Positions 1 to 64,000 of a stretch of DNA of 64,000 nucleotides are shown here, piece by piece. Position 1 is the first letter of the stretch; the number at the start of each line of letters is the position of its first letter. A program made the position numbers and the translations under genes. Origin of the DNA: Ignavibacteriales bacterium. GTDB taxonomy: Bacteria > Bacteroidota > Ignavibacteria > Ignavibacteriales > SURF-24. The notes beneath the pieces were generated by a model. The model saw only the letters and a program-made list of their open reading frames with translations. It was not told where the DNA came from and searched no databases. The stretch is from the NCBI GenBank assembly GCA_026390815.1, contig JAPLFH010000007.1, positions 186,001 to 250,000 on the forward strand, in the 5' to 3' direction.

Positions 1-1
1 T

Positions 2-880
2 TTTGTTGATCCTGTTATTACAGATGAAAACCAATCTTTATTGAAAGAATTATATAAGTACGGAGAAGTGGGCGACATTGTTGATATTGGATATTTAGAA
101 TCAGTAACGGATACTGTAAATAAACTATATGATTACAATACACAGGTAATTCGTTTTAAACAAGGTAAAGCAGGATTGGAAAAAATTCCGAATGTAAAAA
201 TTAGCGGAGCTTTACCATTATATGGATTATATGATGAAAATAGTGTTCAAGCATTAGTATCCTCCGGTTATGATTATGTTTTAACTGATTCGCTTACCGA
301 CCGATCCGTACCCCGGACTCTGATTAGAGGAGATAAAAAGATTGTTTCTTTTACTAAAACCGCAAGAGATGATTATGAAGTTATTAGAGATTACGGATTG
401 AAGGAAAAAAATTTTCAGCTTTATACTTATGAGGAAGATGTTGATAGACTTTTATTTGAAGGTGGATTATACATTTTTAAAATCCATACAGATTATCAGT
501 GTTCACCGGAATATGTAGAAGTAGTTAGAGATTTAATCAGGTATATGAAAAGTAAAAATGTATGGATTGCAAGTGCTTCAGAAGTTAAAAATTGGTGGCT
601 TTCTAAAAATAATATGGAAATTAGTACGGAAGTAAGAAGCGCCCGTCGTGTTGCCGTAGAAATTTCTAATCCTGGAAATACTGATGTAGATAATGTGATT
701 GTACAGGTTAACTTGAACAAAGATGTTAAAAATATTCAAATCTCTTCAGAAATTTTTGGAACTAAAATTCCTAAGTATGAATTTGATAGCCGTACTCAAA
801 TCCTAAGGTTAAAGATAAAAAAATTAGAAGCAGGTGAATCTGTTTCCTATTATGTTGATTACGATAATCTGAATACATAA
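2..880 (+). CDS. Polysaccharide deacetylase-like protein, 5' end outside the window
   Basis: The reading frame is open from base 2 with no stop, so the gene begins upstream of the window; the TTG at 41 is only an internal codon. The visible part resembles the C-terminal half of a NodB-type carbohydrate esterase: alternating strands and helices, a 'YDYVLTDS' strand, a 'FKIHTDYQCSPEYVEVV' stretch near residue 150 (counting from the TTG at 41) and a helix ending in 'ASEVKNWW', as in deacetylases where the last helix checks for extra chains. The final 80 residues form a separate beta-rich tail with no recognised name. It would act on extracellular or envelope polysaccharide. The catalytic N-terminal Asp and His residues are not in view, so activity cannot be judged. 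The next gene begins about 33 bp downstream. Family call moderate. Confidence 0.6.
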   Translation, partial: FVDPVITDENQSLLKELYKYGEVGDIVDIGYLESVTDTVNKLYDYNTQVIRFKQGKAGLEKIPNVKISGALPLYGLYDENSVQALVSSGYDYVLTDSLTDRSVPRTLIRGDKKIVSFTKTARDDYEVIRDYGLKEKNFQLYTYEEDVDRLLFEGGLYIFKIHTDYQCSPEYVEVVRDLIRYMKSKNVWIASASEVKNWWLSKNNMEISTEVRSARRVAVEISNPGNTDVDNVIVQVNLNKDVKNIQISSEIFGTKIPKYEFDSRTQILRLKIKKLEAGESVSYYVDYDNLNT

Positions 881-913
881 ATCAAAAATGTTTATTTGGG
901 AACCTCAATAGTC

Positions 914-2725
914 ATGAAAAAATTTATTTTTAAAATAATGTTAATCATTATTCCTTTAATCATTTCCGTCGTCGGTTGCGTAGATTCATTGAATTCAACT
1001 GATAAACTACCTCCAAGTGTTTCAGTCTACAAACCAGCAACGAGCGATACAATTTCAGTTGATACTGTTAAAATAAGTTATACTGCTTTTGATGATCAGG
1101 AATTAAGCTCAATAAGTGTTGTGCTGAATGGTATATTCCAGAATAGTTTTAATGCAAAAGAAAATGTTCATCCTGAAGTTTATTTTGTACTGGATTCTAC
1201 ATTTGTTAGTCAACAGATTTCCTATTATTTAATTGCTTATGATGTTGCAGGTAATTCAAAAAAAAGTAACGAAATGACAGGGATTTATATTGTTAAGCAG
1301 TTAAGTAAACCTACTTTTCTTAAATTGGAAATTAAATCAAAGTTACACTTTACACTTACCTGGGATTATATTCCTTCAAACGAATTAGGTTATGAAATTC
1401 ATCGTAAGGAAGGACAGACCGGAGTTTTTAATTATTATAAAACGATTCCTGCTGGAACCAGATCATATGATGTTGTAGAGACCAATGATAAAAAAATCTA
1501 TTATTATAAAGTAAGAGCATATAATAAATATGGATATTCAAATTTCACAAATCAGGTAAGCTCCATCGGAGATCCACCGCAGGCTCCTACAGGATTAACG
1601 GCAATTTCTACTGGTACTAAAACAGTTAAGCTTACCTGGAGAGATAATTCAAACAATGAAACAAGTTTTCTTTTGCAAAGGAAATGGGCTGGTGATGAAT
1701 CTCCTTATATAAATGTGGCTACTATCAATCCGGACATTAGTGAATATATTGACACAAAAAATATTACCGCTGGAACAGGATTTCAATATAGGATTTGTGC
1801 CCAGATAGATACCTTAAAATCTAATTGGTCAAACGAAGTTCAGGTAACAACATTAACTGAAGATATTTTTACACCTACAAACCTTTCGGCTTCGTTTAAT
1901 CCAACTTCTAAGTCTGTAGTTTTAACCTGGGTTGATAATAATGCAAATGATTTATATACCAGAATATTTAGAAAAAAAGATTCAGATTTAAATTTTGGAA
2001 AGATTGATTCAGTAGGTTCTGGAAAAGTTACTTATTCTGACAATAATATTTCAGCAGGCAATTACTCATACAAAGTTCAAGTTTATACAAATGGCGGTAA
2101 CACAACTGAATTTTCTAACATTGCTCAATTAGATGTTCCGGTAATTCCACCTAATGCACCTTCAAACCTTTCTTTATCCCAGCTTTCTGATAAAGTATTT
2201 AATTTAGAGTGGAATGATAACTCTGATGATGAGACCAGATTTGAATTATGGCGTAAAGATGGTAATGCTGATTTTCGTACAGTAAAATATCTTTCTCCCA
2301 ATACAATTCGCTGTAATGACGCTATAAGTGATACGACATTAATTTATTTTTATAAAGTTCGGTCTGTCCGGGATAATGAACCATCCGATTTCAGTAATTT
2401 GGTAAATTCCACCGGTGGAATTAGTACTTACCCAAGACCAACTAAATTTACTGCAATTGCATTGTGCCCAACTCAAATTAAACTTAGCTGGCAAAATAAT
2501 GCAGTTGATGCGCTAAAATTAATTTTAGAAAGAAAACTTTCTCAATGGGGAACGTATTCCAAAATTGCTGAATTACTTCCTGATGTTCAACAATATATTG
2601 ATAAAGAGGGAATAAGCGCAGGAATTGAATTTTATTACAGAATAAAGGCTCTAAGCGCTTCAGATGAATCAGATTTTTCGGATGAAGCCAAAGCTTTAAC
2701 ACCATCCTCAGGTAATTGTCCTTGA
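914..2725 (+). CDS. Lipoprotein with five fibronectin type III domains
   Basis: The start is set at the ATG at 914, because MKKFIFKIMLIIIPLIISVVGC is then a lipoprotein signal peptide with lipobox SVVGC; a TTG 18 bp upstream would only add a poor leader. After the Cys comes an Ig-like segment (about residues 30-125) and five consecutive FnIII units. Each has the strand pattern L-x-W-x-D/N-N followed by an ExxxRK-type strand, for example LTWRDNSNNET, LTWVDNNAND and LEWNDNSDDET. No catalytic domain is visible. It is probably an outer-membrane-anchored adhesion or polysaccharide-binding protein. It follows the deacetylase-like gene closely and may be co-transcribed with it. The domain call is strong, the role is inferred. 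Confidence 0.8.
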   Translation: MKKFIFKIMLIIIPLIISVVGCVDSLNSTDKLPPSVSVYKPATSDTISVDTVKISYTAFDDQELSSISVVLNGIFQNSFNAKENVHPEVYFVLDSTFVSQQISYYLIAYDVAGNSKKSNEMTGIYIVKQLSKPTFLKLEIKSKLHFTLTWDYIPSNELGYEIHRKEGQTGVFNYYKTIPAGTRSYDVVETNDKKIYYYKVRAYNKYGYSNFTNQVSSIGDPPQAPTGLTAISTGTKTVKLTWRDNSNNETSFLLQRKWAGDESPYINVATINPDISEYIDTKNITAGTGFQYRICAQIDTLKSNWSNEVQVTTLTEDIFTPTNLSASFNPTSKSVVLTWVDNNANDLYTRIFRKKDSDLNFGKIDSVGSGKVTYSDNNISAGNYSYKVQVYTNGGNTTEFSNIAQLDVPVIPPNAPSNLSLSQLSDKVFNLEWNDNSDDETRFELWRKDGNADFRTVKYLSPNTIRCNDAISDTTLIYFYKVRSVRDNEPSDFSNLVNSTGGISTYPRPTKFTAIALCPTQIKLSWQNNAVDALKLILERKLSQWGTYSKIAELLPDVQQYIDKEGISAGIEFYYRIKALSASDESDFSDEAKALTPSSGNCP

Positions 2726-2810
2726 GCTTTTATAGTATGCTTAACAAGAAACAGGGAGCAGATGTATCTGAATTTTTATAGTACTGCAAAAATTGATTAC
2801 CTAGAGAGTA

Positions 2811-5800
2811 ATGAACATAGAATTAGATATTTTAAGATTAGTTGACAAAATTAATGATGAAGCCTTTGTATTAGACAATGCAGGTATAATTTTATATTCT
2901 AATTCAGCAGCAAAAAAGCTTTTTCCTCCAAGCCTAAACCTGAATAAATTTTCTGAACTATTCCAACCTGAATCGTATCAACAGATTGAAAAACTATTTG
3001 ATTTTACAGATTCAAATAATCAAAACATAGTTAAAGAAATTGATATTCAATTATTTAATGGAATTACCAGGCAAGTTAACATCTCAATTTCACCTTACAA
3101 TCTTGATGGAAATAAATTATTTTTAATTATCCTCACGTCTGGCAATGGTGCAAAATCAAGTTCAATAAAGCTAAGGATTTCTAACAAAGACATTGTTGAT
3201 TTAATTAATGACGAAGTAATTATAAAAGTTATTGAAGAAATCAAATCTCATTTTCCTTTTACGTTAATTGGTAAAAATAATATTCAAAATGAAATTAATA
3301 GGCTAAATGAATACTTTTGGATTAAAAATGTTGATGGAAAATATTTAATTGTTAATCAAAAATTTGCTCAATCAGTTGGGCTTAAACCAGCCCAAATTGA
3401 AGGACGATTTGAAAGAGAGTTAATTCCCAATTACCTTATCAATTTGTCGCAATCAATTGTAGAGTTTATAGCAAATACTTCAAGCATTTTTATTAAAGAG
3501 GGGATTTCTTTCCCGCTTATTTCATCAAACCAAACTCATCAGGTAATTGAATTTCCAATATGCGATTTAGATAATCATGTAATTGCAATTATTGGAATAA
3601 CTCAGCTTGTTAGTAATCAAGTGTTACAACCAAAATCCAGAGTTACTGAATTGAATGAATTAGTAATGGGAAATATTTCCAATCCCATTTTAGTTCTGAA
3701 TAAGGAAGCCAGTATTATAATTTCAAATCAACAATTTTTACAGCTTTTTCCATCATTAAACGGGACTAATCTAATTGGAGAAACTTATAATATATTTCCA
3801 GAAAGAATAAGAGTAATTATTGGTGAATTTATTTCAGGTAACAAAAACGTTGAAAGAATTGAATTTGAATTTCCCGAATCAAATTCCCTAAAAGATTTCT
3901 TTGTTTTTAATTTAAGAAAATTATATAATTCAGTGGGTGAATTGGAAGGTTATCTTGTTCTTGTTGAAGAGAACTTTTCTGATGCATTAAAAACCATAAT
4001 AAAGGATAAAGGTAAAATGTACGAATTAATAATGCAAAATAGTCCAGAACCAATGTATATCTATGATATTGAAAATTTAAGATTTTTAGAGGTGAACCAG
4101 GCTGCTTTGGATTTGTATGGATATAATAAAACAGAATTTCTTCAAATGGATCTGACCGACCTTTATTCGCCTGATGATATTCAGACGTTATTGGATACAT
4201 CAGTTTCTGCAGTATCGGAACCAAAGTTTACTGGACCTTGGCGACATAAAAAGAAAAATGGTTCTGCTGTGTTTGTTGAAATAAGTAAAACTACATTTGA
4301 CCATAAAGATAAAAAATCTCATTTCAATATAGTAAAAGATGTAACGGATAAATTAGAATTAGAAAAGAAAGTTCAGCTTTATAAAGCTTCATTCGATAAT
4401 ACAAGTGATCTTTTATTTGTAACTGATCCTGAAGGATTTATAACTTTTGCAAATAATTCTGTTTATGCATTTCTTGGTTATTCTAAAAGTGAATTGAAAA
4501 ATCGCCCATTTATTACCTTAGCTTCTGATGAAGACAGAATAAAAATCAACAGCGAAGTTTTCAGCGAGTTTCTTAAACAGCCAGTTAAATTAAAAACTGT
4601 ATTAAAAAAGAAAACCGGGGATTTGATTGATGCTAATTTAGTTGCCACTCCCGTTTTTGATTTTAATAAACAGATTATTTCATTTAATATTCTTGCTTAT
4701 CCATTATTAGGTGGAAAGGATAAAAAAATATCTTTACCTGATGAAAAACGAACTGGAGAAAAAACTACTGGTATTAGTGCTTCATTCCTTTCGAACATTT
4801 TTCATGAAATTCTAACTCCAATGAATGTAATTCTTGGATTTGTTCAAGAAATAACAGAAAATCTTTCTACTCCTACTTCTGAACAAAAAGAAGCGATTGA
4901 TATAATCGAACAGAACAGGGAAGTTTTACTTCAAACGATGGATTCCTTGATGGAATTTTCACAAATTGAACAAAACAAAATTGAATTGAATCCTAAAAAG
5001 TTTTTATTTACGGATGTTGTTGAAACGATTCAAAAAAATACACAAAGAGTTTCCAAGTCAACCAATGTTGAGTTTGCGTATGGAAAAATATCATCATCAT
5101 TAAACATTGACACCGATCAGCATAAAATGGAATCATTCCTAACTATGTTTGTTTCTACCGCAATGAGAATTACAAGAGAAAAAAAGCTTTATCTTTCAGC
5201 ATACCAATTTGATGATGAAAATTATATTATTACTATAAAGGATAATAGAAAGGGAGTATCAGAATACTTAGTTAATAATCTTACAAATATTTTTACTTCT
5301 GGTGAGGATGGTCCTAAAAAAGATTTTGGTTTATCCAAATTAAAACTTCAATTAACAAAAAGGTTAGGTGAATTGCTGGGTGGGAAATACGAAACTATAA
5401 GTCGTGGTGGTGATTTTATAGAAATTGGATTCATTTTTCCGCTTGAATTTAAAATTGCTGAAAAATTTGAGGAAGATATTAAAGTTGAAGAATTATCTGG
5501 AGAAAATGTAATATCCGAATTTGAAGTTGTTGAAGAAAAAGAAATTGAATTGATTATAAATAAAAAAGCGGAAATTGTAGAACCCATTCGTAAAAAGAAA
5601 TCCATAAAAGAAGAAAAAGTAGCTCCGCTTACTGTTGAAGATGAACCAATTGTGGAAGATGAACCAGTTGCTGAAATAATTCAGGTTGTAGATGCAAAAC
5701 CTGTTGCCGAAATTAAACCGGTTGTTGAAGAAGTTAAATCTGCATCATCCAGTTTATCTAAAGAAAAAATTGATTTATCAAAGCTGGCATGTTTGTATGT

Positions 5801-6149
5801 AGAAGACCAGGTTGATTCCCAGATATTATTTAAAGTTCAGATGAAGGAATTAAGACAAATTGATTTTGCTGTAAGTTTTGAAGCTGCATTGCCATTCCTT
5901 GAACAGAAGAAATATGAATTCATTGTATTAGACATTAACCTTCAAGGTGAGTATAACGGTCTTGACGCACTTAGAATTATTCGTAAACTTCCAAATTACC
6001 AAAAGACAAAAATTATTGCGGTTACAGCTTATGTTTTGCCAGGCGATAAGGAAAAATTTATTGCAGCCGGGTTTAACGATTTTATTTCTAAACCAATTTT
6101 ACGAGAAAAATTAATTGATTCTTTAGAGAAGATTTTAACTTTAGAATAA
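2811..6149 (+). CDS. PAS hybrid sensor with degenerate kinase core and intact receiver
   Basis: This is a 1112-residue cytoplasmic protein. Four or more PAS-like units fill residues 1-640 (clearest at 400-520 and 525-630). A HisKA-type helix follows with the H-box FHEILTPMN (His665). The ATPase domain is eroded: the N-box position reads LTMFVSTAMRIT, with Met779 and Thr783 where Asn residues bind Mg-ATP; the G1 box reads DNRKGV (811-816) instead of DTGxGI; and the G2 box has no GTGLGL. A low-complexity acidic linker (about 880-985) with VEDEPV-type repeats leads to a receiver domain with VEDQ, phosphoacceptor Asp1041 (VLDINLQ) and Lys1094 (SKPI). I infer a phosphorelay receiver or scaffold rather than an active kinase. 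A hairpin terminator follows at 6198. Family certain, loss of activity inferred. Confidence 0.85.
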   Translation: MNIELDILRLVDKINDEAFVLDNAGIILYSNSAAKKLFPPSLNLNKFSELFQPESYQQIEKLFDFTDSNNQNIVKEIDIQLFNGITRQVNISISPYNLDGNKLFLIILTSGNGAKSSSIKLRISNKDIVDLINDEVIIKVIEEIKSHFPFTLIGKNNIQNEINRLNEYFWIKNVDGKYLIVNQKFAQSVGLKPAQIEGRFERELIPNYLINLSQSIVEFIANTSSIFIKEGISFPLISSNQTHQVIEFPICDLDNHVIAIIGITQLVSNQVLQPKSRVTELNELVMGNISNPILVLNKEASIIISNQQFLQLFPSLNGTNLIGETYNIFPERIRVIIGEFISGNKNVERIEFEFPESNSLKDFFVFNLRKLYNSVGELEGYLVLVEENFSDALKTIIKDKGKMYELIMQNSPEPMYIYDIENLRFLEVNQAALDLYGYNKTEFLQMDLTDLYSPDDIQTLLDTSVSAVSEPKFTGPWRHKKKNGSAVFVEISKTTFDHKDKKSHFNIVKDVTDKLELEKKVQLYKASFDNTSDLLFVTDPEGFITFANNSVYAFLGYSKSELKNRPFITLASDEDRIKINSEVFSEFLKQPVKLKTVLKKKTGDLIDANLVATPVFDFNKQIISFNILAYPLLGGKDKKISLPDEKRTGEKTTGISASFLSNIFHEILTPMNVILGFVQEITENLSTPTSEQKEAIDIIEQNREVLLQTMDSLMEFSQIEQNKIELNPKKFLFTDVVETIQKNTQRVSKSTNVEFAYGKISSSLNIDTDQHKMESFLTMFVSTAMRITREKKLYLSAYQFDDENYIITIKDNRKGVSEYLVNNLTNIFTSGEDGPKKDFGLSKLKLQLTKRLGELLGGKYETISRGGDFIEIGFIFPLEFKIAEKFEEDIKVEELSGENVISEFEVVEEKEIELIINKKAEIVEPIRKKKSIKEEKVAPLTVEDEPIVEDEPVAEIIQVVDAKPVAEIKPVVEEVKSASSSLSKEKIDLSKLACLYVEDQVDSQILFKVQMKELRQIDFAVSFEAALPFLEQKKYEFIVLDINLQGEYNGLDALRIIRKLPNYQKTKIIAVTAYVLPGDKEKFIAAGFNDFISKPILREKLIDSLEKILTLE

Positions 6150-6162
6150 CGCTAATTTTTAT

Positions 6163-6180
6163 TTGTCATCTACTTGACAA
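6163..6180 (+). promoter_or_regulatory. Inverted repeat upstream of lexA, candidate operator
   Basis: TTGTCA and TGACAA are perfect inverted repeats separated by 6 bp, about 135 bp before lexA. The right half overlaps a TTGACA (6174-6179) followed 15 bp later by TATAAA (6195-6200), so it could also be part of a promoter. LexA autoregulates in most bacteria, but the LexA box of this lineage is not known to me, so the operator role is a guess. Confidence 0.3.
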
Positions 6181-6197
6181 ATTCTCATCTCTTTTAT

Positions 6198-6225
6198 AAA
6201 TTGCCATACAGATGTATGGCAATTT
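6198..6225 (+). terminator. Intrinsic terminator-like hairpin after the hybrid sensor gene
   Basis: AAATTGCCATAC and its exact complement GTATGGCAATTT form a 12-bp perfect stem with the four-base loop AGAT, followed by TATTTTAA. It lies 49 bp after the stop at 6149 and 88 bp before lexA, so it most likely ends the upstream transcript. A second role as an operator palindrome for lexA cannot be excluded. Confidence 0.6.
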
Positions 6226-6312
6226 TATTTTAAAGCTATCATTCATTAATTATTAAAAGTTTTATTAGAAAAGATAAATTAGAAATGTAACTGAAGGAAC
6301 CGGAGGTATATT

Positions 6313-6936
6313 ATGTCACGCGAGTTAACAGAAATTCAAAAAAAAATTTTGGACTATCTTCTTGATCAAAAAGTTGAAAGAGGAATGCCACCAACTTTGG
6401 CAGAGATTGCACATAAATTTGGATATAAGAACCGAGCTACAGTTCAACAGCATCTTGGTGCGCTTGAAAAAAAAGGATTTGTAAAAAGGAATCCAAAGCT
6501 TTCTCGGGGAATAGAAATAACTGTTGAGCACAAATTTTTTATTCCGCGTCCGGTAATTGGAGAAGTTGCTGCCGGCAGCCCTTTAACCATTTATCCGGAT
6601 GCGATTGATACAGTTGATTTGCCAAGCATTGCAAGAATGCCAAAAGACTCATTTCTGTTGAAGGTAAAAGGTGACAGTCTTAAGGATGCCTACATCTTTA
6701 GCGGAGATATTGTTATTGTAAATCCAAACAAAGAATCCACGAACGGGCAAATTGTGGTTGCGATTTTAGATGATGCGGCAGTAATAAAAAGGTTTTATTT
6801 GAAGGAAGGAAGAATTGAATTGCATTCTGAAAATCCAGAATATAAACCAATAGTTGTTAAGAAAAATTCTCCCAGATTTAAAGTGGTGGGTGTAGCCGTA
6901 GGAATTTACAGAACGATGGAAAAGAAAGCCGGGTAA
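6313..6936 (+). CDS. lexA: LexA repressor, SOS response
   Basis: 207 residues, the usual LexA length. Residues 1-70 are the winged-helix DNA-binding domain (LTEIQKKILDYL, then PTLAEIAHKFGYKNRATVQQHL). Residues 80-200 are the S24 autoprotease: cleavage site Ala87-Gly88 (EVAAGSP), nucleophile Ser122 (KGDSL) and general base Lys159 (AVIKRF) are all present, so RecA-stimulated self-cleavage should work. The usual GDSM is GDSL here. The GGAGG at 6302-6306 sets the ATG at 6313. It would repress DNA-damage genes; ada, alkD-like and dinB (polymerase IV) genes lie within 17 kb, but I did not identify a shared operator. It is followed 15 bp later by the RAYT gene. Confidence 0.96.
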   Translation: MSRELTEIQKKILDYLLDQKVERGMPPTLAEIAHKFGYKNRATVQQHLGALEKKGFVKRNPKLSRGIEITVEHKFFIPRPVIGEVAAGSPLTIYPDAIDTVDLPSIARMPKDSFLLKVKGDSLKDAYIFSGDIVIVNPNKESTNGQIVVAILDDAAVIKRFYLKEGRIELHSENPEYKPIVVKKNSPRFKVVGVAVGIYRTMEKKAG

Positions 6937-6951
6937 TAAATTTTTATAAGT

Positions 6952-7476
6952 ATGGAACAAATATTTCCAAATCGTAAATCAATTCGATTAAAAGAATATG
7001 ATTATTCACGGGAAGGGTGGTATTACGTTACAATATGTGCCAAAAATAAAAATTGTTTATTTGGCGAAATTGTAAATGAAGAGATGAAATTAAATGAGAA
7101 GGGAAGAATAATCGAAAATTGCTGGGAAAGGATTCCCGATCATTTCGGATTTGTTGAAGTTGACTATTTTGTTGTTATGCCAAATCATTTACATGGAATA
7201 ATTATTATCAATGAACAGAGTTCTCATCGTAGGGGCGAGGTAACCTCGCCCCTACGATGGAAACATCGAATTACGTTAGGAAAAATCATTGCATATTATA
7301 AATATCAAACAACAAAAATAATTAATCAAAGAGATGAAAAAATTGGAGAAAAAATTTGGCAAAGAAATTATTATGAACATATAATCAGAAATGAAAATGA
7401 CCTTTTCCATATACGGCAATATATTGAAAACAATATCTTAAAATGTTCATTAGATAAACATTATCCTGAAAACTAA
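6952..7476 (+). CDS. REP-associated tyrosine transposase (RAYT, Y1 HUH family)
   Basis: 174 residues with the Y1 transposase signature. An N-terminal strand is followed by GWYYVTICAKNKNCLFG, then the HUH motif MPNHLHGII (two His flanking a hydrophobic residue bind the metal), and a C-terminal helix carrying the probable catalytic Tyr in WQRNYYEHIIRNENDL. Such single-domain proteins nick and join single-stranded DNA at REP palindromes and are usually chromosomal and domesticated. There are no IS200/IS605 ends around it. The gene contains its own GC-rich palindrome at 7225-7259, translated as about twelve extra residues between the HUH region and the next helix. It starts 15 bp after lexA and may be read with it. 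Confidence 0.9.
   Translation: MEQIFPNRKSIRLKEYDYSREGWYYVTICAKNKNCLFGEIVNEEMKLNEKGRIIENCWERIPDHFGFVEVDYFVVMPNHLHGIIIINEQSSHRRGEVTSPLRWKHRITLGKIIAYYKYQTTKIINQRDEKIGEKIWQRNYYEHIIRNENDLFHIRQYIENNILKCSLDKHYPEN
7225..7259. repeat. REP-like perfect palindrome inside the RAYT reading frame
   Basis: Two 17-bp arms, CATCGTAGGGGCGAGGT and its exact complement, are separated by a single A. The element is far richer in G+C than the surrounding gene. It has the form of REP or BIME palindromes that RAYTs recognise, and here it sits within the RAYT gene without breaking the frame, adding the residues HRRGEVTSPLRW. No second copy was seen in the window. Confidence 0.85.
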
Positions 7477-7490
7477 AATTAAAATAAGTT

Positions 7491-8375
7491 ATGCCTAAAC
7501 TTTACATCGGTACTGCTGGCTGGTCTTATAAGGATTGGGTGCCTAATTTTTATCCGAATGCTCAATCAAAAGTATTCGACTGGCTGCAGTTCTATTCAAA
7601 ATACTTTAATGTTGTAGAAGTTAATGCTTCATACTATGCTTATCTCAATCCCAAAATTGTAAATGGATGGGTGGAGAAGGTTGCCGATGCAGAAGATTTT
7701 CTTTTTACTTTTAAGCTTCATCAGGATTTTACGCACAAAAGAAAATTTGATGAACAGAATATAAAATCTGTTCAAATCAATTTGGATATTCTTAAAAAAT
7801 CAGAACGGCTTGGAGGATTGCTTGTTCAATTTCCTTATTCCTTTGCTTTTAATAATGCTGCTGCGGAGCATATCAGAAATCTTAAAGAGATTTTTCAAAA
7901 TCATAATTTATTTGTTGAAGTAAGACATTCGTCCTGGAATACTAAAACTGCATACGATCTTTTCCACGAGATGAATCTTACTTTTTGTACAATTGATCAA
8001 CCGCAGATTGGAAGATCGGTTCCTTTCGAACCAACAGTAACAAACGATAAAGCTTACATTCGTTTTCATGGAAGAAATAAAGAAGAGTGGAAAAAATCAA
8101 TTAGTAATTTTGGAAAGGAACAGACTTATGAGCAGCAGAGTGAAAGATATAAATATTTGTATTTACCCGGCGAGTTAGTTGAAATTGATAGAAAGCTTAA
8201 AGAAATTTATGATAAAGTAAAAGAGATTTATGTAATAATGAACAACCATCCTACAGGATATGCTGTTGCAAACGCTTTCGAGTTGCTTCATTTGCTTAAA
8301 GAAAGGATCAAAGTAAGAATTCCGGAAACAACATTGAAAGCTTTTCCAAGACTTGCGAGCTTTTCATTAAACTAA
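7491..8375 (+). CDS. DUF72 (YecE-like) family protein
   Basis: 294 residues beginning MPKLYIGTAGWSYKDW, the diagnostic N-terminus of DUF72 proteins, followed by FNVVEVNASYY, the internal FTFKLHQDFTH strand, a GLLVQFPYSF strand, the FVEVRHSSW motif, YIRFHGRN and a C-terminal IMNNHPTGYA region. These correspond to the strands and loops of the family's TIM-barrel-like fold. The biochemical role of DUF72 is not established. It starts 14 bp after the RAYT gene, perhaps by chance. Family call strong, function unknown. Confidence 0.9.
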   Translation: MPKLYIGTAGWSYKDWVPNFYPNAQSKVFDWLQFYSKYFNVVEVNASYYAYLNPKIVNGWVEKVADAEDFLFTFKLHQDFTHKRKFDEQNIKSVQINLDILKKSERLGGLLVQFPYSFAFNNAAAEHIRNLKEIFQNHNLFVEVRHSSWNTKTAYDLFHEMNLTFCTIDQPQIGRSVPFEPTVTNDKAYIRFHGRNKEEWKKSISNFGKEQTYEQQSERYKYLYLPGELVEIDRKLKEIYDKVKEIYVIMNNHPTGYAVANAFELLHLLKERIKVRIPETTLKAFPRLASFSLN

Positions 8376-8473
8376 CAAATGAAACCGCAATTTCTCTTTT
8401 CAAAAAGCATAAATTTGAAGATGAAATCCTTTCCTTTGAAAAACATTTTTAGAAAAGAGTGTTATCAATTATA

Positions 8474-8869
8474 ATGGGTAAATTATTTATGAACATAAAA
8501 GATCCAATGTTAACAACTTTACAATTTAATGATTATATAAGTAATCAGAATTTAGAAGGACTTTCCAGATTGATGGCAGATGAGCATACATTTATTGATC
8601 GTGATGATAATATACACCAACCTAAGGAATATGTGATTGGATGCTGGGAAAATTTTTTCAAGATGTTTCCCAATTATAAAAATACTTTTAAGAGAGTAGA
8701 ATTAAAAGATGATTTGGTGATTTTAGTTGGATATGCATATTGGAATGAAGATAATACTTACGATCCTGCAATCTGGACAGCAAAAATTGAAAACGATCTT
8801 ATTACTGAATGGAGAATTTATTATGATAACACAGAAAATAGAAAATTATTTTTACTTGATCAGAGTTAA
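8474..8869 (+). CDS. NTF2/SnoaL-like small protein
   Basis: About 130 residues with an NTF2-like alpha+beta cone pattern: an N-terminal helix (FNDYISNQNLEGLSRLMADEHTFID), a short loop, a helix with KEYVIGCWENFFKMFPNY, then paired strands (KRVELKDDLVILVGYAYW and PAIWTAKIENDLITEWRIYYD). The fold is that of SnoaL-type or polyketide-cyclase-like proteins; substrate unknown. The start is uncertain: ATG at 8474 is chosen, with a GTG at 8459 and an ATG at 8489 as alternatives, none with a strong ribosome binding site. It is followed by a methyltransferase 43 bp later. Confidence 0.65.
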   Translation: MGKLFMNIKDPMLTTLQFNDYISNQNLEGLSRLMADEHTFIDRDDNIHQPKEYVIGCWENFFKMFPNYKNTFKRVELKDDLVILVGYAYWNEDNTYDPAIWTAKIENDLITEWRIYYDNTENRKLFLLDQS

Positions 8870-8912
8870 AATTAGAAAATGAATTTATTTTATAACCATA
8901 AGGAATCAAATC

Positions 8913-9665
8913 ATGCAATGGTATGAAGAACTATTTACAAACTTTGCCGAAAGTTACGATAACCAGGTTTTTGTTAAAGGAACAATTGGTGAGGTTGATT
9001 TTATCGAGAAGGAAATTAACCACAACAAATCATTTCAAATAATTGATATTGGCTGCGGAACCGGAAGACATTCGATTGAATTAGCACTAAGAGGATACAA
9101 GGTTACAGGAATTGATCTTTCAGACTCGCAGTTGGCAAAAGCAAATCTTAAAGCAAAGGAAACTGGAGTAAATATAAACTTCCTAAAAAAAGATGCGAGA
9201 AACTTCAGCTTTCCAAATCCGTTTGATTTTGCAATGATGATTTGCGAAGGTGCCTTTCCTTTGATGGAAACAGACGAAATGAATTTTATGATTTTGCAGA
9301 ATGCATACAACGCGCTTAAACAAAACGGTAAATTTATTTTTACCACATTGAATGGATTATTTCCGCTGTTCCATTCTGTTAAAGATTTTATAAATAAAAA
9401 TTCTGGTGGAGATGAAACCAGCGAGAATACTTTCGATTTAATGACGTTCAGAGAATACTCTATCTATGAGACGGCTGATGATGACGGAAATAAAAAATCG
9501 CTAAAATGCAATGAGCGGTATTATGTTCCTTCGGAAATAACATGGCTACTTAAATCAATTGGATTTAAGAACATTTCTATCTTTGGTTGTGAGATTGGAA
9601 ATTTCTGCCGTGATAAAAAACTAACCACCGAAGATTATGAAATGTTGGTGATATGTGAAAAATAA
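8913..9665 (+). CDS. Class I SAM-dependent methyltransferase
   Basis: 250 residues. Motif I is IIDIGCGTGRHSIELALRGY (about residues 43-62), followed by motif II VTGIDLS, the KKDARNFSFPNPFDFAMM region (motifs III and IV) and a KFIFTTLN strand. This is a Rossmann-fold methyltransferase of the UbiE/Methyltransf_25 type acting on a small molecule or protein of unknown identity; there is no DNA-methylase NPPY motif. It starts with a plausible AAGGA 14 bp upstream. It is flanked by an NTF2-like and a DinB-fold protein with 42-43 bp gaps, so the three may be co-transcribed. Confidence 0.85.
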   Translation: MQWYEELFTNFAESYDNQVFVKGTIGEVDFIEKEINHNKSFQIIDIGCGTGRHSIELALRGYKVTGIDLSDSQLAKANLKAKETGVNINFLKKDARNFSFPNPFDFAMMICEGAFPLMETDEMNFMILQNAYNALKQNGKFIFTTLNGLFPLFHSVKDFINKNSGGDETSENTFDLMTFREYSIYETADDDGNKKSLKCNERYYVPSEITWLLKSIGFKNISIFGCEIGNFCRDKKLTTEDYEMLVICEK

Positions 9666-9707
9666 ACTTCCAGCCAAAATATAAATTATAAAACCAAAAG
9701 GTAAATT

Positions 9708-10196
9708 ATGAACAACATACTAATTGATTTGTACAAGCATCAGTTTTGGGCAGATACCGAACATTGGAAGGCATTCGGGAATTTTCCCATCGCTCTGGAT
9801 GATGAAGTTATAAAAAAACGACTTTACCATATTCACCTGGTTCAGAATGCATTTCTTGCAGTTGTAAGCGGAGAGAATTTTGCCAGAAAAAAGTTTGAAG
9901 ACTTTTCAGATATGAATGAACTGAAAGAATACGCAAAATCTTATCACAGTAAAATTCTGGCATTTCTTAAAGATTGTCCTGATTCCAAACTTGCTGAGGT
10001 TGTTACAATTCCGTGGTTTAAAGATCCGCCGTTAAGTATTACTGTTGAAAAAGCATTGATGCAGTGTGTTATGCACAGCCAGTACCATCGTGCGCAAAAC
10101 GCATTAAGGTTAAGGGAACTTGGAGGTGTACCGCCATATTCTACAGACCTTATTACCTGGTACTGGAAGGGGAACCCGGAAGCAATGTGGGAGTAG
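9708..10196 (+). CDS. DinB-fold putative metal-dependent protein
   Basis: 162 residues forming a probable four-helix bundle of the DinB/YfiT type. A His triad suitable for binding a divalent metal is visible: His41 or His43 (LYHIHLVQ) with His123 and His127 (MHSQYHRAQ). Proteins of this fold act as thiol-dependent S-transferases or are damage-induced proteins of unknown role. The name is unrelated to DNA polymerase IV (also called dinB) encoded at 23208. An AAAAGG lies about 8 bp before the ATG. It is the last gene before the restriction-modification island. Confidence 0.8.
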   Translation: MNNILIDLYKHQFWADTEHWKAFGNFPIALDDEVIKKRLYHIHLVQNAFLAVVSGENFARKKFEDFSDMNELKEYAKSYHSKILAFLKDCPDSKLAEVVTIPWFKDPPLSITVEKALMQCVMHSQYHRAQNALRLRELGGVPPYSTDLITWYWKGNPEAMWE

Positions 10197-10360
10197 AATG
10201 GTTTTGAGGATTTATTTTATAAAAATTAGCATTTGCATTAAAAAAATAGATAGTTTGAATCAACTTGAAGAAGTGGAAGTGTATTTATAAATTTATAATC
10301 AATAAATGACGAAACATTGACTCTATTCTAAAAACAAAAAACAACATATTAGACTTAATA

Positions 10361-12235
10361 ATGATTAAAAAGGGAATAATAAATGAATTAATTAAAACTC
10401 AGGACTTAATAAGTCTTGAGAAGCATTTAATCTATTCATATTTGAAAAATAATAAACTCGATTATACAAAGAGCATATTGTTGACAGAGTACTTTCAAAA
10501 CTTTGAGTCGAGTATTCAACTTTATCTTGATGTATCATCACTTAACATTACTACAATTAAAGAACTTGAAAATTATTTAGAAATAATTATCCCGATAGAT
10601 GATAGAAAAGTTAATGGTGCATTTTTTACCCCAGATTTTATTGTTGATTTCATAATCAACGAAATTAAACCTGCCGAAAATGAAATAAATCTTGATCCCA
10701 GTTGTGGGTGTGGTGCATTTTTAGTTGGCTTAGTTGATTACTATAAAAAAAAATTTAATATATCTATTAGAAAGATTATTAAAGAAAATATTTATGGTTC
10801 AGACATTCTTGAATATAATATTCATAGAGCTAAATTGATATTAACGATATATGCTTTGCAGAATAATGAGACTCTTCTTGAGGATGACTTTAATCTTTGG
10901 TGTCAAGATAGTTTACGAGTATTCTGGAAAACAAAGTTTGACAATATTGTAGGTAATCCACCTTATGTGAAATTTCAAGACTTATCTGATTATAATAGAG
11001 AGCATTTACCTAATCATTGGGAGACCATTAAAGGGGGTTCATTTAATCTTTATTTTGCCTTTTTTGAATTAGGTTATAAACTATTAAAATCAAATGGCAA
11101 ACTTGGTTACATAACTCCCAACAACTATTTTACTTCACTTTCTGGTGAATCTTTAAGAAGGTATTTTCAAAGTCAACAATGTGTTACAAAAATAGTAGAC
11201 TTTAATCATAAAAAAGTATTTGATGTACAAACATATACTGCGATCACTTTTTTAAATAAACAGAAAAATGAAATGATCATATTTGATAGAATTCAAGATG
11301 ATCAAACACCTAAAATGTTTTTGGATAATTCAATTGGTTATATCAATTATTTAAAAAATCAAAACATAAAGAAATGGCGTTTACTGAAATCAGATGAACA
11401 AGAGAATATTAAAATTATTGAAAACGTAGGAACACCAATAGGAAATTTATATGAAATCTGCGTTGGTATTGCTACACTCAAAGATGAGATATTTTTTGTA
11501 GATGCTAGTATTGAGAAAAATGGTTGTTATCTTAAAGACACTCAAAATGGTAGATTTGAAATTGAAAAAGGAATAACTAAACCTGTTTATAAAATATCTG
11601 ATTTTAAAAGTCAAGAAGAGGCAGATCGAAATAAGCGTAGAATAATTTGTCCGTACAAAATAAAAAATGGAAACGCAATTCCTATTTCTGAAAATGAATT
11701 TAAGAAGATGTTTCCGAAGTGTTATTCTTATCTACTTACAGAGAAAAAACAATTATTGGAGCGAGATAAAGGGAAATATATTTTTGAACCCTTTTATGTT
11801 TGGGGTAGAACACAAGGGCTAACTAAAAAAGGTAAAAAACTTCTTAATCCTACATTTAGTCAATATCCTCGTTTTTTATTAATAGAAGAAGAAGCATACT
11901 TTACAAATGGTTACGGGATTTTCTTTAAAGAGCAGGAAAAAGAAATAGCATTATTTGAAGAAGTAATGAATCCATTAGCAAAAGTTGAAAATATGGATAT
12001 ATTACAAAAGATATTAAATTCTTACGTTATGCACTATTATATTAGTAAAACCAGTGTTTCTATAGAAGGAGGTTATCCTTGCTATCAAAAAAATTTTATT
12101 GAAAACTTCACAATCCCTAAATTTTCGGAATCTGAGTTAAGTATTCTCCGCCTTTTAGATAAACCACAGGAAATTGACGATTTTCTAATAAACAAATATC
12201 AATTGAAAGTATTGGAGGGGAATCTTACTGCATAA
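10361..12235 (+). CDS. Type II N6-adenine DNA methyltransferase (NPPY class)
   Basis: 624 residues. SAM-binding motif I is DPSCGCGAF (residues 112-120), preceded by the FFTP motif typical of gamma-class adenine methylases; catalytic motif IV is NPPY (199-202). A large C-terminal part (about 330-620) is the probable target-recognition region. It would methylate adenine in a specific site and protect it from the neighbouring endonuclease. Its 3' end overlaps the convergent endonuclease gene by 37 bp. No ribosome binding site is visible upstream of the ATG, so leaderless translation is possible. The recognition sequence cannot be read from the protein. Confidence 0.88.
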   Translation: MIKKGIINELIKTQDLISLEKHLIYSYLKNNKLDYTKSILLTEYFQNFESSIQLYLDVSSLNITTIKELENYLEIIIPIDDRKVNGAFFTPDFIVDFIINEIKPAENEINLDPSCGCGAFLVGLVDYYKKKFNISIRKIIKENIYGSDILEYNIHRAKLILTIYALQNNETLLEDDFNLWCQDSLRVFWKTKFDNIVGNPPYVKFQDLSDYNREHLPNHWETIKGGSFNLYFAFFELGYKLLKSNGKLGYITPNNYFTSLSGESLRRYFQSQQCVTKIVDFNHKKVFDVQTYTAITFLNKQKNEMIIFDRIQDDQTPKMFLDNSIGYINYLKNQNIKKWRLLKSDEQENIKIIENVGTPIGNLYEICVGIATLKDEIFFVDASIEKNGCYLKDTQNGRFEIEKGITKPVYKISDFKSQEEADRNKRRIICPYKIKNGNAIPISENEFKKMFPKCYSYLLTEKKQLLERDKGKYIFEPFYVWGRTQGLTKKGKKLLNPTFSQYPRFLLIEEEAYFTNGYGIFFKEQEKEIALFEEVMNPLAKVENMDILQKILNSYVMHYYISKTSVSIEGGYPCYQKNFIENFTIPKFSESELSILRLLDKPQEIDDFLINKYQLKVLEGNLTA

Positions 12236-13104
12236 GTCGATAGTAAATCTTGGACGAAATTATTAAATGTGAGATTTTTAATTGATGTCATGCTATCTTC
12301 TTGAATTAATCCATCATCTTTTAATTCAGTGTCCGTATTATAGACTTTAGGTTGGCTTTTACTAAAATCAACAATTAGCAGGCAAACTCTTTCATATTTG
12401 TAAAAATCATCATTAATGCTATTCCTTAAATTGATGGCATTAAATGCCATAATATAACTTTCGAAAGGTGACATGTTTCTTGCAAACGCAATTTTCTTTT
12501 TTTGAGCCTGGTACTTATTATATTCATAAAGAGGGATCATATATACTTCACCTAAGCACATTTTCGGACAGCGCATATGAAGGTTTAGAGCTTCTGCAAA
12601 AGTTCTTTCATAAAGAGTATCAATATTATTCCCAAGACTACTTAACTGACTTCTAACATTTATGGAAATTGTTTTTTCTGTAAGTGAAATTCCATATTCA
12701 TCATATTGTCCACTTAAGAGACCATCAATCAACTGTTCTCTGACTAGCTCTATTCCATTAGGTAAGACACAAATATCTTGGTCTTTCTTTTTTAAAAAGC
12801 CAGCAAGCTTGTATTCACCGGAAGAACTTCCTATATGAGGTTTGATATTGTTATTATTGATACCGTAATTAATCAAAGAAGTTTTAACAACTTCATGAAT
12901 CAGTTTAATCGGTTTCTGTGAACGTATTAATGCAGTTTTTCCTTCTTCACCTAATGAAATAATAGTTTTTTCAAGAACTGATTTAATTGAATCTAATGCT
13001 TCTTGTAAGGAAATTCCAATTTGACCTTTTTCATTTATTAAGTTGTCAAATTCGCTTTTTATTTCTTTCAGTTTTTCTTTTTGCTTTTTATTTAAAGCTG
13101 CCAT
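12199..13104 (-). CDS. Probable type II restriction endonuclease, partner of the methylase
   Basis: 301 residues; family not recognised with certainty. The role is inferred from context: it is tail-to-tail with the methylase and starts within the last 17 bp of a C-protein gene, the usual C-R order. The N-terminal 70 residues are helical; the core has SSSGEYKLAGFLKKKDQDIC, a strand ISINVRSQLSS, a conserved-looking LYERTFAEALNLHMRCP block, GEVYMIPLYEY and a late strand VCLLIVDFSK. A PD-(D/E)xK site could be formed by these acidic residues, but I cannot assign it. It does not look like the XhoI/PaeR7I family. Endonuclease role moderately confident, specificity unknown. Confidence 0.6.
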   Translation of the reverse strand: MAALNKKQKEKLKEIKSEFDNLINEKGQIGISLQEALDSIKSVLEKTIISLGEEGKTALIRSQKPIKLIHEVVKTSLINYGINNNNIKPHIGSSSGEYKLAGFLKKKDQDICVLPNGIELVREQLIDGLLSGQYDEYGISLTEKTISINVRSQLSSLGNNIDTLYERTFAEALNLHMRCPKMCLGEVYMIPLYEYNKYQAQKKKIAFARNMSPFESYIMAFNAINLRNSINDDFYKYERVCLLIVDFSKSQPKVYNTDTELKDDGLIQEDSMTSIKNLTFNNFVQDLLSTYAVRFPSNTFN

Positions 13105-13306
13105 CGTTAAAAAAGTCTTTTATGTTTATTCCTAAAGCAATTACTATCTTCTCTATATTTACAATTGAGATATTTCGTTGACCGTTTTCAACACTTGCGA
13201 TATAACTTCTGTCTAAATCTGCAGAATAAGCCAAATCTTTCTGAGACATATTGGCTTTTTCGCGAAACTGTTTAATTCTTTGCCCTATTTTTAATTTTAT
13301 ATTCAC
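13088..13306 (-). CDS. Restriction-modification controller (C) protein, XRE-type HTH
   Basis: 72 residues, the size of C proteins. Helix-turn-helix: IGQRIKQFREKANMSQKDLAYSADLDRSYIASVENGQRN, matching the C.AhdI/C.Esp1396I pattern where the recognition helix is DRSYIS-x-x-E-x-G. The start is a GTG at 13306. It overlaps the endonuclease start by 17 bp, so the two are translated from one transcript. A tandem operator lies about 25-50 bp upstream. In such systems the C dimer first activates its own and the endonuclease promoter and later represses it, delaying endonuclease until the host is methylated. Strong call. Confidence 0.9.
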   Translation of the reverse strand: MNIKLKIGQRIKQFREKANMSQKDLAYSADLDRSYIASVENGQRNISIVNIEKIVIALGINIKDFFNDGSFK

Positions 13307-13328
13307 AATTACAAAATTTCAATTTTGT

Positions 13329-13354
13329 TGACTATAAATCAAAGACTATAAGTA
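13329..13354 (-). promoter_or_regulatory. C-box operator (two half-sites) of the controller gene
   Basis: On the plus strand GACTATAAAT (13330-13339) and GACTATAAGT (13344-13353) lie 14 bp apart; read on the minus strand they give ACTTATAGTC-TTTG-ATTTATAGTC. This closely matches the C-box of Esp1396I-like systems. It ends 23 bp before the GTG start of the C gene, leaving room only for a short leader. The match is visible in the sequence; the regulatory behaviour is from the family. Confidence 0.85.
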
Positions 13355-13549
13355 ACATTTAAGAATTTTGTTTTACTTAGTTATCTTAGGATGAGGTTAA
13401 TACACTTGAAAAATATTTATCTTTTCAGCAAATATTATTAGATTAATGAAGGAGTATGAAAAATGGGAATTTCCATTTGTAGATTATTTTACAGCGAAAG
13501 TCGGTTTCAAATAGTTAACCGATGCAAAAATTGCGTGTTAATATTTCGG

Positions 13550-13580
13550 TTGAGTTGTTTGCATTACAAAACTAATTTTG
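13550..13580 (+). promoter_or_regulatory. Bacteroidota-type promoter of ada
   Basis: TTG at 13550-13552 and TAATTTTG at 13573-13580 are separated by 20 bp, matching the Bacteroidota consensus TTG-N19/20-TAnnTTTG. Transcription would start near 13587, just before an AAAGGA at 13588-13593 and the ada ATG at 13600, giving a very short leader. Confidence 0.6.
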
Positions 13581-13599
13581 TAAGAAAAAAGGAATATAA

Positions 13600-14652
13600 A
13601 TGTTAACAGAAAAAATTATGTACGAAGCGCTTCTTAATAAAGATGCTTCATTTGATGGAATATTTTTCGTTGGAGTTAAAACCACTGGAATATTTTGCAG
13701 ATCAACTTGCCATGCAAGAAAACCCAAGCGGGAGAATACGATTTTTTTTAATTCAAGCAAGGATGCAATACTACATGGTTTTCGTCCTTGTAAAGTTTGT
13801 TCGCCATTGGAAAAACCTGGCGAAACTCCTGAATGGATAAAAGAATTATTAAATGAAATTGATAACAATCCTTCAACCAAAATCAGGGATTTCAATTTAC
13901 GCTCAAAAGGAATTGAGCCAAGCAAAATCCGACGATGGTTCAAGAAAAATCATGGTATTACTTTTCATAGCTATCAAAGAATGATCCGCATAAATAATGC
14001 TTTCAAACAAATTCAAAATGGAGATAAAATAATTTCCGCTGCATTTGAATCTGGATATGAATCATTAAGCGGGTTTAATGATTCCTTCAAATCGATTGTT
14101 GGCAGTTCGCCTGTTAAATCCAAAGAAAGAAAAATAATAAATGTAATTCGAATAGAAACTCCATTGGGACCTATGTTCGCCGGTGCTATGGAACAAGGTA
14201 TTTGTCTTTTAGATTTTACTGATAGAAGAATGTTGGAAACCGAATTGAAAACTTTATCTAAGTTGTTGAACGCATCCATAATCCAGGGAGCTAATCCTCA
14301 TTTTGATATCCTGGAAAAACAGCTTACAGAATATTTTGAGGGAAAGAGAAAAGAATTTGATATTCCACTGTGTACTCCAGGAACAGAATTTCAAAATAAA
14401 GCCTGGAAAGAATTGCAAACAATTCCTTACGGCACAACGCGTTCTTATAAGGCTCAGGCTGCTTCAATAAATAATCCTGATGCTGTACGAGCAGTAGCAA
14501 ATGCAAATGGGCATAACAGAATTGCGATTATTATTCCTTGCCACAGAGTAATTGGAGAAGATGGACATTTAACCGGCTATGGTGGAGGGTTGTGGAGAAA
14601 GAAATGGCTGCTCGATTTTGAAAGAGAAAATCTCGTTATGCAAAAAAGATGA
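13600..14652 (+). CDS. ada: Bifunctional Ada: DNA alkylation sensor, activator and O6-methylguanine methyltransferase
   Basis: 350 residues, full length. The N-terminal Ada zinc domain has Cys33, Cys37, Cys64 and Cys67 (GIFCRSTC and FRPCKVC), where Cys33 would accept methyl from phosphotriesters. An AraC-type HTH occupies about 85-165 (FHSYQRMIRINNAF, ISAAFESGYESLSGFNDSF). The C-terminal methyltransferase carries the active site PCHRV with Cys314 and the GYGGGLWRK helix. It repairs O6-methylguanine and activates alkylation-damage genes once methylated. It sits alone between two restriction-modification systems and has its own promoter at 13550. All key residues are present. Confidence 0.96.
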   Translation: MLTEKIMYEALLNKDASFDGIFFVGVKTTGIFCRSTCHARKPKRENTIFFNSSKDAILHGFRPCKVCSPLEKPGETPEWIKELLNEIDNNPSTKIRDFNLRSKGIEPSKIRRWFKKNHGITFHSYQRMIRINNAFKQIQNGDKIISAAFESGYESLSGFNDSFKSIVGSSPVKSKERKIINVIRIETPLGPMFAGAMEQGICLLDFTDRRMLETELKTLSKLLNASIIQGANPHFDILEKQLTEYFEGKRKEFDIPLCTPGTEFQNKAWKELQTIPYGTTRSYKAQAASINNPDAVRAVANANGHNRIAIIIPCHRVIGEDGHLTGYGGGLWRKKWLLDFERENLVMQKR

Positions 14653-14892
14653 AGGTTTTGACAGCAATTAATTTTGAACAATAATAGCGAAAAGAAATAA
14701 AGAATTCGTATTTACAAAATAGAACAATGAAATAGTACACAATATTTCAATTCTCGAAATGAATGCAACTTTACAGTTGATATAATTGAGGTTGTTGTTT
14801 AAGTTGTAAGCGGATTTAATCAGGTAATGATTTGAAATTCAAATATTTAAATAAATAAGTAAAACTAAAATAACCTATTATTATATTTTTGT

Positions 14893-15819
14893 ATGCCTAA
14901 ATTAGAAAAAGAAAAACAAAAATTAAACTTTAAGAAAGAACTGAAAAAGTTCACTGAGAGTTTGAAAGAATATGTTTCTACTGATACGGGGGAATGGACG
15001 GTGAAAGGATTTATAGATGTTTATAAAAATATCTACACCATTTCGTCAGACACTAAGATTGTTTCAAAAATTCTTGAAATCCACATCTTCCCACAGCTAT
15101 TGAAGTTCGCTGACAGTATTGGTTACTCAATAGTTCTGGCAGAGAAGCAAAACTGGTATCCCGATTTGAGTTTTATAAAGAAAGATAATCCATTTGTTAA
15201 ATTTGCTGTTGACCTTAAAACTACGTATCGTGACCCTGATTTTCCTGGACACATTAACGGTTTTACTCTCGGCAGTCATGGAACATATTTCAAAGACAGA
15301 ACGAGTACAAAAAATATTCAGTTTGCCTACGCTGATTATCTCGGACACTTTTGTCTCGGCATTATTTATACACGAACAGACTTTAAGGAGATAGACGAAA
15401 CAAAAATTTTTCAAGTACGAGAGCTACAAGAAGATTATGAGAACAAGACCAAAAAGGTTGGAGATAGGAAAGTTACGACTGTTATGAATCTAAAATCGAT
15501 CACTTCTGTAGTTAAGGATTTTGATTTTTTTGTTACTGAAAAGTGGGAAATTGCAAGCGATCATCAAGGATCTGCTAACACAGCAAATATTGGCTCAATC
15601 ACTAATATTGAAGATTTGAAAAATGGTAACGGAATATTCTCTAACTTAGGAGAAGAATGGTTTGATGAATATTGGATTAATCATGGTTCAGTCACAATGG
15701 TTAAAGATGGGAATACTAAGAAAATTACTAAACTAAAAGATTTTTTAGAGTTCAAAGGAAGAAACGATTTATTTGAAAAAATGGTAATTAAATTAACTAA
15801 GAAGAAAAGCACAATTTGA
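14893..15819 (+). CDS. EcoRV-family type II restriction endonuclease
   Basis: 308 residues. The catalytic core matches EcoRV in sequence and spacing: NWYPD (Asp91), then VDLKTTY (Asp107, Lys109), the same 16-residue spacing as EcoRV Asp74-Asp90-Lys92; Glu62 lies where EcoRV Glu45 would. The FTLGSHG strand, a KNIQF-ADYLGH-IIYTR block and the DNA-contacting loop GSANTANIGS (EcoRV GSGNTTNIGS) are all present. The expected target is GATATC with blunt cleavage. It is about 60 residues longer than EcoRV, mainly at the N-terminus, in an insert around 190-205 and at the C-terminus. Its TGA overlaps the methylase start. The ATG follows TATTTTTG closely, so the transcript may be nearly leaderless. Confidence 0.93.
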   Translation: MPKLEKEKQKLNFKKELKKFTESLKEYVSTDTGEWTVKGFIDVYKNIYTISSDTKIVSKILEIHIFPQLLKFADSIGYSIVLAEKQNWYPDLSFIKKDNPFVKFAVDLKTTYRDPDFPGHINGFTLGSHGTYFKDRTSTKNIQFAYADYLGHFCLGIIYTRTDFKEIDETKIFQVRELQEDYENKTKKVGDRKVTTVMNLKSITSVVKDFDFFVTEKWEIASDHQGSANTANIGSITNIEDLKNGNGIFSNLGEEWFDEYWINHGSVTMVKDGNTKKITKLKDFLEFKGRNDLFEKMVIKLTKKKSTI

Positions 15820-16739
15820 AAACTATTGTTCCCCCAATTAAGAGTCAGGGTATAAAAACAAAACTTGTTCCTTGGATTATGGATGTTGTAAAAAAAGCTC
15901 AACCTAAAGGAAAATGGGTTGAACCGTTTTTAGGAACTGGAGTAGTTGCTTTCAATTCTGGTTTTAAAGAAGCATTACTTAGCGATACAAATCCGCACAT
16001 AATTAACTTTTATAAAGGTATCCAAGATGGTATCATAACTCCATCAATCGTAAAACGATACCTTGAAGAAGAAGGAGAAAAATTATCAGTCGCAGATGAG
16101 AATGGCTATGTTTATTTCAGGGTTGTGCGTGATAGGTTTAACAAAAATTTTTCTCCTCTCGACTTTCTTTTTCTTTCGCGGACAGGATTTAATGGAATGA
16201 TGCGCTTTGGGAAAAAGGGAAATTGGAACATTCCATTTTGTAAAAAATCAAATCGTTTTGCGCAATCTTATGTTACTAAAATCGTAAATCAAGTTTCAAA
16301 AGTACAAAGCATCATTACTCCTAAATGGACATTGGTGAATAAAAAATTTTCTGATATAATTCCCCAAGCAACTAAAGATGACATAATTTATTGCGATCCT
16401 CCTTATTTCGGTCGTTATGTTGACTACTTCAACGGTTGGACAGAACAAGACGAAGAACTTTTATGCAACCAGCTGAGTGAGACAAAAGCAAAATTTATTT
16501 TGTCAACATGGCATCACAATGATTATCGGGACAACGAGATGATTAAAAAATATTGGAACAAGTTTAATATCGTTACTAAAGACCATTTTTATCATTCTGG
16601 GGGTAAGGTTGAAAACCGTAGAACAATTGTGGAAGCACTTGTTTGTAACTTTGAACTGGATCAGATTAATAAACATAATCACGGATTGGTTGAGAAGTCC
16701 AAAATTGAACAATTATCCTTTGAATTGGTGAACTATTAA
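15816..16739 (+). CDS. EcoRV-type adenine DNA methyltransferase (Dam family)
   Basis: 307 residues, close to M.EcoRV in length and sequence: VPPIKSQGIKTKLVPW at the N-terminus, SAM motif EPFLGTG (36-42), LSDTNPHIINFY, LDFLFLSRTGFNGMMRF, catalytic DPPY (194-197) and STWHHNDYRDNE. It would methylate adenine in GATATC and protect it from the endonuclease encoded just upstream. Start: a TTG at 15816 that overlaps the endonuclease stop as TTGA, giving MKTIVPPIKSQG; this matches the M.EcoRV N-terminus, so the weak start codon is real. Translational coupling to the endonuclease is implied. GATATC occurs at more than ten places in this window. Confidence 0.94.
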   Translation: MKTIVPPIKSQGIKTKLVPWIMDVVKKAQPKGKWVEPFLGTGVVAFNSGFKEALLSDTNPHIINFYKGIQDGIITPSIVKRYLEEEGEKLSVADENGYVYFRVVRDRFNKNFSPLDFLFLSRTGFNGMMRFGKKGNWNIPFCKKSNRFAQSYVTKIVNQVSKVQSIITPKWTLVNKKFSDIIPQATKDDIIYCDPPYFGRYVDYFNGWTEQDEELLCNQLSETKAKFILSTWHHNDYRDNEMIKKYWNKFNIVTKDHFYHSGGKVENRRTIVEALVCNFELDQINKHNHGLVEKSKIEQLSFELVNY

Positions 16740-16880
16740 AATTGAGGTAGTAGTGTTAAATATAATTTTCAATCCTGAGATTTTGCTAAATAGATCAACG
16801 AATTTTGAAAAAACTTATCCGAAGCCTGTTAATAAACTTTAGAATAAATATCTTGTATAAATACATTTTGGAGTTTTAAT

Positions 16881-17972
16881 ATGCTACATAAGAAACTTCC
16901 GGTAAGAATTTCAATTCTTCTGATATATCTTCTTTTTATTTTATCAGTTTCTGCTCAAGAAAAAACAGGAGAAAGTAAAAATCCTTGCGAACTAATTGAA
17001 AAGAAATTTGAAGAACTCAATCATCGGCTTGATCAATTAGAGAAATCCGTAGATGATGTTCTTTGGTATAACAAAGTCGGGGATGTTGCTAATATCGATA
17101 AAGTTTTTATTGTTGGTCCACCACCGGCTAAAGTTAAAAATCCAACTGCAATGGGAGCAAAGAACCCGGTTAAATTCTGGTGCTATGTTTTCATTCCACA
17201 AAAAATAGATCGAAGCAAAAAATATCCGCTGATAATTCTGCCGCACGGCGGAGTTCATGCAGATTTTACAACTTACCATACACATATTATCCGCGAACTA
17301 ATGGGGCAAGGTTATATTGTTGCTGCACCGGAGTATCGCGGTAGCACTGGCTATGGTGAAGATTTTTATAAGAAGATTGATTATGGCGGATTAGAAATTG
17401 AAGACAATAACGCGGCCCGCAACTGGATGGTTGATAACTATGATTTTGTTGATGGGAATCGATGTGGAATTATGGGCTGGAGCCACGGTGGTTTGATTGC
17501 CTTGATGGATATCTTTGAGCATCCGGATGATTATAAAGTTGCGTTTGCTGGTGTTCCTGTAAGTGATCTTGTTGCGCGAATGGGTTATTGGGGTGAAGAA
17601 TATCAAAAAGAATTTTCTGCCGATTATCATATAAGCAAAACTGTCACTGAAGATGTTCAGGAATACAGAAAACGTTCACCGGTTAACCACGTTGAAAAAT
17701 TACAAACCCCTTTGCTCATCCACACAAACACAAATGATGATGATGTAAATGTTTTGGAAGTTGAACATTTAATTGAAGCATTGAAAGCAGCAGGGAAAAA
17801 ATTTGAGTATGAAATTTTCAAAGATGCACCCGGCGGACACAGCTTCGACCGTATTGATACTAAGCTTGCAAAAGAAACTAGAATGAAGATATATAAATTT
17901 GTCGGGGGATATCTCAATCCTCCTTTTCCTTTTAAATCGATTGATGATTTGGAAAAAGCAGGGTATAAATGA
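16881..17972 (+). CDS. Exported alpha/beta hydrolase, S9 prolyl-oligopeptidase-like
   Basis: 363 residues with a signal peptide (about 1-25, ISILLIYLLFILSVSAQ). The hydrolase fold shows IILPHGGVH (oxyanion region), PEYRGSTGYGEDF, the nucleophile elbow GWSHGG with Ser201, an acidic residue in NTNDDDVN (about 286-288) and His320 in GGHSFDRID. Spacing and motifs are those of the S9 catalytic domain without the beta-propeller. Residues 35-58 form a short coiled segment. It is probably a periplasmic peptidase or esterase. There are no clear operon partners: 141 bp upstream is empty and 395 bp of repeat-containing DNA follows. Confidence 0.85.
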   Translation: MLHKKLPVRISILLIYLLFILSVSAQEKTGESKNPCELIEKKFEELNHRLDQLEKSVDDVLWYNKVGDVANIDKVFIVGPPPAKVKNPTAMGAKNPVKFWCYVFIPQKIDRSKKYPLIILPHGGVHADFTTYHTHIIRELMGQGYIVAAPEYRGSTGYGEDFYKKIDYGGLEIEDNNAARNWMVDNYDFVDGNRCGIMGWSHGGLIALMDIFEHPDDYKVAFAGVPVSDLVARMGYWGEEYQKEFSADYHISKTVTEDVQEYRKRSPVNHVEKLQTPLLIHTNTNDDDVNVLEVEHLIEALKAAGKKFEYEIFKDAPGGHSFDRIDTKLAKETRMKIYKFVGGYLNPPFPFKSIDDLEKAGYK

Positions 17973-18076
17973 TGGATGATGTTTGACCTGGCTGCCGTGT
18001 CTATCGCAGGCTATTGCAGAAAGCCAAATTATATCGTGGTGAGCGGAGTCGAACTACGAAAATAACGCAAAATCAT

Positions 18077-18096
18077 ATCTCGACTTCGCTCGAGAT
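18077..18096. repeat. Small palindrome ATCTCGA-CTTCGC-TCGAGAT
   Basis: Perfect 7-bp arms around a six-base loop. It has the form of the short palindromes scattered through intergenic regions of this phylum. It includes one CTCGAG. No other exact copy was seen in the window. Confidence 0.65.
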
Positions 18097-18123
18097 GAGT
18101 GATTAACAAGTTATGCAACAACC

Positions 18124-18137
18124 TGCTACCGCAGGCA
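18124..18137. repeat. CCTGC/GCAGG mini-palindrome
   Basis: CCTGC-TACC-GCAGG, followed by GCAGGCGG. Related CCTGC/GCAGG units occur near 23162-23183 (CCTGCCTGCCCGGTAGGTAGG) and inside the repeat cluster at 50486-50504. Confidence 0.55.
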
Positions 18138-18367
18138 GGCGGCAACGGCAGGTGGAAAATGGATGATGGATTCATCCAATTTATTTATCGGGTTAATTGA
18201 ATGCCCAAGTTGTTTTTAATTTTGGGTAGTTCTAAAAACTTCAAACTTCTTCGCGTACTTTGCGAAATCTTTGCGTCCTTTGCGTTTAGGCTTTCAATAA
18301 ATTTTTAGAAGCACCCTTAATAACTTCAGATACATTCCTGCCAATAATTCTTTACAAAGGTACAATC

Positions 18368-19078
18368 ATGAATAATATTATTCAATCAATCAGAACCGAA
18401 TTAAAAAACAATGCGGATGCTACAACTGAAAAAAGCTATCAGAGATTCTTTAAAGAAGAAGTTACTTTTTATGGAGTAAAAACCGGTACAGTTGGCATAA
18501 TTGCCAAAAAGTACTGGAAAGAAATTAAAAGCTATGATAAAAAAGAAATATTTAAACTTTGTGAAGAATTGTATCGTTCGTATTACTGTGAAGAAGCTTT
18601 TATTGTTTCGTATTGGGTGCCGAATCTTGTTGATAAGTTTGAACAAAATGATTTGTTGTTATTTAAAAAATGGATTGAGAAATATATAAACAACTGGGCA
18701 AAGTGCGATGGATTTTGTAATCACTCCGTCGGTGATTTTATTGAAAAATTTCCAGGGAGTATTAAGGAAGTTAAAAGTTGGACGAGCTCTAAGAACCGCT
18801 GGATGAAAAGAGCAGTCGCAGTTTCGTTAATTGTTCCAGCAAAGCGGGGCAAATATCTTAAAGATATTTTTGAGATTGCTGATTTGTTGATTACTGATAA
18901 GGATGATATGGTTCAAAAAGGTTATGGTTGGCTCCTTAAAGAAGCAAGCAGGCTTCATCAAAAAGAAGTATTTAATTATGTAATTAAAAATAAAAATAGA
19001 ATGCCCCGTACCGCATTGCGCTATGCTATTGAATTAATGCCGAAAGAATTAAAGCAAATAGCTATGAAGCGCGATTAA
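18368..19078 (+). CDS. AlkD-like DNA alkylation repair protein
   Basis: 236 residues, all-helical HEAT-like repeats of the AlkD/AlkC family. Recognisable parts are an N-terminal KSYQRFFKEEVTFYGVKTGTV (the AlkD 'YgVrtp' region), a helix with EEAFIVSYW, WAKCDGFCNHSVGDFI, SSKNRWMKRAVAVSLIVPA and MVQKGYGWLLKEASRLH with the C-terminal RMPRTALRYAIELMP. AlkD-type enzymes excise N3- and N7-alkylated purines without base flipping. The motifs and length fit the family. It lies among other damage-response genes (lexA, ada, polymerase IV). Start ATG at 18368, with AAAGG about 8 bp upstream. Confidence 0.88.
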   Translation: MNNIIQSIRTELKNNADATTEKSYQRFFKEEVTFYGVKTGTVGIIAKKYWKEIKSYDKKEIFKLCEELYRSYYCEEAFIVSYWVPNLVDKFEQNDLLLFKKWIEKYINNWAKCDGFCNHSVGDFIEKFPGSIKEVKSWTSSKNRWMKRAVAVSLIVPAKRGKYLKDIFEIADLLITDKDDMVQKGYGWLLKEASRLHQKEVFNYVIKNKNRMPRTALRYAIELMPKELKQIAMKRD

Positions 19079-19112
19079 TCAATTTCACCTAAAATAAATC
19101 GATGGAGCTAAA

Positions 19113-19604
19113 ATGAATCATCAAAAAAATGCAAACGAACCTTGCTGTCCAAAATTTAATCCTGAACCATGGGAAGAAAAAACACATGTCTGGCAGGATA
19201 AGTTATTCATCCGTGATGAAGTGAGACAGTTATTTCACATTCCTTTAAACATGGGTAAAATTATCCCGCGGATGTGGGAAAAAATTCAAAAGGAAAATGC
19301 TGCAACATCAAATGAAGAATTTCTGATGCTTGCTTATGATCCTTCTCCATGGAAATCGGAAATTTACATGAGTGTTACAAAAGAAGTTGTTGATGCAGTG
19401 AACGTAAAATTATCTGGTACTTATCTTAGTAAAGTGTTTGATGGTCCGTACAACGCTGTTCCTAAATGGATAAAGGAAATGGATAAGTTTGTCATTCAAA
19501 AAGGAAAGAAGGTTAAAAAATATTATTTCTACTACACTACCTGCCCAAAGTGTGCAAAAATTTACGGTAAGAATTATACTGTAGCTTTTGCTGATGTAGA
19601 ATAG
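19113..19604 (+). CDS. Conserved protein with paired Cys motifs, function unknown
   Basis: 163 residues. The N-terminus has CCPKFNPEPWEEK and the C-terminus TTCPKCAKIYGKNYTVAF, so a zinc or metal site made from CC and CPKC is possible. The middle is a mixed alpha/beta domain with an SEIYMSVTKEV strand and a DGPYNAVPKWIKEM helix. It resembles conserved Bacteroidota proteins sometimes labelled 'hydrolase', for which I know no proven activity. It starts 34 bp after the AlkD-like gene and may be co-transcribed with it. Confidence 0.6.
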   Translation: MNHQKNANEPCCPKFNPEPWEEKTHVWQDKLFIRDEVRQLFHIPLNMGKIIPRMWEKIQKENAATSNEEFLMLAYDPSPWKSEIYMSVTKEVVDAVNVKLSGTYLSKVFDGPYNAVPKWIKEMDKFVIQKGKKVKKYYFYYTTCPKCAKIYGKNYTVAFADVE

Positions 19605-19617
19605 CAAAAAAAAAAGG

Positions 19618-19653
19618 GCGGAACATAATTACATTTAATAATTTGTGTTCCGC
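19618..19653 (-). terminator. Intrinsic terminator of the cyd operon
   Basis: GCGGAACA and TGTTCCGC form an 8-bp stem. Read on the minus strand the stem is followed by CCC and a run of eleven T, a strong rho-independent terminator 25 bp after the cydB stop. On the plus strand it lies just past the gene ending at 19604 but lacks a T run. Confidence 0.8.
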
Positions 19654-19677
19654 TCGGATCAGGATAAAAATTGTGTA

Positions 19678-20703
19678 TCAATAACTATCGTGTGTTAATA
19701 CAACTTTCCCTTTAAAGATTCTATAAATAAAAATTGTGTAAATAAGCACTATCGGTACACCAATCAATGCAATGATAAGCATAGTAAAAAGTGTACGTTC
19801 AGTAGAAGATGCATTATAAATTGTTAAACTGTTAGCAAAATTAATGCTTGATGGAACTAATCTTGGGAATAAACTTAATGCTGTTAATCCGATCATTGAT
19901 GTAATTGTAACAGAAGAAGCAATAAATGCTTTTCCAAATTTTACTGCTTTAACTGCAATTGGAATATAAATTATAGAAGCAAAAAGTAAAATAAAAAGTA
20001 ACCAGAAGAGTGGATTTTTCAACATTCCCACAAACAGATAAGGAGCAACAAAAAAAGACGAAATTGTGGCTAACAGGTAAAGAACAATAAATGCAATCCA
20101 CGTTTTATTAATCCAGGAAACCATTCTTTCACGCTGTGCACCTTCACATTTAAGAGTCATATAAATTGCTCCGTGCATTGTAAAGAGAACAAGGCTAATT
20201 AAACCAACAAGAATTGCATAAGGATTTAATAATCCTAAAAAGGAAATAGAAGTTGAAACCAGCCCATCTTTTATTTCAACAGGTAAACCTCTTAAAATGT
20301 TACCCATTGCAACTCCATAAAGTAATGCGGGAACAAGACTGCCAAGTGAAAAAGCTAAATCCCAATACTTTTTGTTCTTTTCAGTTTCAGTATATTTTCT
20401 AAATTCAAACGATACTGCTCTAAAAATTAAAGCTGTTAGCAAAAGCATAAATGCAAGATAGAATCCGCTGAATACTGTTGCATAGACAATTGGGAATGCA
20501 GCAAATAAAGCTCCACCGCCTGTTAATAACCAGACTTCATTTCCATCCCAAACGGGACCAACGGCATTTAGGTTTATTCGTTTCTCATTTTCTTCTTTTG
20601 TAAAAAGATGAAGTATGCCTACACCAAGATCAAATCCGTCAAGAACGGCATATCCAACAATTAAAACGACGAATAGTAAAAACCAAATTATATTTAAGTC
20701 CAT
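19678..20703 (-). CDS. cydB: Cytochrome bd oxidase subunit II
   Basis: 341 residues with eight or nine membrane helices. The N-terminus WFLLFVVLIVGYAVLDGFDLGVGIL is the family hallmark (YAVLDGFDLGVG), followed by RINLNAVGPVWDGNEVWLLTGGGALFAAFP, which is nearly invariant in CydB. It pairs with CydA in the inner membrane to reduce O2 to water with quinol. Its ATG overlaps the cydA stop by one base (TAATG), so the two are translationally coupled. Confidence 0.96.
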   Translation of the reverse strand: MDLNIIWFLLFVVLIVGYAVLDGFDLGVGILHLFTKEENEKRINLNAVGPVWDGNEVWLLTGGGALFAAFPIVYATVFSGFYLAFMLLLTALIFRAVSFEFRKYTETEKNKKYWDLAFSLGSLVPALLYGVAMGNILRGLPVEIKDGLVSTSISFLGLLNPYAILVGLISLVLFTMHGAIYMTLKCEGAQRERMVSWINKTWIAFIVLYLLATISSFFVAPYLFVGMLKNPLFWLLFILLFASIIYIPIAVKAVKFGKAFIASSVTITSMIGLTALSLFPRLVPSSINFANSLTIYNASSTERTLFTMLIIALIGVPIVLIYTIFIYRIFKGKVVLTHDSY

Positions 20704-22037
20704 TATACTAACACCTCCTTTCCTGTAATTGGATCAGGTCCAAAGTTTATTTTTTTATTAATTAAAAAGAGAAGAACAGAAAGAAGCAGAATATAAATCA
20801 ATCCAAACAGTATAATAGAAAAAATTATTTCTCCCGCGCCCACATTAAGTGAAATAGCATCGCGGGTTTTCATTAACTTGTAAACAATCCAGGGTTGTCT
20901 TCCTACTTCTGTTGCTATCCAACCAAGCTGGCAAGCTATTAAAGGTAGTGGAATAGACCAGGCGAGTAATTTTAATAGTTTCTTCTTCTCCCAAAGTTTA
21001 TTCTTTTTAATCAGATATAAAGACAGTGCCATTATAAAAATGAAATACATTCCAAGAATAACCATGTTATGGTATGATACAAATGTTAAGAACAATGGCG
21101 GAATTTCATCTTTAGGAAATTCATTTATTCCCTTTATCTTAGCATTAACATCCCCAAATGCTAACCAGCTTAGTACACCCGGTATTTCAATTTTAGCTTT
21201 AAGTTCTGGTGGATGATTAATTGGGAATGCAAATAAAGCAACAGGTGCACCGGATTGTGTTGTATACAAACCCTGTAGAGCTGCAAATTTTTCTGGTTGG
21301 GTCTGTGCTACTTGTCTACCATGTTCATGACCAAATGGAAATACTTCTAGCAAAGAAACAATTAAACCAAAGTAGACAGCAAACTTCAAGGATTTTTTAG
21401 CGATCTCAACTTCTTTTTTTCTAAGAATAAGAATGGCGGAAATTCCTACCATAAAAAATGCACCGCTAATTAAAGCCGCATCGAAGGTATGTAAAAAACG
21501 GGGGAGTGATGAAGGATTAAAAACCGCTTCCCAAAAATTTGTTAATTCTGCTCTGCCGTTTTGAACAACAAAACCAGCAGGTGTTTGCTGCCAGGAATTT
21601 GCAACAAGAATCCAGAAAGCAGATATTGTTGCTCCAACAGCAACCATCAGAATTGAAAACCAGTGTACTCCTTTGGAAACCCTATCTCTTCCAAAGATAT
21701 AAAGACCTAAGAAGGTTGATTCAAGAAAAAATGCAAACACACCTTCCGCTGCCAAAGGTGCTCCAAAAATATCACCAACAAATTTTGAATATTCTGCCCA
21801 GTTTGTGCCGAACTGAAACTCCATTACTATTCCGGTAGCAACACCAACAGCAAATATTAAGGCAAGCATTTTTCCAAAGAACTTCCCAATTGAAACATAG
21901 AATTCGTTTTTCTTTTTCCAGCCGACAGCTTCAATTATAACAAGCATCCAGGCAAGTCCTATTGATAGCGGGGGAAAAAGAAAATGAAAGCCTACGGTCA
22001 TAGCAAATTGAATTCTGGATAAGAGTACTGCATCCAT
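20703..22037 (-). CDS. cydA: Cytochrome bd oxidase subunit I
   Basis: 444 residues. The haem-ligand His18 lies in GFHFLFPPLSIG. The quinol-site loop after helix 6 is short, as in the short-Q-loop class. GHEHGRQVAQTQPEKFAA, a core CydA motif, and the helix with TEVGRQPWIVY are present. It binds haems b558, b595 and d and oxidises quinol in the inner membrane; high O2 affinity suits microaerobic growth. An AAGGAG (minus strand of 22047-22052) lies 10 bp before the ATG. It follows the Rrf2 regulator by 15 bp. Confidence 0.96.
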   Translation of the reverse strand: MDAVLLSRIQFAMTVGFHFLFPPLSIGLAWMLVIIEAVGWKKKNEFYVSIGKFFGKMLALIFAVGVATGIVMEFQFGTNWAEYSKFVGDIFGAPLAAEGVFAFFLESTFLGLYIFGRDRVSKGVHWFSILMVAVGATISAFWILVANSWQQTPAGFVVQNGRAELTNFWEAVFNPSSLPRFLHTFDAALISGAFFMVGISAILILRKKEVEIAKKSLKFAVYFGLIVSLLEVFPFGHEHGRQVAQTQPEKFAALQGLYTTQSGAPVALFAFPINHPPELKAKIEIPGVLSWLAFGDVNAKIKGINEFPKDEIPPLFLTFVSYHNMVILGMYFIFIMALSLYLIKKNKLWEKKKLLKLLAWSIPLPLIACQLGWIATEVGRQPWIVYKLMKTRDAISLNVGAGEIIFSIILFGLIYILLLSVLLFLINKKINFGPDPITGKEVLV

Positions 22038-22052
22038 TAAGATAGTCTCCTT

Positions 22053-22487
22053 TTAATGTGAATTAATTGTTTTGAACCTTGATTTATTTTCTTCTGCAAG
22101 TTGAGCCATTGTTTTACCGGAAAGCATTTCTTTTAATTTATTTTGCGCTTCGGACCAAAGAGTGTGTACCGAACACCATTTATCATTAGAACAAAAATCG
22201 GAACTGATTAAACATTTATTTAAGCTTATTTTTCCTTCAACGGATTCAATTATTTCAAGCGGTGTTAGTAATTCTGCAGGTTTACGTAAACTAATTCCAC
22301 CACCTATTCCGCGTTGTGATTGTATAATTCCTGATTTGTTTAATTGAGGAATTATTTTTCTAAGGAAACTTTCAGGGATTCCATTGGAAGTTGAAATTTC
22401 TGATATCTGGAAAATACTTCCATTTGGTTTTGAACAAATATACACTATTGCACGGAGTGCATATTCGCCAGTCATTGTTAGTTGCAT
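22053..22487 (-). CDS. Rrf2-family transcription regulator, probable Fe-S sensor for cydAB
   Basis: 144 residues. The winged HTH (MQLTMTGEYALRAIVYIC, PESFLRKIIPQLNKSGIIQSQRGIGGGISL) is followed by three Cys, Cys92, Cys99 and Cys105, in the cluster-binding loop (KCLISSDFCSNDKWC), as in IscR and NsrR. It is therefore likely to hold an Fe-S cluster and respond to NO, O2 or iron-sulfur status. It is the first gene of an operon with cydA and cydB (15 bp and -1 bp spacing), which suggests it controls the oxidase; that link is inference. Confidence 0.85.
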   Translation of the reverse strand: MQLTMTGEYALRAIVYICSKPNGSIFQISEISTSNGIPESFLRKIIPQLNKSGIIQSQRGIGGGISLRKPAELLTPLEIIESVEGKISLNKCLISSDFCSNDKWCSVHTLWSEAQNKLKEMLSGKTMAQLAEENKSRFKTINSH

Positions 22488-22712
22488 TTTAATACCTCAC
22501 ATTTATTTTCTTTGCACAACAAAAATGCCAAATGGGATAAAATTGGTCACATTTAGAAAAATCAAAATTTTGCTCTAAAAACGAATAATTCTGTCGAAAC
22601 ACCTTCTGCCGATATTTTCAAAAAATTTCATTCTTAAGAAAATAGGAAAGATTTTTTATCAATCTTAAAAAATTCTTTAAACAATATAAAAACGAAATAG
22701 GAGAAAAACATT

Positions 22713-23114
22713 ATGGATGAACTAAAAATTAAAGAAGAAATTCTTGGTATACTAGAAAAACTAAATCGATCCTGGGCAGTTGAACATAACACTGAAAAGT
22801 TGAAAGAATACTTCCATGAAAATATGGTTGTCTTAGAACCAGGCAGAAAAGAGAGACGTGAAGGAAGGAAAGAATGTATTGATGGATGGAAAAATTTTGT
22901 GGAAGCTACTAAAATTCATTACTGGAAAGAGAGTGATCATAAGGTTCAACTTTATGGTGATGGTAAATTTGCTGTTGTTACTTATTATTGGGACATGTCT
23001 TACGATATGAACGATCAAACATTCACTCTTGGTGGAAGAGATATGTTTGTTATGGTTAAGGAGGATGGTAAATGGTGGGCAGTAGCGGATCAGTTTTCAC
23101 CTAATCCATCATAA
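22713..23114 (+). CDS. SnoaL/DUF4440-like protein
   Basis: 133 residues of NTF2-like fold. The N-terminal helix is EILGILEKLNRSWAVEHNTEKLKEYFHENMVVLEPGRKERREG, then KECIDGWKNFVEATKIHYWKE and paired strands ending FVMVKEDGKWWAVADQFSP, the typical C-terminal pattern of SnoaL-like or calcium/calmodulin kinase II association-domain proteins. No substrate can be assigned. An AGGAGA 12 bp before the ATG supports the start. It is divergent from the Rrf2 gene. Confidence 0.75.
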   Translation: MDELKIKEEILGILEKLNRSWAVEHNTEKLKEYFHENMVVLEPGRKERREGRKECIDGWKNFVEATKIHYWKESDHKVQLYGDGKFAVVTYYWDMSYDMNDQTFTLGGRDMFVMVKEDGKWWAVADQFSPNPS

Positions 23115-23207
23115 AGAATAATTAGTGCGCAAACATAATTTAAAAGTCCCTTCACTTAGGCCTGCCTGCCCGGTAGGTAGGGAAGGGATTTAGGGTTAGG
23201 CGTTTTT

Positions 23208-24353
23208 ATGCGTATCATTTTTCATCTTGATCTAGATGCTTTCTTTGTTTCCGTTGAACGGGTACTCGAACCATCGCTTAACGGCAAACCTGTTATCGTT
23301 GGAGGTGATCCGCTGGGAAGAGGAGTTGTTACTGCCTGCTCATACGAGGCACGTAAATACGGTCTACATTCAGCTATGCCGATTCGTCAGGCGTATAAAC
23401 TCTGTCCACACGGAATTTATCTCCACGGGCATTTTAAGGAATATGAGAATTACTCGAAAGCAGTGGAAAATATTTTGAAGAAGTACGCCCCGATTTTGCA
23501 ACAAGCATCGATAGATGAGTTTTATATGGATTTTACCGGCTGCGAAAAAATTTACGGTAATTTTTTTCTTTTCGCATCATTTCTGCAAAAGGAAATATGG
23601 GATCAACTTTTACTTCCCAGTTCAATTGGAATTGGAAGCAATAAAACAATTGCCAAGATTGCTTCCGATTGTATGAAGCCACTAGGAATTACTTACGTTC
23701 TTCCTGGAATGGAAAAAGATTTTCTTTGTCCAATGCCAGTAGAAACTATTCCTGGAGTTGGCAAAGTAACATTGAAGAGTCTCCGCGAAAAAGGATTTAG
23801 AACAATTGGAGAGGTAGCCAAAACAACGCTGGAATATTTTTCTACAGCGTATGGAAAAAGTGGGATTGATCTGTGGGAAAAAGCAAACGGACATGGAACA
23901 GATTTTCTAAGCATCTCTCACGAAAGAAAAAGTATTTCCAAAGAAACAACTTTTGATGAAGATGTTGTTAGTAAAATAGTAATCGAGCAAACCTTATTTA
24001 AACTTATTGGAACAGTTTGTCAGACTCTACGCGATGAAAACTGGCAGGCTGCAACTATTAGCATCAAACTCCGCTACTCCGATTTTGTTACAATTACAAG
24101 AGCAAAGACAATAAGACCAACAGATGATGATAAACTAATATATGAAACCACACTGGATTTATTCCATAAAGCTTTTACAAGGAGGATTGCGGTTCGGCTT
24201 ATCGGAGTTCACTTAAGTAATCTTACTGATTTTGCTGAACAGGAAATTCTTTTTGAGGATGAAGAAATTAAAAGGAAAAAAATGTTGAAGGCAATTAATA
24301 CGCTTAGAGCCAAATATGGATTCAAGGCAGTACAGGTTGGAACAGCTACATAG
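23208..24353 (+). CDS. dinB: DNA polymerase IV (Y-family translesion polymerase)
   Basis: 381 residues. Metal-binding Asp8 (FHLDLDAFF) and the catalytic pair Asp103-Glu104 (SIDEFYMD) are at the positions known from E. coli Pol IV. SYEARKYGLHSAMPIRQAYKLCP, the GIGSNKTIAKIASD helix, the IPGVGKVT helix-hairpin-helix and the C-terminal little-finger domain (about 240-350) are present. The C-terminus ends FKAVQVGTAT without an evident beta-clamp motif. It performs error-prone bypass synthesis. About 136 bp at its 3' end recur as a decayed copy at 27700-27835. Confidence 0.95.
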   Translation: MRIIFHLDLDAFFVSVERVLEPSLNGKPVIVGGDPLGRGVVTACSYEARKYGLHSAMPIRQAYKLCPHGIYLHGHFKEYENYSKAVENILKKYAPILQQASIDEFYMDFTGCEKIYGNFFLFASFLQKEIWDQLLLPSSIGIGSNKTIAKIASDCMKPLGITYVLPGMEKDFLCPMPVETIPGVGKVTLKSLREKGFRTIGEVAKTTLEYFSTAYGKSGIDLWEKANGHGTDFLSISHERKSISKETTFDEDVVSKIVIEQTLFKLIGTVCQTLRDENWQAATISIKLRYSDFVTITRAKTIRPTDDDKLIYETTLDLFHKAFTRRIAVRLIGVHLSNLTDFAEQEILFEDEEIKRKKMLKAINTLRAKYGFKAVQVGTAT

Positions 24354-24521
24354 TTGGCAGCTGATCGTTAAAAATCAAATATTGAGATTTATTACCCAAT
24401 CTGATTTGGGTTTATAAAAAATTGTAATGTAATTTAAAAATTTATAATTTGGCAAGTAGATTTTAAAAATTTGATATAACTGGTCCCTTCTGTGATTTTT
24501 TAATCAGTAATTCAGTCAAAA

Positions 24522-27500
24522 ATGAAATTCATTACTCTAATAATTTTCATTGCTTTTTCTTCTCAAGTTCAATTCTATGCACAACAACCATATAGTTCAA
24601 TATCAGGTTATATTTTTGATAAATCGTCTATGAAGGAATTGTCAAATGTAAACGTTTTTATTTCAGGTACTGATATTGGTATAACCACTGATAATAAAGG
24701 TTATTATGAAATACAGACGATTCCAACTGGTAGGCAGAAAATTGTTGTATCTATGATGGGATACGAAACATTTACAACATTTATTGATTTTAGGGAAAAC
24801 GATAATGTTAAATATAATTTTGAAATAACACCACGAATATATGCAATAGAACCAATCGAGATATCCGCTTCGAAACCTGATGAGTGGTTAAAGAATTTGG
24901 AACGGTTTAAAGAAATATTTTTCGCTAATTCAGAGTTTTCTAAAGAATGTAAGATTACAAATGAATCAGCCATAAATTTAAAGTGGATTGATGAAGATAT
25001 ATTGAAAGGTAATAGTGATAGCTTATTAATAATAAACAATGCACTAGGATACAAAGTATTTATTTTGCTTAAAAATTTTACATTTAATAAGAAAACAAAA
25101 GAATACAACTATGCAATCGATACAAAATTTGTTGAAATGGATACAACAGAAAAAGAAATAAAGGCTAATTGGTTTAACAATAGAAAAAATGCATACGAAG
25201 GTTCATTAAAGCATTTTTTAAAATCGTTAGTTGATTCAACCATTGGTAAGGAAGGATTTATAATTTCTATTGAGAGCACTGATAGACCTAACCATTCATT
25301 TAGAGGAATTTCGGATATACATAAGATTATACAAAAAGGTGTGTTGTCCAATGAAAAAATACTGTGTTATAAAGGATATATAAAAGTAAGGCATCAGTTC
25401 GAAGAATCATTTATAAAACTGAAACAGCAGGAAGTTACTTTAGATGAATATGGTAATACTCAAGAGGAATATCCGTTTGAAGTTAGAGGAAATTTCCTGG
25501 ATAGAGGTGTAGCCGAATTACTCCCTAAATATTATAATCCTTCAGAGCGAATAAAAACAGATCAGATAGTTAAAGAAAACCAAAAAACTATAAAGAGCGA
25601 ATCAATAATTCGGAGATCTTTAGAAAATACAAATGCAAATAAAAGCAATATAAAAAATGATTCTGAGGTAAGAGAATCGCTTAAGGATTCAGTTTTGAAA
25701 AATCCAACAGATATAAATCTTCGATTGCTGTACGCAACATCGTTAAAGGGATGTTGTTTAACAAGCGCTGTAAATGAATATCTGGAAATTATAAAAATTG
25801 ATAGCAGTTGTTCAGAAGCATGGTTTAATTTAGGAAAAATAAGGGCAGAAGAGTATAGCGATTTAAAGAGATCAATAAAAAAAATTCAGTTAGATGATGA
25901 AATAGGTTTAGCATTAAAGTTAGAGGATTTAGTATCCCAAATTATTCCGCGGGAAAAAATGGAAATTGAAATTGTACCTCTATCTGAATTTACTATACTA
26001 AATTTTAGAGAACTAAGTAAAGAAAAGTTTGATGAAGCAGAAGTAAGTTTAAAAAAAGCAGTGCAATATGATTCTTTAAAAGTAGAAAATTATCTGGAAT
26101 TATGTTTTCTATATGAAGATGCTGGTGTATATAAAAAGGGTATAGAGGTCTTGGAAAATTTACTAAAAATATATCCTGATATTAAAGATGGGCATCTGTA
26201 TTTAGGATTATTAAAATATAAAACTCGTGATGTAAAGGCAGCACATAAAGAATACAATAAAGCGTTAGAACTTATGAGCGAAGAAGAAAGAAACGATTTT
26301 ATAATTAATTCTGTAAAAAAGTTAGTTGAACCAATTTTTGAAGGTAAAATAGATTCACTTGATAACACAGAGCTTAAAGAAGTTCTAAATAAATTTTGGA
26401 TTTCAGAAGACCCATTATATTTTACAGATTACAATGAACGTTTAATAGAACATTATTCAAGAGTAGTATATGCAAATCTTCGTTTCAGTTATATACAGAG
26501 AAATATACCGGGATGGATGACAGAACGAGGAGAAATATTATTAAGATATGGTGAGCCTCTTTATAAAGTACGCTATCGCCCTCAAATTTCCCTAAAAGGA
26601 TCGCCGGACGGTTTTTTTTCGTCCGAATATTTATTACCGACAGAAGTGTGGTATTATGAAGGGATGGTTTTTAGTTTTACAGATACATTTATGTCTGGTG
26701 AATTTGCATTAACAGTACCATCAAATGGAGATTACAAATCACAATTTGAGATTGATTCAAAATCATTTGCTGCAACACTTAGGAAAAAGAAATTTGAAGA
26801 GTATAAACCGCTTTTTGCATCAAGTTTCAATCTGAGTGTTAGTACGTCTCAATTCAAAACGCTCGAGGATAAAAGTTCAAAGCTAACAGATGTTTATGTT
26901 AACTTTGCTGTGCCTGCATTTGATAAAAAATTTGAAAACCAAAGTATAAAATATAGATGGGGATTATTCTGTTTTGATAGTCTATACAATAAAACTATAG
27001 AAATTAAGGATTCACTTACTATTTCGGATCCTCTCCGGCAAATAAGTATATCGGGTTCTGAGAGTATTTATGTAAACATTAAAAATCTAAAGTTAAAACC
27101 TTCAACAGAAAATATGGCTCTTGAAGTAATAAGATCCTTAGATGAAGCTGTTTCAACAAACCGGGGTCATCTAAAGATAAAGGATTATAATTCAGATAGT
27201 TTGTTAATAAGTGATTTAATTCTTAGTCCCTCCGTAATATTTGGAACAAAGAGTGAGACAGCTATAAATAGAAACGGAATATGGGTATTGCCGAATCCGT
27301 CCGGAATATTTTCGAACAAAGAAAAGGTTCATATATACTTTGAAGTATACAATCTTAAATTAGATCGTAAAGGGTATAACAATTTTGAACAAGAAATAAA
27401 AATTGTCAGGAAGGATGATAATACATCCTTTGTTGGAAAAATATTCGGAGGTGTTATTGAGTTGTTGAAAGGGGGAAAAAGTATAAATAATTCTATTAAG

Positions 27501-27659
27501 ACAAAACAAAATAGAACCCAGGAAAGGAATATACAGGTGTGTTTTCAATTGGATTTAAGTTCTCTTGAAAAGGGCAACTATAATATTGAATTAACTATGA
27601 TGGACAATAATTCTAACCAAGAAGTTGCTACCGAAACTACTTTTACAATAAAAAACTAA
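24522..27659 (+). CDS. Exported GWxTD-domain protein with N-terminal CarboxypepD_reg-like and TPR regions
   Basis: 1045 residues with a signal peptide (about 1-20). Residues 25-110 form a carboxypeptidase-regulatory-like beta-sandwich (ISGYIFDKSSMKELSNVNVF, GITTDNKGYYEI, GRQKIVVSMMGYE), the plug-adjacent domain of many outer-membrane proteins. The middle (about 395-600) has TPR-like helices (DPTD-type repeats, YLELCFLYEDAGVYKKGIEVLENLLKIYPD reads as one). Around residue 664 comes PGWMTERGEILLRYGEP, the signature of the GWxTD domain. The beta-rich C-terminal part is unassigned. It probably sits in the periplasm or outer membrane. ATA and AGA codons look more frequent than in dinB, suggesting recent arrival. 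It is bracketed by dinB and a dinB 3'-end copy. Confidence 0.8.
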   Translation: MKFITLIIFIAFSSQVQFYAQQPYSSISGYIFDKSSMKELSNVNVFISGTDIGITTDNKGYYEIQTIPTGRQKIVVSMMGYETFTTFIDFRENDNVKYNFEITPRIYAIEPIEISASKPDEWLKNLERFKEIFFANSEFSKECKITNESAINLKWIDEDILKGNSDSLLIINNALGYKVFILLKNFTFNKKTKEYNYAIDTKFVEMDTTEKEIKANWFNNRKNAYEGSLKHFLKSLVDSTIGKEGFIISIESTDRPNHSFRGISDIHKIIQKGVLSNEKILCYKGYIKVRHQFEESFIKLKQQEVTLDEYGNTQEEYPFEVRGNFLDRGVAELLPKYYNPSERIKTDQIVKENQKTIKSESIIRRSLENTNANKSNIKNDSEVRESLKDSVLKNPTDINLRLLYATSLKGCCLTSAVNEYLEIIKIDSSCSEAWFNLGKIRAEEYSDLKRSIKKIQLDDEIGLALKLEDLVSQIIPREKMEIEIVPLSEFTILNFRELSKEKFDEAEVSLKKAVQYDSLKVENYLELCFLYEDAGVYKKGIEVLENLLKIYPDIKDGHLYLGLLKYKTRDVKAAHKEYNKALELMSEEERNDFIINSVKKLVEPIFEGKIDSLDNTELKEVLNKFWISEDPLYFTDYNERLIEHYSRVVYANLRFSYIQRNIPGWMTERGEILLRYGEPLYKVRYRPQISLKGSPDGFFSSEYLLPTEVWYYEGMVFSFTDTFMSGEFALTVPSNGDYKSQFEIDSKSFAATLRKKKFEEYKPLFASSFNLSVSTSQFKTLEDKSSKLTDVYVNFAVPAFDKKFENQSIKYRWGLFCFDSLYNKTIEIKDSLTISDPLRQISISGSESIYVNIKNLKLKPSTENMALEVIRSLDEAVSTNRGHLKIKDYNSDSLLISDLILSPSVIFGTKSETAINRNGIWVLPNPSGIFSNKEKVHIYFEVYNLKLDRKGYNNFEQEIKIVRKDDNTSFVGKIFGGVIELLKGGKSINNSIKTKQNRTQERNIQVCFQLDLSSLEKGNYNIELTMMDNNSNQEVATETTFTIKN

Positions 27660-27699
27660 TATCAACAGTAACTGTAAAATTGAAGATTATTTCAATTTT

Positions 27700-27835
27700 A
27701 CTTAAGAAATCTTAATGATTTTGCTGCACAGGAAATTCTTTTTGAAGATGAATAAATTAAAAGGAAAAAAATGTTGAAGGCAATTAATACGCTTAGAGCC
27801 AAATATGGATTCTAGTCAGTACAGGTTGAAATAGT
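27700..27835 (+). pseudogene. Decayed copy of the dinB 3' end
   Basis: The sequence matches 24211-24346 of dinB with about nine mismatches over 136 bp by hand alignment. The copy has in-frame stops (GAA to TAA within GATGAATAAATT, and TCTAG) and no start, so it is not expressed. Together with dinB it brackets the GWxTD gene. Confidence 0.9.
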
Positions 27836-27851
27836 TTAAAGGAATATTTAT

Positions 27852-27882
27852 TTGATATTTCATAAAGATGAGGTTATATTTG
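27852..27882 (+). promoter_or_regulatory. Bacteroidota-type promoter of the trp leader
   Basis: TTG (27852-27854) and TATATTTG (27875-27882) are separated by 20 bp, a close match to TTG-N19/20-TAnnTTTG. The expected start of transcription is about 27888-27890, directly at the leader-peptide ATG (27889), so the leader may be translated without a 5' untranslated region. Confidence 0.6.
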
Positions 27883-27888
27883 CTTCAG

Positions 27889-27975
27889 ATGAAAAAATCA
27901 ATTTATATATTTATTAACGGAAATAATAATTGGGTTTGGTGGTGGAACATCCGTGTTTCTCTATCTGGCGCATGA
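27889..27975 (+). CDS. trpL: Trp leader peptide (attenuation control of trpB)
   Basis: A 28-codon reading frame, too short for usual gene calls. Codons 15-19 read Trp-Val-Trp-Trp-Trp (27931-27945), four Trp codons in five, in a phylum where Trp is rare. It ends in TGA at 27973-27975 inside the first arm of an alternative RNA pairing and is followed by two terminator-like hairpins and then trpB. This is the classic arrangement of a ribosome-stalling attenuator that senses charged tRNA-Trp. Start ATG at 27889; no Shine-Dalgarno at normal spacing, which fits a leaderless start from the promoter at 27852. The function is inferred from architecture. Confidence 0.85.
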   Translation: MKKSIYIFINGNNNWVWWWNIRVSLSGA

Positions 27976-28006
27976 TAGATCCAAAATTATATTAAGCCGT
28001 AGATAG
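27961..28006 (+). promoter_or_regulatory. Antiterminator pairing (segments 2 and 3) of the trp attenuator
   Basis: Segment 2, CTATCTGGC (27961-27969), can pair with segment 3, GCC-GT-AGATAG (27996-28006), 9 bp with a two-base bulge. Segment 2 overlaps the end of the leader peptide, about 16 bases after the Trp codons: a ribosome stalled there leaves it free, and one that reaches the stop codon covers it. Segment 3 is also the 5' arm of terminator 1, so the structures exclude each other. Found by eye. Confidence 0.7.
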
Positions 28007-28030
28007 TGAAACAACTATCTGCGGCTTTTT
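27995..28030 (+). terminator. Attenuator terminator 1
   Basis: AGCCGTAGATAGT pairs with ACTATCTGCGGCT (28014-28026), 13 bp with one G-U, around loop GAAACA, followed by TTTTTAATTTT. The 5' arm is segment 3 of the leader and is captured by segment 2 when the ribosome stalls at the Trp codons. Confidence 0.8.
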
Positions 28031-28036
28031 AATTTT

Positions 28037-28066
28037 AAAGCCGTGGTGTCAATCACGGCTTTTTTT
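28037..28066 (+). terminator. Attenuator terminator 2
   Basis: AAAGCCGTG (28037-28045) pairs with CACGGCTTT (28054-28062), 9 bp, then a run of T. Its 5' arm can instead pair with the 3' arm of terminator 1: GCGGCTTT (28021-28028) with AAAGCCGT (28037-28044), 8 bp with one G-U and an eight-base loop. If segment 3 is taken up by segment 2, both terminators would therefore be disrupted together. Confidence 0.8.
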
Positions 28067-28134
28067 ATGCACATAATAAAGGAAATAGTATTTAACATTA
28101 ACTAATTTTATAACAACCTTTTAGGAGACAAAAA

Positions 28135-29499
28135 ATGCGTGATAACAAATTCACTCTTCATGTTAAAGAGATGCCCGATCACTGGTATAATATTTTACCA
28201 GATCTACCAGTACCACTGGCACCACCAATTCATCCGGGAACTAAACAACCGATAAACCCGGAAGATCTTTCGGCAATTTTTCCAATGGAATTAATTAAAC
28301 AAGAAATGAGTCCGGAAAGATTTATTGAAATTCCCGATGAAGTTTTAGATATTTATTCACTTAGTCGACCTACTCCCGTAATCCGTGCATACAGGCTGGA
28401 AAAGTATCTTGACACACCTGCAAAAATCTATTTCAAATACGAAGGAGCAAATTCCTCTGGCAGTCATAAACTCAATACTTCAATTGCACAGGCTTATTAC
28501 AATAAAAAAGCAGGGATTAAAAAATTAGTAACTGAAACCGGGGCTGGGCAATGGGGCAGCGCTCTTTCGATGGCTTGTAATCATTTCGATTTGGGATGCC
28601 AGGTGTTTATGGTTAAAGTAAGTTTTCAACAAAAACCTTACAGAAAATCATTGATGCAGCTTTATGGTGCAGAAGTAATTCCAAGCCCTTCTGTATTAAC
28701 AAATGCAGGAAGAAATGTATTAGCGCAATTTCCGGATTCACCAGGTTCGCTTGGAATTGCAATAAGCGAGGCAGTTGAAATAGCTGGACAGAGAGAGGAT
28801 ACAAATTATTCACTTGGAAGCGTTCTTAATCATGTTCTCTTACATCAAACGATAATTGGTGAGGAAGCAAAATTACAGATGGAAATGGCAGATGATTATC
28901 CTGATGTTGTAATTGGATGTGTAGGCGGCGGAAGTAATTTTGGTGGAATAAGTTTTTCATTTTTAAGAGATAAGATTAATGGCAACAAAAAGAATTTGGA
29001 AGTAATAGCAGTTGAACCTTCATCTTGTCCAACACTTACTAAAGGAAAATTTGCATATGATTTTGGTGATGAAGCTGGTTTTACACCACTATTAAAAATG
29101 TACACACTTGGGCATAATTTCGTTCCCGCAAAAATTCACGCCGGAGGATTACGCTATCACGGCGCATCACCAATCGTTTCTCACTTATTAGATCTTGGAT
29201 TGATTAAAGCTGAATCTTATTACCAGAAAGAAGTTTTTGAAGCCGCAAAAATATTTGCACAGGAAGAAGGAATTGTTCCTGCACCAGAAAGTGCACATGC
29301 GCTTAAATCAGCCATTGAATATGCAAAGAGATGTAAAGAAAGTGGTGATAAAAAAACTATCCTGTTTAATATGTCGGGTCACGGACTACTGGATCTTGGC
29401 GCTTACGATGCATTCTTAAGAAATGATTTGGAAGATCATGAAATGACCGATGAAGAGATTGCAGGAAATTTGAAAGATTTGCCGCAAGTTGCTGTCTAA
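28135..29499 (+). CDS. trpB: Tryptophan synthase beta subunit, TrpB2 type
   Basis: 454 residues, the length of TrpB2 proteins (about 450, against about 400 for TrpB1). PLP Lys112 lies in [10 protein letters not shown]; the phosphate loop is [11 protein letters not shown] (261-271); [10 protein letters not shown] is the substrate-carboxylate loop. TrpB2 condenses indole with serine and is often encoded apart from trpA, as here. AGGAG at 28123-28127 sets the ATG. Upstream lies a Trp leader and two terminators, showing that the gene is under tryptophan-responsive attenuation; this also supports a real biosynthetic or indole-salvage role. No other trp gene is in the window. Confidence 0.95.
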
Positions 29500-29507
29500 A
29501 TTATTAA

Positions 29508-29536
29508 AAATGCCATGTCTTTTTGATGTGGCATTT
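29508..29536. terminator. Terminator between trpB and the convergent T9SS gene
   Basis: AAATGCCA (29508-29515) pairs with TGGCATTT (29529-29536), extendable by G-U pairs, followed by CCCTTTTCTTT on the plus strand and preceded by TTATTAAA, so it may serve both converging genes. It lies nine bases past the trpB stop and ends nine bases before the stop of the minus-strand gene. Confidence 0.65.
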
Positions 29537-29545
29537 CCCTTTTCT

Positions 29546-31765
29546 TTAGCGCAATAAAATCATTTTTTTTGTTTGAATAAAATCTCCTGCTTTTAGCTGA
29601 CAAAAATAAATCCCACTTGGTAAATTGGAAGCATTAAACTCAACTTCATAAACTCCAGCTTGCTTTGCTTCGTTAACAAGAGTTTCTACCTTTCTTCCAA
29701 GTATATCATAAACCTTCAAACTCACAAATCCCAATTTCGTATTCCGAAATTTGATTGAGGTAGTTGGATTAAATGGATTTGGATAATTCTGCGATAAACT
29801 AAACTGATCAGGAATTGTCCCAGTATTTTCTTGAACATTCGTTATAATTCCAAACCACTTTAGAGCCTGTACCTGTGGAGCAGTTTCACTGAAACCGTAC
29901 CAGTACTTAACTGGACTTGAACTTATTGAAAGCGGATCGTACGATAAGAATGCGATTCTATTGCCTGCTGTTAATATTCGATGCGAGGCGCAGGGAACTA
30001 TTTCAACTTTTGATTTTCCTTCTATTCCTCTTGTTTCTACTTTCATATCAGCTTGTACATCCGGTAAAATTTCATAACCGTCAATCCAGTTTTCATAATT
30101 AGAAATTCTTTCTGGGTCGCAGATCATTGAATCGGTTGGTTGAGAATTAAATAAAGAATACAAAGGTCCGCCTAATAATAAACCTTGCTGTGGAAAAACT
30201 CTTGATGGTATTTTTTGACCAGAATTATCTGCATAACTTACATCATTAAAGGAATGAGTAATACCAAGTATGTCATATTCAAATGATCCTTCGGAAAAGG
30301 TTGAATCCTGAAAGCCATATCTTGCACCTAACCACTCCTGTCCTGCCAGAAAATAATTATGATTTGAGTTTACTTTTAGCCATGGAACAATTACAGAGTC
30401 ATTGTAATATCCGGAAGTTGAAGGAACAATTTCCAAGATGTTGTCATAATAATTTACCAACTCAGTAGTAAGTGGTCCGTAACACCAAATATCGTGATCA
30501 AATTGGCGCGGAGTAAAATTAACAAAATCATCGTTACCGAAATATTTTTTACTAATAAAATAATCTGAGAAGAAACTTCCAGGATTATCAAAGACAAGCA
30601 AAGTGTTTACATTAGGTGTTGGAGCAAAAATTAGGTACGTCCAAAAAACAGATCTTGCAAAATTTCCATTATCAAATAATCCCTTAATCCAGTAAGTAAC
30701 TTTAGTATTTGGTGGTTGTCCTGGCAATTTTGCTTTCCAGGTATACTCGCTATCCATTGTCATTGGAATTTCAATCCATTTGTTATTATCATTAATTGAA
30801 TAGATTAAATACACAGTTTTAATTGTATCTGAGCATCCCCAAAAAACTTTGACAGTAACTTCTCTTGGTTCTGTTGAAAGAGTAGATGGTAAACGAGTAA
30901 AATGATTTACATCTGGTGGTTCACAGCCGGTTATATCTATTGCCAAAGCAATATCAAAAGTATATGGTTCAGACCACCAACCCCAAGTGGTAGTGTCTGG
31001 ATGACCGGGTGAAGATTTTTTTCCGTTAGCATAGAATTTAAATCCATTATAACCAGCATCCTTTGAGGAATATACACCAATCTTCATTGTATCTAAAAAC
31101 CAATATATATTTCGTAAAAAGATTCCAAAGATATCTCCAGTTTTTAATTTAGGTTCATAACCCATCCATCCGGTAGTATACCAATCATAGGTTTTCTCAT
31201 TGCCATCATTATGGACCGAAAAAGGTATTTGATCTAACTCCCATAATAGATCACCACAAAAGTACTCCCTGTTATTAAATGGTATCCAAGTTTTTGGTTC
31301 GGATGCCTCTTCCAAAAATGGGTTAATATCATTAAATCCATTTCCCTTTGAAATAAAGTAACCCCACCTTTCTGTATCTGCAGAAATAATTTCGTCTTTA
31401 GTAAGATTCAATTTATATATTTTAATTTCTAGCATATTGAATTCTTCTATACTAGAGCAGTTAAAACCAATTTTTTTTATTATGAAGTTAGCAGGTGCCT
31501 GGAACCATTGCATTATTACATCCTGCCCAGCAAATTTGAAATCAGTATTAAAATTACCGCCAAAACTTCGATAAGATATTGTATCAGTAAATCCAGCAGG
31601 TTGTTTCACTTCACTACTTTTATCTTTTAAGATTTTTTGTGTAGATAGTTTGCTGAGTTGACCATTTGGTTTAAGGATAAATCTTTGCTGTGGAAAAGTT
31701 GAACTAATCAGAATGAAAAAGATTATGAATATTATTTTTTTTGAAGGCATCCCGATCCTCATCAA
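29546..31765 (-). CDS. Secreted protein with T9SS type A sorting domain
   Basis: 739 residues. The signal peptide is best with the start at MPSKKIIFIIFFILISSTFPQ (ATG at 31750), 15 bp inside the longest frame. The C-terminal about 85 residues are a type A sorting domain: SLSQNYPNPFNPTTSIKF, VSLKVYDILGRKVETLV, GVYEVEFNASNLPSGIYF and the end TKKMILLR, so it is exported by the type IX system and anchored or released at the surface. The rest (about 60-640) is beta-rich with Trp/Tyr-rich and Asp-rich loops and no named catalytic domain seen. It is convergent with trpB. Confidence 0.9.
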   Translation of the reverse strand: MMRIGMPSKKIIFIIFFILISSTFPQQRFILKPNGQLSKLSTQKILKDKSSEVKQPAGFTDTISYRSFGGNFNTDFKFAGQDVIMQWFQAPANFIIKKIGFNCSSIEEFNMLEIKIYKLNLTKDEIISADTERWGYFISKGNGFNDINPFLEEASEPKTWIPFNNREYFCGDLLWELDQIPFSVHNDGNEKTYDWYTTGWMGYEPKLKTGDIFGIFLRNIYWFLDTMKIGVYSSKDAGYNGFKFYANGKKSSPGHPDTTTWGWWSEPYTFDIALAIDITGCEPPDVNHFTRLPSTLSTEPREVTVKVFWGCSDTIKTVYLIYSINDNNKWIEIPMTMDSEYTWKAKLPGQPPNTKVTYWIKGLFDNGNFARSVFWTYLIFAPTPNVNTLLVFDNPGSFFSDYFISKKYFGNDDFVNFTPRQFDHDIWCYGPLTTELVNYYDNILEIVPSTSGYYNDSVIVPWLKVNSNHNYFLAGQEWLGARYGFQDSTFSEGSFEYDILGITHSFNDVSYADNSGQKIPSRVFPQQGLLLGGPLYSLFNSQPTDSMICDPERISNYENWIDGYEILPDVQADMKVETRGIEGKSKVEIVPCASHRILTAGNRIAFLSYDPLSISSSPVKYWYGFSETAPQVQALKWFGIITNVQENTGTIPDQFSLSQNYPNPFNPTTSIKFRNTKLGFVSLKVYDILGRKVETLVNEAKQAGVYEVEFNASNLPSGIYFCQLKAGDFIQTKKMILLR

Positions 31766-32039
31766 TATTCTGACTTCAAAATACTCATCTTCTTTATTAA
31801 AGTAAATTTTAAATAAAATTTCTTAGCTCAAAGGACCTAAAATTTCCTTCGTGATTATTTTTCTTGAATTTAGTCGGAAAGATTTTTAGTTTCCATTAGA
31901 ATTAAATAAGAATCTGCTCCTTAAGAGAAAGGTTCTAAAAATTACAACTATACCAACTTACCGGATAATTTTACTTTCCTCAAGATGCAGATAGTTAATT
32001 ATTTCTTAAGAAAGATTTGTAACACGAAAGGAGGATATT

Positions 32040-32333
32040 ATGAAAGCAGGTATTTTCTTTACAGGATCTGGTCCCATTCTCATCCTAACTTCTTACGATT
32101 CTTTAACTAATCCAAATCTGGTTAATAAGCTTTCAGTTAAGGGAATTAAAAAGTTTATCGCTTTTGAAGTTCCTGTTGAAATTGTAAAGGCAAAATACCA
32201 CTCTCATTACGATGTAGTAATGAGTGACATTAAGCAGGAAGATGATTTGCGGGTTATGGATTACGATGGGCATCATGTATATAGTGAGTTTTCTCTTAAA
32301 GAACTCGGAGAACCAGTTTTCTATGAACCGTAG
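32040..32333 (+). CDS. Small conserved protein, function unknown
   Basis: 97 residues: MKAGIFFTGSGPILILTSYD, a strand-turn-strand with 'GSGPIL', then LVNKLSVKGIKKFIAFEVPVEIVKAKY, HYDVVMSDIKQEDDLRVMDYDG and FSLKELGEP. No cysteines, no membrane helix. The AAAGGAGG at 32028-32035 is a strong ribosome binding site, and the coherent alpha/beta pattern argues it is a real gene. I recognise no family name. It is alone on the plus strand between two minus-strand operons. Confidence 0.65.
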   Translation: MKAGIFFTGSGPILILTSYDSLTNPNLVNKLSVKGIKKFIAFEVPVEIVKAKYHSHYDVVMSDIKQEDDLRVMDYDGHHVYSEFSLKELGEPVFYEP

Positions 32334-32472
32334 CTGTTAATTGGTTTTAATTCTTTGGCAAAAATTCAGAATCGGAGAAATGGTAAAACGGAGAATGGGC
32401 GAATCGGAGAGTTTGTATACCTGAAGGTATGATTGGTGATCACCGTTTCCCCGGATCCCGGTTCTGAAATGT

Positions 32473-33774
32473 TTAGTTCTTTGCAATAATTTCACCACTC
32501 AACCTTAACAATTCAACCTCGGCATACTTTGCAGAATATTGCGCTGAAACTAATCTTGTCTGCGAATCGAGCAAAGCCCTTTGTGCTTCCCGCAATTCTA
32601 GCGGTGAGTATGATCCGTTGCGGAAGCGTTCCATAGCTATATCTGCATTCTGCTTAGCCACTGCCAAATTTTCTTCTTCAAGTTTAACCAAAGTTAAACC
32701 ATTTTTGAAATTCAGATATTCCTGTTCGAAGTTAGCTTCAACACTATTTTTAATAGAATTAAATTGCAGTTCACTATTCATCAAATCGATGTTCGCATTT
32801 TCAATTTGCCTTCTTGTGTTCAGTCCGTTAAAAAGATTTAGTGAAAAATTCAATCCGTATGTAAAGCCCTGGTTTTGATTTAGTTTGTAGAGTCCTGCCT
32901 GGTAATCGAAACGGCTAAAGTTATAATTGATGAAAGCTCCAACTTGCGGATACAATTGAGATCTTATTCCATTTAAATTAAGAGAGGCAATTTCTCTGTT
33001 CTTATCTGCAATTCTTAATTCATTATTCCTGGCAAGGGTTTTATTCTTCAGATCATCATAAGAAAAATTATTATGATTAACGATAGAATCTTTAATTACA
33101 AAATCAGTATTCGCGTTCCTAGCTAACAACTTATTAAGCGTAACTTTTGCATTGGATAACGAAATTTGTTGTTTTAAAAGATTAGAACTATCAGCATTCA
33201 AATCAACTTTTGCCTGAAGAAGCTCAATCCTGGAAGCTGATCCAATTTTAAATTTATCGCCTGCAATTTTCACTCTCTCACCCGAAATTTCAATCGCATC
33301 TTTTATGGCGTTAATCGAATGTTGTATGCTTACAATATTGTAATAATTTTGAATAATCAAAGCAATATTGTTTTCAATTTCAATCCTTGTGTTTAACTCT
33401 CCGACTTCACGGAATTGTTTTAATCTGCTATATGAAATGAACATGTTAAAGCCATCAAATAACGTCCAGTTAAGTGCAATACCAGCAATTTTGGAATCTG
33501 TTTCCGCACTCGATCGGTTGATGCTTCTGCCATCAGAATATTCCTGTTTTGTATCTGCTTTACTTTTACTAATAGAACCAGTTGCATCAAGTTTTGGTAG
33601 AAACCCAGCATTTCCTAAAGAATAATTATTAGAATCAATGCTTGCTTCATTTCTTGCAATTTGGATTTGGTAGTTATTTTGCAATCCAAGCTGGATAGCT
33701 TTTTCAAGTGTAAGAACTTTCTGAGAGAACAATGATGATGAAATGAAAATGAACAAAATTATTTTTCTGAACAT
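32473..33774 (-). CDS. TolC-family outer-membrane efflux protein
   Basis: 433 residues from the chosen start at 33774, giving signal peptide MFRKIILFIFISSSLFSQ; the longest frame begins 33 bp upstream but lacks a signal. It has two halves of long alpha-helical hairpins (LEKAIQLGLQNNYQIQIARNE and LNGIRSQLYPQVGAFINY) with the beta-strand repeats FQLNWTLFDGF/LNFSLNLFNGL that mark OEP proteins. It forms the outer-membrane duct of a tripartite pump. It is the last gene of the minus-strand operon with the RND pump and adaptor (104 bp after the pump). Confidence 0.92.
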   Translation of the reverse strand: MFRKIILFIFISSSLFSQKVLTLEKAIQLGLQNNYQIQIARNEASIDSNNYSLGNAGFLPKLDATGSISKSKADTKQEYSDGRSINRSSAETDSKIAGIALNWTLFDGFNMFISYSRLKQFREVGELNTRIEIENNIALIIQNYYNIVSIQHSINAIKDAIEISGERVKIAGDKFKIGSASRIELLQAKVDLNADSSNLLKQQISLSNAKVTLNKLLARNANTDFVIKDSIVNHNNFSYDDLKNKTLARNNELRIADKNREIASLNLNGIRSQLYPQVGAFINYNFSRFDYQAGLYKLNQNQGFTYGLNFSLNLFNGLNTRRQIENANIDLMNSELQFNSIKNSVEANFEQEYLNFKNGLTLVKLEEENLAVAKQNADIAMERFRNGSYSPLELREAQRALLDSQTRLVSAQYSAKYAEVELLRLSGEIIAKN

Positions 33775-33878
33775 TGCACTTATCCGATTTATATAAAATA
33801 TTAACAAACTAATTTACGCAGATGAATTTGATTTTTATTATCACTTTAAATTGTTAATAGACTCAATTACTGTAGCTA

Positions 33879-36800
33879 TTATGCTGCCGAAATTTCTTCA
33901 ACATTGCTTACAAGCTTTTCCTTTTTGCTTGTAAAGAAAGTATAAATTGCCGGTACAACATAAAGCGTTAGAAAAGTTGAAAATATTAATCCTCCAATAA
34001 CTGCAATACCCATTGAGACACGGCTACCGGCACCTGCTCCAAGTGCTAACGCAATTGGTAAAGCGCCAAGAATAGTTGATAAGCTCGTCATCAAAATTGG
34101 GCGAAAGCGTGCGGTAGCAGCATCTTGCACAGCATCAAAAATTGAAAGTCCCTGTGCTCTTCGTTGATTGGCAAATTCAACGATAAGAATTCCATTCTTG
34201 GTAACTAATCCAATCAACATAATTTGACCTATTTCGCTAAAAATGTTTAATGTTTGATTGAAGTACCAAAGGGAGAACAACGCACCTGCTAAAGCAAGAG
34301 GAACAGTAAACATTATTATAAATGGATCTCTAAAACTTTCGAACTGTGCTGCCAGAATTAAATACACTAAGACTAAAGCTAACATAAAAATGTAAGCCAG
34401 GCTTGAAGAACTTTCTGCAAAATCCTTTGAAGGTCCGGAAAGAGCAGTTGAAAATGTCTCATCCAATACTCTGGAAGCAATATTATCCATCGCTTTAATT
34501 CCATCGCCAATAGTTTTGCCGGGCGCCAGGTTTGCTGAAACAGTTGCCGAGATAAACCGGTTATACCTGAAAAGCTGCGGAGGATTTACCTTTTCCGATA
34601 AACTTACAACGTTATCTAACTGGATTAATTCACCACGATTATTTTTTACATAAAGTGATTTTAAATCTAAAGGTTCGCTGCGGTTTGCTCTATTCAATTG
34701 ACCGATAACCTGGTATTGTTTTCCATTCATTATAAAATATCCAAACCGCTGCCCGCTTAAAGAAAGCTGAAGTGTTTGAGCAATATTGAGTGCAGAAATT
34801 CCAAGATCTTTTGCTTTATTGCGATTTATATCTACTACAATTTCTGGTTTATTAAATTTTAAATTAACATCTACGATTGCAAAAGTTGGATCTTTAGTAG
34901 CTGCCTCCAAAAATTTGGGAAGTGCGATTCTTAGTTTTTCAAAATCCGGTGCTTGAATTACATATTGAACTGGTAAGCCGCCCCGGCTTGCGCCAATTGA
35001 TTGATCCTGAGCAATTACTGTTCTGGCACCAGTTAATTTTCTTACATCATTGGATAGCTCCGCAAAAATTTGCTGTTGAGATTTTTTCCTTTCATCTGGA
35101 TCTTTCAATACCAAACGGACAAATCCTGAATTTGCAGTACCACCACCGGCTCCACCTGCAGTAACTGATATTACCGCATCTTTTTGCGAAACTGTATCCT
35201 GTACAAGTTTAGATAATTTGTTCATGTAATCATCCATATATTCATACGAAGATCCTTCCGGTGCCGTAGCAATTAGCTGCATCCCGCTTCGGTCTTCAAT
35301 TGGAGCCAACTCTGATTGTAGTGATCCTCCAAAAATGAATATCATTACTATTGTAACAACCATAATTACAAAAGCAATCCATCTATGCTTCATAAATCTA
35401 TTTAGGGAATTCTTATATATGTTTGTCATTCCGCTAAAGAATGGTTCAGTCTTTTCGTAGAACCAATTATGTTTAGTTCTATGTTTCAATAACTTAGTGC
35501 TTAACATAGGAGTTAGTGTTAAAGCAACAAATGCAGAGATTAAAACTGAGCCGGCAATTACAATTCCAAATTCTCTAAATAATCTTCCGGTTAATCCTGA
35601 AAGAAATATAATTGGAAGAAATACTGCTGCAAGCGTTACTGTAGTTGAAATGATAGCGAAGAAAATTTCTGATGATCCTTTTTTACCGGCTTCTAAAGGA
35701 TGCATCCCTTTTTCAATTTTAGTATAGATGTTCTCAAGAACAACAATAGCATCATCAACTACAATTCCAATGGCAAGGACAATCCCCAGCAAGGTTAAAA
35801 CATTTATGGTAAAGTTAGCCAGGTACATTATAAAGAAAACCCCGATAAGCGAAATTGGAATTGCAATAATTGGAATCAGTGTAGTTCGCCAATCCCTTAA
35901 AAATGCAAAGATGATAAGGATTACCAATCCAAACGCAATAAAAATAGTTTCTTCAACTTCACTAATAGATCTTCTAATAAATTTTGTAACATCGAAACCG
36001 ATTCCCATCTCTAAGTCCGGAGGTACATCTTTTTTAAGCTGTTCAATTACTTTATAAAATTGATCTACAATTTCTATATGATTTGAACCAGGTTGTGGAA
36101 TTACAACCACACCTACCATAGGAATGCCATCGCGTTTAAGAATTGTTCTTTCATTTTCCGGACCTAACACAGCTTCACCAACATCACTAAGTTTTACTAC
36201 ATTACCATTTTCCTCTTTAAGGATTAAATTATTAAAATCATCTGGACTTACTAACCTACCAAGCGTTCGTACAGTCAACTCAGTCGATGCACCTTCAATT
36301 CTTCCTGAAGGGAGTTCAATATTTTCCGTATTGAGGGCATTTTGCACATCGAGTGGTGTAAGATTATATGCCGATAGTTTTTTAGGATCGAGCCACAGAC
36401 GCATTGAATATTTTTTTTCACCCCAAATTACAACCTGACTTACACCAGGAATTGTTTGAAGTCTTTCTTTGAAGACATCATTTGCAATTCTGGAAAGATC
36501 AAGCAGGTTTCTGGAATTACTTTTTACACTTAAAAATACAATCGGACTTGCATCTGCTTCTGCTTTAGTAACAACCGGTGGATCAACATCAGTCGGAAGA
36601 TTTCGCATTGCTCTGGATACTTTATCTCTAACATCGTTTGCGGCGGCTTCAAGGTCAACTCCTAAATTAAATTCAACAGTTATATTGCTTCTGCCTTCTC
36701 TGCTTGTAGAAGTAAGTGAACGAATACCAGCAATTCCATTTATTGATTCTTCAAGTGGTTCGGTAATCTGAGATTCAATAACATCCGCATTTGCACCCGT

Positions 36801-36953
36801 GTATGATGTGCTAACTGTTATTACAGGTGGATCTACACTTGGATATTCTCGAACACCCAAAAAGGAATACCCGATTGCTCCAAACAACACAATTACGATT
36901 GACATTACGATTGCAAGTACCGGTCGTTGTATACTTAAAGATGATAAACTCAT
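33879..36953 (-). CDS. RND-family (HAE1-like) multidrug efflux transporter
   Basis: 1024 residues, typical for AcrB-type pumps. N-terminus: SLSSLSIQRPVLAIVMSIVIVLFGAIGY and PSVDPPVITVSTSYTGANADVIESQITEPLEESINGI. TM4 carries GIVVDDAIVVLENI (the Asp-Asp proton-relay pair of the family) and there are twelve helices in two repeats, with LVTKNGILIVEFANQ in TM10. It exports hydrophobic or amphiphilic compounds from periplasm and inner membrane. It is read after the adaptor gene (133-bp gap) and before the TolC-like gene. Substrates cannot be inferred. Confidence 0.96.
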   Translation of the reverse strand: MSLSSLSIQRPVLAIVMSIVIVLFGAIGYSFLGVREYPSVDPPVITVSTSYTGANADVIESQITEPLEESINGIAGIRSLTSTSREGRSNITVEFNLGVDLEAAANDVRDKVSRAMRNLPTDVDPPVVTKAEADASPIVFLSVKSNSRNLLDLSRIANDVFKERLQTIPGVSQVVIWGEKKYSMRLWLDPKKLSAYNLTPLDVQNALNTENIELPSGRIEGASTELTVRTLGRLVSPDDFNNLILKEENGNVVKLSDVGEAVLGPENERTILKRDGIPMVGVVVIPQPGSNHIEIVDQFYKVIEQLKKDVPPDLEMGIGFDVTKFIRRSISEVEETIFIAFGLVILIIFAFLRDWRTTLIPIIAIPISLIGVFFIMYLANFTINVLTLLGIVLAIGIVVDDAIVVLENIYTKIEKGMHPLEAGKKGSSEIFFAIISTTVTLAAVFLPIIFLSGLTGRLFREFGIVIAGSVLISAFVALTLTPMLSTKLLKHRTKHNWFYEKTEPFFSGMTNIYKNSLNRFMKHRWIAFVIMVVTIVMIFIFGGSLQSELAPIEDRSGMQLIATAPEGSSYEYMDDYMNKLSKLVQDTVSQKDAVISVTAGGAGGGTANSGFVRLVLKDPDERKKSQQQIFAELSNDVRKLTGARTVIAQDQSIGASRGGLPVQYVIQAPDFEKLRIALPKFLEAATKDPTFAIVDVNLKFNKPEIVVDINRNKAKDLGISALNIAQTLQLSLSGQRFGYFIMNGKQYQVIGQLNRANRSEPLDLKSLYVKNNRGELIQLDNVVSLSEKVNPPQLFRYNRFISATVSANLAPGKTIGDGIKAMDNIASRVLDETFSTALSGPSKDFAESSSSLAYIFMLALVLVYLILAAQFESFRDPFIIMFTVPLALAGALFSLWYFNQTLNIFSEIGQIMLIGLVTKNGILIVEFANQRRAQGLSIFDAVQDAATARFRPILMTSLSTILGALPIALALGAGAGSRVSMGIAVIGGLIFSTFLTLYVVPAIYTFFTSKKEKLVSNVEEISAA

Positions 36954-37086
36954 TATTTAATTCTCTTTTAAACTTTTTATGGTTTTTGTTTTATTTATAA
37001 TTACAAAAATTGTATGATGTTCAACGAAAATTTTACAACAATAAATCCCTTCTCTATACAAGATAGAATAGAATAAAACTCAAATT

Positions 37087-38157
37087 TCATTTAACTGATG
37101 AAACTTTTACCTGAGCATTCGGGCGTATTTGCATGAGACCGGATGTTATTACTGAATCACCTTCGCTTAATCCGCTTACAACCTGGATAATTTTTTCCTT
37201 TCTAATTCCCACTTCCACTGGTTTGGGAATAGCTTTTCCATTTTTAACGATGTAGACTTTTTGTCCCTTTACGTCCGGAATTAAAGCTTCTGTAGGAATA
37301 GAAAGTGCATTATCAATAACTTTAAGATTAATTTCTACCTGGGCAAATGAGCCCGGGAATATTTCAGATTTTTCATTTTTTGTAATTGCTCTTATTTGAA
37401 TTGTTCTTGTAGATGCATCTATCTTTGGTTCAATCGCATATATCTTGCCGGAATATTTTTTATTTATTCCCTGGATTCCAAATGTAATCCCGCTGCCCAC
37501 TTTAATTTGAGTGAAATATTTTTCTGGTATTGAGAAATCAATTTTAAGAGGATTAATATTTTGCAATGTTGCAATTTTTTTATCAGGAGTAACATAGCTT
37601 CCATCACTCACAGCTTTCAAACCTATTACTCCATCAAATGGAGCATGAATTTCTGTTTTATCTATCTGAGCTTTAATTAGCTGCAGTTCAGCATCAAGAG
37701 AATTTAATTCATTCAAAGAAATATCATATTCTTCCTGACTGATTGCTTCCTTTTTCAGCATTACTTTTTGTCGATATTCCTTTTCTTCGGCAAGTTTTTT
37801 TTGAGAATTTGCTTTGAGAAGCTGGGCTTGCAATTCCGAATCGTTAATCTTAATTAACAAATCATCTTTTTTAACTTTTCTACCTTCACTAAAAAATATT
37901 TTTGTAATTTTTCCGGAAACTTCGCTGCGCAGTTCAACTTCTTCGTTAGCCAGAATTGATCCGGTTGTTAAAAGTTTATCATCAAGTTTGGATGCTTTAA
38001 GAATATAAACATTAACCGGAATTACCTGTTCACGCGATCTTGCGTTAATTAAAGAGTTTTCTTTTGTAGGTGAAGGTTTAAGTCTGGGAATAATAATTAG
38101 CCCCAATATAATAATTGAAATTACAGTAAAAAGTATTGTTTTAGTCTTTTTTTTCAT
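37087..38157 (-). CDS. RND efflux periplasmic adaptor (membrane fusion protein)
   Basis: 356 residues. One N-terminal membrane anchor (ILFTVISIIILGLIIIP), then the lipoyl/barrel-sandwich halves (EVELRSEVSGKITKIFFSEGRKVKKDDLLIKIND and IHAPFDGVIGLKAVSDGSYVTPD) around a coiled-coil hairpin (about 110-165), then beta-barrel and membrane-proximal domains. This is the order of the AcrA/MexA family. It bridges the pump to the TolC-like duct. It is the first gene of the operon, with a divergent 303-bp spacer upstream that must hold the promoter. Confidence 0.95.
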   Translation of the reverse strand: MKKKTKTILFTVISIIILGLIIIPRLKPSPTKENSLINARSREQVIPVNVYILKASKLDDKLLTTGSILANEEVELRSEVSGKITKIFFSEGRKVKKDDLLIKINDSELQAQLLKANSQKKLAEEKEYRQKVMLKKEAISQEEYDISLNELNSLDAELQLIKAQIDKTEIHAPFDGVIGLKAVSDGSYVTPDKKIATLQNINPLKIDFSIPEKYFTQIKVGSGITFGIQGINKKYSGKIYAIEPKIDASTRTIQIRAITKNEKSEIFPGSFAQVEINLKVIDNALSIPTEALIPDVKGQKVYIVKNGKAIPKPVEVGIRKEKIIQVVSGLSEGDSVITSGLMQIRPNAQVKVSSVK

Positions 38158-38460
38158 CAGAAGTCCAACCTAATTGAATATTTGCATTTTTTTCAGTCAA
38201 AATTTAATGTGATTTTTTATCAATCTCTAATGCCAAATTAAACAAATCATTTTTACTTAACAATTTATTTATTATTTTGCAATCGAAATAAAAATAAAAT
38301 GAAGGTTTCAGGCTATGACTTTATTTTTACTCCTGAAGAAAATAAAGCTTACTAATTAGACGCTGTTTATTAATCCTTTAGTTTTAATTTCATTTTGGTA
38401 AACAAAATTTCTGTATGTCTTTCTTAATTAAATTATTACAAACTTATATGGAAATATGAT
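38158..38460. other. Divergent intergenic region, efflux operon and lipoprotein
   Basis: 303 bp with no reading frame. It must carry the promoters of the efflux operon (minus) and of the lipoprotein gene (plus). An imperfect CAGG...CCTG pair at about 38310-38334 is the only visible symmetry. No regulator gene is adjacent. Confidence 0.5.
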
Positions 38461-39147
38461 ATGAAAACGATTTATGGATTATTTATAATTTCATTAATTC
38501 TTTTTGTTTCCTGCAACAAGGGAAACAAACAAAACGAAGATATCAAATCAACTCCCCAGGCTCAAACAAACATAGAACCTAATAAAAGATATCAAATAAA
38601 ATCCGGGATAATTACCTATGAAATTGCTAACAATCTTATGAAGGGAAAGACAACCCAGGTTTTATATTTTGATGATTATGGAGAAAAGGAAAGTAGGGAG
38701 ACAATTACTGAATTCAGTATGATGGGTCAAACTATTAAAACTCATAAAATAAGTTTAGCAAAAGACGGATATTTTTACGATCTGGATCTTGAAAAGAAAG
38801 TAGGAACAAAAATGAAAAAAATTATGCCACAAGGTTCCGAGTTTGACATTAGTAAATTTTCCGATGAAATGATGAAGGAATATAATATAACGAAAGAAGG
38901 GTCTGAAGAAATAGCCGGAAAAACTTGCGAGAAAATCTCGATGGAGAATAAAAAGATGAACATGAAGGGTACAGTGTTCAATTGGAAAGGAATAACATTA
39001 AAATCTGATATAGATATGGGGAAAATTAAAGTACAAACAATTGCTACTAAAATTGAAGAAGATGCATCTGTTCCTTCCCCCCGGTTTGAAATACCTTCTG
39101 ATATAAAAATTGAAGATATGGATAATAAAATGAATCAAATGAAATAA
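38461..39147 (+). CDS. Lipoprotein, DUF4412-like
   Basis: 228 residues with a lipoprotein signal MKTIYGLFIISLILFVSC (Cys18). The mature part is beta-rich: GIITYEIANNLMKGKTTQVLYFDDYGEKE, an internal Met/Lys-rich region, and IAGKTCEKISMENKKMNMKG. This resembles DUF4412-type or outer-membrane-lipoprotein-like domains (a large beta-sheet half-barrel). Role unknown, location outer membrane. The ATG follows GGAAATATGAT. Divergent from the efflux operon; the next gene starts 62 bp later. Confidence 0.65.
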   Translation: MKTIYGLFIISLILFVSCNKGNKQNEDIKSTPQAQTNIEPNKRYQIKSGIITYEIANNLMKGKTTQVLYFDDYGEKESRETITEFSMMGQTIKTHKISLAKDGYFYDLDLEKKVGTKMKKIMPQGSEFDISKFSDEMMKEYNITKEGSEEIAGKTCEKISMENKKMNMKGTVFNWKGITLKSDIDMGKIKVQTIATKIEEDASVPSPRFEIPSDIKIEDMDNKMNQMK

Positions 39148-39208
39148 TATTTCTTACTTGAAAGAAAAACAAACTGATATAATTTTTAAATTGATCACGG
39201 AGTAAATA

Positions 39209-40495
39209 ATGAAATCGTTTTTAACAATTTTAGTCATAGGAATCTTAATTTTAATTCCCTCGCGTCAGGTGTTTTCACAGGATCTTTTAGACAGAATTAA
39301 AGATAAAGTAGAAGATCGTGTTGATCAAAAAACAGATGAAGCTATTGATAAAGGGTTGGACAAAGTTGAAGAGGATGCAACTAAAACTGATGAAGAAAAA
39401 AAGGCAGATGAACAGAAGGAAGAAAAAGAGGTAACTAAAAAAGACAATAAGTTGGAGTCTGAAACAAAACCGGTTCAACAGGATGATTTAAAAAGTTTCT
39501 CTAAATACGATTTTATCCCAGGCGATAAAGTTGTTTTCTACGAAGACTTCAGCCAGGATGCAGTAGGTGATTTTCCGGCTTTGTGGAATACTAACAAATC
39601 AGGTGAAGTTATAACTACAAATCGTTTTCCGGGCAAATGGTTAAAAATGAAAGAGGATGGTTTGTTCTGGTTAGAAAAAGGAATTTCGCTTCCAAATAAC
39701 TGCACAATAGAATTTGATGTAATTCCAGATGATAATGGTGAAGAACAGCAATCACTTAGTTTTGATATAACTATTTTAGCCACTAATGAAGGTGAACTTT
39801 ATCCAACAATGTATGTTCCCGGCGCTGGCGGTGTTATTTTCAATTTAACTACACCACCTTCATACCATTCAATATCAGGATATTCAGAAGGGAGCTATGG
39901 AATGAGAGGGGATTATGAAAAAGAAATTGGACTCTTAAAAGCTAAAGAAATAAATCATGTTGCAATTTGGATCCAGAAAACGCGAGCGAGAATATATATT
40001 CATGGAGAAAAAGTATTCGATTTGCCAAAAGTTTTACCTGCCGGAATTCAATTAAATCAATTACGCTTTTGGACTACTGGAGGCTCCGAACCAATGTTTT
40101 CAAATATCAGAATTGCAGAGGCTGGTGCCGATATGCGAAGCAAACTTTTAACAGAAGGTAAATTAGTTACTCACGGAATTCTGTTTGATGTTAATTCTGA
40201 TAAAATAAAACCGGAATCTTATGGTACATTAAAAGAGATTTCTAATGTTCTTAAAGAAAATGAAAGTGTGAAAGTAAATATTGTTGGGCATACTGATAGT
40301 GATGGAGATGATGCAAAAAATCTGGATCTATCAAAACGAAGAGCTGCTTCTGTAAAGAGTTTATTAAATTCCGACTTTGGTATAGATGCCTCCAGAATGG
40401 AAACTGACGGTAAAGGTGAAAAAGAACCAGTAGCCCCAAATACAACTCCAGAAGGTAAAGCAAATAATAGAAGAGTGGAGTTTATCAAATTATAA
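39209..40495 (+). CDS. OmpA-family exported protein with coiled Lys/Glu-rich linker
   Basis: 428 residues. Signal peptide (about 1-25), then a charged helical stretch (about 30-95: DRIKDKVEDRVDQKTDEAID and many Lys/Glu), then a beta-rich domain (about 105-315) of LamG-like appearance, then an OmpA C-terminal domain (about 325-428): GILFDVNSDKIKPESYGTLKEI, VNIVGHTDSDGDD, LSKRRAASVKSLL and a final NNRRVEFIKL. The OmpA domain binds peptidoglycan. It is probably an outer-membrane or periplasmic anchor. The tRNA genes follow 55 bp later. Confidence 0.85.
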   Translation: MKSFLTILVIGILILIPSRQVFSQDLLDRIKDKVEDRVDQKTDEAIDKGLDKVEEDATKTDEEKKADEQKEEKEVTKKDNKLESETKPVQQDDLKSFSKYDFIPGDKVVFYEDFSQDAVGDFPALWNTNKSGEVITTNRFPGKWLKMKEDGLFWLEKGISLPNNCTIEFDVIPDDNGEEQQSLSFDITILATNEGELYPTMYVPGAGGVIFNLTTPPSYHSISGYSEGSYGMRGDYEKEIGLLKAKEINHVAIWIQKTRARIYIHGEKVFDLPKVLPAGIQLNQLRFWTTGGSEPMFSNIRIAEAGADMRSKLLTEGKLVTHGILFDVNSDKIKPESYGTLKEISNVLKENESVKVNIVGHTDSDGDDAKNLDLSKRRAASVKSLLNSDFGIDASRMETDGKGEKEPVAPNTTPEGKANNRRVEFIKL

Positions 40496-40550
40496 TTTGC
40501 AATAGAATGACTGGTTTTTTATCTTAAGAATAGTAGTTTAAAATATTTGG

Positions 40551-40623
<73 letters not shown>

Positions 40624-40708
40624 CTAAAATATTTTATTCTCGTTTGGAATATTGCGGAATAATACCGATATTTCCCCACAAAATTTTTGTTCTTAATTGA
40701 AATTTTTA

Positions 40709-40786
40709 GGGGGCTTAGCTCAGTTGGTTTAGAGCACCTGCCTTACAAGCAGGGGGTCGTAGGTTCGACTCCTTCAGCCCCCACCA
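40709..40786 (+). tRNA. tRNA-Val (anticodon TAC)
   Basis: Acceptor GGGGGCT/AGCCCCC, D arm GCTCAGTTGGTTTAGAGC, anticodon stem CCTGC/GCAGG with loop CTTACAA (anticodon TAC), T arm GTAGG-TTCGACT-CCTTC, discriminator A and an encoded CCA at 40784-40786. It is 85 bp after tRNA-Gly and probably on the same transcript. Confidence 0.97.
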
Positions 40787-40790
40787 GAAG

Positions 40791-40831
40791 AATGCCCTGT
40801 AAATTTTAAATTTACAGGGCATTATTATTTT
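40791..40831 (+). terminator. Strong terminator after the tRNA genes
   Basis: A 16-bp perfect inverted repeat, AATGCCCTGTAAATTT and its complement, around a single T, followed by ATTATTTTTAAAT. It starts four bases after the CCA of tRNA-Val. Confidence 0.9.
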
Positions 40832-41415
40832 TAAATTTCTTGACTTTTATGGATTGGGAGTTAAAATTGCAAGGTTTTAAATTAACCAGTAATGTAATCA
40901 ATCTATTTCTTGTTGAAAGGACTTAAATAAAATTTTGAAATACTGCATTGACTTTATATTTTTATCACAATTTCTCGGAAAGTATTGGTTAAGAAAATTT
41001 TGTACAATTTTTAATTTTTAGGTAACTAAAATTAAGTACTGATATACCTGGAGTATATTGGATTATTATTCAAATTTCAATTCTACACTAATACAATTAA
41101 AACTAAGAGTGCAGTATATCAGCTTGTTTATTGCTTTAAGGGGAGGATTATTAAACCTCAGTTAAAATAGAAAAGTTGGGTTCATTATAAAATAATAAAG
41201 ACCACCTTTTTCAATTTTGCATCTCAATTAAGAGTATTGAGTTAAATAATATTTTGAAAAATAAGTTGAAGTATTTTAGTATAAAATTAAGTTGTTTCAC
41301 TCTTAAAGATGTTGGAAACTCACCCATAAGATGTAGTTCCTTTTTCATCCTTTTGCCCTATTTACCTCCCTTATTTTTCTCACTATTTTAAAATAAATTA
41401 ATCAAGATAATTATC
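40832..41415. other. Gene-free spacer before the signalling cluster
   Basis: 584 bp of AT-rich DNA without a credible frame. It holds a 34-bp sequence at 41320-41353 that recurs at 45950 (see the repeat entry). No other structure was recognised. Confidence 0.6.
41320..41353 (+). repeat. 34-bp conserved block, copy 1
   Basis: Starts TCACCC and contains AAGATGTAGTTCCTTTTTC. It is identical at 32 of 34 positions to 45950-45983. It lies upstream of a PAS kinase gene, as does copy 2. It has no strong internal palindrome; the function is unknown. Confidence 0.75.
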
Positions 41416-41610
41416 ATGTTAGAACCAATTGCGGTTGTTCTAATTGTTTTGTTTAAAACTGGATTACTCGCATCAAGTATATTGAGTTGTTTTGTTTTTC
41501 TTTATTAAGTAATTCCAATTATAGCAATCTTATCCGGATTAGTTACAGGACGACGAGCGGGTCTGGATGTATATTTAGCATCAATATATTTATTGCGGAT
41601 CAATTTTTGA
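41416..41610 (+). pseudogene. Decayed membrane-domain segment upstream of the hybrid kinase
   Basis: In the frame of the ATG at 41416 the sequence reads hydrophobic [20 protein letters not shown], a stop at 41506, then [19 protein letters not shown] and [13 protein letters not shown], ending in TGA at 41608. This looks like the C-terminal membrane part of a PAS kinase sensor domain. It meets the frame of the next gene at a run of five T (41604-41608) in which a -1 shift would join the two. The stop and the shift suggest a broken N-terminus. Confidence 0.6.
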
Positions 41611-44600
41611 ACACAAACAAACAATTAAAACTAATACAGTTTGGAATTGATAATGCAAATGAAAGCATTTGTTTTGTACATTCTGAAACAGGTATAATAA
41701 TAAATGCCAACATCAATACTTATAAGTCACTTGGTTTTCAAAGAGAAGAAATCATTGGTCGTCAGTTTTGGTTTTTCGATATTAATTTTCTTCCTGACTA
41801 TTGGCCTTTATTTGTTGAAAAGCTAAGAGCTGGTGAAAAAGTAAAATTTGAATCTTTACTTTGCAGAAAAGATGAAGTTTTAATTCCTGTAGAGATTAAC
41901 GCATCATATTTTGAATTTGAAAGTGTTGGCTATATAGTAGCAATTATCAACGATATAACTGACAGAAAGAAAGTCGAAGAGACGTTGCGTGAAAACGAAG
42001 AAAAATATCGATTGATATTTGAGTATTCTCCCTTGGGACTTTTATCCTTTGATGAAAGAGGGATAATTGTTGCCTGCAATGATAAGATCGTTGAAATAAT
42101 AGGATCTTCGCGTGAAGCATTAGTTGGACTAAACATGCTCAACCTTCCAGATAAAAAACTGGTTTCGTGCGTTCAAAAAGCTCTGAGCGGAAGTATAGGA
42201 GAGTATGAAGATATATATCATTCCATAACCGCAAAAAAAAGTTCCCCGGTAAGAGCCATTTTTACACCTATAGTAGTTGGAAGTGGACACATTAGCGGCG
42301 GCGTAGGAATTATAGAAGACATCACAGAACGCAAGCTGGCAGAGGAGGTTATATATAAAAGTAATAAAAAATTGGAAGCAATAATATCTGCCTCACCCGA
42401 CGGGATAGGAATGCTTTCGTTAGATGGCAAGATTCAATTTATGAGCGATAAATTATTAAAAATGTACGGCTTTACTGTAGAAGAACGATATGATGTAATT
42501 GGAAGATCCGCATTTGATTTTATCGATCCCTCATATCAAAAATTATTGAATGATAATATGCGTAAGCTGTTGATGGGAGAAAGTGATCATAAAGTTAAAG
42601 ACTATCTAGGAATAAGGAAGGATAACAGCCGGTTTTATTTCGAAATAAATTATAACATTCTGTATGATTCTGGAGAAAAGCCTGTTAGTATTCTTTTTAT
42701 AGAGCGCGATGTAACAGATAGAAGAAAAACTGATGAGGAATTAATACAAGCAAAAAGAGCTACTGATTTGATACTTGAAACTTCTCTTATTCCAATAGCA
42801 GTATCCAATCCCAGTACTGGTGTGTTACTAAGAACCAATCAGGCAATGGCTGATTTCCACCGAACATCCTTGGACCATATTTATGAGCATAAAATAACAG
42901 ATATTTTTGTCGATGTAAAAAAACAAATGCCACTTATATTTAAAGAAATCAGAGACAAAGGAAATCTAACCGGCTATGAATTGAAATTACGCAGGGTAGG
43001 TAACGGTGAAGAAACCTGGGCACTTCTTTCAATTCATCCTGTCGAATACCTTGGTGTTCAAGCTTTTATAGCATCTATTATTGATATAAGTGAAGTGAAA
43101 AGGATACAGGGTGAATTAGCTCTTGCAAAAGAAAATGCCGAAGCTGCAACAGTTGCAAAAAGTCAGTTTCTTGCAACTATGTCACATGAAATCAGAACAC
43201 CGATGAATGCAATTATCGGACTTTTACACCTGGCTCTTAAAACTGATCTTAATAACAAACAGTTAGACTATTTATTAAAAATAGAAAAATCAGCGCATGC
43301 TCTTATGGGAATAATAAATGATATTCTTGATTTTTCAAAAATTGAAGCAGGAAGACTTAATATTGAACATACAGAATTAGATTTAGAAAATGTGCTAGAC
43401 AATGTGTTCAATATCGTATCTCAAAAAGTTCAAGAAAAAGGGTTGGAATTCAGTATACATATTTCTAACGATGTACCACTTAACTTGATAGGTGATCCGC
43501 TGCGCATTGGACAAATCATAACAAACTACTGCAGTAATGCTATTAAGTTTACCGAAACGGGTGAAATAGTTGTATCTGCAAATATTCATGAAAAACTTGA
43601 TAACAAAGTTAAAATTAGATTTGCTGTTAGAGACACAGGTATTGGTTTAACTGAAGAACAGCAGAAGAAAATATTTCAGAAATTTTCTCAGGCAGATAGT
43701 TCTACTACAAGAAAATTTGGAGGTACCGGACTCGGTCTTGCAATCTCAAAATTATTAACAGAACTTATGGGTGGGGAAGCCTGGTTTGAAAGTGCAGTCG
43801 GCAAAGGAAGCACATTTTTCTTTACTGCAGTGATGGAAGTTCAAAACGTGCAGAAGCGTGATGAATTCAAAACCTCAATTGACCTTAGTGGATTAAACGT
43901 TCTTGTAGTTGATGATAATGAAACATCCCGAATAATATTGAAAGAAGCTTTGGAATCATTCTCCTTTAAAGCAACTCTTGCAAAATCAGGCGCTGAGGCA
44001 ATTGGTTTAGTTGAAAATAACATGAAACATCCTTTCGATCTTGTATTAATGGATTGGAAAATGCCTGATATGGATGGACTTGAAACCGTTATAAAAATTC
44101 TACAAGAAAATAGAATTAATACACCCACAGTAATTATGGTTACCACTTTTGAAAAAGATCAAATTGCTGATAAAGCAAAAGAGATTGGAATAAAAAGTTT
44201 TTTGATTAAACCGGTTTCTCATTCCTTACTCTTTGATACTATTATGGAGGTATTAGGAAAAGAAGTAAGACCAAAACGAAATCGTACACAAAAAGGAATC
44301 AAGCACAAAGATGCCCTTGAAAAAATTAAAGGTGCAAAAATTCTTTTGACTGAAGATAATGAAATTAATCAGCAGGTTGCATCAGAACTTTTTGAACAAT
44401 CCGAATTCGTTGTAGAAATTGCCAGCGATGGAAAAGAATGCCTTGATAAAGTTTTACTTTCGGGCATTCCTTCCTGTTATGATATCATTTTAATGGACTT
44501 GCAGATGCCAATTATGGATGGATATACTGCTACAATAGAAATACGCAAACATTCGGAATACAATGATCTGCCTATTGTAGCAATGACAGCAGATGCTATG

Positions 44601-45353
44601 GTTGGCATTAAAGAAAAATGTATAAGTGTTGGAATGATGGATTTTATTACCAAGCCGATTGATCCGGATGAAGTTTTTGCCACGCTGATTAAATGGATTA
44701 AACCGCGTAAAAGAAAACAAGTGGGCATTCCAAAACCAAAAGTGGCTAATTCTGATGATCCGCTTCCGGTATTCAAGCATATTGATATTAACGATGGTCT
44801 AAGCCGTTTGGGAGGCAATAAAAAACTTTATATGAGCCTTTTGGAAAAATTCCATGACAGAAATATCAGTATGATAGAACAGATTAAAACGGCAATTTAT
44901 AACAAGGATAAGGAGTTGGCAGTAAGACTTGTGCATACTTTAAAAGGTGTTGCCGGAAATCTTGGTGCTAAGGAAATAAATATTACGGCTGAAAAAGTTG
45001 AAGCTAAGCTGAAGAAAATGGAGAAGGAATCCGTAGAAGATGAATTTGCTGAATTTGAAATAAAATTTAATCTGGCACTTTCAGAAATTTCTTTTTGGAA
45101 AAATACCAGAATGGACACGGTAAAGGAAGATGATTCCAAAGAGTTTGATAAGCAAAAATTTAATGAACTGTTCGGTGAACTTAAAAATTTATTGGAAAAT
45201 AATGATTTTGATTCGTGCAAGAAGATAGATGAAATTTTGGAATTGTCTGGAATTGGTATTTATGTAAGCGCACTAAAAGAAATCGAAAATGCTATTAAGA
45301 TTTATGACTTTAACGAAGCAATTAAAAAACTAAAAGAGTTTTGTTTTAAATAA
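41607..45353 (+). CDS. Hybrid histidine kinase: four PAS, HisKA, HATPase, two receivers, Hpt
   Basis: The frame extends back to a TTG at 41487 but has no ATG before the first PAS; the TTG at 41607 is chosen because upstream sequence is coding-like in another frame. Order: four PAS domains (about 41640-43100), HisKA with HEIRTPMN (His codon 43184), intact HATPase ([25 protein letters not shown]), receiver 1 with [11 protein letters not shown] (Asp codon 44052), receiver 2 with [11 protein letters not shown] (Asp codon 44496), and an Hpt domain with [13 protein letters not shown] (His codon 44934). This is the BarA/ArcB-type phosphorelay; receiver 1 and receiver 2 end in IKPV and TKPI. It is presumably membrane-free in its present form. 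A response regulator follows 37 bp later. Confidence 0.9.
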
Positions 45354-45390
45354 TCAATTTGTTTTACAAAATATTAATTAGAGGTTAATT

Positions 45391-45780
45391 ATGAGTATTT
45401 CATTTAAAGACAAAACAGTGCTTATTGTTGATGATGCACCGGAAAATATTACAATCTTAGGAAAATTATTATCTGAGTTTAATATCAAAGTTGCTACTGA
45501 TGGTGAGAAGGCATTAGAAATCATTTCTACTAGTCCTAAAATTGATTTAATCCTTCTTGATGTTATTATGCCAGGCATTAATGGTTTTGATGTTGTAACT
45601 AAATTAAAAGAAAATCCTCTTACTGAACATATACCAGTTATCTTTGTAACCGGTGAAAAAGATGTTAATAGTTTTATTAAAGGATTTGAACTTGGAGCGG
45701 AAGATTATATCCAGAAACCGTACGATCCTAAAGTTGTACTTTTCACTGTAAAATCTAAATTAGGTTTGCTGGATACTTAA
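45391..45780 (+). CDS. Single-domain response regulator
   Basis: 129 residues, a receiver domain only: acidic pair Asp14-Asp15 (LIVDDAPEN), phosphoacceptor Asp57 (LILLDVIMPGINGFD), Thr/Ser switch in FVTGEK, and Lys109 (IQKPYDP). There is no output domain, so it probably acts by phosphotransfer or protein contact, as in CheY or Spo0F. It is 37 bp after the Hpt-bearing hybrid kinase, its likely phosphodonor. The ATG at 45391 has GAGG 9 bp upstream. Confidence 0.93.
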   Translation: MSISFKDKTVLIVDDAPENITILGKLLSEFNIKVATDGEKALEIISTSPKIDLILLDVIMPGINGFDVVTKLKENPLTEHIPVIFVTGEKDVNSFIKGFELGAEDYIQKPYDPKVVLFTVKSKLGLLDT

Positions 45781-45949
45781 AGCAACAATAGCAATATTTT
45801 GATCCGAACAAAATTTAGATTTTTATATTTCATTCCGATATTTGATTTTATAATTGGATGGAGTTATTGATGAACAGGGATGCAATAATTACTTTTATTC
45901 TACTTAAACCCATCCTAATAGTTTAGTAAAACTTCAAGGGGATATAAAT

Positions 45950-45983
45950 TCACCCGAAAGATGTAGTTCCTTTTTCATCCTTT
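45950..45983 (+). repeat. 34-bp conserved block, copy 2
   Basis: Differs from copy 1 (41320-41353) at two adjacent positions only. It lies about 280 bp before a PAS relic, as copy 1 lies about 320 bp before the homologous PAS codons of the hybrid kinase gene. Confidence 0.75.
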
Positions 45984-46228
45984 AGAACGATTCATTTTAT
46001 CTATAGTAATTGTATATTATTGTTGAAATGTGTAAATAACCGTTTGACAACGCTACCGGTTTATTTTTCACTACTGTGGTTGGTTATAATATTGCGTTGG
46101 CAATGGGATTAAAATTACATATCTACCTTAACAAAATATTACTTCAATTGTTTATTAGGCAGTTACAATTCATATTATAATTGAATTGTTCCGTTTTTCA
46201 TAATGCTCTAAGTATTTAAGTCATAGAT

Positions 46229-46294
46229 TGGTCGGATATAACTGAGCAATGTATTGTTCATTCCGATGCTGGTGTTATTTGTTCGAAATATTTT
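46229..46294 (+). pseudogene. Relic of a PAS domain start
   Basis: Read in the frame of 46229 the sequence gives ITEQCIVHSDAGVICS, similar to [16 protein letters not shown] in the first PAS of the hybrid kinase at 41607. It has no start of its own and ends at a stop before 46319. Short similarity, seen by eye only. Confidence 0.45.
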
Positions 46295-46318
46295 TTTAAG
46301 TTTTGTAAGGATTGAGCA

Positions 46319-49300
46319 ATGAAAAATTCTGGATATACGGTAAATAGAACTGTACATGTTTTCATTTTAACGGCTGGCATTATCTCTTCGGTTCTTGGGT
46401 TTCTTAGTCTGCTCGGGTGGATTCTTAACATTCCTTTTCTTACCAGCTTAGGCGCTAATTTGATACCGATGGCGCCAAGCGCGGCGTTATTGTTTATAGT
46501 AATGGGAATCATTATCTATTTACAAAGTTTGATGCCACAAAACCGCAGAATGTACTACTTGAGCATGTTTATCGGACTGCTTGTTTCGATAATTGGGCTT
46601 CTCTTATTCATTTTATCATTGGCAGGAATATATCCACACTTCGAACATCTCGGTCTTTCCATCAATAAATATTTTGATGGTTTACCTGTAGGACACATCT
46701 CTCCGGCAACAGCGATAGGCTTTGTGGTTTGTGCTTTGTCGTTCTTACTGTCACTTACGCAATCTGATAAAAACACTAAGCGGGCATGGACAGCTTTGGT
46801 ATTGGCTTTTCTCGTAATCATAATTTCTATGCTTTTTTTAATTGCATATCTTTTTGTTTCACCCTTATTGTACGGTAGCGGTGTCATTCCTCCATCACTG
46901 CTTACCTCTCTTGCTTTTTTTATTCTTTCGGTTGGTTTGTTAGTAAGTGCAGGACTTCAAATTTGGACTTACGACCCAGTAAAAGATGCTTCAATGGCAC
47001 GAGTTCCATATGTTCTTTTATTAATTTTCATCCTCCTTGCAATAGGAATTGTTACCGGCGGATATTTTGCTTACCAAAACTATGAGAAGAACTTTCGCAC
47101 CCAAGTAGAAAATCAGCTTAATATTGTTGCAGAGTTGAAAGTTGATCAATTAGATCAATGGCGAAAAGAACGATTAGGTGATGCAAATGTATTTTACAGG
47201 AATAGCGTATTCTCCAGTATTGTAAAACGCTACTTTAAAAATAAAAATGACTTAGATGTAAAAACAAAAATTCAGACGTGGATAAAACAAGTCCATTCAG
47301 CTTATGACTATAACAATTTATGTTTATATGACACTGCACGCATTGCACAAATCTACGTTCCCAATGAATTAATTAACACGAACCAGTACTTTTCAATCTA
47401 CTTTTCCCAAGCTCTAAGTTCTGGCAAAATAGTATTTCAGGATTTTTACTTCGATAAGAAAGATAAGCGTATTTATCTTACTATTTTCATCCCCATCCTT
47501 GACGAATATAATTCAAATGTTGTTCTTGGAATACTTGCATTCAGAATTGATCCGACAAAGTATTTATATCCATTGATAGGGAGATGGCCAACACCCAGTA
47601 AAACGGCGGAAACTTTAATCTTCAGACGGGAAGGGAATGATGTACTATTTCTAAATGAACTTCGGTTTCAAAAAAATACTTCGCTTAATCTGCGTATTCC
47701 TCTAACCAAATCAAATGTGCTTGCTGTAAAAGCTGTTTTAAGACAAGAAGGAGTTATTGAAGGAGTAGATTACCGTGGAGTACCGGTTATAGGTTATGTT
47801 CGTGCAGTTCCAAACTCTCCATGGTTTATTGTTGCCCGCATAGATATGAAGGAAAGTTTTGCACAAGTAAGAGAGCAAATGTGGTTAATAGTATTTTTGG
47901 TCGTGGTTTTACTTATTGGTTCAAGCTCCGGAGTAGCATTAATATGGAGGCAGCAGCGTAACCGTTTCTATCAAAATCAATATAAGTCGGCAGAAGCCTT
48001 ACGGCAATCTGAAGCCAAATATCGTTCTATTTTTGACAATGCTACCGAAGGCATTTTCCAAAGCACTCCGGAAGGAAAGTTCCTCTCAGCTAATCCCGCT
48101 ATGGCACGCATTCTTGGCTTCTCCTCTCCCGAAGAGTTAATTAACGGGCGCACAGACATTGGCAATCAAAGCTATGTGCATCCAGAGCAAAGGGAGGAAT
48201 TTAAACAGTTGATAGAACAGCAGAATAAAATATCCGGATTTGAATATGAGGTTCCACGTAAAGATGGTAGTGTTGTTTGGGTTTCCGAAACGACACAAGC
48301 CGTAAGGGATGCCACAGACCACATAATGTATTACGAAGGAATTTTTATCAACATTACCGAGCGCAAGCAAGCGGAGGAAGCTTTAAAAAATGAAAGATTA
48401 TTATTACGCACACTGATTGATCATATTCCTGATTCTATTTATTCCAAAGATACGGCTTGCCGCAAGACAATTGTTAACCTAACAGACTTACGTTATTCGG
48501 GGGCAAAATCAGAAGCAGAAATTTTAGGGAAGACAGACTTTGATTTTTATCCAAAAGAATTAGCGGAAGGTTTCTTTGCTGACGACCAATCTGTAATGCA
48601 ATCCGGTAAACCAGTCCTTAACAAAGAAGAATATGTGATAGATGAGAATGGTCATCAGCGGTGGCTGCTAACTTCAAAACTTCCCTTGAAAGATGAAAAA
48701 GGTAATATCACAGGTATTGTTGGAATTGGTCGCGACATTACAGATCGGAAGTATGCAGAAGAAGAAATTCAAAAACGAAATGAGCAGTTTAAAATAGTCT
48801 GGAATGGATCCCTTGATGGAATGAGAATAATGGACGAAAGTGGAAAAATAATTATGGTTAATGATGCTTTTTGTAATATGATTGGACTTGAAAGACAACA
48901 GCTTGAAGGTGCTCATCTATCTGTATTGTTTCATAAAAGTGTAAATGAAATTTTTGATCCTAATGAACAGAATTCTAAAATGGATGTTTACAAGCAGCGC
49001 TTTTATGACAAAAAAATTGAACCGAAGTTTGAAAGAGAACTTCATTTATGGGATGGCAGAAAAGTTTGGTTCGAAGTAACTAACGCCTATATGGAATTTG
49101 AAAGAGGCAAAACGGTAGTACTTAGTATTTTCAGAGATATAACAGTGCGAAAACAGACTGAGAAAGCGCTGCGTGAGAGTGAACGATTATTAAAGGAATC
49201 TCAACAGATTGGAGGTCTCGGTACGTATGTTCTCGAAATTGCTACCGGCATGTGGACAAGTTCAGCGGTCTTGGATGATATTTTTGGAATTGATAAAGAA

Positions 49301-50278
49301 TATGTTCGTTCAGTAAAAGGGTGGGAAACACTAATCCATTCGGAGTGGCGTGACGAGTTAGCCCAATATTTTGAAGACAAAGTGATTGGGAATCGTTCTC
49401 GTTTCGACAAGGAATACAAAATAGTTCGATTTAGTGACAAACAAGAACGATGGGTTCATGGAATAGGTGAACTTGAAAAGGATGAAAATGGGCGATTGTT
49501 GAGAATGATAGGAACGATAATGGACATCACCGAGCGCAAGCAGATAGAATTAATTATTCAGCAGCAAAACAACCAACTACAAGAACTAAACGCATCCAAG
49601 GATAAATTCTTTTCAATCATTGCACATGATCTAAAAAGTCCTTTCAATGGCTTTTTAAATCTTACTAAAATAATGGCTACTGAAAGCCAGGATTTTACAA
49701 TATCGGAATTTGCAGAGTTTAGCCTGGCATTAAATAACTCTGCTGTTAATCTGTATAAGCTGCTGGAAAATTTATTGGACTGGTCTATAATGCAGCAAGG
49801 AAAAATTTCCTTCAATTTGCAAAAGTTGAATCTAAAGGCAATTGTTTCTCAAAACATTTCAACTATTATGGATCGTGCTAAACAAAAAGGGATTTCTATC
49901 TTCAATCAAGTTGAAGATTCTATTAATGTTTCAGCCGATGAACAAATGATTAACACAGTTCTTAGAAATCTTATATCCAATGCAGTCAAATTCACAAGAA
50001 AAGATGGAACGATTACAGTAAATGCTAAATCAATCGAAAATGAAATGCTCGAAATATCAGTTAGCGATACCGGTGTTGGAATATCAGATAAAGATTTAAA
50101 GAGACTTTTTAAGATAGGTGAACAAGTAAGTTCTAAAGGTACAGAAGGTGAATCAAGTACCGGATTAGGATTACTGCTATCCAAAGAATTTGTAGAAAAA
50201 CATAACGGCAAAATTTGGGTTGAAAGCAAAGAGAATGTAGGCAGTACATTTTATTTTACTCTTCAGGAGAAAAAATAA
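46319..50278 (+). CDS. Membrane histidine kinase: 7-TM, CACHE-like, four PAS, HisKA/HATPase
   Basis: 1319 residues. Residues 12-265 hold seven probable membrane helices, then an extracytoplasmic region (about 265-520) of dCACHE type, and an eighth helix (MWLIVFLVVVLLIGSSSGVALIW). Four PAS domains follow (about 565-690, 695-815, 820-945, 955-1065), then HisKA with FSIIAHDLKSPFNG and a full HATPase (LRNLISNAVKFT, DTGVGIS, STGLGLLL). The C-terminal part is nearly identical to the kinase at 52385; one PAS (49146-49545) is extra here. It probably senses an external ligand. No receiver is attached. ATG at 46319 with AAGGA upstream. Confidence 0.9.
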   Translation: MKNSGYTVNRTVHVFILTAGIISSVLGFLSLLGWILNIPFLTSLGANLIPMAPSAALLFIVMGIIIYLQSLMPQNRRMYYLSMFIGLLVSIIGLLLFILSLAGIYPHFEHLGLSINKYFDGLPVGHISPATAIGFVVCALSFLLSLTQSDKNTKRAWTALVLAFLVIIISMLFLIAYLFVSPLLYGSGVIPPSLLTSLAFFILSVGLLVSAGLQIWTYDPVKDASMARVPYVLLLIFILLAIGIVTGGYFAYQNYEKNFRTQVENQLNIVAELKVDQLDQWRKERLGDANVFYRNSVFSSIVKRYFKNKNDLDVKTKIQTWIKQVHSAYDYNNLCLYDTARIAQIYVPNELINTNQYFSIYFSQALSSGKIVFQDFYFDKKDKRIYLTIFIPILDEYNSNVVLGILAFRIDPTKYLYPLIGRWPTPSKTAETLIFRREGNDVLFLNELRFQKNTSLNLRIPLTKSNVLAVKAVLRQEGVIEGVDYRGVPVIGYVRAVPNSPWFIVARIDMKESFAQVREQMWLIVFLVVVLLIGSSSGVALIWRQQRNRFYQNQYKSAEALRQSEAKYRSIFDNATEGIFQSTPEGKFLSANPAMARILGFSSPEELINGRTDIGNQSYVHPEQREEFKQLIEQQNKISGFEYEVPRKDGSVVWVSETTQAVRDATDHIMYYEGIFINITERKQAEEALKNERLLLRTLIDHIPDSIYSKDTACRKTIVNLTDLRYSGAKSEAEILGKTDFDFYPKELAEGFFADDQSVMQSGKPVLNKEEYVIDENGHQRWLLTSKLPLKDEKGNITGIVGIGRDITDRKYAEEEIQKRNEQFKIVWNGSLDGMRIMDESGKIIMVNDAFCNMIGLERQQLEGAHLSVLFHKSVNEIFDPNEQNSKMDVYKQRFYDKKIEPKFERELHLWDGRKVWFEVTNAYMEFERGKTVVLSIFRDITVRKQTEKALRESERLLKESQQIGGLGTYVLEIATGMWTSSAVLDDIFGIDKEYVRSVKGWETLIHSEWRDELAQYFEDKVIGNRSRFDKEYKIVRFSDKQERWVHGIGELEKDENGRLLRMIGTIMDITERKQIELIIQQQNNQLQELNASKDKFFSIIAHDLKSPFNGFLNLTKIMATESQDFTISEFAEFSLALNNSAVNLYKLLENLLDWSIMQQGKISFNLQKLNLKAIVSQNISTIMDRAKQKGISIFNQVEDSINVSADEQMINTVLRNLISNAVKFTRKDGTITVNAKSIENEMLEISVSDTGVGISDKDLKRLFKIGEQVSSKGTEGESSTGLGLLLSKEFVEKHNGKIWVESKENVGSTFYFTLQEKK

Positions 50279-50310
50279 TGAAATGGAAAACAAAGAGCAT
50301 AAAGAAATAG

Positions 50311-50436
50311 TTAAAGCAAAGAAGTGCTATTGAACAAATATTCGGTCACTTGAAATCTCATAACAGATTAGAGAGAAATTTACTAAAAGGTGAAGACGGA
50401 GATTATATCAATGAAGTGCTTGCAGCATGCACATAG
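50311..50436 (+). pseudogene. IS5-type transposase C-terminal remnant
   Basis: Frame from 50311 to TAG at 50434 encodes about 41 residues beginning LKQRSAIEQIFGHLKSHNRL and ending INEVLAACT. This is the C-terminal signature of IS5-group DDE transposases (usually AIEPVIGHLK ... NRLLKGxxGD). No start and no catalytic DDE region remain. Repeat motifs that may be IS ends lie just after it. Confidence 0.85.
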
Positions 50437-50872
50437 GTGTCAACTTAAGGTAAAATATTTAGTTTATGATGAAAATAGCCCCGACCCTGCTTACCGTAGG
50501 CAGGTTTTCAAATCGGGGAAAGAATATTCTCTAAGAATTTAGGGCTTTAGCCCGACATTAGGATTGTACTTGCCTACTGCAAGTAGGTTGGACTAAAGTC
50601 CAGGATTTTTTGAGGATTCTGATACTCCGGCATAAATGCCGGAGCTATTCAAGTACAAAATTTCCTTAGGTTAACGCCTATGTGCAGCAGGCAAGCCTAT
50701 AGGGATGTATATTTTTTCATCCCAGAGGGATGATATAATTGTAGAAACAGAAAGAAAAAACAGTGCAAAATGCCGTAGGCATGATATAAAAAAAACATAA
50801 TTTGACCGAAAAATAAAATAATTAACAGTTTATTAATCAGTAATTGATTTCCTTAGGTTAACGCCTATGTGC
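50429..50872. repeat. Mosaic of short palindromes and three copies of a 22-bp motif
   Basis: The 22-bp motif CCTTAGGTTAACGCCTATG(TGC) is at 50664-50685 and 50851-50872 (plus) and, diverged and inverted, at 50429-50450 just past the transposase remnant, so it may be an IS terminus. Between them lie separate palindromes: CCCCGA...TCGGGG (50479-50518) with CCTGC/GCAGG nested in its loop, GGGCT-TT-AGCCC (50542-50553), GGACT-AA-AGTCC (50590-50601), CTCCGGCAT-AA-ATGCCGGAG (50625-50644), CATCCC-AGA-GGGATG (50718-50732) and ATGCC-GTA-GGCAT (50770-50782). All are intergenic; no gene is seen from 50437 to 51071. Confidence 0.8.
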
Positions 50873-51071
50873 TTACTGCAGGCAAGTTTAAATTAAGGAA
50901 ACTCTACGCAGTTTTCTTAGTGCCAATTTTGGATGGTTTAATAATTCTTTTGTAAAAAAATATTTTCTATTATACCAGAACTTAGATGTCTGGTCATTTG
51001 TCTCTGTTAAAAACAAATGACTTGTTCAGTGACGGCATTAGTGCAAAGTAAAAATCAACGGAAAAAACAAA

Positions 51072-52274
51072 ATGAAAAGAAAGACTCTTATAGCATATGT
51101 TGTTACGCTTTTGTTAGGTTTAATTCTTACAAGCTGCACAAAAGACAAGGTTGCAGAACCTGCCGGAACCGATTCATGGACGTTCGTCATATTCGGAGAC
51201 ACACGCGGCGACTTTGATCCTGCAAAACATCCACCTTACAATGCCAGCACTGCTACAGGGGTTAGTCTTCTGCTTCCGCAGATCGCGACAAAAATAGCGT
51301 CGTTGAAACCGGAATTTGTACTGCACGTTGGTGACCTTGTCTGCGGCGATTTGTATGAGGATGTCATTTTGATAGGAGTGCCAAATGTTATCGCGATTCC
51401 CTATGCCGACCAGTTTCTCGCTTTTAAAGACGCGATGAGCCCAGTGTATAACGCGAATATCCCGCTTTATATGGTAAGAGGTAACCACGAGGTCAGCAAC
51501 TCGTACGGCTTGATTAGAGGTACTGATCCCGCACTGGCGGCTGCCTACTACCAGGCATTCGGTCAATATATGCCACAAAACTACGATGGATCGTTCGCTA
51601 ACCAAAAGGGCTTGACCTATTCATTCAATCATAAGCAAGTGACTGTTGTTGCGGTTGATCAATACGCCCAGTATGTGGCTCCTAATCCTTTACCTGTACC
51701 GGTCTGGAAACCCACTAACAAATGGGGAACAAATTTCTGGGGGTATCATACCATTGATCAGGACTGGGTGAGCAAACAGCTTCAAGCGTCAACAAATCCC
51801 TTCAAGATTGTTTTTGCACACGAACCCGTATATGAAGCTTGCAGCATTCCTTTCAGTACCGTCTATGCGACTTACCAATGGTCCAAGGAACTCTACTTTG
51901 GTCCCGAAAGCTTTGGCGGGATCGCCCGTCGTCAGTCATTTATCGATATGATGGGTGCAAACGGAGCACAGCTCTATGCAGTAGGTCATTTACACAATAT
52001 GAGTATCGGTTATGTCCTCGACGGCGCCGGACATACGATCTATCAATTGACGGTTGGTAACGGCGGCGCATTCCCGATGCAATCCGTTGATATTACCGGC
52101 AATGAAGCCGCAATACATGATGTTCGGTATGAACTGACAAAAGTGGGATTCACCCTGGCGACGGTTAATCCAACCAACAACACAATGTTATTAGAGTATT
52201 ATGTAATGGACATAAATGATTTCACTTGGTCGAAGGAGAGTTTCACTAATCAAATTACCGGCTCTTCTCCTTAA
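51072..52274 (+). CDS. Lipoprotein calcineurin-like metallophosphoesterase
   Basis: 400 residues. Lipoprotein signal MKRKTLIAYVVTLLLGLILTSC (Cys22). The metal-binding motifs are in order: FGDTRGD, HVGDLV, RGNHE, AHEP and VGHLHN, the two-metal centre of the calcineurin-like phosphoesterases. The C-terminal part is a beta-rich domain. It acts outside the inner membrane; substrate unknown. It appears richer in G+C than its neighbours. It is placed between a kinase gene and its tandem relative, with a decayed kinase 3' end just after it, so it was probably inserted there. Confidence 0.85.
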   Translation: MKRKTLIAYVVTLLLGLILTSCTKDKVAEPAGTDSWTFVIFGDTRGDFDPAKHPPYNASTATGVSLLLPQIATKIASLKPEFVLHVGDLVCGDLYEDVILIGVPNVIAIPYADQFLAFKDAMSPVYNANIPLYMVRGNHEVSNSYGLIRGTDPALAAAYYQAFGQYMPQNYDGSFANQKGLTYSFNHKQVTVVAVDQYAQYVAPNPLPVPVWKPTNKWGTNFWGYHTIDQDWVSKQLQASTNPFKIVFAHEPVYEACSIPFSTVYATYQWSKELYFGPESFGGIARRQSFIDMMGANGAQLYAVGHLHNMSIGYVLDGAGHTIYQLTVGNGGAFPMQSVDITGNEAAIHDVRYELTKVGFTLATVNPTNNTMLLEYYVMDINDFTWSKESFTNQITGSSP

Positions 52275-52308
52275 TTTTATGATATATGATTTGGATAAAA
52301 TAAATGGA

Positions 52309-52361
52309 ATTTAGAAATAGTAGGCAGTACTTTTTATTTTACTATGCCAATAGTCAATTAA
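52309..52361 (+). pseudogene. Relic of a histidine kinase 3' end
   Basis: Frame from 52320 reads VGSTFYFTMPIVN and a TAA at 52359, matching the ends of the two intact kinase genes (VGSTFYFTL...). The 24 bp that follow, up to the next ATG, also match the spacer before 56677. It marks a former gene copy lost when the metallophosphoesterase gene arrived or by deletion. Confidence 0.75.
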
Positions 52362-52384
52362 AATACAGGATGGATAAATAGCTT

Positions 52385-55300
52385 ATGAAAAATATTGCTA
52401 AAACTAAGGACGAACTTTTACAAGAATTGAACGCGCTAAAACAAGAGTATGCTACTCTGAAAATCAAGTATGAGAAAGATATCTACGAACACCTGACTAC
52501 CAAAGAGGTGGAGGTTACGTTGAAGAAAAGCGAAGAATGCTTCAGAATGATCTTTGAGAATGCACCCGTGATGATTGATGCTTTTAATAAAGATGGAAAC
52601 TGCACAATGTGGAACAAAGAGTGTGAGAAAACCTTTGGATGGACTATTGAGGAAATCAATTCTTATGATGAACCACTGTCGCTCTTCTATCCTGACCCCA
52701 AAATAAAAGAGCAGGTTATTGCAACAATTATATCAAGCCCTGAAAAAATTTTCAGGGAATGGCATCCGCATACGAAAGACGGAACTGTTCTGTCATGTCT
52801 ATGGGCAAATTTTAGACTACCCGATGAAACTGTAATGAATCTGGGATACAACATCACCGAGAGTAACCGGGCGGAAGAAGCGCTGCGGAAAAGTGAATTG
52901 CGATTTAAACAAATATCTGAAAACGCACAGGAATCGATTTGGGAAGTGGACAACAATGGTTTATACACTTATGTAAGTTCGAATATAAAAGAGTTGTTAG
53001 GTTATGAAGCTGAAGAAATAGTTGGTATTAAATATTTTTATGATTTTTTTGACCCGGAAAATAAAGAAGATTTAAAACAGGCTGCCCTTGGAGCGTTTGC
53101 CCGTAAAGAAAGTTTTAAAAATTTTATTAATTGTAACATTCATAAAAACGGCAAAAAAATTATTCTTTCTACCTCCTGTATTCCAATGCTTGATAATGAA
53201 AATAATCTTATTGGTTATCGCGGAGTAGATATAGATATCACCGAACGCAAGTTGGCAGAAGAAACGTTACTTAAAAGTAAACTGCAATATGACAACCTGG
53301 TTTCTAAAATTCCCGTAGGTATATACATTTTACATACAATGCTGGAAGGAACATTCGTATTAGATTACGTCAGCCCAAAGATGGCGGATATGTTTAATGT
53401 AAGTGTTGAGAGCCTCTTGGCAGATAGCCAAATCGTTATCCAATCGATTCACCCGGATGATAGGGATAACTTTGTCAAATTGAATCAGGAGGGAATTCGA
53501 TTACGGCGCCCATTTGATTGGAAGGGTCGGGTTCTTACCGCTAAAGGGGTCAAGTGGCTGCACCTCGAGTCGTCACCCGAACCACAGGAAAACGGAGAAA
53601 TCTTGTGGCATGGTCTTGCCGTGGATATCACCGAGCGCAAACTGGCTGAAGAGTTATTGAAATCAAGTGAAGAAAAATATCGTACTTTGTTTGAGAATAT
53701 TCCTATTGGAATTGGTGTAGGGGATTTGACTGGCAAAATTATAACTTTTAATGATTCTATGCTTAAACCGGGTGGTTATTCCCGTGACGATATTATAAAA
53801 ATGGGAAATTTGGAGAATCTTTATTATAATTTTTCAGACCGGGCTACAATTATTTCTCTTGTAAAAGAAAAAGAATTTGTTAATCAATACCCTGTAAAAT
53901 TCAAACGCAAAGACGGCTCCGCCTATGATACTTTATTGTCACTTTCAAGAATCAATATTAACGGTCAGCCAAGAATTCAGGCACTTGTAGAAGATATCAC
54001 CGAACGCAAACGCATCGAAGAGGCACTACATGAAAGTGAAGCAAATACGCGCGCCATACTGGAAGCTATGTCAACAGGAATTTTGATTATTGATCCAGAA
54101 ACACACACTATTGTAGATTTAAATTCAGTAACCAGTAAAATGATTGGAGAACCTAAGGAAAAAATCGTCGGAAGAGTTTGCCATCAATTCATTTGTCCGG
54201 CAGAAAATGAAAAATGCCCAGTTACAGATCTTGAGCAAGTGGTTGACAACTCTGAGCGTGTATTGTTAAATAAAGAAGGTATAAGGATCCCAATTCTAAA
54301 GACGGTTTCACAAATAACCATGGGAGAACGAAAATTACTTATAGAGAATTTTACTGATATTACCGAACTCAAACGGGTGGAAAAAGAACTAAAAGAATCC
54401 GAAAATAAATTTCGCACTGTTATTGAAGAAGCAGTTGAAATTGTTTTTATTGTTAATAACCGTGGATATTTTACTTATGTCAACCCATCTGGATCAAAAT
54501 CATCCGGTTATTCACTAGATGAACTAAAACAATTAAAGTATATAGACTTAATCGAACCCGAACATAAAAAAAGAGTTACACGAAATTATTTACGGCAGTA
54601 TCTGGAAAGAAAATCAATATCAACTACAGAATATCCGTTCAGAACAAAATCGGGTGAGATCAAGTGGTTCAATCAAAATGTCCGTTTGATTATTGAAAAC
54701 AACGAAGTAACAGGATTTTATGTAATTGCAAGAGACATAACAGAACTTCGAAAAGCTGAAATTGCTTTAAAAGATAGTGAAGTTAAATTGAATGTTATCC
54801 TTGAATCTATTGCTGACGGAATACTGGCTGTTGATAGTAAAGGTAAGATTATTAAAACCAACAAGAAGTTTGCTGAACTTTGGCAAATTCCTCAATCTAT
54901 AATTGATTCCGGAGATGACAATACTTTATTGAATTTTATCCTTGAACAGTTAGTTGATGCAGAAGCGTTTATTTCTAAAGTCCAGAAACTCTACAATTCT
55001 ACTGATGAAGATTTAGATTTAGTTCATTTTAAGGACGGGCGTATTTTTGAAAGATTTTCTACCCCTTATTTAATGCAGGATTCTTCAATCGGAAGAGTGT
55101 GGTCATTCCATGATATCACCAAGCGTAAGCAAGCAGAGGAGACTTTAAAAAATGAAAGATTATTATTACGCACACTGATTGACCATATTCCCGATTCAAT
55201 TTATTCCAAAGATTTAGCTTGCCGCAAGACACTTGTTAACCTAACAGATTTACGTTATTCGGGGGCGAAATCAGAAGCAGAAATTTTAGGGAAGACGGAC

Positions 55301-56653
55301 TTTGATCTTTATCCAAAAGAACTTGCTGAAAAATTCATTGCTGACGACCAATCTGTAATGCAATCTGGTAAACCAGTCCTTAACAAAGAAGAATATGTTA
55401 TAGATGAGAACGGTCATCAGCGGTGGCTGCTCACTTCAAAACTACCATTGAAAGATGAAAAGGGAAATATAACAGGTATTGTTGGAATTGGTCGCGACAT
55501 AACAGATCGGAAGAATGCAGAAGAAGAAATTCAAAAGCATAATGAACAGTTTAGATTGGTCTGGAATGGATCCCTTGATGGAATGAGAATAATGGACGAG
55601 AAGGGAAAGATAGTTATGGTTAATGAGGCTTTTTGTAATATGATTGGACTTGAAAGACAACAGCTTGAAGGAGAACATCTATCGGTATTGTTTCATAAAA
55701 GTATAAATGAAATTTCTGATCCTAATGAACAGAATTCTAAAATGGATGTTTACAAGCAGCGCTTTTATGACAAAAAAATTGAACCAAAGTTTGAAAGAGA
55801 ACTTCACTTATGGGATGACAGAAAAGTTTGGTTCGAAGTAACTAACGCCTATATGGAAATTGAGGGAGGCAAGAATGTATTACTTAGTATTTTCAGAGAT
55901 ATATCAGTGCGCAAGCTATCAGAATTAATTATTCAGCAGCAAAATAACCAACTACAAGAACTAAACGCATCCAAGGATAAATTCTTTTCAATCATTGCAC
56001 ATGATTTAAAAAGTCCTTTCCAAGGTTTCTTAAATTTGACTAAGATAATGGCTACTGAAAGCCAGGATTTTACAATATCGGAATTTGCAGAATTTAGCCA
56101 GGCTTTAAATGAATCTGCTGTTAATCTGTATAAGTTGCTGGAAAATTTGTTGGACTGGGCTACAATACAGCAGGGAAAAAAGCCCTTCAATTTGCAAAGG
56201 CTGAATCTAAAGACAATGGTTACGCAAAACATCTCTACTAATATGGATCGTGCTAAACAAAAAGGGATTTCAATAATCAATCAAGTAGAAGATTCAATTA
56301 ATGTTTCAGCAGATGAACAAATGATTAACACAGTTCTCAGAAATCTTATATCCAATGCAGTCAAATTCACAAGAAAAGATGGAACGATTACAGTAAATGC
56401 TAAGCCAATCGAAAATGAAATGATCGAAATATCAGTTATCGATACCGGTATTGGAATATCAGATAAAGATTTAAAGAGACTTTTTAAGATAGGTGAACAA
56501 GTAAGTTCTAAAGGTACAGAAGGTGAATCAAGTACCGGATTAGGATTACTACTATCCAAAGAATTTGTAGAAAAACATAACGGAAATATTTGGGTTGATA
56601 GCAAAGAGAATGTAGGCAGCACTTTTTATTTTACTTTGCCAAAAATCATTTGA
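52385..56653 (+). CDS. Cytoplasmic histidine kinase with nine PAS domains
   Basis: 1422 residues, no membrane helix. The N-terminal coil (MKNIAKTKDELLQELNALKQ) is shared with the next gene. Nine PAS units follow in series, each ending DITERK-like, with one (about 550-670) carrying CHQFICPAENEKCPVTD, a four-Cys PAS variant. HisKA has FSIIAHDLKSPFQG (His near residue 1203) and the HATPase is intact (NLISNAVKFT, DTGIGIS, STGLGLLL). No receiver. The C-terminal half is nearly identical to the kinase at 46319. It begins the run of closely spaced genes leading to kaiC, so its phosphate or contact may feed the Kai proteins. Confidence 0.9.
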   Translation: MKNIAKTKDELLQELNALKQEYATLKIKYEKDIYEHLTTKEVEVTLKKSEECFRMIFENAPVMIDAFNKDGNCTMWNKECEKTFGWTIEEINSYDEPLSLFYPDPKIKEQVIATIISSPEKIFREWHPHTKDGTVLSCLWANFRLPDETVMNLGYNITESNRAEEALRKSELRFKQISENAQESIWEVDNNGLYTYVSSNIKELLGYEAEEIVGIKYFYDFFDPENKEDLKQAALGAFARKESFKNFINCNIHKNGKKIILSTSCIPMLDNENNLIGYRGVDIDITERKLAEETLLKSKLQYDNLVSKIPVGIYILHTMLEGTFVLDYVSPKMADMFNVSVESLLADSQIVIQSIHPDDRDNFVKLNQEGIRLRRPFDWKGRVLTAKGVKWLHLESSPEPQENGEILWHGLAVDITERKLAEELLKSSEEKYRTLFENIPIGIGVGDLTGKIITFNDSMLKPGGYSRDDIIKMGNLENLYYNFSDRATIISLVKEKEFVNQYPVKFKRKDGSAYDTLLSLSRININGQPRIQALVEDITERKRIEEALHESEANTRAILEAMSTGILIIDPETHTIVDLNSVTSKMIGEPKEKIVGRVCHQFICPAENEKCPVTDLEQVVDNSERVLLNKEGIRIPILKTVSQITMGERKLLIENFTDITELKRVEKELKESENKFRTVIEEAVEIVFIVNNRGYFTYVNPSGSKSSGYSLDELKQLKYIDLIEPEHKKRVTRNYLRQYLERKSISTTEYPFRTKSGEIKWFNQNVRLIIENNEVTGFYVIARDITELRKAEIALKDSEVKLNVILESIADGILAVDSKGKIIKTNKKFAELWQIPQSIIDSGDDNTLLNFILEQLVDAEAFISKVQKLYNSTDEDLDLVHFKDGRIFERFSTPYLMQDSSIGRVWSFHDITKRKQAEETLKNERLLLRTLIDHIPDSIYSKDLACRKTLVNLTDLRYSGAKSEAEILGKTDFDLYPKELAEKFIADDQSVMQSGKPVLNKEEYVIDENGHQRWLLTSKLPLKDEKGNITGIVGIGRDITDRKNAEEEIQKHNEQFRLVWNGSLDGMRIMDEKGKIVMVNEAFCNMIGLERQQLEGEHLSVLFHKSINEISDPNEQNSKMDVYKQRFYDKKIEPKFERELHLWDDRKVWFEVTNAYMEIEGGKNVLLSIFRDISVRKLSELIIQQQNNQLQELNASKDKFFSIIAHDLKSPFQGFLNLTKIMATESQDFTISEFAEFSQALNESAVNLYKLLENLLDWATIQQGKKPFNLQRLNLKTMVTQNISTNMDRAKQKGISIINQVEDSINVSADEQMINTVLRNLISNAVKFTRKDGTITVNAKPIENEMIEISVIDTGIGISDKDLKRLFKIGEQVSSKGTEGESSTGLGLLLSKEFVEKHNGNIWVDSKENVGSTFYFTLPKII

Positions 56654-56676
56654 AATAAAATACGGATAAATAGGTT

Positions 56677-59600
56677 ATGAAAAATATTGATAAAACTAAA
56701 GACGAACTTTTACAAGAATTGAATGCGCTAAAACAAGAGAATGCAGTTCTAAAAGTCAGGTATGAAAAAGATATTAGTGAGCCCAAGCCGGAGGAGGATG
56801 CTTTGCGAAAGAGTGAGCAACAGATTCGGACATTCCTTGATTCGACTTCGGACATGGCATTTCTTAAAGATGAAAGCTTCCGTCATATTATTGTAAATAG
56901 TTCTTTGTGTAAATTCTACGGTAAAACAGAAAATGAAATTATCGGTAAAACCGATTTTGATCTGATGCCCGAAGAAGCCGCACTACAATGCAGAAAGACG
57001 GATGAACAAACTCTGCAATTGATTGCTCTAATTACTTCCGAAGAAGTTATTGGTGACAGATATTATGAGACGCTAAAATTTCCCGTCGAAATTTCAAAGG
57101 AAAAAAAGGGTGTTGGTGCATATATCAGTGACATTACTGAACGCAAGCGAAATGAAGAAACGCTTAAAATAAGGAATCAGAATTTAGCTTCTCTAAATAA
57201 TATTGCTATCGAGCTCGCTTCTATTCAGGAAGGAAACGATTTGTACAGAATTATAGTTAATAACCTTAAAAACCTCACCGGCGCTTCACTCGCAACTTTT
57301 GGATTGTACGATTTTCATACACGGGAGATTCATGTAAAACATACCGCATTCGACAAAAATATTGATGAAGATCTTACAAAGGCACTTGGTGGGGAAAAAC
57401 TGATGGAGAAAAGTTTTCCGGTCGATGATGAAGTCAGAAGAGTTCTTATACAAGACCCGGTAAAATTTCAATCAACATTAACGGATGTAACATTCGGCGT
57501 TGTCCCTTCAGCAATCGGGAAACTCATACAGAAGATTGAGGGTTTCGATAGATTTGTAGGCATTGCATACATTGTTGATGATGAATTATACGGCACTTCA
57601 GTGTTGAGTTTTAAAACTGATCAAACCAATCCTTCTCTTGAAATTTTGAATTTGTTTGCCAACATGGTAGCTGTTTCACTTAAACGTAAGCTGGCTGAGC
57701 AAGCCCGGAATGAAAGCGAAGAAAAATTTCGTTCATATATAGAGCATTCTCCTTTCGGTATATATGTTACGGATGATACCGGACATTATTGCGATTGCAA
57801 TCGTGTTGCACTTGAGCTGGTTGGTTACACACGTGAAGAACTTTTAAATATGAGCATTACGGATATAACTCCTGTTGAAGAAAGCGAAATGCACGTCAAA
57901 AAATTGAAAGAGGAAGGATATATCTTTATCGAAACTTTCCTTATTCGGAAAAATAAATCTAAGGTCCCGGTTTTGTTAGAGGCGGTTAGATTGCCCAACA
58001 ATATGTTAATGGCTTATTGTACCGATATTACTGAACGCAAGCGGGCTGAAGAATTATTACGTAAAAGCGAAGAAAAATACCGCAGCATCTTTGAGAACAT
58101 TCAGGATGTGTACTTTGAGGTATCGATGGACGGAACGATCCTCGAGGTGAGTCCTTCCATCGAGATCATGTCAAGAGGAGGATATCATCGCAATGATTTC
58201 ATCGGGAAGTCGATGCACGATTTTTATGCTATTACAAGCGGGGGGCAAACTCTCCTTTCGTTATTAAAAGAACAAGGCAGTGTTATTGATAATGAGATCG
58301 TTTTTAAGAACAATGATGGTTCACACATACCGTGTTCTATTTCTGTAAAGATAAATTTGGATTCTGAAGGACGACCCGAAAAAATTATTGGCAGTATGCA
58401 TGACATTACAGAACGCAAACGGGCAGAAGAATCAATAATCGAAAGGGAAAATTTTCTAAACACATTGCTCGATGCAATTCCGATCCCTGTGTTTTACAAG
58501 GATAAAGCCGGACGATATTTAGGTTTTAATAAAGCTTATGAAACATTTTTTGGTACCTCTAGGAATGAAATAATTGGGAAAACCGTATTTGAAATATCTC
58601 CACCGGAACTTGCCGAAGTTTATAATGCAAAAGATATTGAATTGTTGGAAAATGGGGTTATTCAACGTTACGAGTTCCAAATAAAAACTAAACACGATCT
58701 AATTCGTGATGTTATCTTTAATAAAGCGGTCTTTACGGATAATAGTGGAAAAGTCAATGGACTTATCGGTACAATCCTCGATATCACCGAGCGCAAACAG
58801 GTCGAAGAGAAACTTCGAACGAGTGAAGCAAAGTTCAGGGCAGTGGCTGAATTATCTCCAATGGCAATCTATTCTTCAAGTGGCAGCGATCGAAAGGCAG
58901 TATATATAAATGATACTTTTTATAAAATATTCGGCTTTTCGATGGAGGATGTACCAACAGTTGGGCAATGGTGGATAAAAGCATTCCCTGATGAAAAATA
59001 CCGACAAAAGGTAATTGATCAATGGGTATATAACATCGAACAAGCCAACAAAAACAACAGGGATGTTGAGGCATTGGAGTGCGTTTGTACCTGCAAGGAT
59101 GGTTCAGAGAAAATTATCGTCTGGGTAGGCAAAACGATTGGCGAAGAATTCTGGGCGTTTGGATATGATATTACAGAGCGCAAACAGATGGAAAAATGGT
59201 TGATGGAAAGTGAAAAAGAATTTCGCACACTATCTGAGTCCATGCCACAGATCGTATGGATTACCACGGCAGACGGCTGGAATATTTATTTTAATAAGCA
59301 GTGGGTTGATTACACGGGAATGACACTTGAGGAAAGTTACGGTAATGGTTGGAACAAACCATTCCATCCTGAAGACCAGCAAAAAGCTTGGGATACATGG
59401 CAAAATGCGATAAAAAATAATGACATCTATTCAATTGAATCTCGCCTTCGCCGCGCAGATGGTGTATATAATTGGTTTCTGATCCGCGGTGTACCGTTGA
59501 TGGATGAACATGGCAATATTCTCAAATGGTTTGGTACATGTACAGACATCAACGAAATAAAACATACAGAAGAAGAGATCAAAAAGAAAGCAACAGAGCT

Positions 59601-59784
59601 TGAACGCTTCAACCGTTTGGCTGCCGGAAGAGAAATAAAAATGATTGAATTAAAACAGAAGGTAAATGAACTTTCTGAACAACTTGGTCTTGCAAAGCCA
59701 CACGCATTGGATTTCCTTACTGAAATAAAAAATGAAAATTCTAAAAACTTTAACAACAAATTACCTGGAGAAAAAATCTTATGA
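56677..59784 (+). CDS. Kinase-less PAS/GAF sensor coupled to kaiC
   Basis: 1035 residues. The N-terminal coil (MKNIDKTKDELLQELNALKQ) duplicates that of the kinase before it. Then come a PAS (about 45-140), a GAF domain (about 160-340: ASLATFGLYDFHTREIHV, DELYGTSVLSF, FANMVAVSLKR) and five more PAS domains (about 350-990). No HisKA or HATPase follows; instead it ends with a helix, ELERFNRLAAGREIKMIEL plus KQKVNELSEQLGLAKP. That tail occurs in PAS proteins lying next to KaiC-type genes. The TGA stop overlaps the kaiC start (ATGA), so it is translated with kaiC. It starts 23 bp after the preceding gene. Confidence 0.9.
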   Translation: MKNIDKTKDELLQELNALKQENAVLKVRYEKDISEPKPEEDALRKSEQQIRTFLDSTSDMAFLKDESFRHIIVNSSLCKFYGKTENEIIGKTDFDLMPEEAALQCRKTDEQTLQLIALITSEEVIGDRYYETLKFPVEISKEKKGVGAYISDITERKRNEETLKIRNQNLASLNNIAIELASIQEGNDLYRIIVNNLKNLTGASLATFGLYDFHTREIHVKHTAFDKNIDEDLTKALGGEKLMEKSFPVDDEVRRVLIQDPVKFQSTLTDVTFGVVPSAIGKLIQKIEGFDRFVGIAYIVDDELYGTSVLSFKTDQTNPSLEILNLFANMVAVSLKRKLAEQARNESEEKFRSYIEHSPFGIYVTDDTGHYCDCNRVALELVGYTREELLNMSITDITPVEESEMHVKKLKEEGYIFIETFLIRKNKSKVPVLLEAVRLPNNMLMAYCTDITERKRAEELLRKSEEKYRSIFENIQDVYFEVSMDGTILEVSPSIEIMSRGGYHRNDFIGKSMHDFYAITSGGQTLLSLLKEQGSVIDNEIVFKNNDGSHIPCSISVKINLDSEGRPEKIIGSMHDITERKRAEESIIERENFLNTLLDAIPIPVFYKDKAGRYLGFNKAYETFFGTSRNEIIGKTVFEISPPELAEVYNAKDIELLENGVIQRYEFQIKTKHDLIRDVIFNKAVFTDNSGKVNGLIGTILDITERKQVEEKLRTSEAKFRAVAELSPMAIYSSSGSDRKAVYINDTFYKIFGFSMEDVPTVGQWWIKAFPDEKYRQKVIDQWVYNIEQANKNNRDVEALECVCTCKDGSEKIIVWVGKTIGEEFWAFGYDITERKQMEKWLMESEKEFRTLSESMPQIVWITTADGWNIYFNKQWVDYTGMTLEESYGNGWNKPFHPEDQQKAWDTWQNAIKNNDIYSIESRLRRADGVYNWFLIRGVPLMDEHGNILKWFGTCTDINEIKHTEEEIKKKATELERFNRLAAGREIKMIELKQKVNELSEQLGLAKPHALDFLTEIKNENSKNFNNKLPGEKIL

Positions 59785-61502
59785 AAAAAAACGAAGAACT
59801 AACCGAGCCAAAAGTACTTACCAAAGTGCTAACCGGTATTCAGGGCTTGGACGAAGTTACTGGGGGAGGTTTACCAAAAGGAAGACCTACGCTTGTATGC
59901 GGCAACGCAGGCTGCGGAAAAACTCTTTTTGCAATGGAATTTCTCGTTCACGGAGCTGTACTCTACAATGAACCTGGTGTCTTTATGGCATTCGAGGAAA
60001 CAGAAACAGAACTTACAACAAATGTTGCTTCACTTGGATTCGATTTAGACAAACTTGTTGCAGAAAAAAAGATTGTGCTCGATCATGTTCATATCGAACG
60101 GAGTGAAATAGAAGAGACCGGTGAATATGATTTAGAAGGATTGTTCATCCGGCTTAACCACGCAATTGACAGCATTGGTGCAAAGCGCGTTGTATTAGAT
60201 ACAATCGAATCATTATTTGCAGGTTTGCCCAACCCACTAATATTGCGCGCGGAACTCCGCCGGTTATTCCGCTGGTTAAAAGTGAAAGGTGTAACGGCTA
60301 TAATAACCGGAGAGCGCGGTGATGGGGATCTTACACGGCATGGATTGGAAGAATATGTTTCTGATTGTGTAATTGTGTTAGACCATCGCGTTACAGAGCA
60401 AACATCCGTAAGACGGCTTCGGGTTGTAAAATATCGTGGTTCAGTGCATGGTACAAATGAGTATCCGTTCCTTATTGATGCGAGTGGATTTTCGGTTCTG
60501 CCTATTACCTCAATTGGTCTTGCGCACATCGTTTCTTCTGAACGAATTTCAACCGGAGTACCGCGTCTTGATACAATGCTTAGCATTGAAGGATACTACC
60601 GCGGAAGCAGTGTGCTTGTTTCCGGTACAGCCGGCACTGGTAAAAGCAGTCTTGCCTCCCACTTTTCTTTAGCTGCCTGTAAACGCGGGGAACGCGTTCT
60701 CTATTTTGCCCTGGAAGAATCTGCTGACCAGATAATGCGTAATATGCTTTCTATTGGGATTGATCTAAAGCCGTGGGTAGAAAAAGGATTACTAAAATTT
60801 CATGCAAAACGTGTTACCTTTTATGGTTTAGAAGCGTACCTTACAGTGATGCATAAAGAGGTAAATGATTTTAAACCGCAGGTTGTTATTCTGGATCCTA
60901 TAAGCAGTTTTATTATTGGCACAAATGTAATTGAAGCAAAAGCCATGATAATGCGAATGATTGACTTCTTAAAATTCAATAATATAACAGCGTTTATGAC
61001 CAGCCTTACCAGCGGCAGTACAGATTTAGAACATACAGAAATAAACATGTCATCTTTGATTGATACCTGGCTGCTATTGCGTGATATTGAAATTGGCGGC
61101 GAGCGTAACCGCGGAATGTACATTCTTAAATCGCGCGGTATGGCGCACTCAAATCAAATACGCGAATTCATATTGACCGACCATGGCGCTGAATTGCTTG
61201 ATGTATATGTTGGGCAGGAGGGTGTGTTAACCGGAACTGCAAGGGTAGCACAGGAAGCTAAAGAAAAATCAAACCAATTATTACGCAACCAGGAAATAGA
61301 ACTTAAACGACGCGAATTAGTACGCAAACGTAAAGCCTTGGAAGCCCAGATTGCCTTACTACAGGTTGAATTTGAAGCTGATGAAGCCGAAGCGCTTAAG
61401 GTTATTGGATTTGAAGAAGATAGAAATAATCTTTTAGCACAAGATGAAAATGAAATGGCTAAGAGCAGGAAAGCAGATGTTGATGTAAAAACAGAAAATT
61501 GA
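59781..61502 (+). CDS. kaiC: KaiC-type clock ATPase/autokinase
   Basis: 573 residues, two RecA-like domains. CI: Walker A GNAGCGKT (41-48), catalytic Glu72-Glu73, Walker B VVLD (Asp140). CII: Walker A GTAGTGKS (282-289), Glu312-Glu313, Walker B VILD (Asp372). The CII phosphorylation strand reads HTEINMSSLID, placing Ser424-Ser425 where cyanobacterial KaiC has Ser431-Thr432, and Thr419 near Thr426, so autophosphorylation is plausible. The end is a coiled coil of about 70 residues (KEKSNQLLRNQEIELKRRE...) instead of the KaiA-binding tail. The start overlaps the PAS/GAF gene by 4 bp, and two kaiB genes follow. No kaiA is in the window. Confidence 0.96.
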   Translation: MKKNEELTEPKVLTKVLTGIQGLDEVTGGGLPKGRPTLVCGNAGCGKTLFAMEFLVHGAVLYNEPGVFMAFEETETELTTNVASLGFDLDKLVAEKKIVLDHVHIERSEIEETGEYDLEGLFIRLNHAIDSIGAKRVVLDTIESLFAGLPNPLILRAELRRLFRWLKVKGVTAIITGERGDGDLTRHGLEEYVSDCVIVLDHRVTEQTSVRRLRVVKYRGSVHGTNEYPFLIDASGFSVLPITSIGLAHIVSSERISTGVPRLDTMLSIEGYYRGSSVLVSGTAGTGKSSLASHFSLAACKRGERVLYFALEESADQIMRNMLSIGIDLKPWVEKGLLKFHAKRVTFYGLEAYLTVMHKEVNDFKPQVVILDPISSFIIGTNVIEAKAMIMRMIDFLKFNNITAFMTSLTSGSTDLEHTEINMSSLIDTWLLLRDIEIGGERNRGMYILKSRGMAHSNQIREFILTDHGAELLDVYVGQEGVLTGTARVAQEAKEKSNQLLRNQEIELKRRELVRKRKALEAQIALLQVEFEADEAEALKVIGFEEDRNNLLAQDENEMAKSRKADVDVKTEN

Positions 61503-61519
61503 AAGAAGGTTGAAAGACG

Positions 61520-61559
61520 GTAGGTTATTAGGTTGTAGGTAATAAGCCTAATAGCCTAC
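61520..61559 (+). promoter_or_regulatory. Intercistronic hairpin between kaiC and kaiB
   Basis: GTAGGTTATTAGG (61520-61532) pairs with CCTAATAGCCTAC (61547-61559), 13 positions with one G-U wobble, and a 14-base loop. It is not followed by a T run, so it may shape processing or differential expression of kaiC and kaiB rather than end transcription. Confidence 0.55.
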
Positions 61560-61607
61560 AGCCATTAGCCTAAACACCTAAATAAAAAATATTTAAAGGA
61601 ACTTACT

Positions 61608-61949
61608 ATGAAAACCAATGAAGTAAAATCGAAAACCAGCAAGCAGCAAAAAGAAATTTCAAAAACAGAAAACGATAAATGGATATTGCGTTTGTATGTA
61701 GCTGGTCAAACCCCCAAATCAATAACAGCATTTAAAAATCTAAAATCTATTTGTGAGGATCAATTGAAAGGTAAATACACAATTGAAGTGATTGACCTTA
61801 TACAGAACCCACATCTAAGCCGAGATGACCAAATACTTGCAGTACCAACTTTAGTAAGGAAATTACCAGTTCCGGTTAGAAAGATAATTGGTGACTTATC
61901 AGACACAGACCGTGTATTAGTTGGATTAGATTTGATGCCAAGAAGTTAA
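61608..61949 (+). CDS. kaiB: KaiB-type clock protein, first copy
   Basis: 113 residues; the KaiB core is residues 24-108: [62 protein letters not shown] and RVLVGLDL, with the invariant cis-Pro regions. It would bind the CI ring of KaiC in its fold-switched state. The N-terminal 23 residues are Lys-rich. AAAGGAAC lies 8 bp before the ATG. It follows kaiC by 105 bp and precedes a second kaiB by 23 bp. Confidence 0.95.
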
Positions 61950-61972
61950 TTAAACAATAGGAGAGATTAATT

Positions 61973-62326
61973 ATGAACAATGTTAAAAAAGAAATAAAAA
62001 TTTCTACCGAACAATTTGAAGCGGCGATTGTAAAGGAGAAAAAAGAAAATTACTTGTTACGGTTATATGTAACCGGTACAACTCCTCAATCCGCCCGGGC
62101 AATTATCAACATACAAAAGATTTGTGAAGAATATCTGAAAGGACGATATAGCCTGGAAGTGATAGACCTCTACCAGAAACCCAACTTAACCAAAGGAGAT
62201 CAGATAATTGCTGTGCCAACGCTTCTTAGAAAATTACCTCCTCCTATACGCCGGATAATCGGAGATTTGTCCAATCGAGAGCGGGTGCTTATCGGGCTCG
62301 ATTTGCGGGAAGTAAAGAAAAAGTGA
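61973..62326 (+). CDS. KaiB-type clock protein, second copy
   Basis: 117 residues, a second Kai[62 protein letters not shown] and RVLIGLDL. It is clearly related to, but diverged from, the first copy, mainly in the N-terminus and in helix 1 ([18 protein letters not shown] against [18 protein letters not shown]). An AGGAGAG lies 10 bp before the ATG. Whether both bind the same KaiC ring or compete is unknown. Confidence 0.95.
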
Positions 62327-62357
62327 GTTATCAACTTTTGTTAAAGGAATTATTTTT

Positions 62358-64000
62358 ATGGAAAAGATTTCTCTATTAAAAAAAGAAAGCCAATTACTTC
62401 TTGAAAACCAAGAATTGCGTTTGCGTTTAACGGAAGCGGAAGAAACACTGAATGCAATTAGAAATGGTGAAGTGGATGCAATTATTGTTAACGGACCAGA
62501 TGGTGAAAAAATATTTTCACTTACGTCCGCAGAAACCCCTTACCGGATAATAGTTGAAGAAATGAATGAAGGAGCAGTTGTTCTATCAGCAGATGGAATA
62601 ATACTGTATTGCAACCGCCGGTTTGCTGAAATTGTTTCTCTTTCATTAGAACAAATAGTCGGATCACATTTTACACGGTTTGTTTCCGAAAGTGATAAAC
62701 AAAAATATGATAAATTGCTGCAGGCTGGTCTTAAAGGGAATAGTAGTGGAGAGATTGCCAATTTAAAATCTGATGGGAATCCTTTGTATCTTCATCTTTC
62801 ATTTAGCTCTTTGCCTCCGGAACTATTAGGTGATGTTTGCATTATGACTGCAGATGTTTCTGATCTTAAGCAAATAGAAGAAAAATTGCGTCACTCATAC
62901 GATACATTGGAACAACGAATTAACGAAAGAACTGCTGAGCTTAAAAAAACAATCGATGAATTAGCAAACTCGCGGTTTGCAGTTATGAATATGATGGAAG
63001 ATGCTTTAGAAGCCAAGGATGCTCTTGAAATTGCAAATAAGAAGTTGAAAGAAGAGGTTATTGAGCGCAATAGTGTAGCCGATGAGCTGCGGATTAGAGA
63101 AGCATATTTATCAGCAATAATTGAAAACCAACCTGGCTTAACTTGGCTAAAAAATTCAGAAGGACGTTTTTTAGCTGTGAATAATGCGTTTGCTGTTTCC
63201 TGCGGTAAACAATCTGCAACGGATGTTGTAGGAAAGACAGACCTCGATATATGGTCCCGCGAATTGGCGGAGAAATACCGTACCGACGACGCTCTCGTAA
63301 TACAAAATGCTAAGTCAATTTCGGTTGAAGAGTTAATACAAGTAAAAGGTGAAGCTAAATGGTTCGAAACTTTTAAAACTCCGGTCAAGGATTCAAATGG
63401 GATTATAATAGGTACAACAGGGTATTCTCGTGATATTACTGAGCGCAAGCATGCAGAGAACCAACTTCGCAAATTATCCCGCGCTGTAGATCAAAGTCCA
63501 ACTTCTATTATTATTACTGATACAGAAGGAAACATAGAATATGTAAATCCTAAATTGATTGAAATTTCCGGCTATCAACTTTCAGAAGTACTTGGAAAAA
63601 ATCCGAGGATATTTAGTTCGGGAGAAAAACTTAAAAGTGAGTACAAAATTCTTTGGGATAAACTTTCAGAAGGAAAGGAATGGCATGGCGAATTTCATAA
63701 CAAAAAGAAAAACGGAGAGCTTTACTGGGAGTATGCATCAATCTCTCCAATTTTAAATATAAATGGAGACGTGACAAATTATCTTGCAGTTAAAGAAGAT
63801 ATAACTGAAAAAAAACAGCAGGATGAAATAATATTTCAAACCAATGAACAATTCAGGGCAGTATGGGAAAATTCATTTGAAGCAATGAGGCTTACAGATT
63901 CTAAAGGTAATATAGTAAGTGTAAATCAAGCATTTGCAAAATTATTTGAAAAACATTTAGATGAGTTAATTGGCGAGAATTTTAATGTTGTTTATTCTGA
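62358..64000 (+). CDS. PAS sensor (probable histidine kinase), 3' end outside the window
   Basis: 547 codons are visible and the frame is open to the last base. N-terminal coil LLKKESQLLLENQELRLRL with EETLNAIRNGEVDAIIVNGP, then a PAS (about 65-165: ILYCNRRFAEIVSLSLEQIVG), a long coil (about 180-245), and three further PAS units (about 250-365, 370-490 and 495 onward). The AIRxGEVDAIIV-PYRIIVEEMNEGA pattern is typical of PAS kinases encoded beside kaiB. AAGGA at 62344-62348 sets the ATG at 62358, 31 bp after the second kaiB. A HisKA/HATPase domain is expected beyond the edge but not seen. Confidence 0.85.
   Translation, partial: MEKISLLKKESQLLLENQELRLRLTEAEETLNAIRNGEVDAIIVNGPDGEKIFSLTSAETPYRIIVEEMNEGAVVLSADGIILYCNRRFAEIVSLSLEQIVGSHFTRFVSESDKQKYDKLLQAGLKGNSSGEIANLKSDGNPLYLHLSFSSLPPELLGDVCIMTADVSDLKQIEEKLRHSYDTLEQRINERTAELKKTIDELANSRFAVMNMMEDALEAKDALEIANKKLKEEVIERNSVADELRIREAYLSAIIENQPGLTWLKNSEGRFLAVNNAFAVSCGKQSATDVVGKTDLDIWSRELAEKYRTDDALVIQNAKSISVEELIQVKGEAKWFETFKTPVKDSNGIIIGTTGYSRDITERKHAENQLRKLSRAVDQSPTSIIITDTEGNIEYVNPKLIEISGYQLSEVLGKNPRIFSSGEKLKSEYKILWDKLSEGKEWHGEFHNKKKNGELYWEYASISPILNINGDVTNYLAVKEDITEKKQQDEIIFQTNEQFRAVWENSFEAMRLTDSKGNIVSVNQAFAKLFEKHLDELIGENFNVVYS

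Follow-up and report, generated by a model that had tools for sequence, protein, structure and literature searches.

Ribosome-mediated tryptophan attenuation has been described mainly in Proteobacteria and Actinobacteria. The locus studied here raises the question of how a trpB2 gene that forms a single-gene unit is controlled in a deep lineage related to Bacteroidota. It lies within a stretch of 64,000 nucleotides from an Ignavibacteriales bacterium (contig JAPLFH010000007.1), referred to below as the window. A short leader frame and a series of hairpins, occupying positions 27889–28066, stand directly 5′ of trpB2 (28135–29499, forward strand, as for all features below), which is the putative regulated gene. 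The gene encodes a TrpB-like PLP enzyme that scored 672 bits against TIGR01415 (cutoff 519) and 733 bits against NF009057 (cutoff 366) in a profile search, and its product is 85% identical to that of Ignavibacteriales SURF_24, the closest named relative. A Shine-Dalgarno-like AGGAG is located at 28123–28127.

Leader, promoter and segment layout

The leader ORF (27889–27975) consists of 28 codons, from an ATG at 27889 to a TGA at 27973–27975, and specifies the product MKKSIYIFINGNNNWVWWWNIRVSLSGA followed by the stop. It contains the candidate control codons Trp-Val-Trp-Trp-Trp at 27931–27945, with Trp codons at 27931–27933, 27937–27939, 27940–27942 and 27943–27945. The leader has no obvious Shine-Dalgarno sequence and is probably leaderless. 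A Bacteroidota-type promoter (27851–27882) precedes it, comprising a −33-like TTTG at 27851–27854 and TATATTTG at 27875–27882, which matches TAnnTTTG, the Bacteroidota −7 element, and ends 6 nt 5′ of the leader start codon.

Such promoters sit 4–8 nt ahead of the start codon. A perfect TAnnTTTG was present a few nucleotides 5′ of the start in 17 of 47 leaders and at 0 background positions, and 13 further leaders matched five of its six positions; the automatic leader parsing misplaced the start codons of L118, L119, L122 and L149. Several leaders of family f5 have TATAGT- or TATACT-type −10 elements near the start codon. This spacing supports a leader mRNA that would itself be leaderless, as the first-pass annotation of this DNA had proposed. 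In L020 (position 2709–2781 and onward) and L200, a tRNA-Lys gene takes the place of the promoter region and ends a few nucleotides 5′ of the start codon, and the trpB2 leader ORF of L207 likewise begins a few nucleotides past a tRNA-Lys gene; tRNA 3′ processing could be the source of a nearly leaderless leader mRNA in these three.

Downstream of the promoter, six segments can be folded into alternative pairs. Segment 1 (27938–27949) overlaps the last three Trp codons of the leader and pairs with 27954–27965 of segment 2, completing a canonical 1:2 hairpin that is indicated by folding and by paired changes. Segment 2, which had been placed at 27961–27969, is present, but that extent was too short; folding and 2:3 covariation carry it back to 27954 (27954–27969). 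Segment 3 (27996–28013) has either segment 2 as its partner, forming the antiterminator, or segment 4 (28014–28028), forming terminator 1 (27994–28033; stem 27994–28027 and a U-rich tract). The 2:3 pairing in the window joins 27954–27967 with 28000–28013 through 13 bp plus one U-U; GGC at 27967–27969 has an alternative partner in GCC at 27996–27998. Segment 4 can also pair, through 28019–28028, with segment 5 (28037–28047), the putative relay and a near-copy of segment 3, which alternatively pairs with segment 6 in terminator 2 (28037–28066; stem 28037–28062 and a U tract). Both hairpins are perfect terminator-like stems, and those at 27994–28027 (14 bp) and 28037–28062 (11 bp) were the top two terminator-like sites in a 20-kb scan. 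The folding energies in the window are −9.8 kcal/mol for 1:2, −18.5 for 2:3, −21.6 for 3:4, −13.4 for 4:5 and −15.7 for 5:6. Sequence reading, folding and the terminator scan thus agreed with the coordinates first given for the leader frame and the two terminators.

In our judgement this region is quite probably a ribosome-mediated Trp attenuator that relays to a second lock, a prediction in which we infer that ribosomes stall, that the RNA switches, that the relay is kinetic, that the ribosome site can be locked and in which direction the leader responds to Trp. Transcription would begin at the leader start codon or no more than a few bases from it. When Trp-tRNA is ample, the ribosome would reach the stop codon and cover segment 2, so that 3:4 would form and stop transcription, and the free segment 5 would make 5:6 as a further stop. 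Under Trp-tRNA shortage, a ribosome stalled at the Trp codons would sit over segment 1 and 2:3 would form; the freed segment 4 could then capture the emerging segment 5, and this 4:5 pairing would delay or prevent terminator 2, allowing trpB2 to be transcribed. The second lock would be wholly or partly translational in Melioribacteraceae and some other families, where segment 5 can pair with the trpB2 ribosome-binding site.

Conservation of the predicted first switch across Ignavibacteria

The gene trpB2 is present in 115 of the 391 genomes of the class, and leaders with WWW, WWWW, WxWWW or WWxW were found 5′ of it across the order and in families f5, f14 and f19. A covariance model built from an alignment of 32 leaders (A1) gave 38 strong sites, one per genome, in the 164 genomes of the order, where strong denotes 65 bits or more and the next best match scored 42. 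All but one of these sites (37/38) lie immediately 5′ of trpB2, the remaining one (G360) being at a contig end, with the proviso that the leaders compared here are kin and their counts are not independent observations. Six of the genomes with a strong site were outside the training set, and tblastn placed trpB2 downstream of each. Of the weak matches found elsewhere than at trpB2, which scored 42 bits or less, four loci were inspected; none showed a Trp leader at the indicated place, and they resemble generic AAGCCG...CGGCUU-type terminators or appear unrelated.

Within the 32-leader alignment, pairs that changed on both sides exceeded the shuffled expectation in each of the first three pairings: 30 cells versus 12.4 for 1:2, 6 pairs and 33 cells versus 3.2 and 12.0 for 2:3, and 10 cells versus 5.2 for 3:4. 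Shifting the partners by 1–3 columns abolished the pairing in every case, and the Trp codons are kept in register with 1:2. The first-pass annotation had staked its attenuator on the conservation of the Trp codons and of 2:3 and 4:5 in relatives. The comparison did not refute it; Trp runs are kept and 2:3 is retained with covariation.

Three sequence features of a classical attenuator are found at this leader, for which readthrough is predicted to rise when Trp is scarce. A short ORF carries runs of codons for the amino acid of the pathway, 1:2, 2:3 and 3:4 are mutually exclusive with 3:4 as an intrinsic terminator, and a ribosome at the control codons would free segment 2 and at the stop codon would cover it, with the exception of the last Trp codon. 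In a simple co-transcriptional folding heuristic, a stall at Trp15, 17 or 18 left segment 2 free and prevented terminator 1 at every barrier setting tried, whereas terminator 1 still formed when the ribosome was halted at the final Trp codon, and it also formed with the ribosome at the stop codon.

Departures from this layout were also observed. Several sister lineages carry terminator 1 alone, and in the TrpB2 tree these terminator-1-only leaders occur in at least two separate places. In L015 (Melioribacter sp. SKW195) the leader and its Trp codons are lost and the terminator loop is enlarged, with trpB2 retained. In other phyla, Trp-rich short ORFs 5′ of trpB2 were seen in L030 (Caldithrix), L034 (KSB1) and L031 (a Spirochaetes MAG), where terminator-like hairpins follow the ORF, and in L026, L054, L063, L072 and L081 (mostly Neomarinimicrobiota MAGs); the motifs in these phyla include WRWWW, WRWFWWW, WWW, WHWSWW and WWTWH.

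Segment 5 and the proposed second lock

The relay was examined through the conservation of 4:5. Covariation of this pairing was weak in the main alignment, with three pairs changed on both sides, a value reached in 123 of 500 shuffles, as expected if the bases of segment 4 must match both segments 3 and 5 while segment 5 must also match segment 6. An unbiased search of the region 3′ of terminator 1 for any sequence able to pair with segment 4, scored against dinucleotide shuffles in 56 leaders, reached p<0.05 in 36 of them and p<0.01 in 29, counting as negatives L016 and L111, which the terminator-1 finder had mis-parsed. When segments were swapped among 16 diverse leaders, 4:5 came to −10.7 kcal/mol compared to −14.6 kcal/mol for the leaders' own 4:5, a difference matched in 0 of 20,000 permutations.

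Unrelated versions of the sequence, the GCCGUG type and the GUGGGAAC type, both have a segment 5 that nearly copies segment 3; the latter type belongs to families f5 and f14, in which the core is the different GUGGGAAC:GUUCCCAC. The core is altered in step in all four arms (segments 3–6) in L201, from GCCGU/ACGGC to GCCGC/GCGGC, and in L225, to ACCGC/GCGGU. The Stygiobacter-type leaders L011, L016, L017 and L212 have lost terminator 2 together with segment 6, and their segment 5, GCCGUGAAC, is still fully complementary to segment 4. Comparison thus finds both 4:5 and 5:6 conserved, the lockstep changes and the cross-family recurrence being the best support for the 4:5 pairing that had been proposed.

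Energetically, the balance between 4:5 and 5:6 varies. The margin in the window is about 2 kcal/mol in favour of 5:6, and relief of terminator 2 must therefore be kinetic; the folding heuristic suppressed terminator 2 at the lowest barrier setting only and gave mixed results for terminator 2 in relatives. By contrast, 4:5 is the thermodynamically stronger pairing in Melioribacteraceae (−18.9 versus −11.2 kcal/mol for 5:6 in L010). The proposal that a stalled ribosome removes both terminators is supported by the heuristic for terminator 1; relief of terminator 2 is energetically marginal and may be partial in the window species.

In relatives, segment 5 can apparently lock the ribosome-binding site of trpB2 in place of terminator 2, a feature that the first-pass annotation had missed. 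Leaders of the Melioribacteraceae-type clade have GCCGUGAACC, or a near match, as segment 5 and GGAGGUUCAC-AUG at the trpB2 ribosome-binding site. The pairing between the two (5:7) amounts to −10 to −17 kcal/mol, with a shuffle p<=0.06 in all parsed members. GGUUCA is present at the ribosome-binding site in 14 of the 14 listed Melioribacteraceae-type leaders that have segment 5, whereas GGUUAA or GGUUAU stands there in the four sisters that have terminator 1 only and lack segment 5. In the TrpB2 tree the Melioribacteraceae-type leaders form one clade, nested among leaders that mostly have a strong terminator 2. Pairing to the ribosome-binding site is also seen in some f5 and f24 leaders (L104, L116 and L120). 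A 5:7 swap test across diverse leaders was not significant (2468/20000), so a 5:7 lock is not supported for leaders in general, but it holds for the Melioribacteraceae-type leaders and these three; in the window species, segment 5 has no notable pairing with AGGAG (5:7 −4.4 kcal/mol, p 0.87). These comparisons suggest that the second lock is exchangeable and appears as a terminator, a translational block, both or none. We lean, by a modest measure, towards the wider proposal that class-wide modular Trp attenuators would use segment 5 to relay one stalling decision to an exchangeable second lock, from a leader mRNA that is leaderless.

The relay has to be weighed against a classical single switch, in which terminator 2 would be a leaky back-up copied from terminator 1 and 4:5 a by-product of the shared stem. 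Such a reading would account for the advantage of 5:6 in the window, for the weak covariation of 4:5 taken alone, for the sisters that do without segment 5 and for the GCCG...CGGC stems of other terminators (each genome has 10 to 52 matches to this pattern over both strands, many of them double-counted). However, a second terminator without relief would defeat the switch, and the complementarity of 4:5 outlasts the loss of 5:6 in the four Stygiobacter-type leaders, reaches past the terminator-2 part in L152 and Melioribacteraceae (GUUCAC:GUGAAC), and is found again in a second family of sequences. We therefore regard the single switch as unlikely.

Two further readings concern the sensor itself. 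The leader is Trp-rich, and in a TnaC-like mechanism its nascent peptide would arrest the ribosome on free tryptophan, so that high rather than low tryptophan would switch trpB2. The Ignavibacteria trpB2 leaders of L128, L131, L133, L155 and L179, which end in WWP, WPW or WWPP with no evident terminator and possibly reflect a different, translational or arrest-type control, would suit such a mechanism. Nevertheless, runs of three to four Trp codons in an otherwise variable peptide are a mark of codon-dependent stalling, and the regulated gene encodes a Trp synthase subunit rather than tryptophanase, which makes arrest very improbable here. It is harder still to credit a leader, for example the Rfam trpB motif (RF04312), whose hairpins bind a ligand or protein and whose ORF is incidental: this motif aligns with 27938–28036 at 29.8 bits, half its gathering score of 59, it exceeds the cut-off in 0 of 149 class genomes, and the Trp codons are conserved in register with 1:2. 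RF04312, which was described from Firmicutes and Fusobacteria (PMC11109978), was rejected as a different element.

Known attenuators and genome context

At gathering score, Rfam matched only two tRNAs in the window, with no Trp_leader or T-box match, and Trp_leader (RF00513) was not listed in the leader region even at E<=10. The enteric trp attenuator shares with the trpB2 leader the Trp-codon peptide, the 1:2, 2:3 and 3:4 logic and a stop codon that lets the terminating ribosome cover segment 2; it differs in having one terminator and an ordinary Shine-Dalgarno leader and in controlling trpEDCBA. The enteric his attenuator has six segments, an AB/CD/EF versus BC/DE relay and one terminator (PMC10989985). 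It resembles the trpB2 leader in setting 1:2, 3:4 and 5:6 against 2:3 and 4:5, which is a functional analogy only: EF is its sole terminator and its codons are for His, whereas the trpB2 leader has two U-tract terminators (3:4 and 5:6) and Trp codons, and in relatives the last lock is swapped for one at the ribosome-binding site.

Two-level control is also known from the Bacillus subtilis trp leader, where a terminator is combined with sequestration of the trpE Shine-Dalgarno sequence in readthrough RNA (PMC12288461), but there the driver is Trp-bound TRAP, not a translating ribosome. A near-leaderless start occurs in the ilvBNC attenuator of Corynebacterium glutamicum, whose leader peptide start codon is 1 nt from the RNA start (PMC11857589); it differs in responding to branched-chain amino acids and in its single terminator. 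Actinobacterial trp attenuators, including that of trpB2A in C. diphtheriae (PMC1262725), likewise place a classical Trp leader 5′ of a trpB copy, but have a single terminator and a GC-rich, unrelated sequence, with no relay described.

In the open-licence papers searched, we found no Trp attenuator from Bacteroidota or Ignavibacteria, tandem-terminator attenuator or trpB2 leader of this arrangement. Within those papers the two-stage cascade has no described counterpart as a whole, as had been supposed, although the enteric his attenuator offers an earlier example of the relay topology. On sequence grounds we would class the trpB2 leader as a variant form of ribosome-mediated attenuation. Ribosome-mediated Trp attenuation would thereby extend to a deep Bacteroidota-related lineage with leaderless leaders. 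The comparison shows how one switch may gain a second lock, which has apparently been exchanged between transcription and translation in evolution. If this is true, it would constitute purely ribosome-driven dual control of transcription and translation of a biosynthetic gene.

A complete trpEGDCF-aroF(DAHP synthase)-trpB1-trpA cluster is also present in this genome, with gene names taken from reading the ORFs. Its trpE operon is preceded by an independent Trp leader of its own, MKRNKTYYFNFTINFWWFTINTLT (L192, 18794 down to 18653 on the reverse strand of G000:C7), which has a single terminator; the double lock is therefore specific to trpB2 in this genome. This arrangement points to TrpB2 as a Trp-starvation gene under its own, tighter control beside a complete and plainly attenuated trp operon.

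Upstream of the trpB2 leader, positions 27697–27834 of the window repeat, at 93% identity, the 3′ end of the DNA polymerase IV gene (24208–24345). The fragment lies between the ORF of a GWxTD-domain protein (24522–27659) and the leader, which suggests that an insertion or duplication placed this ORF between dinB and trpB2.
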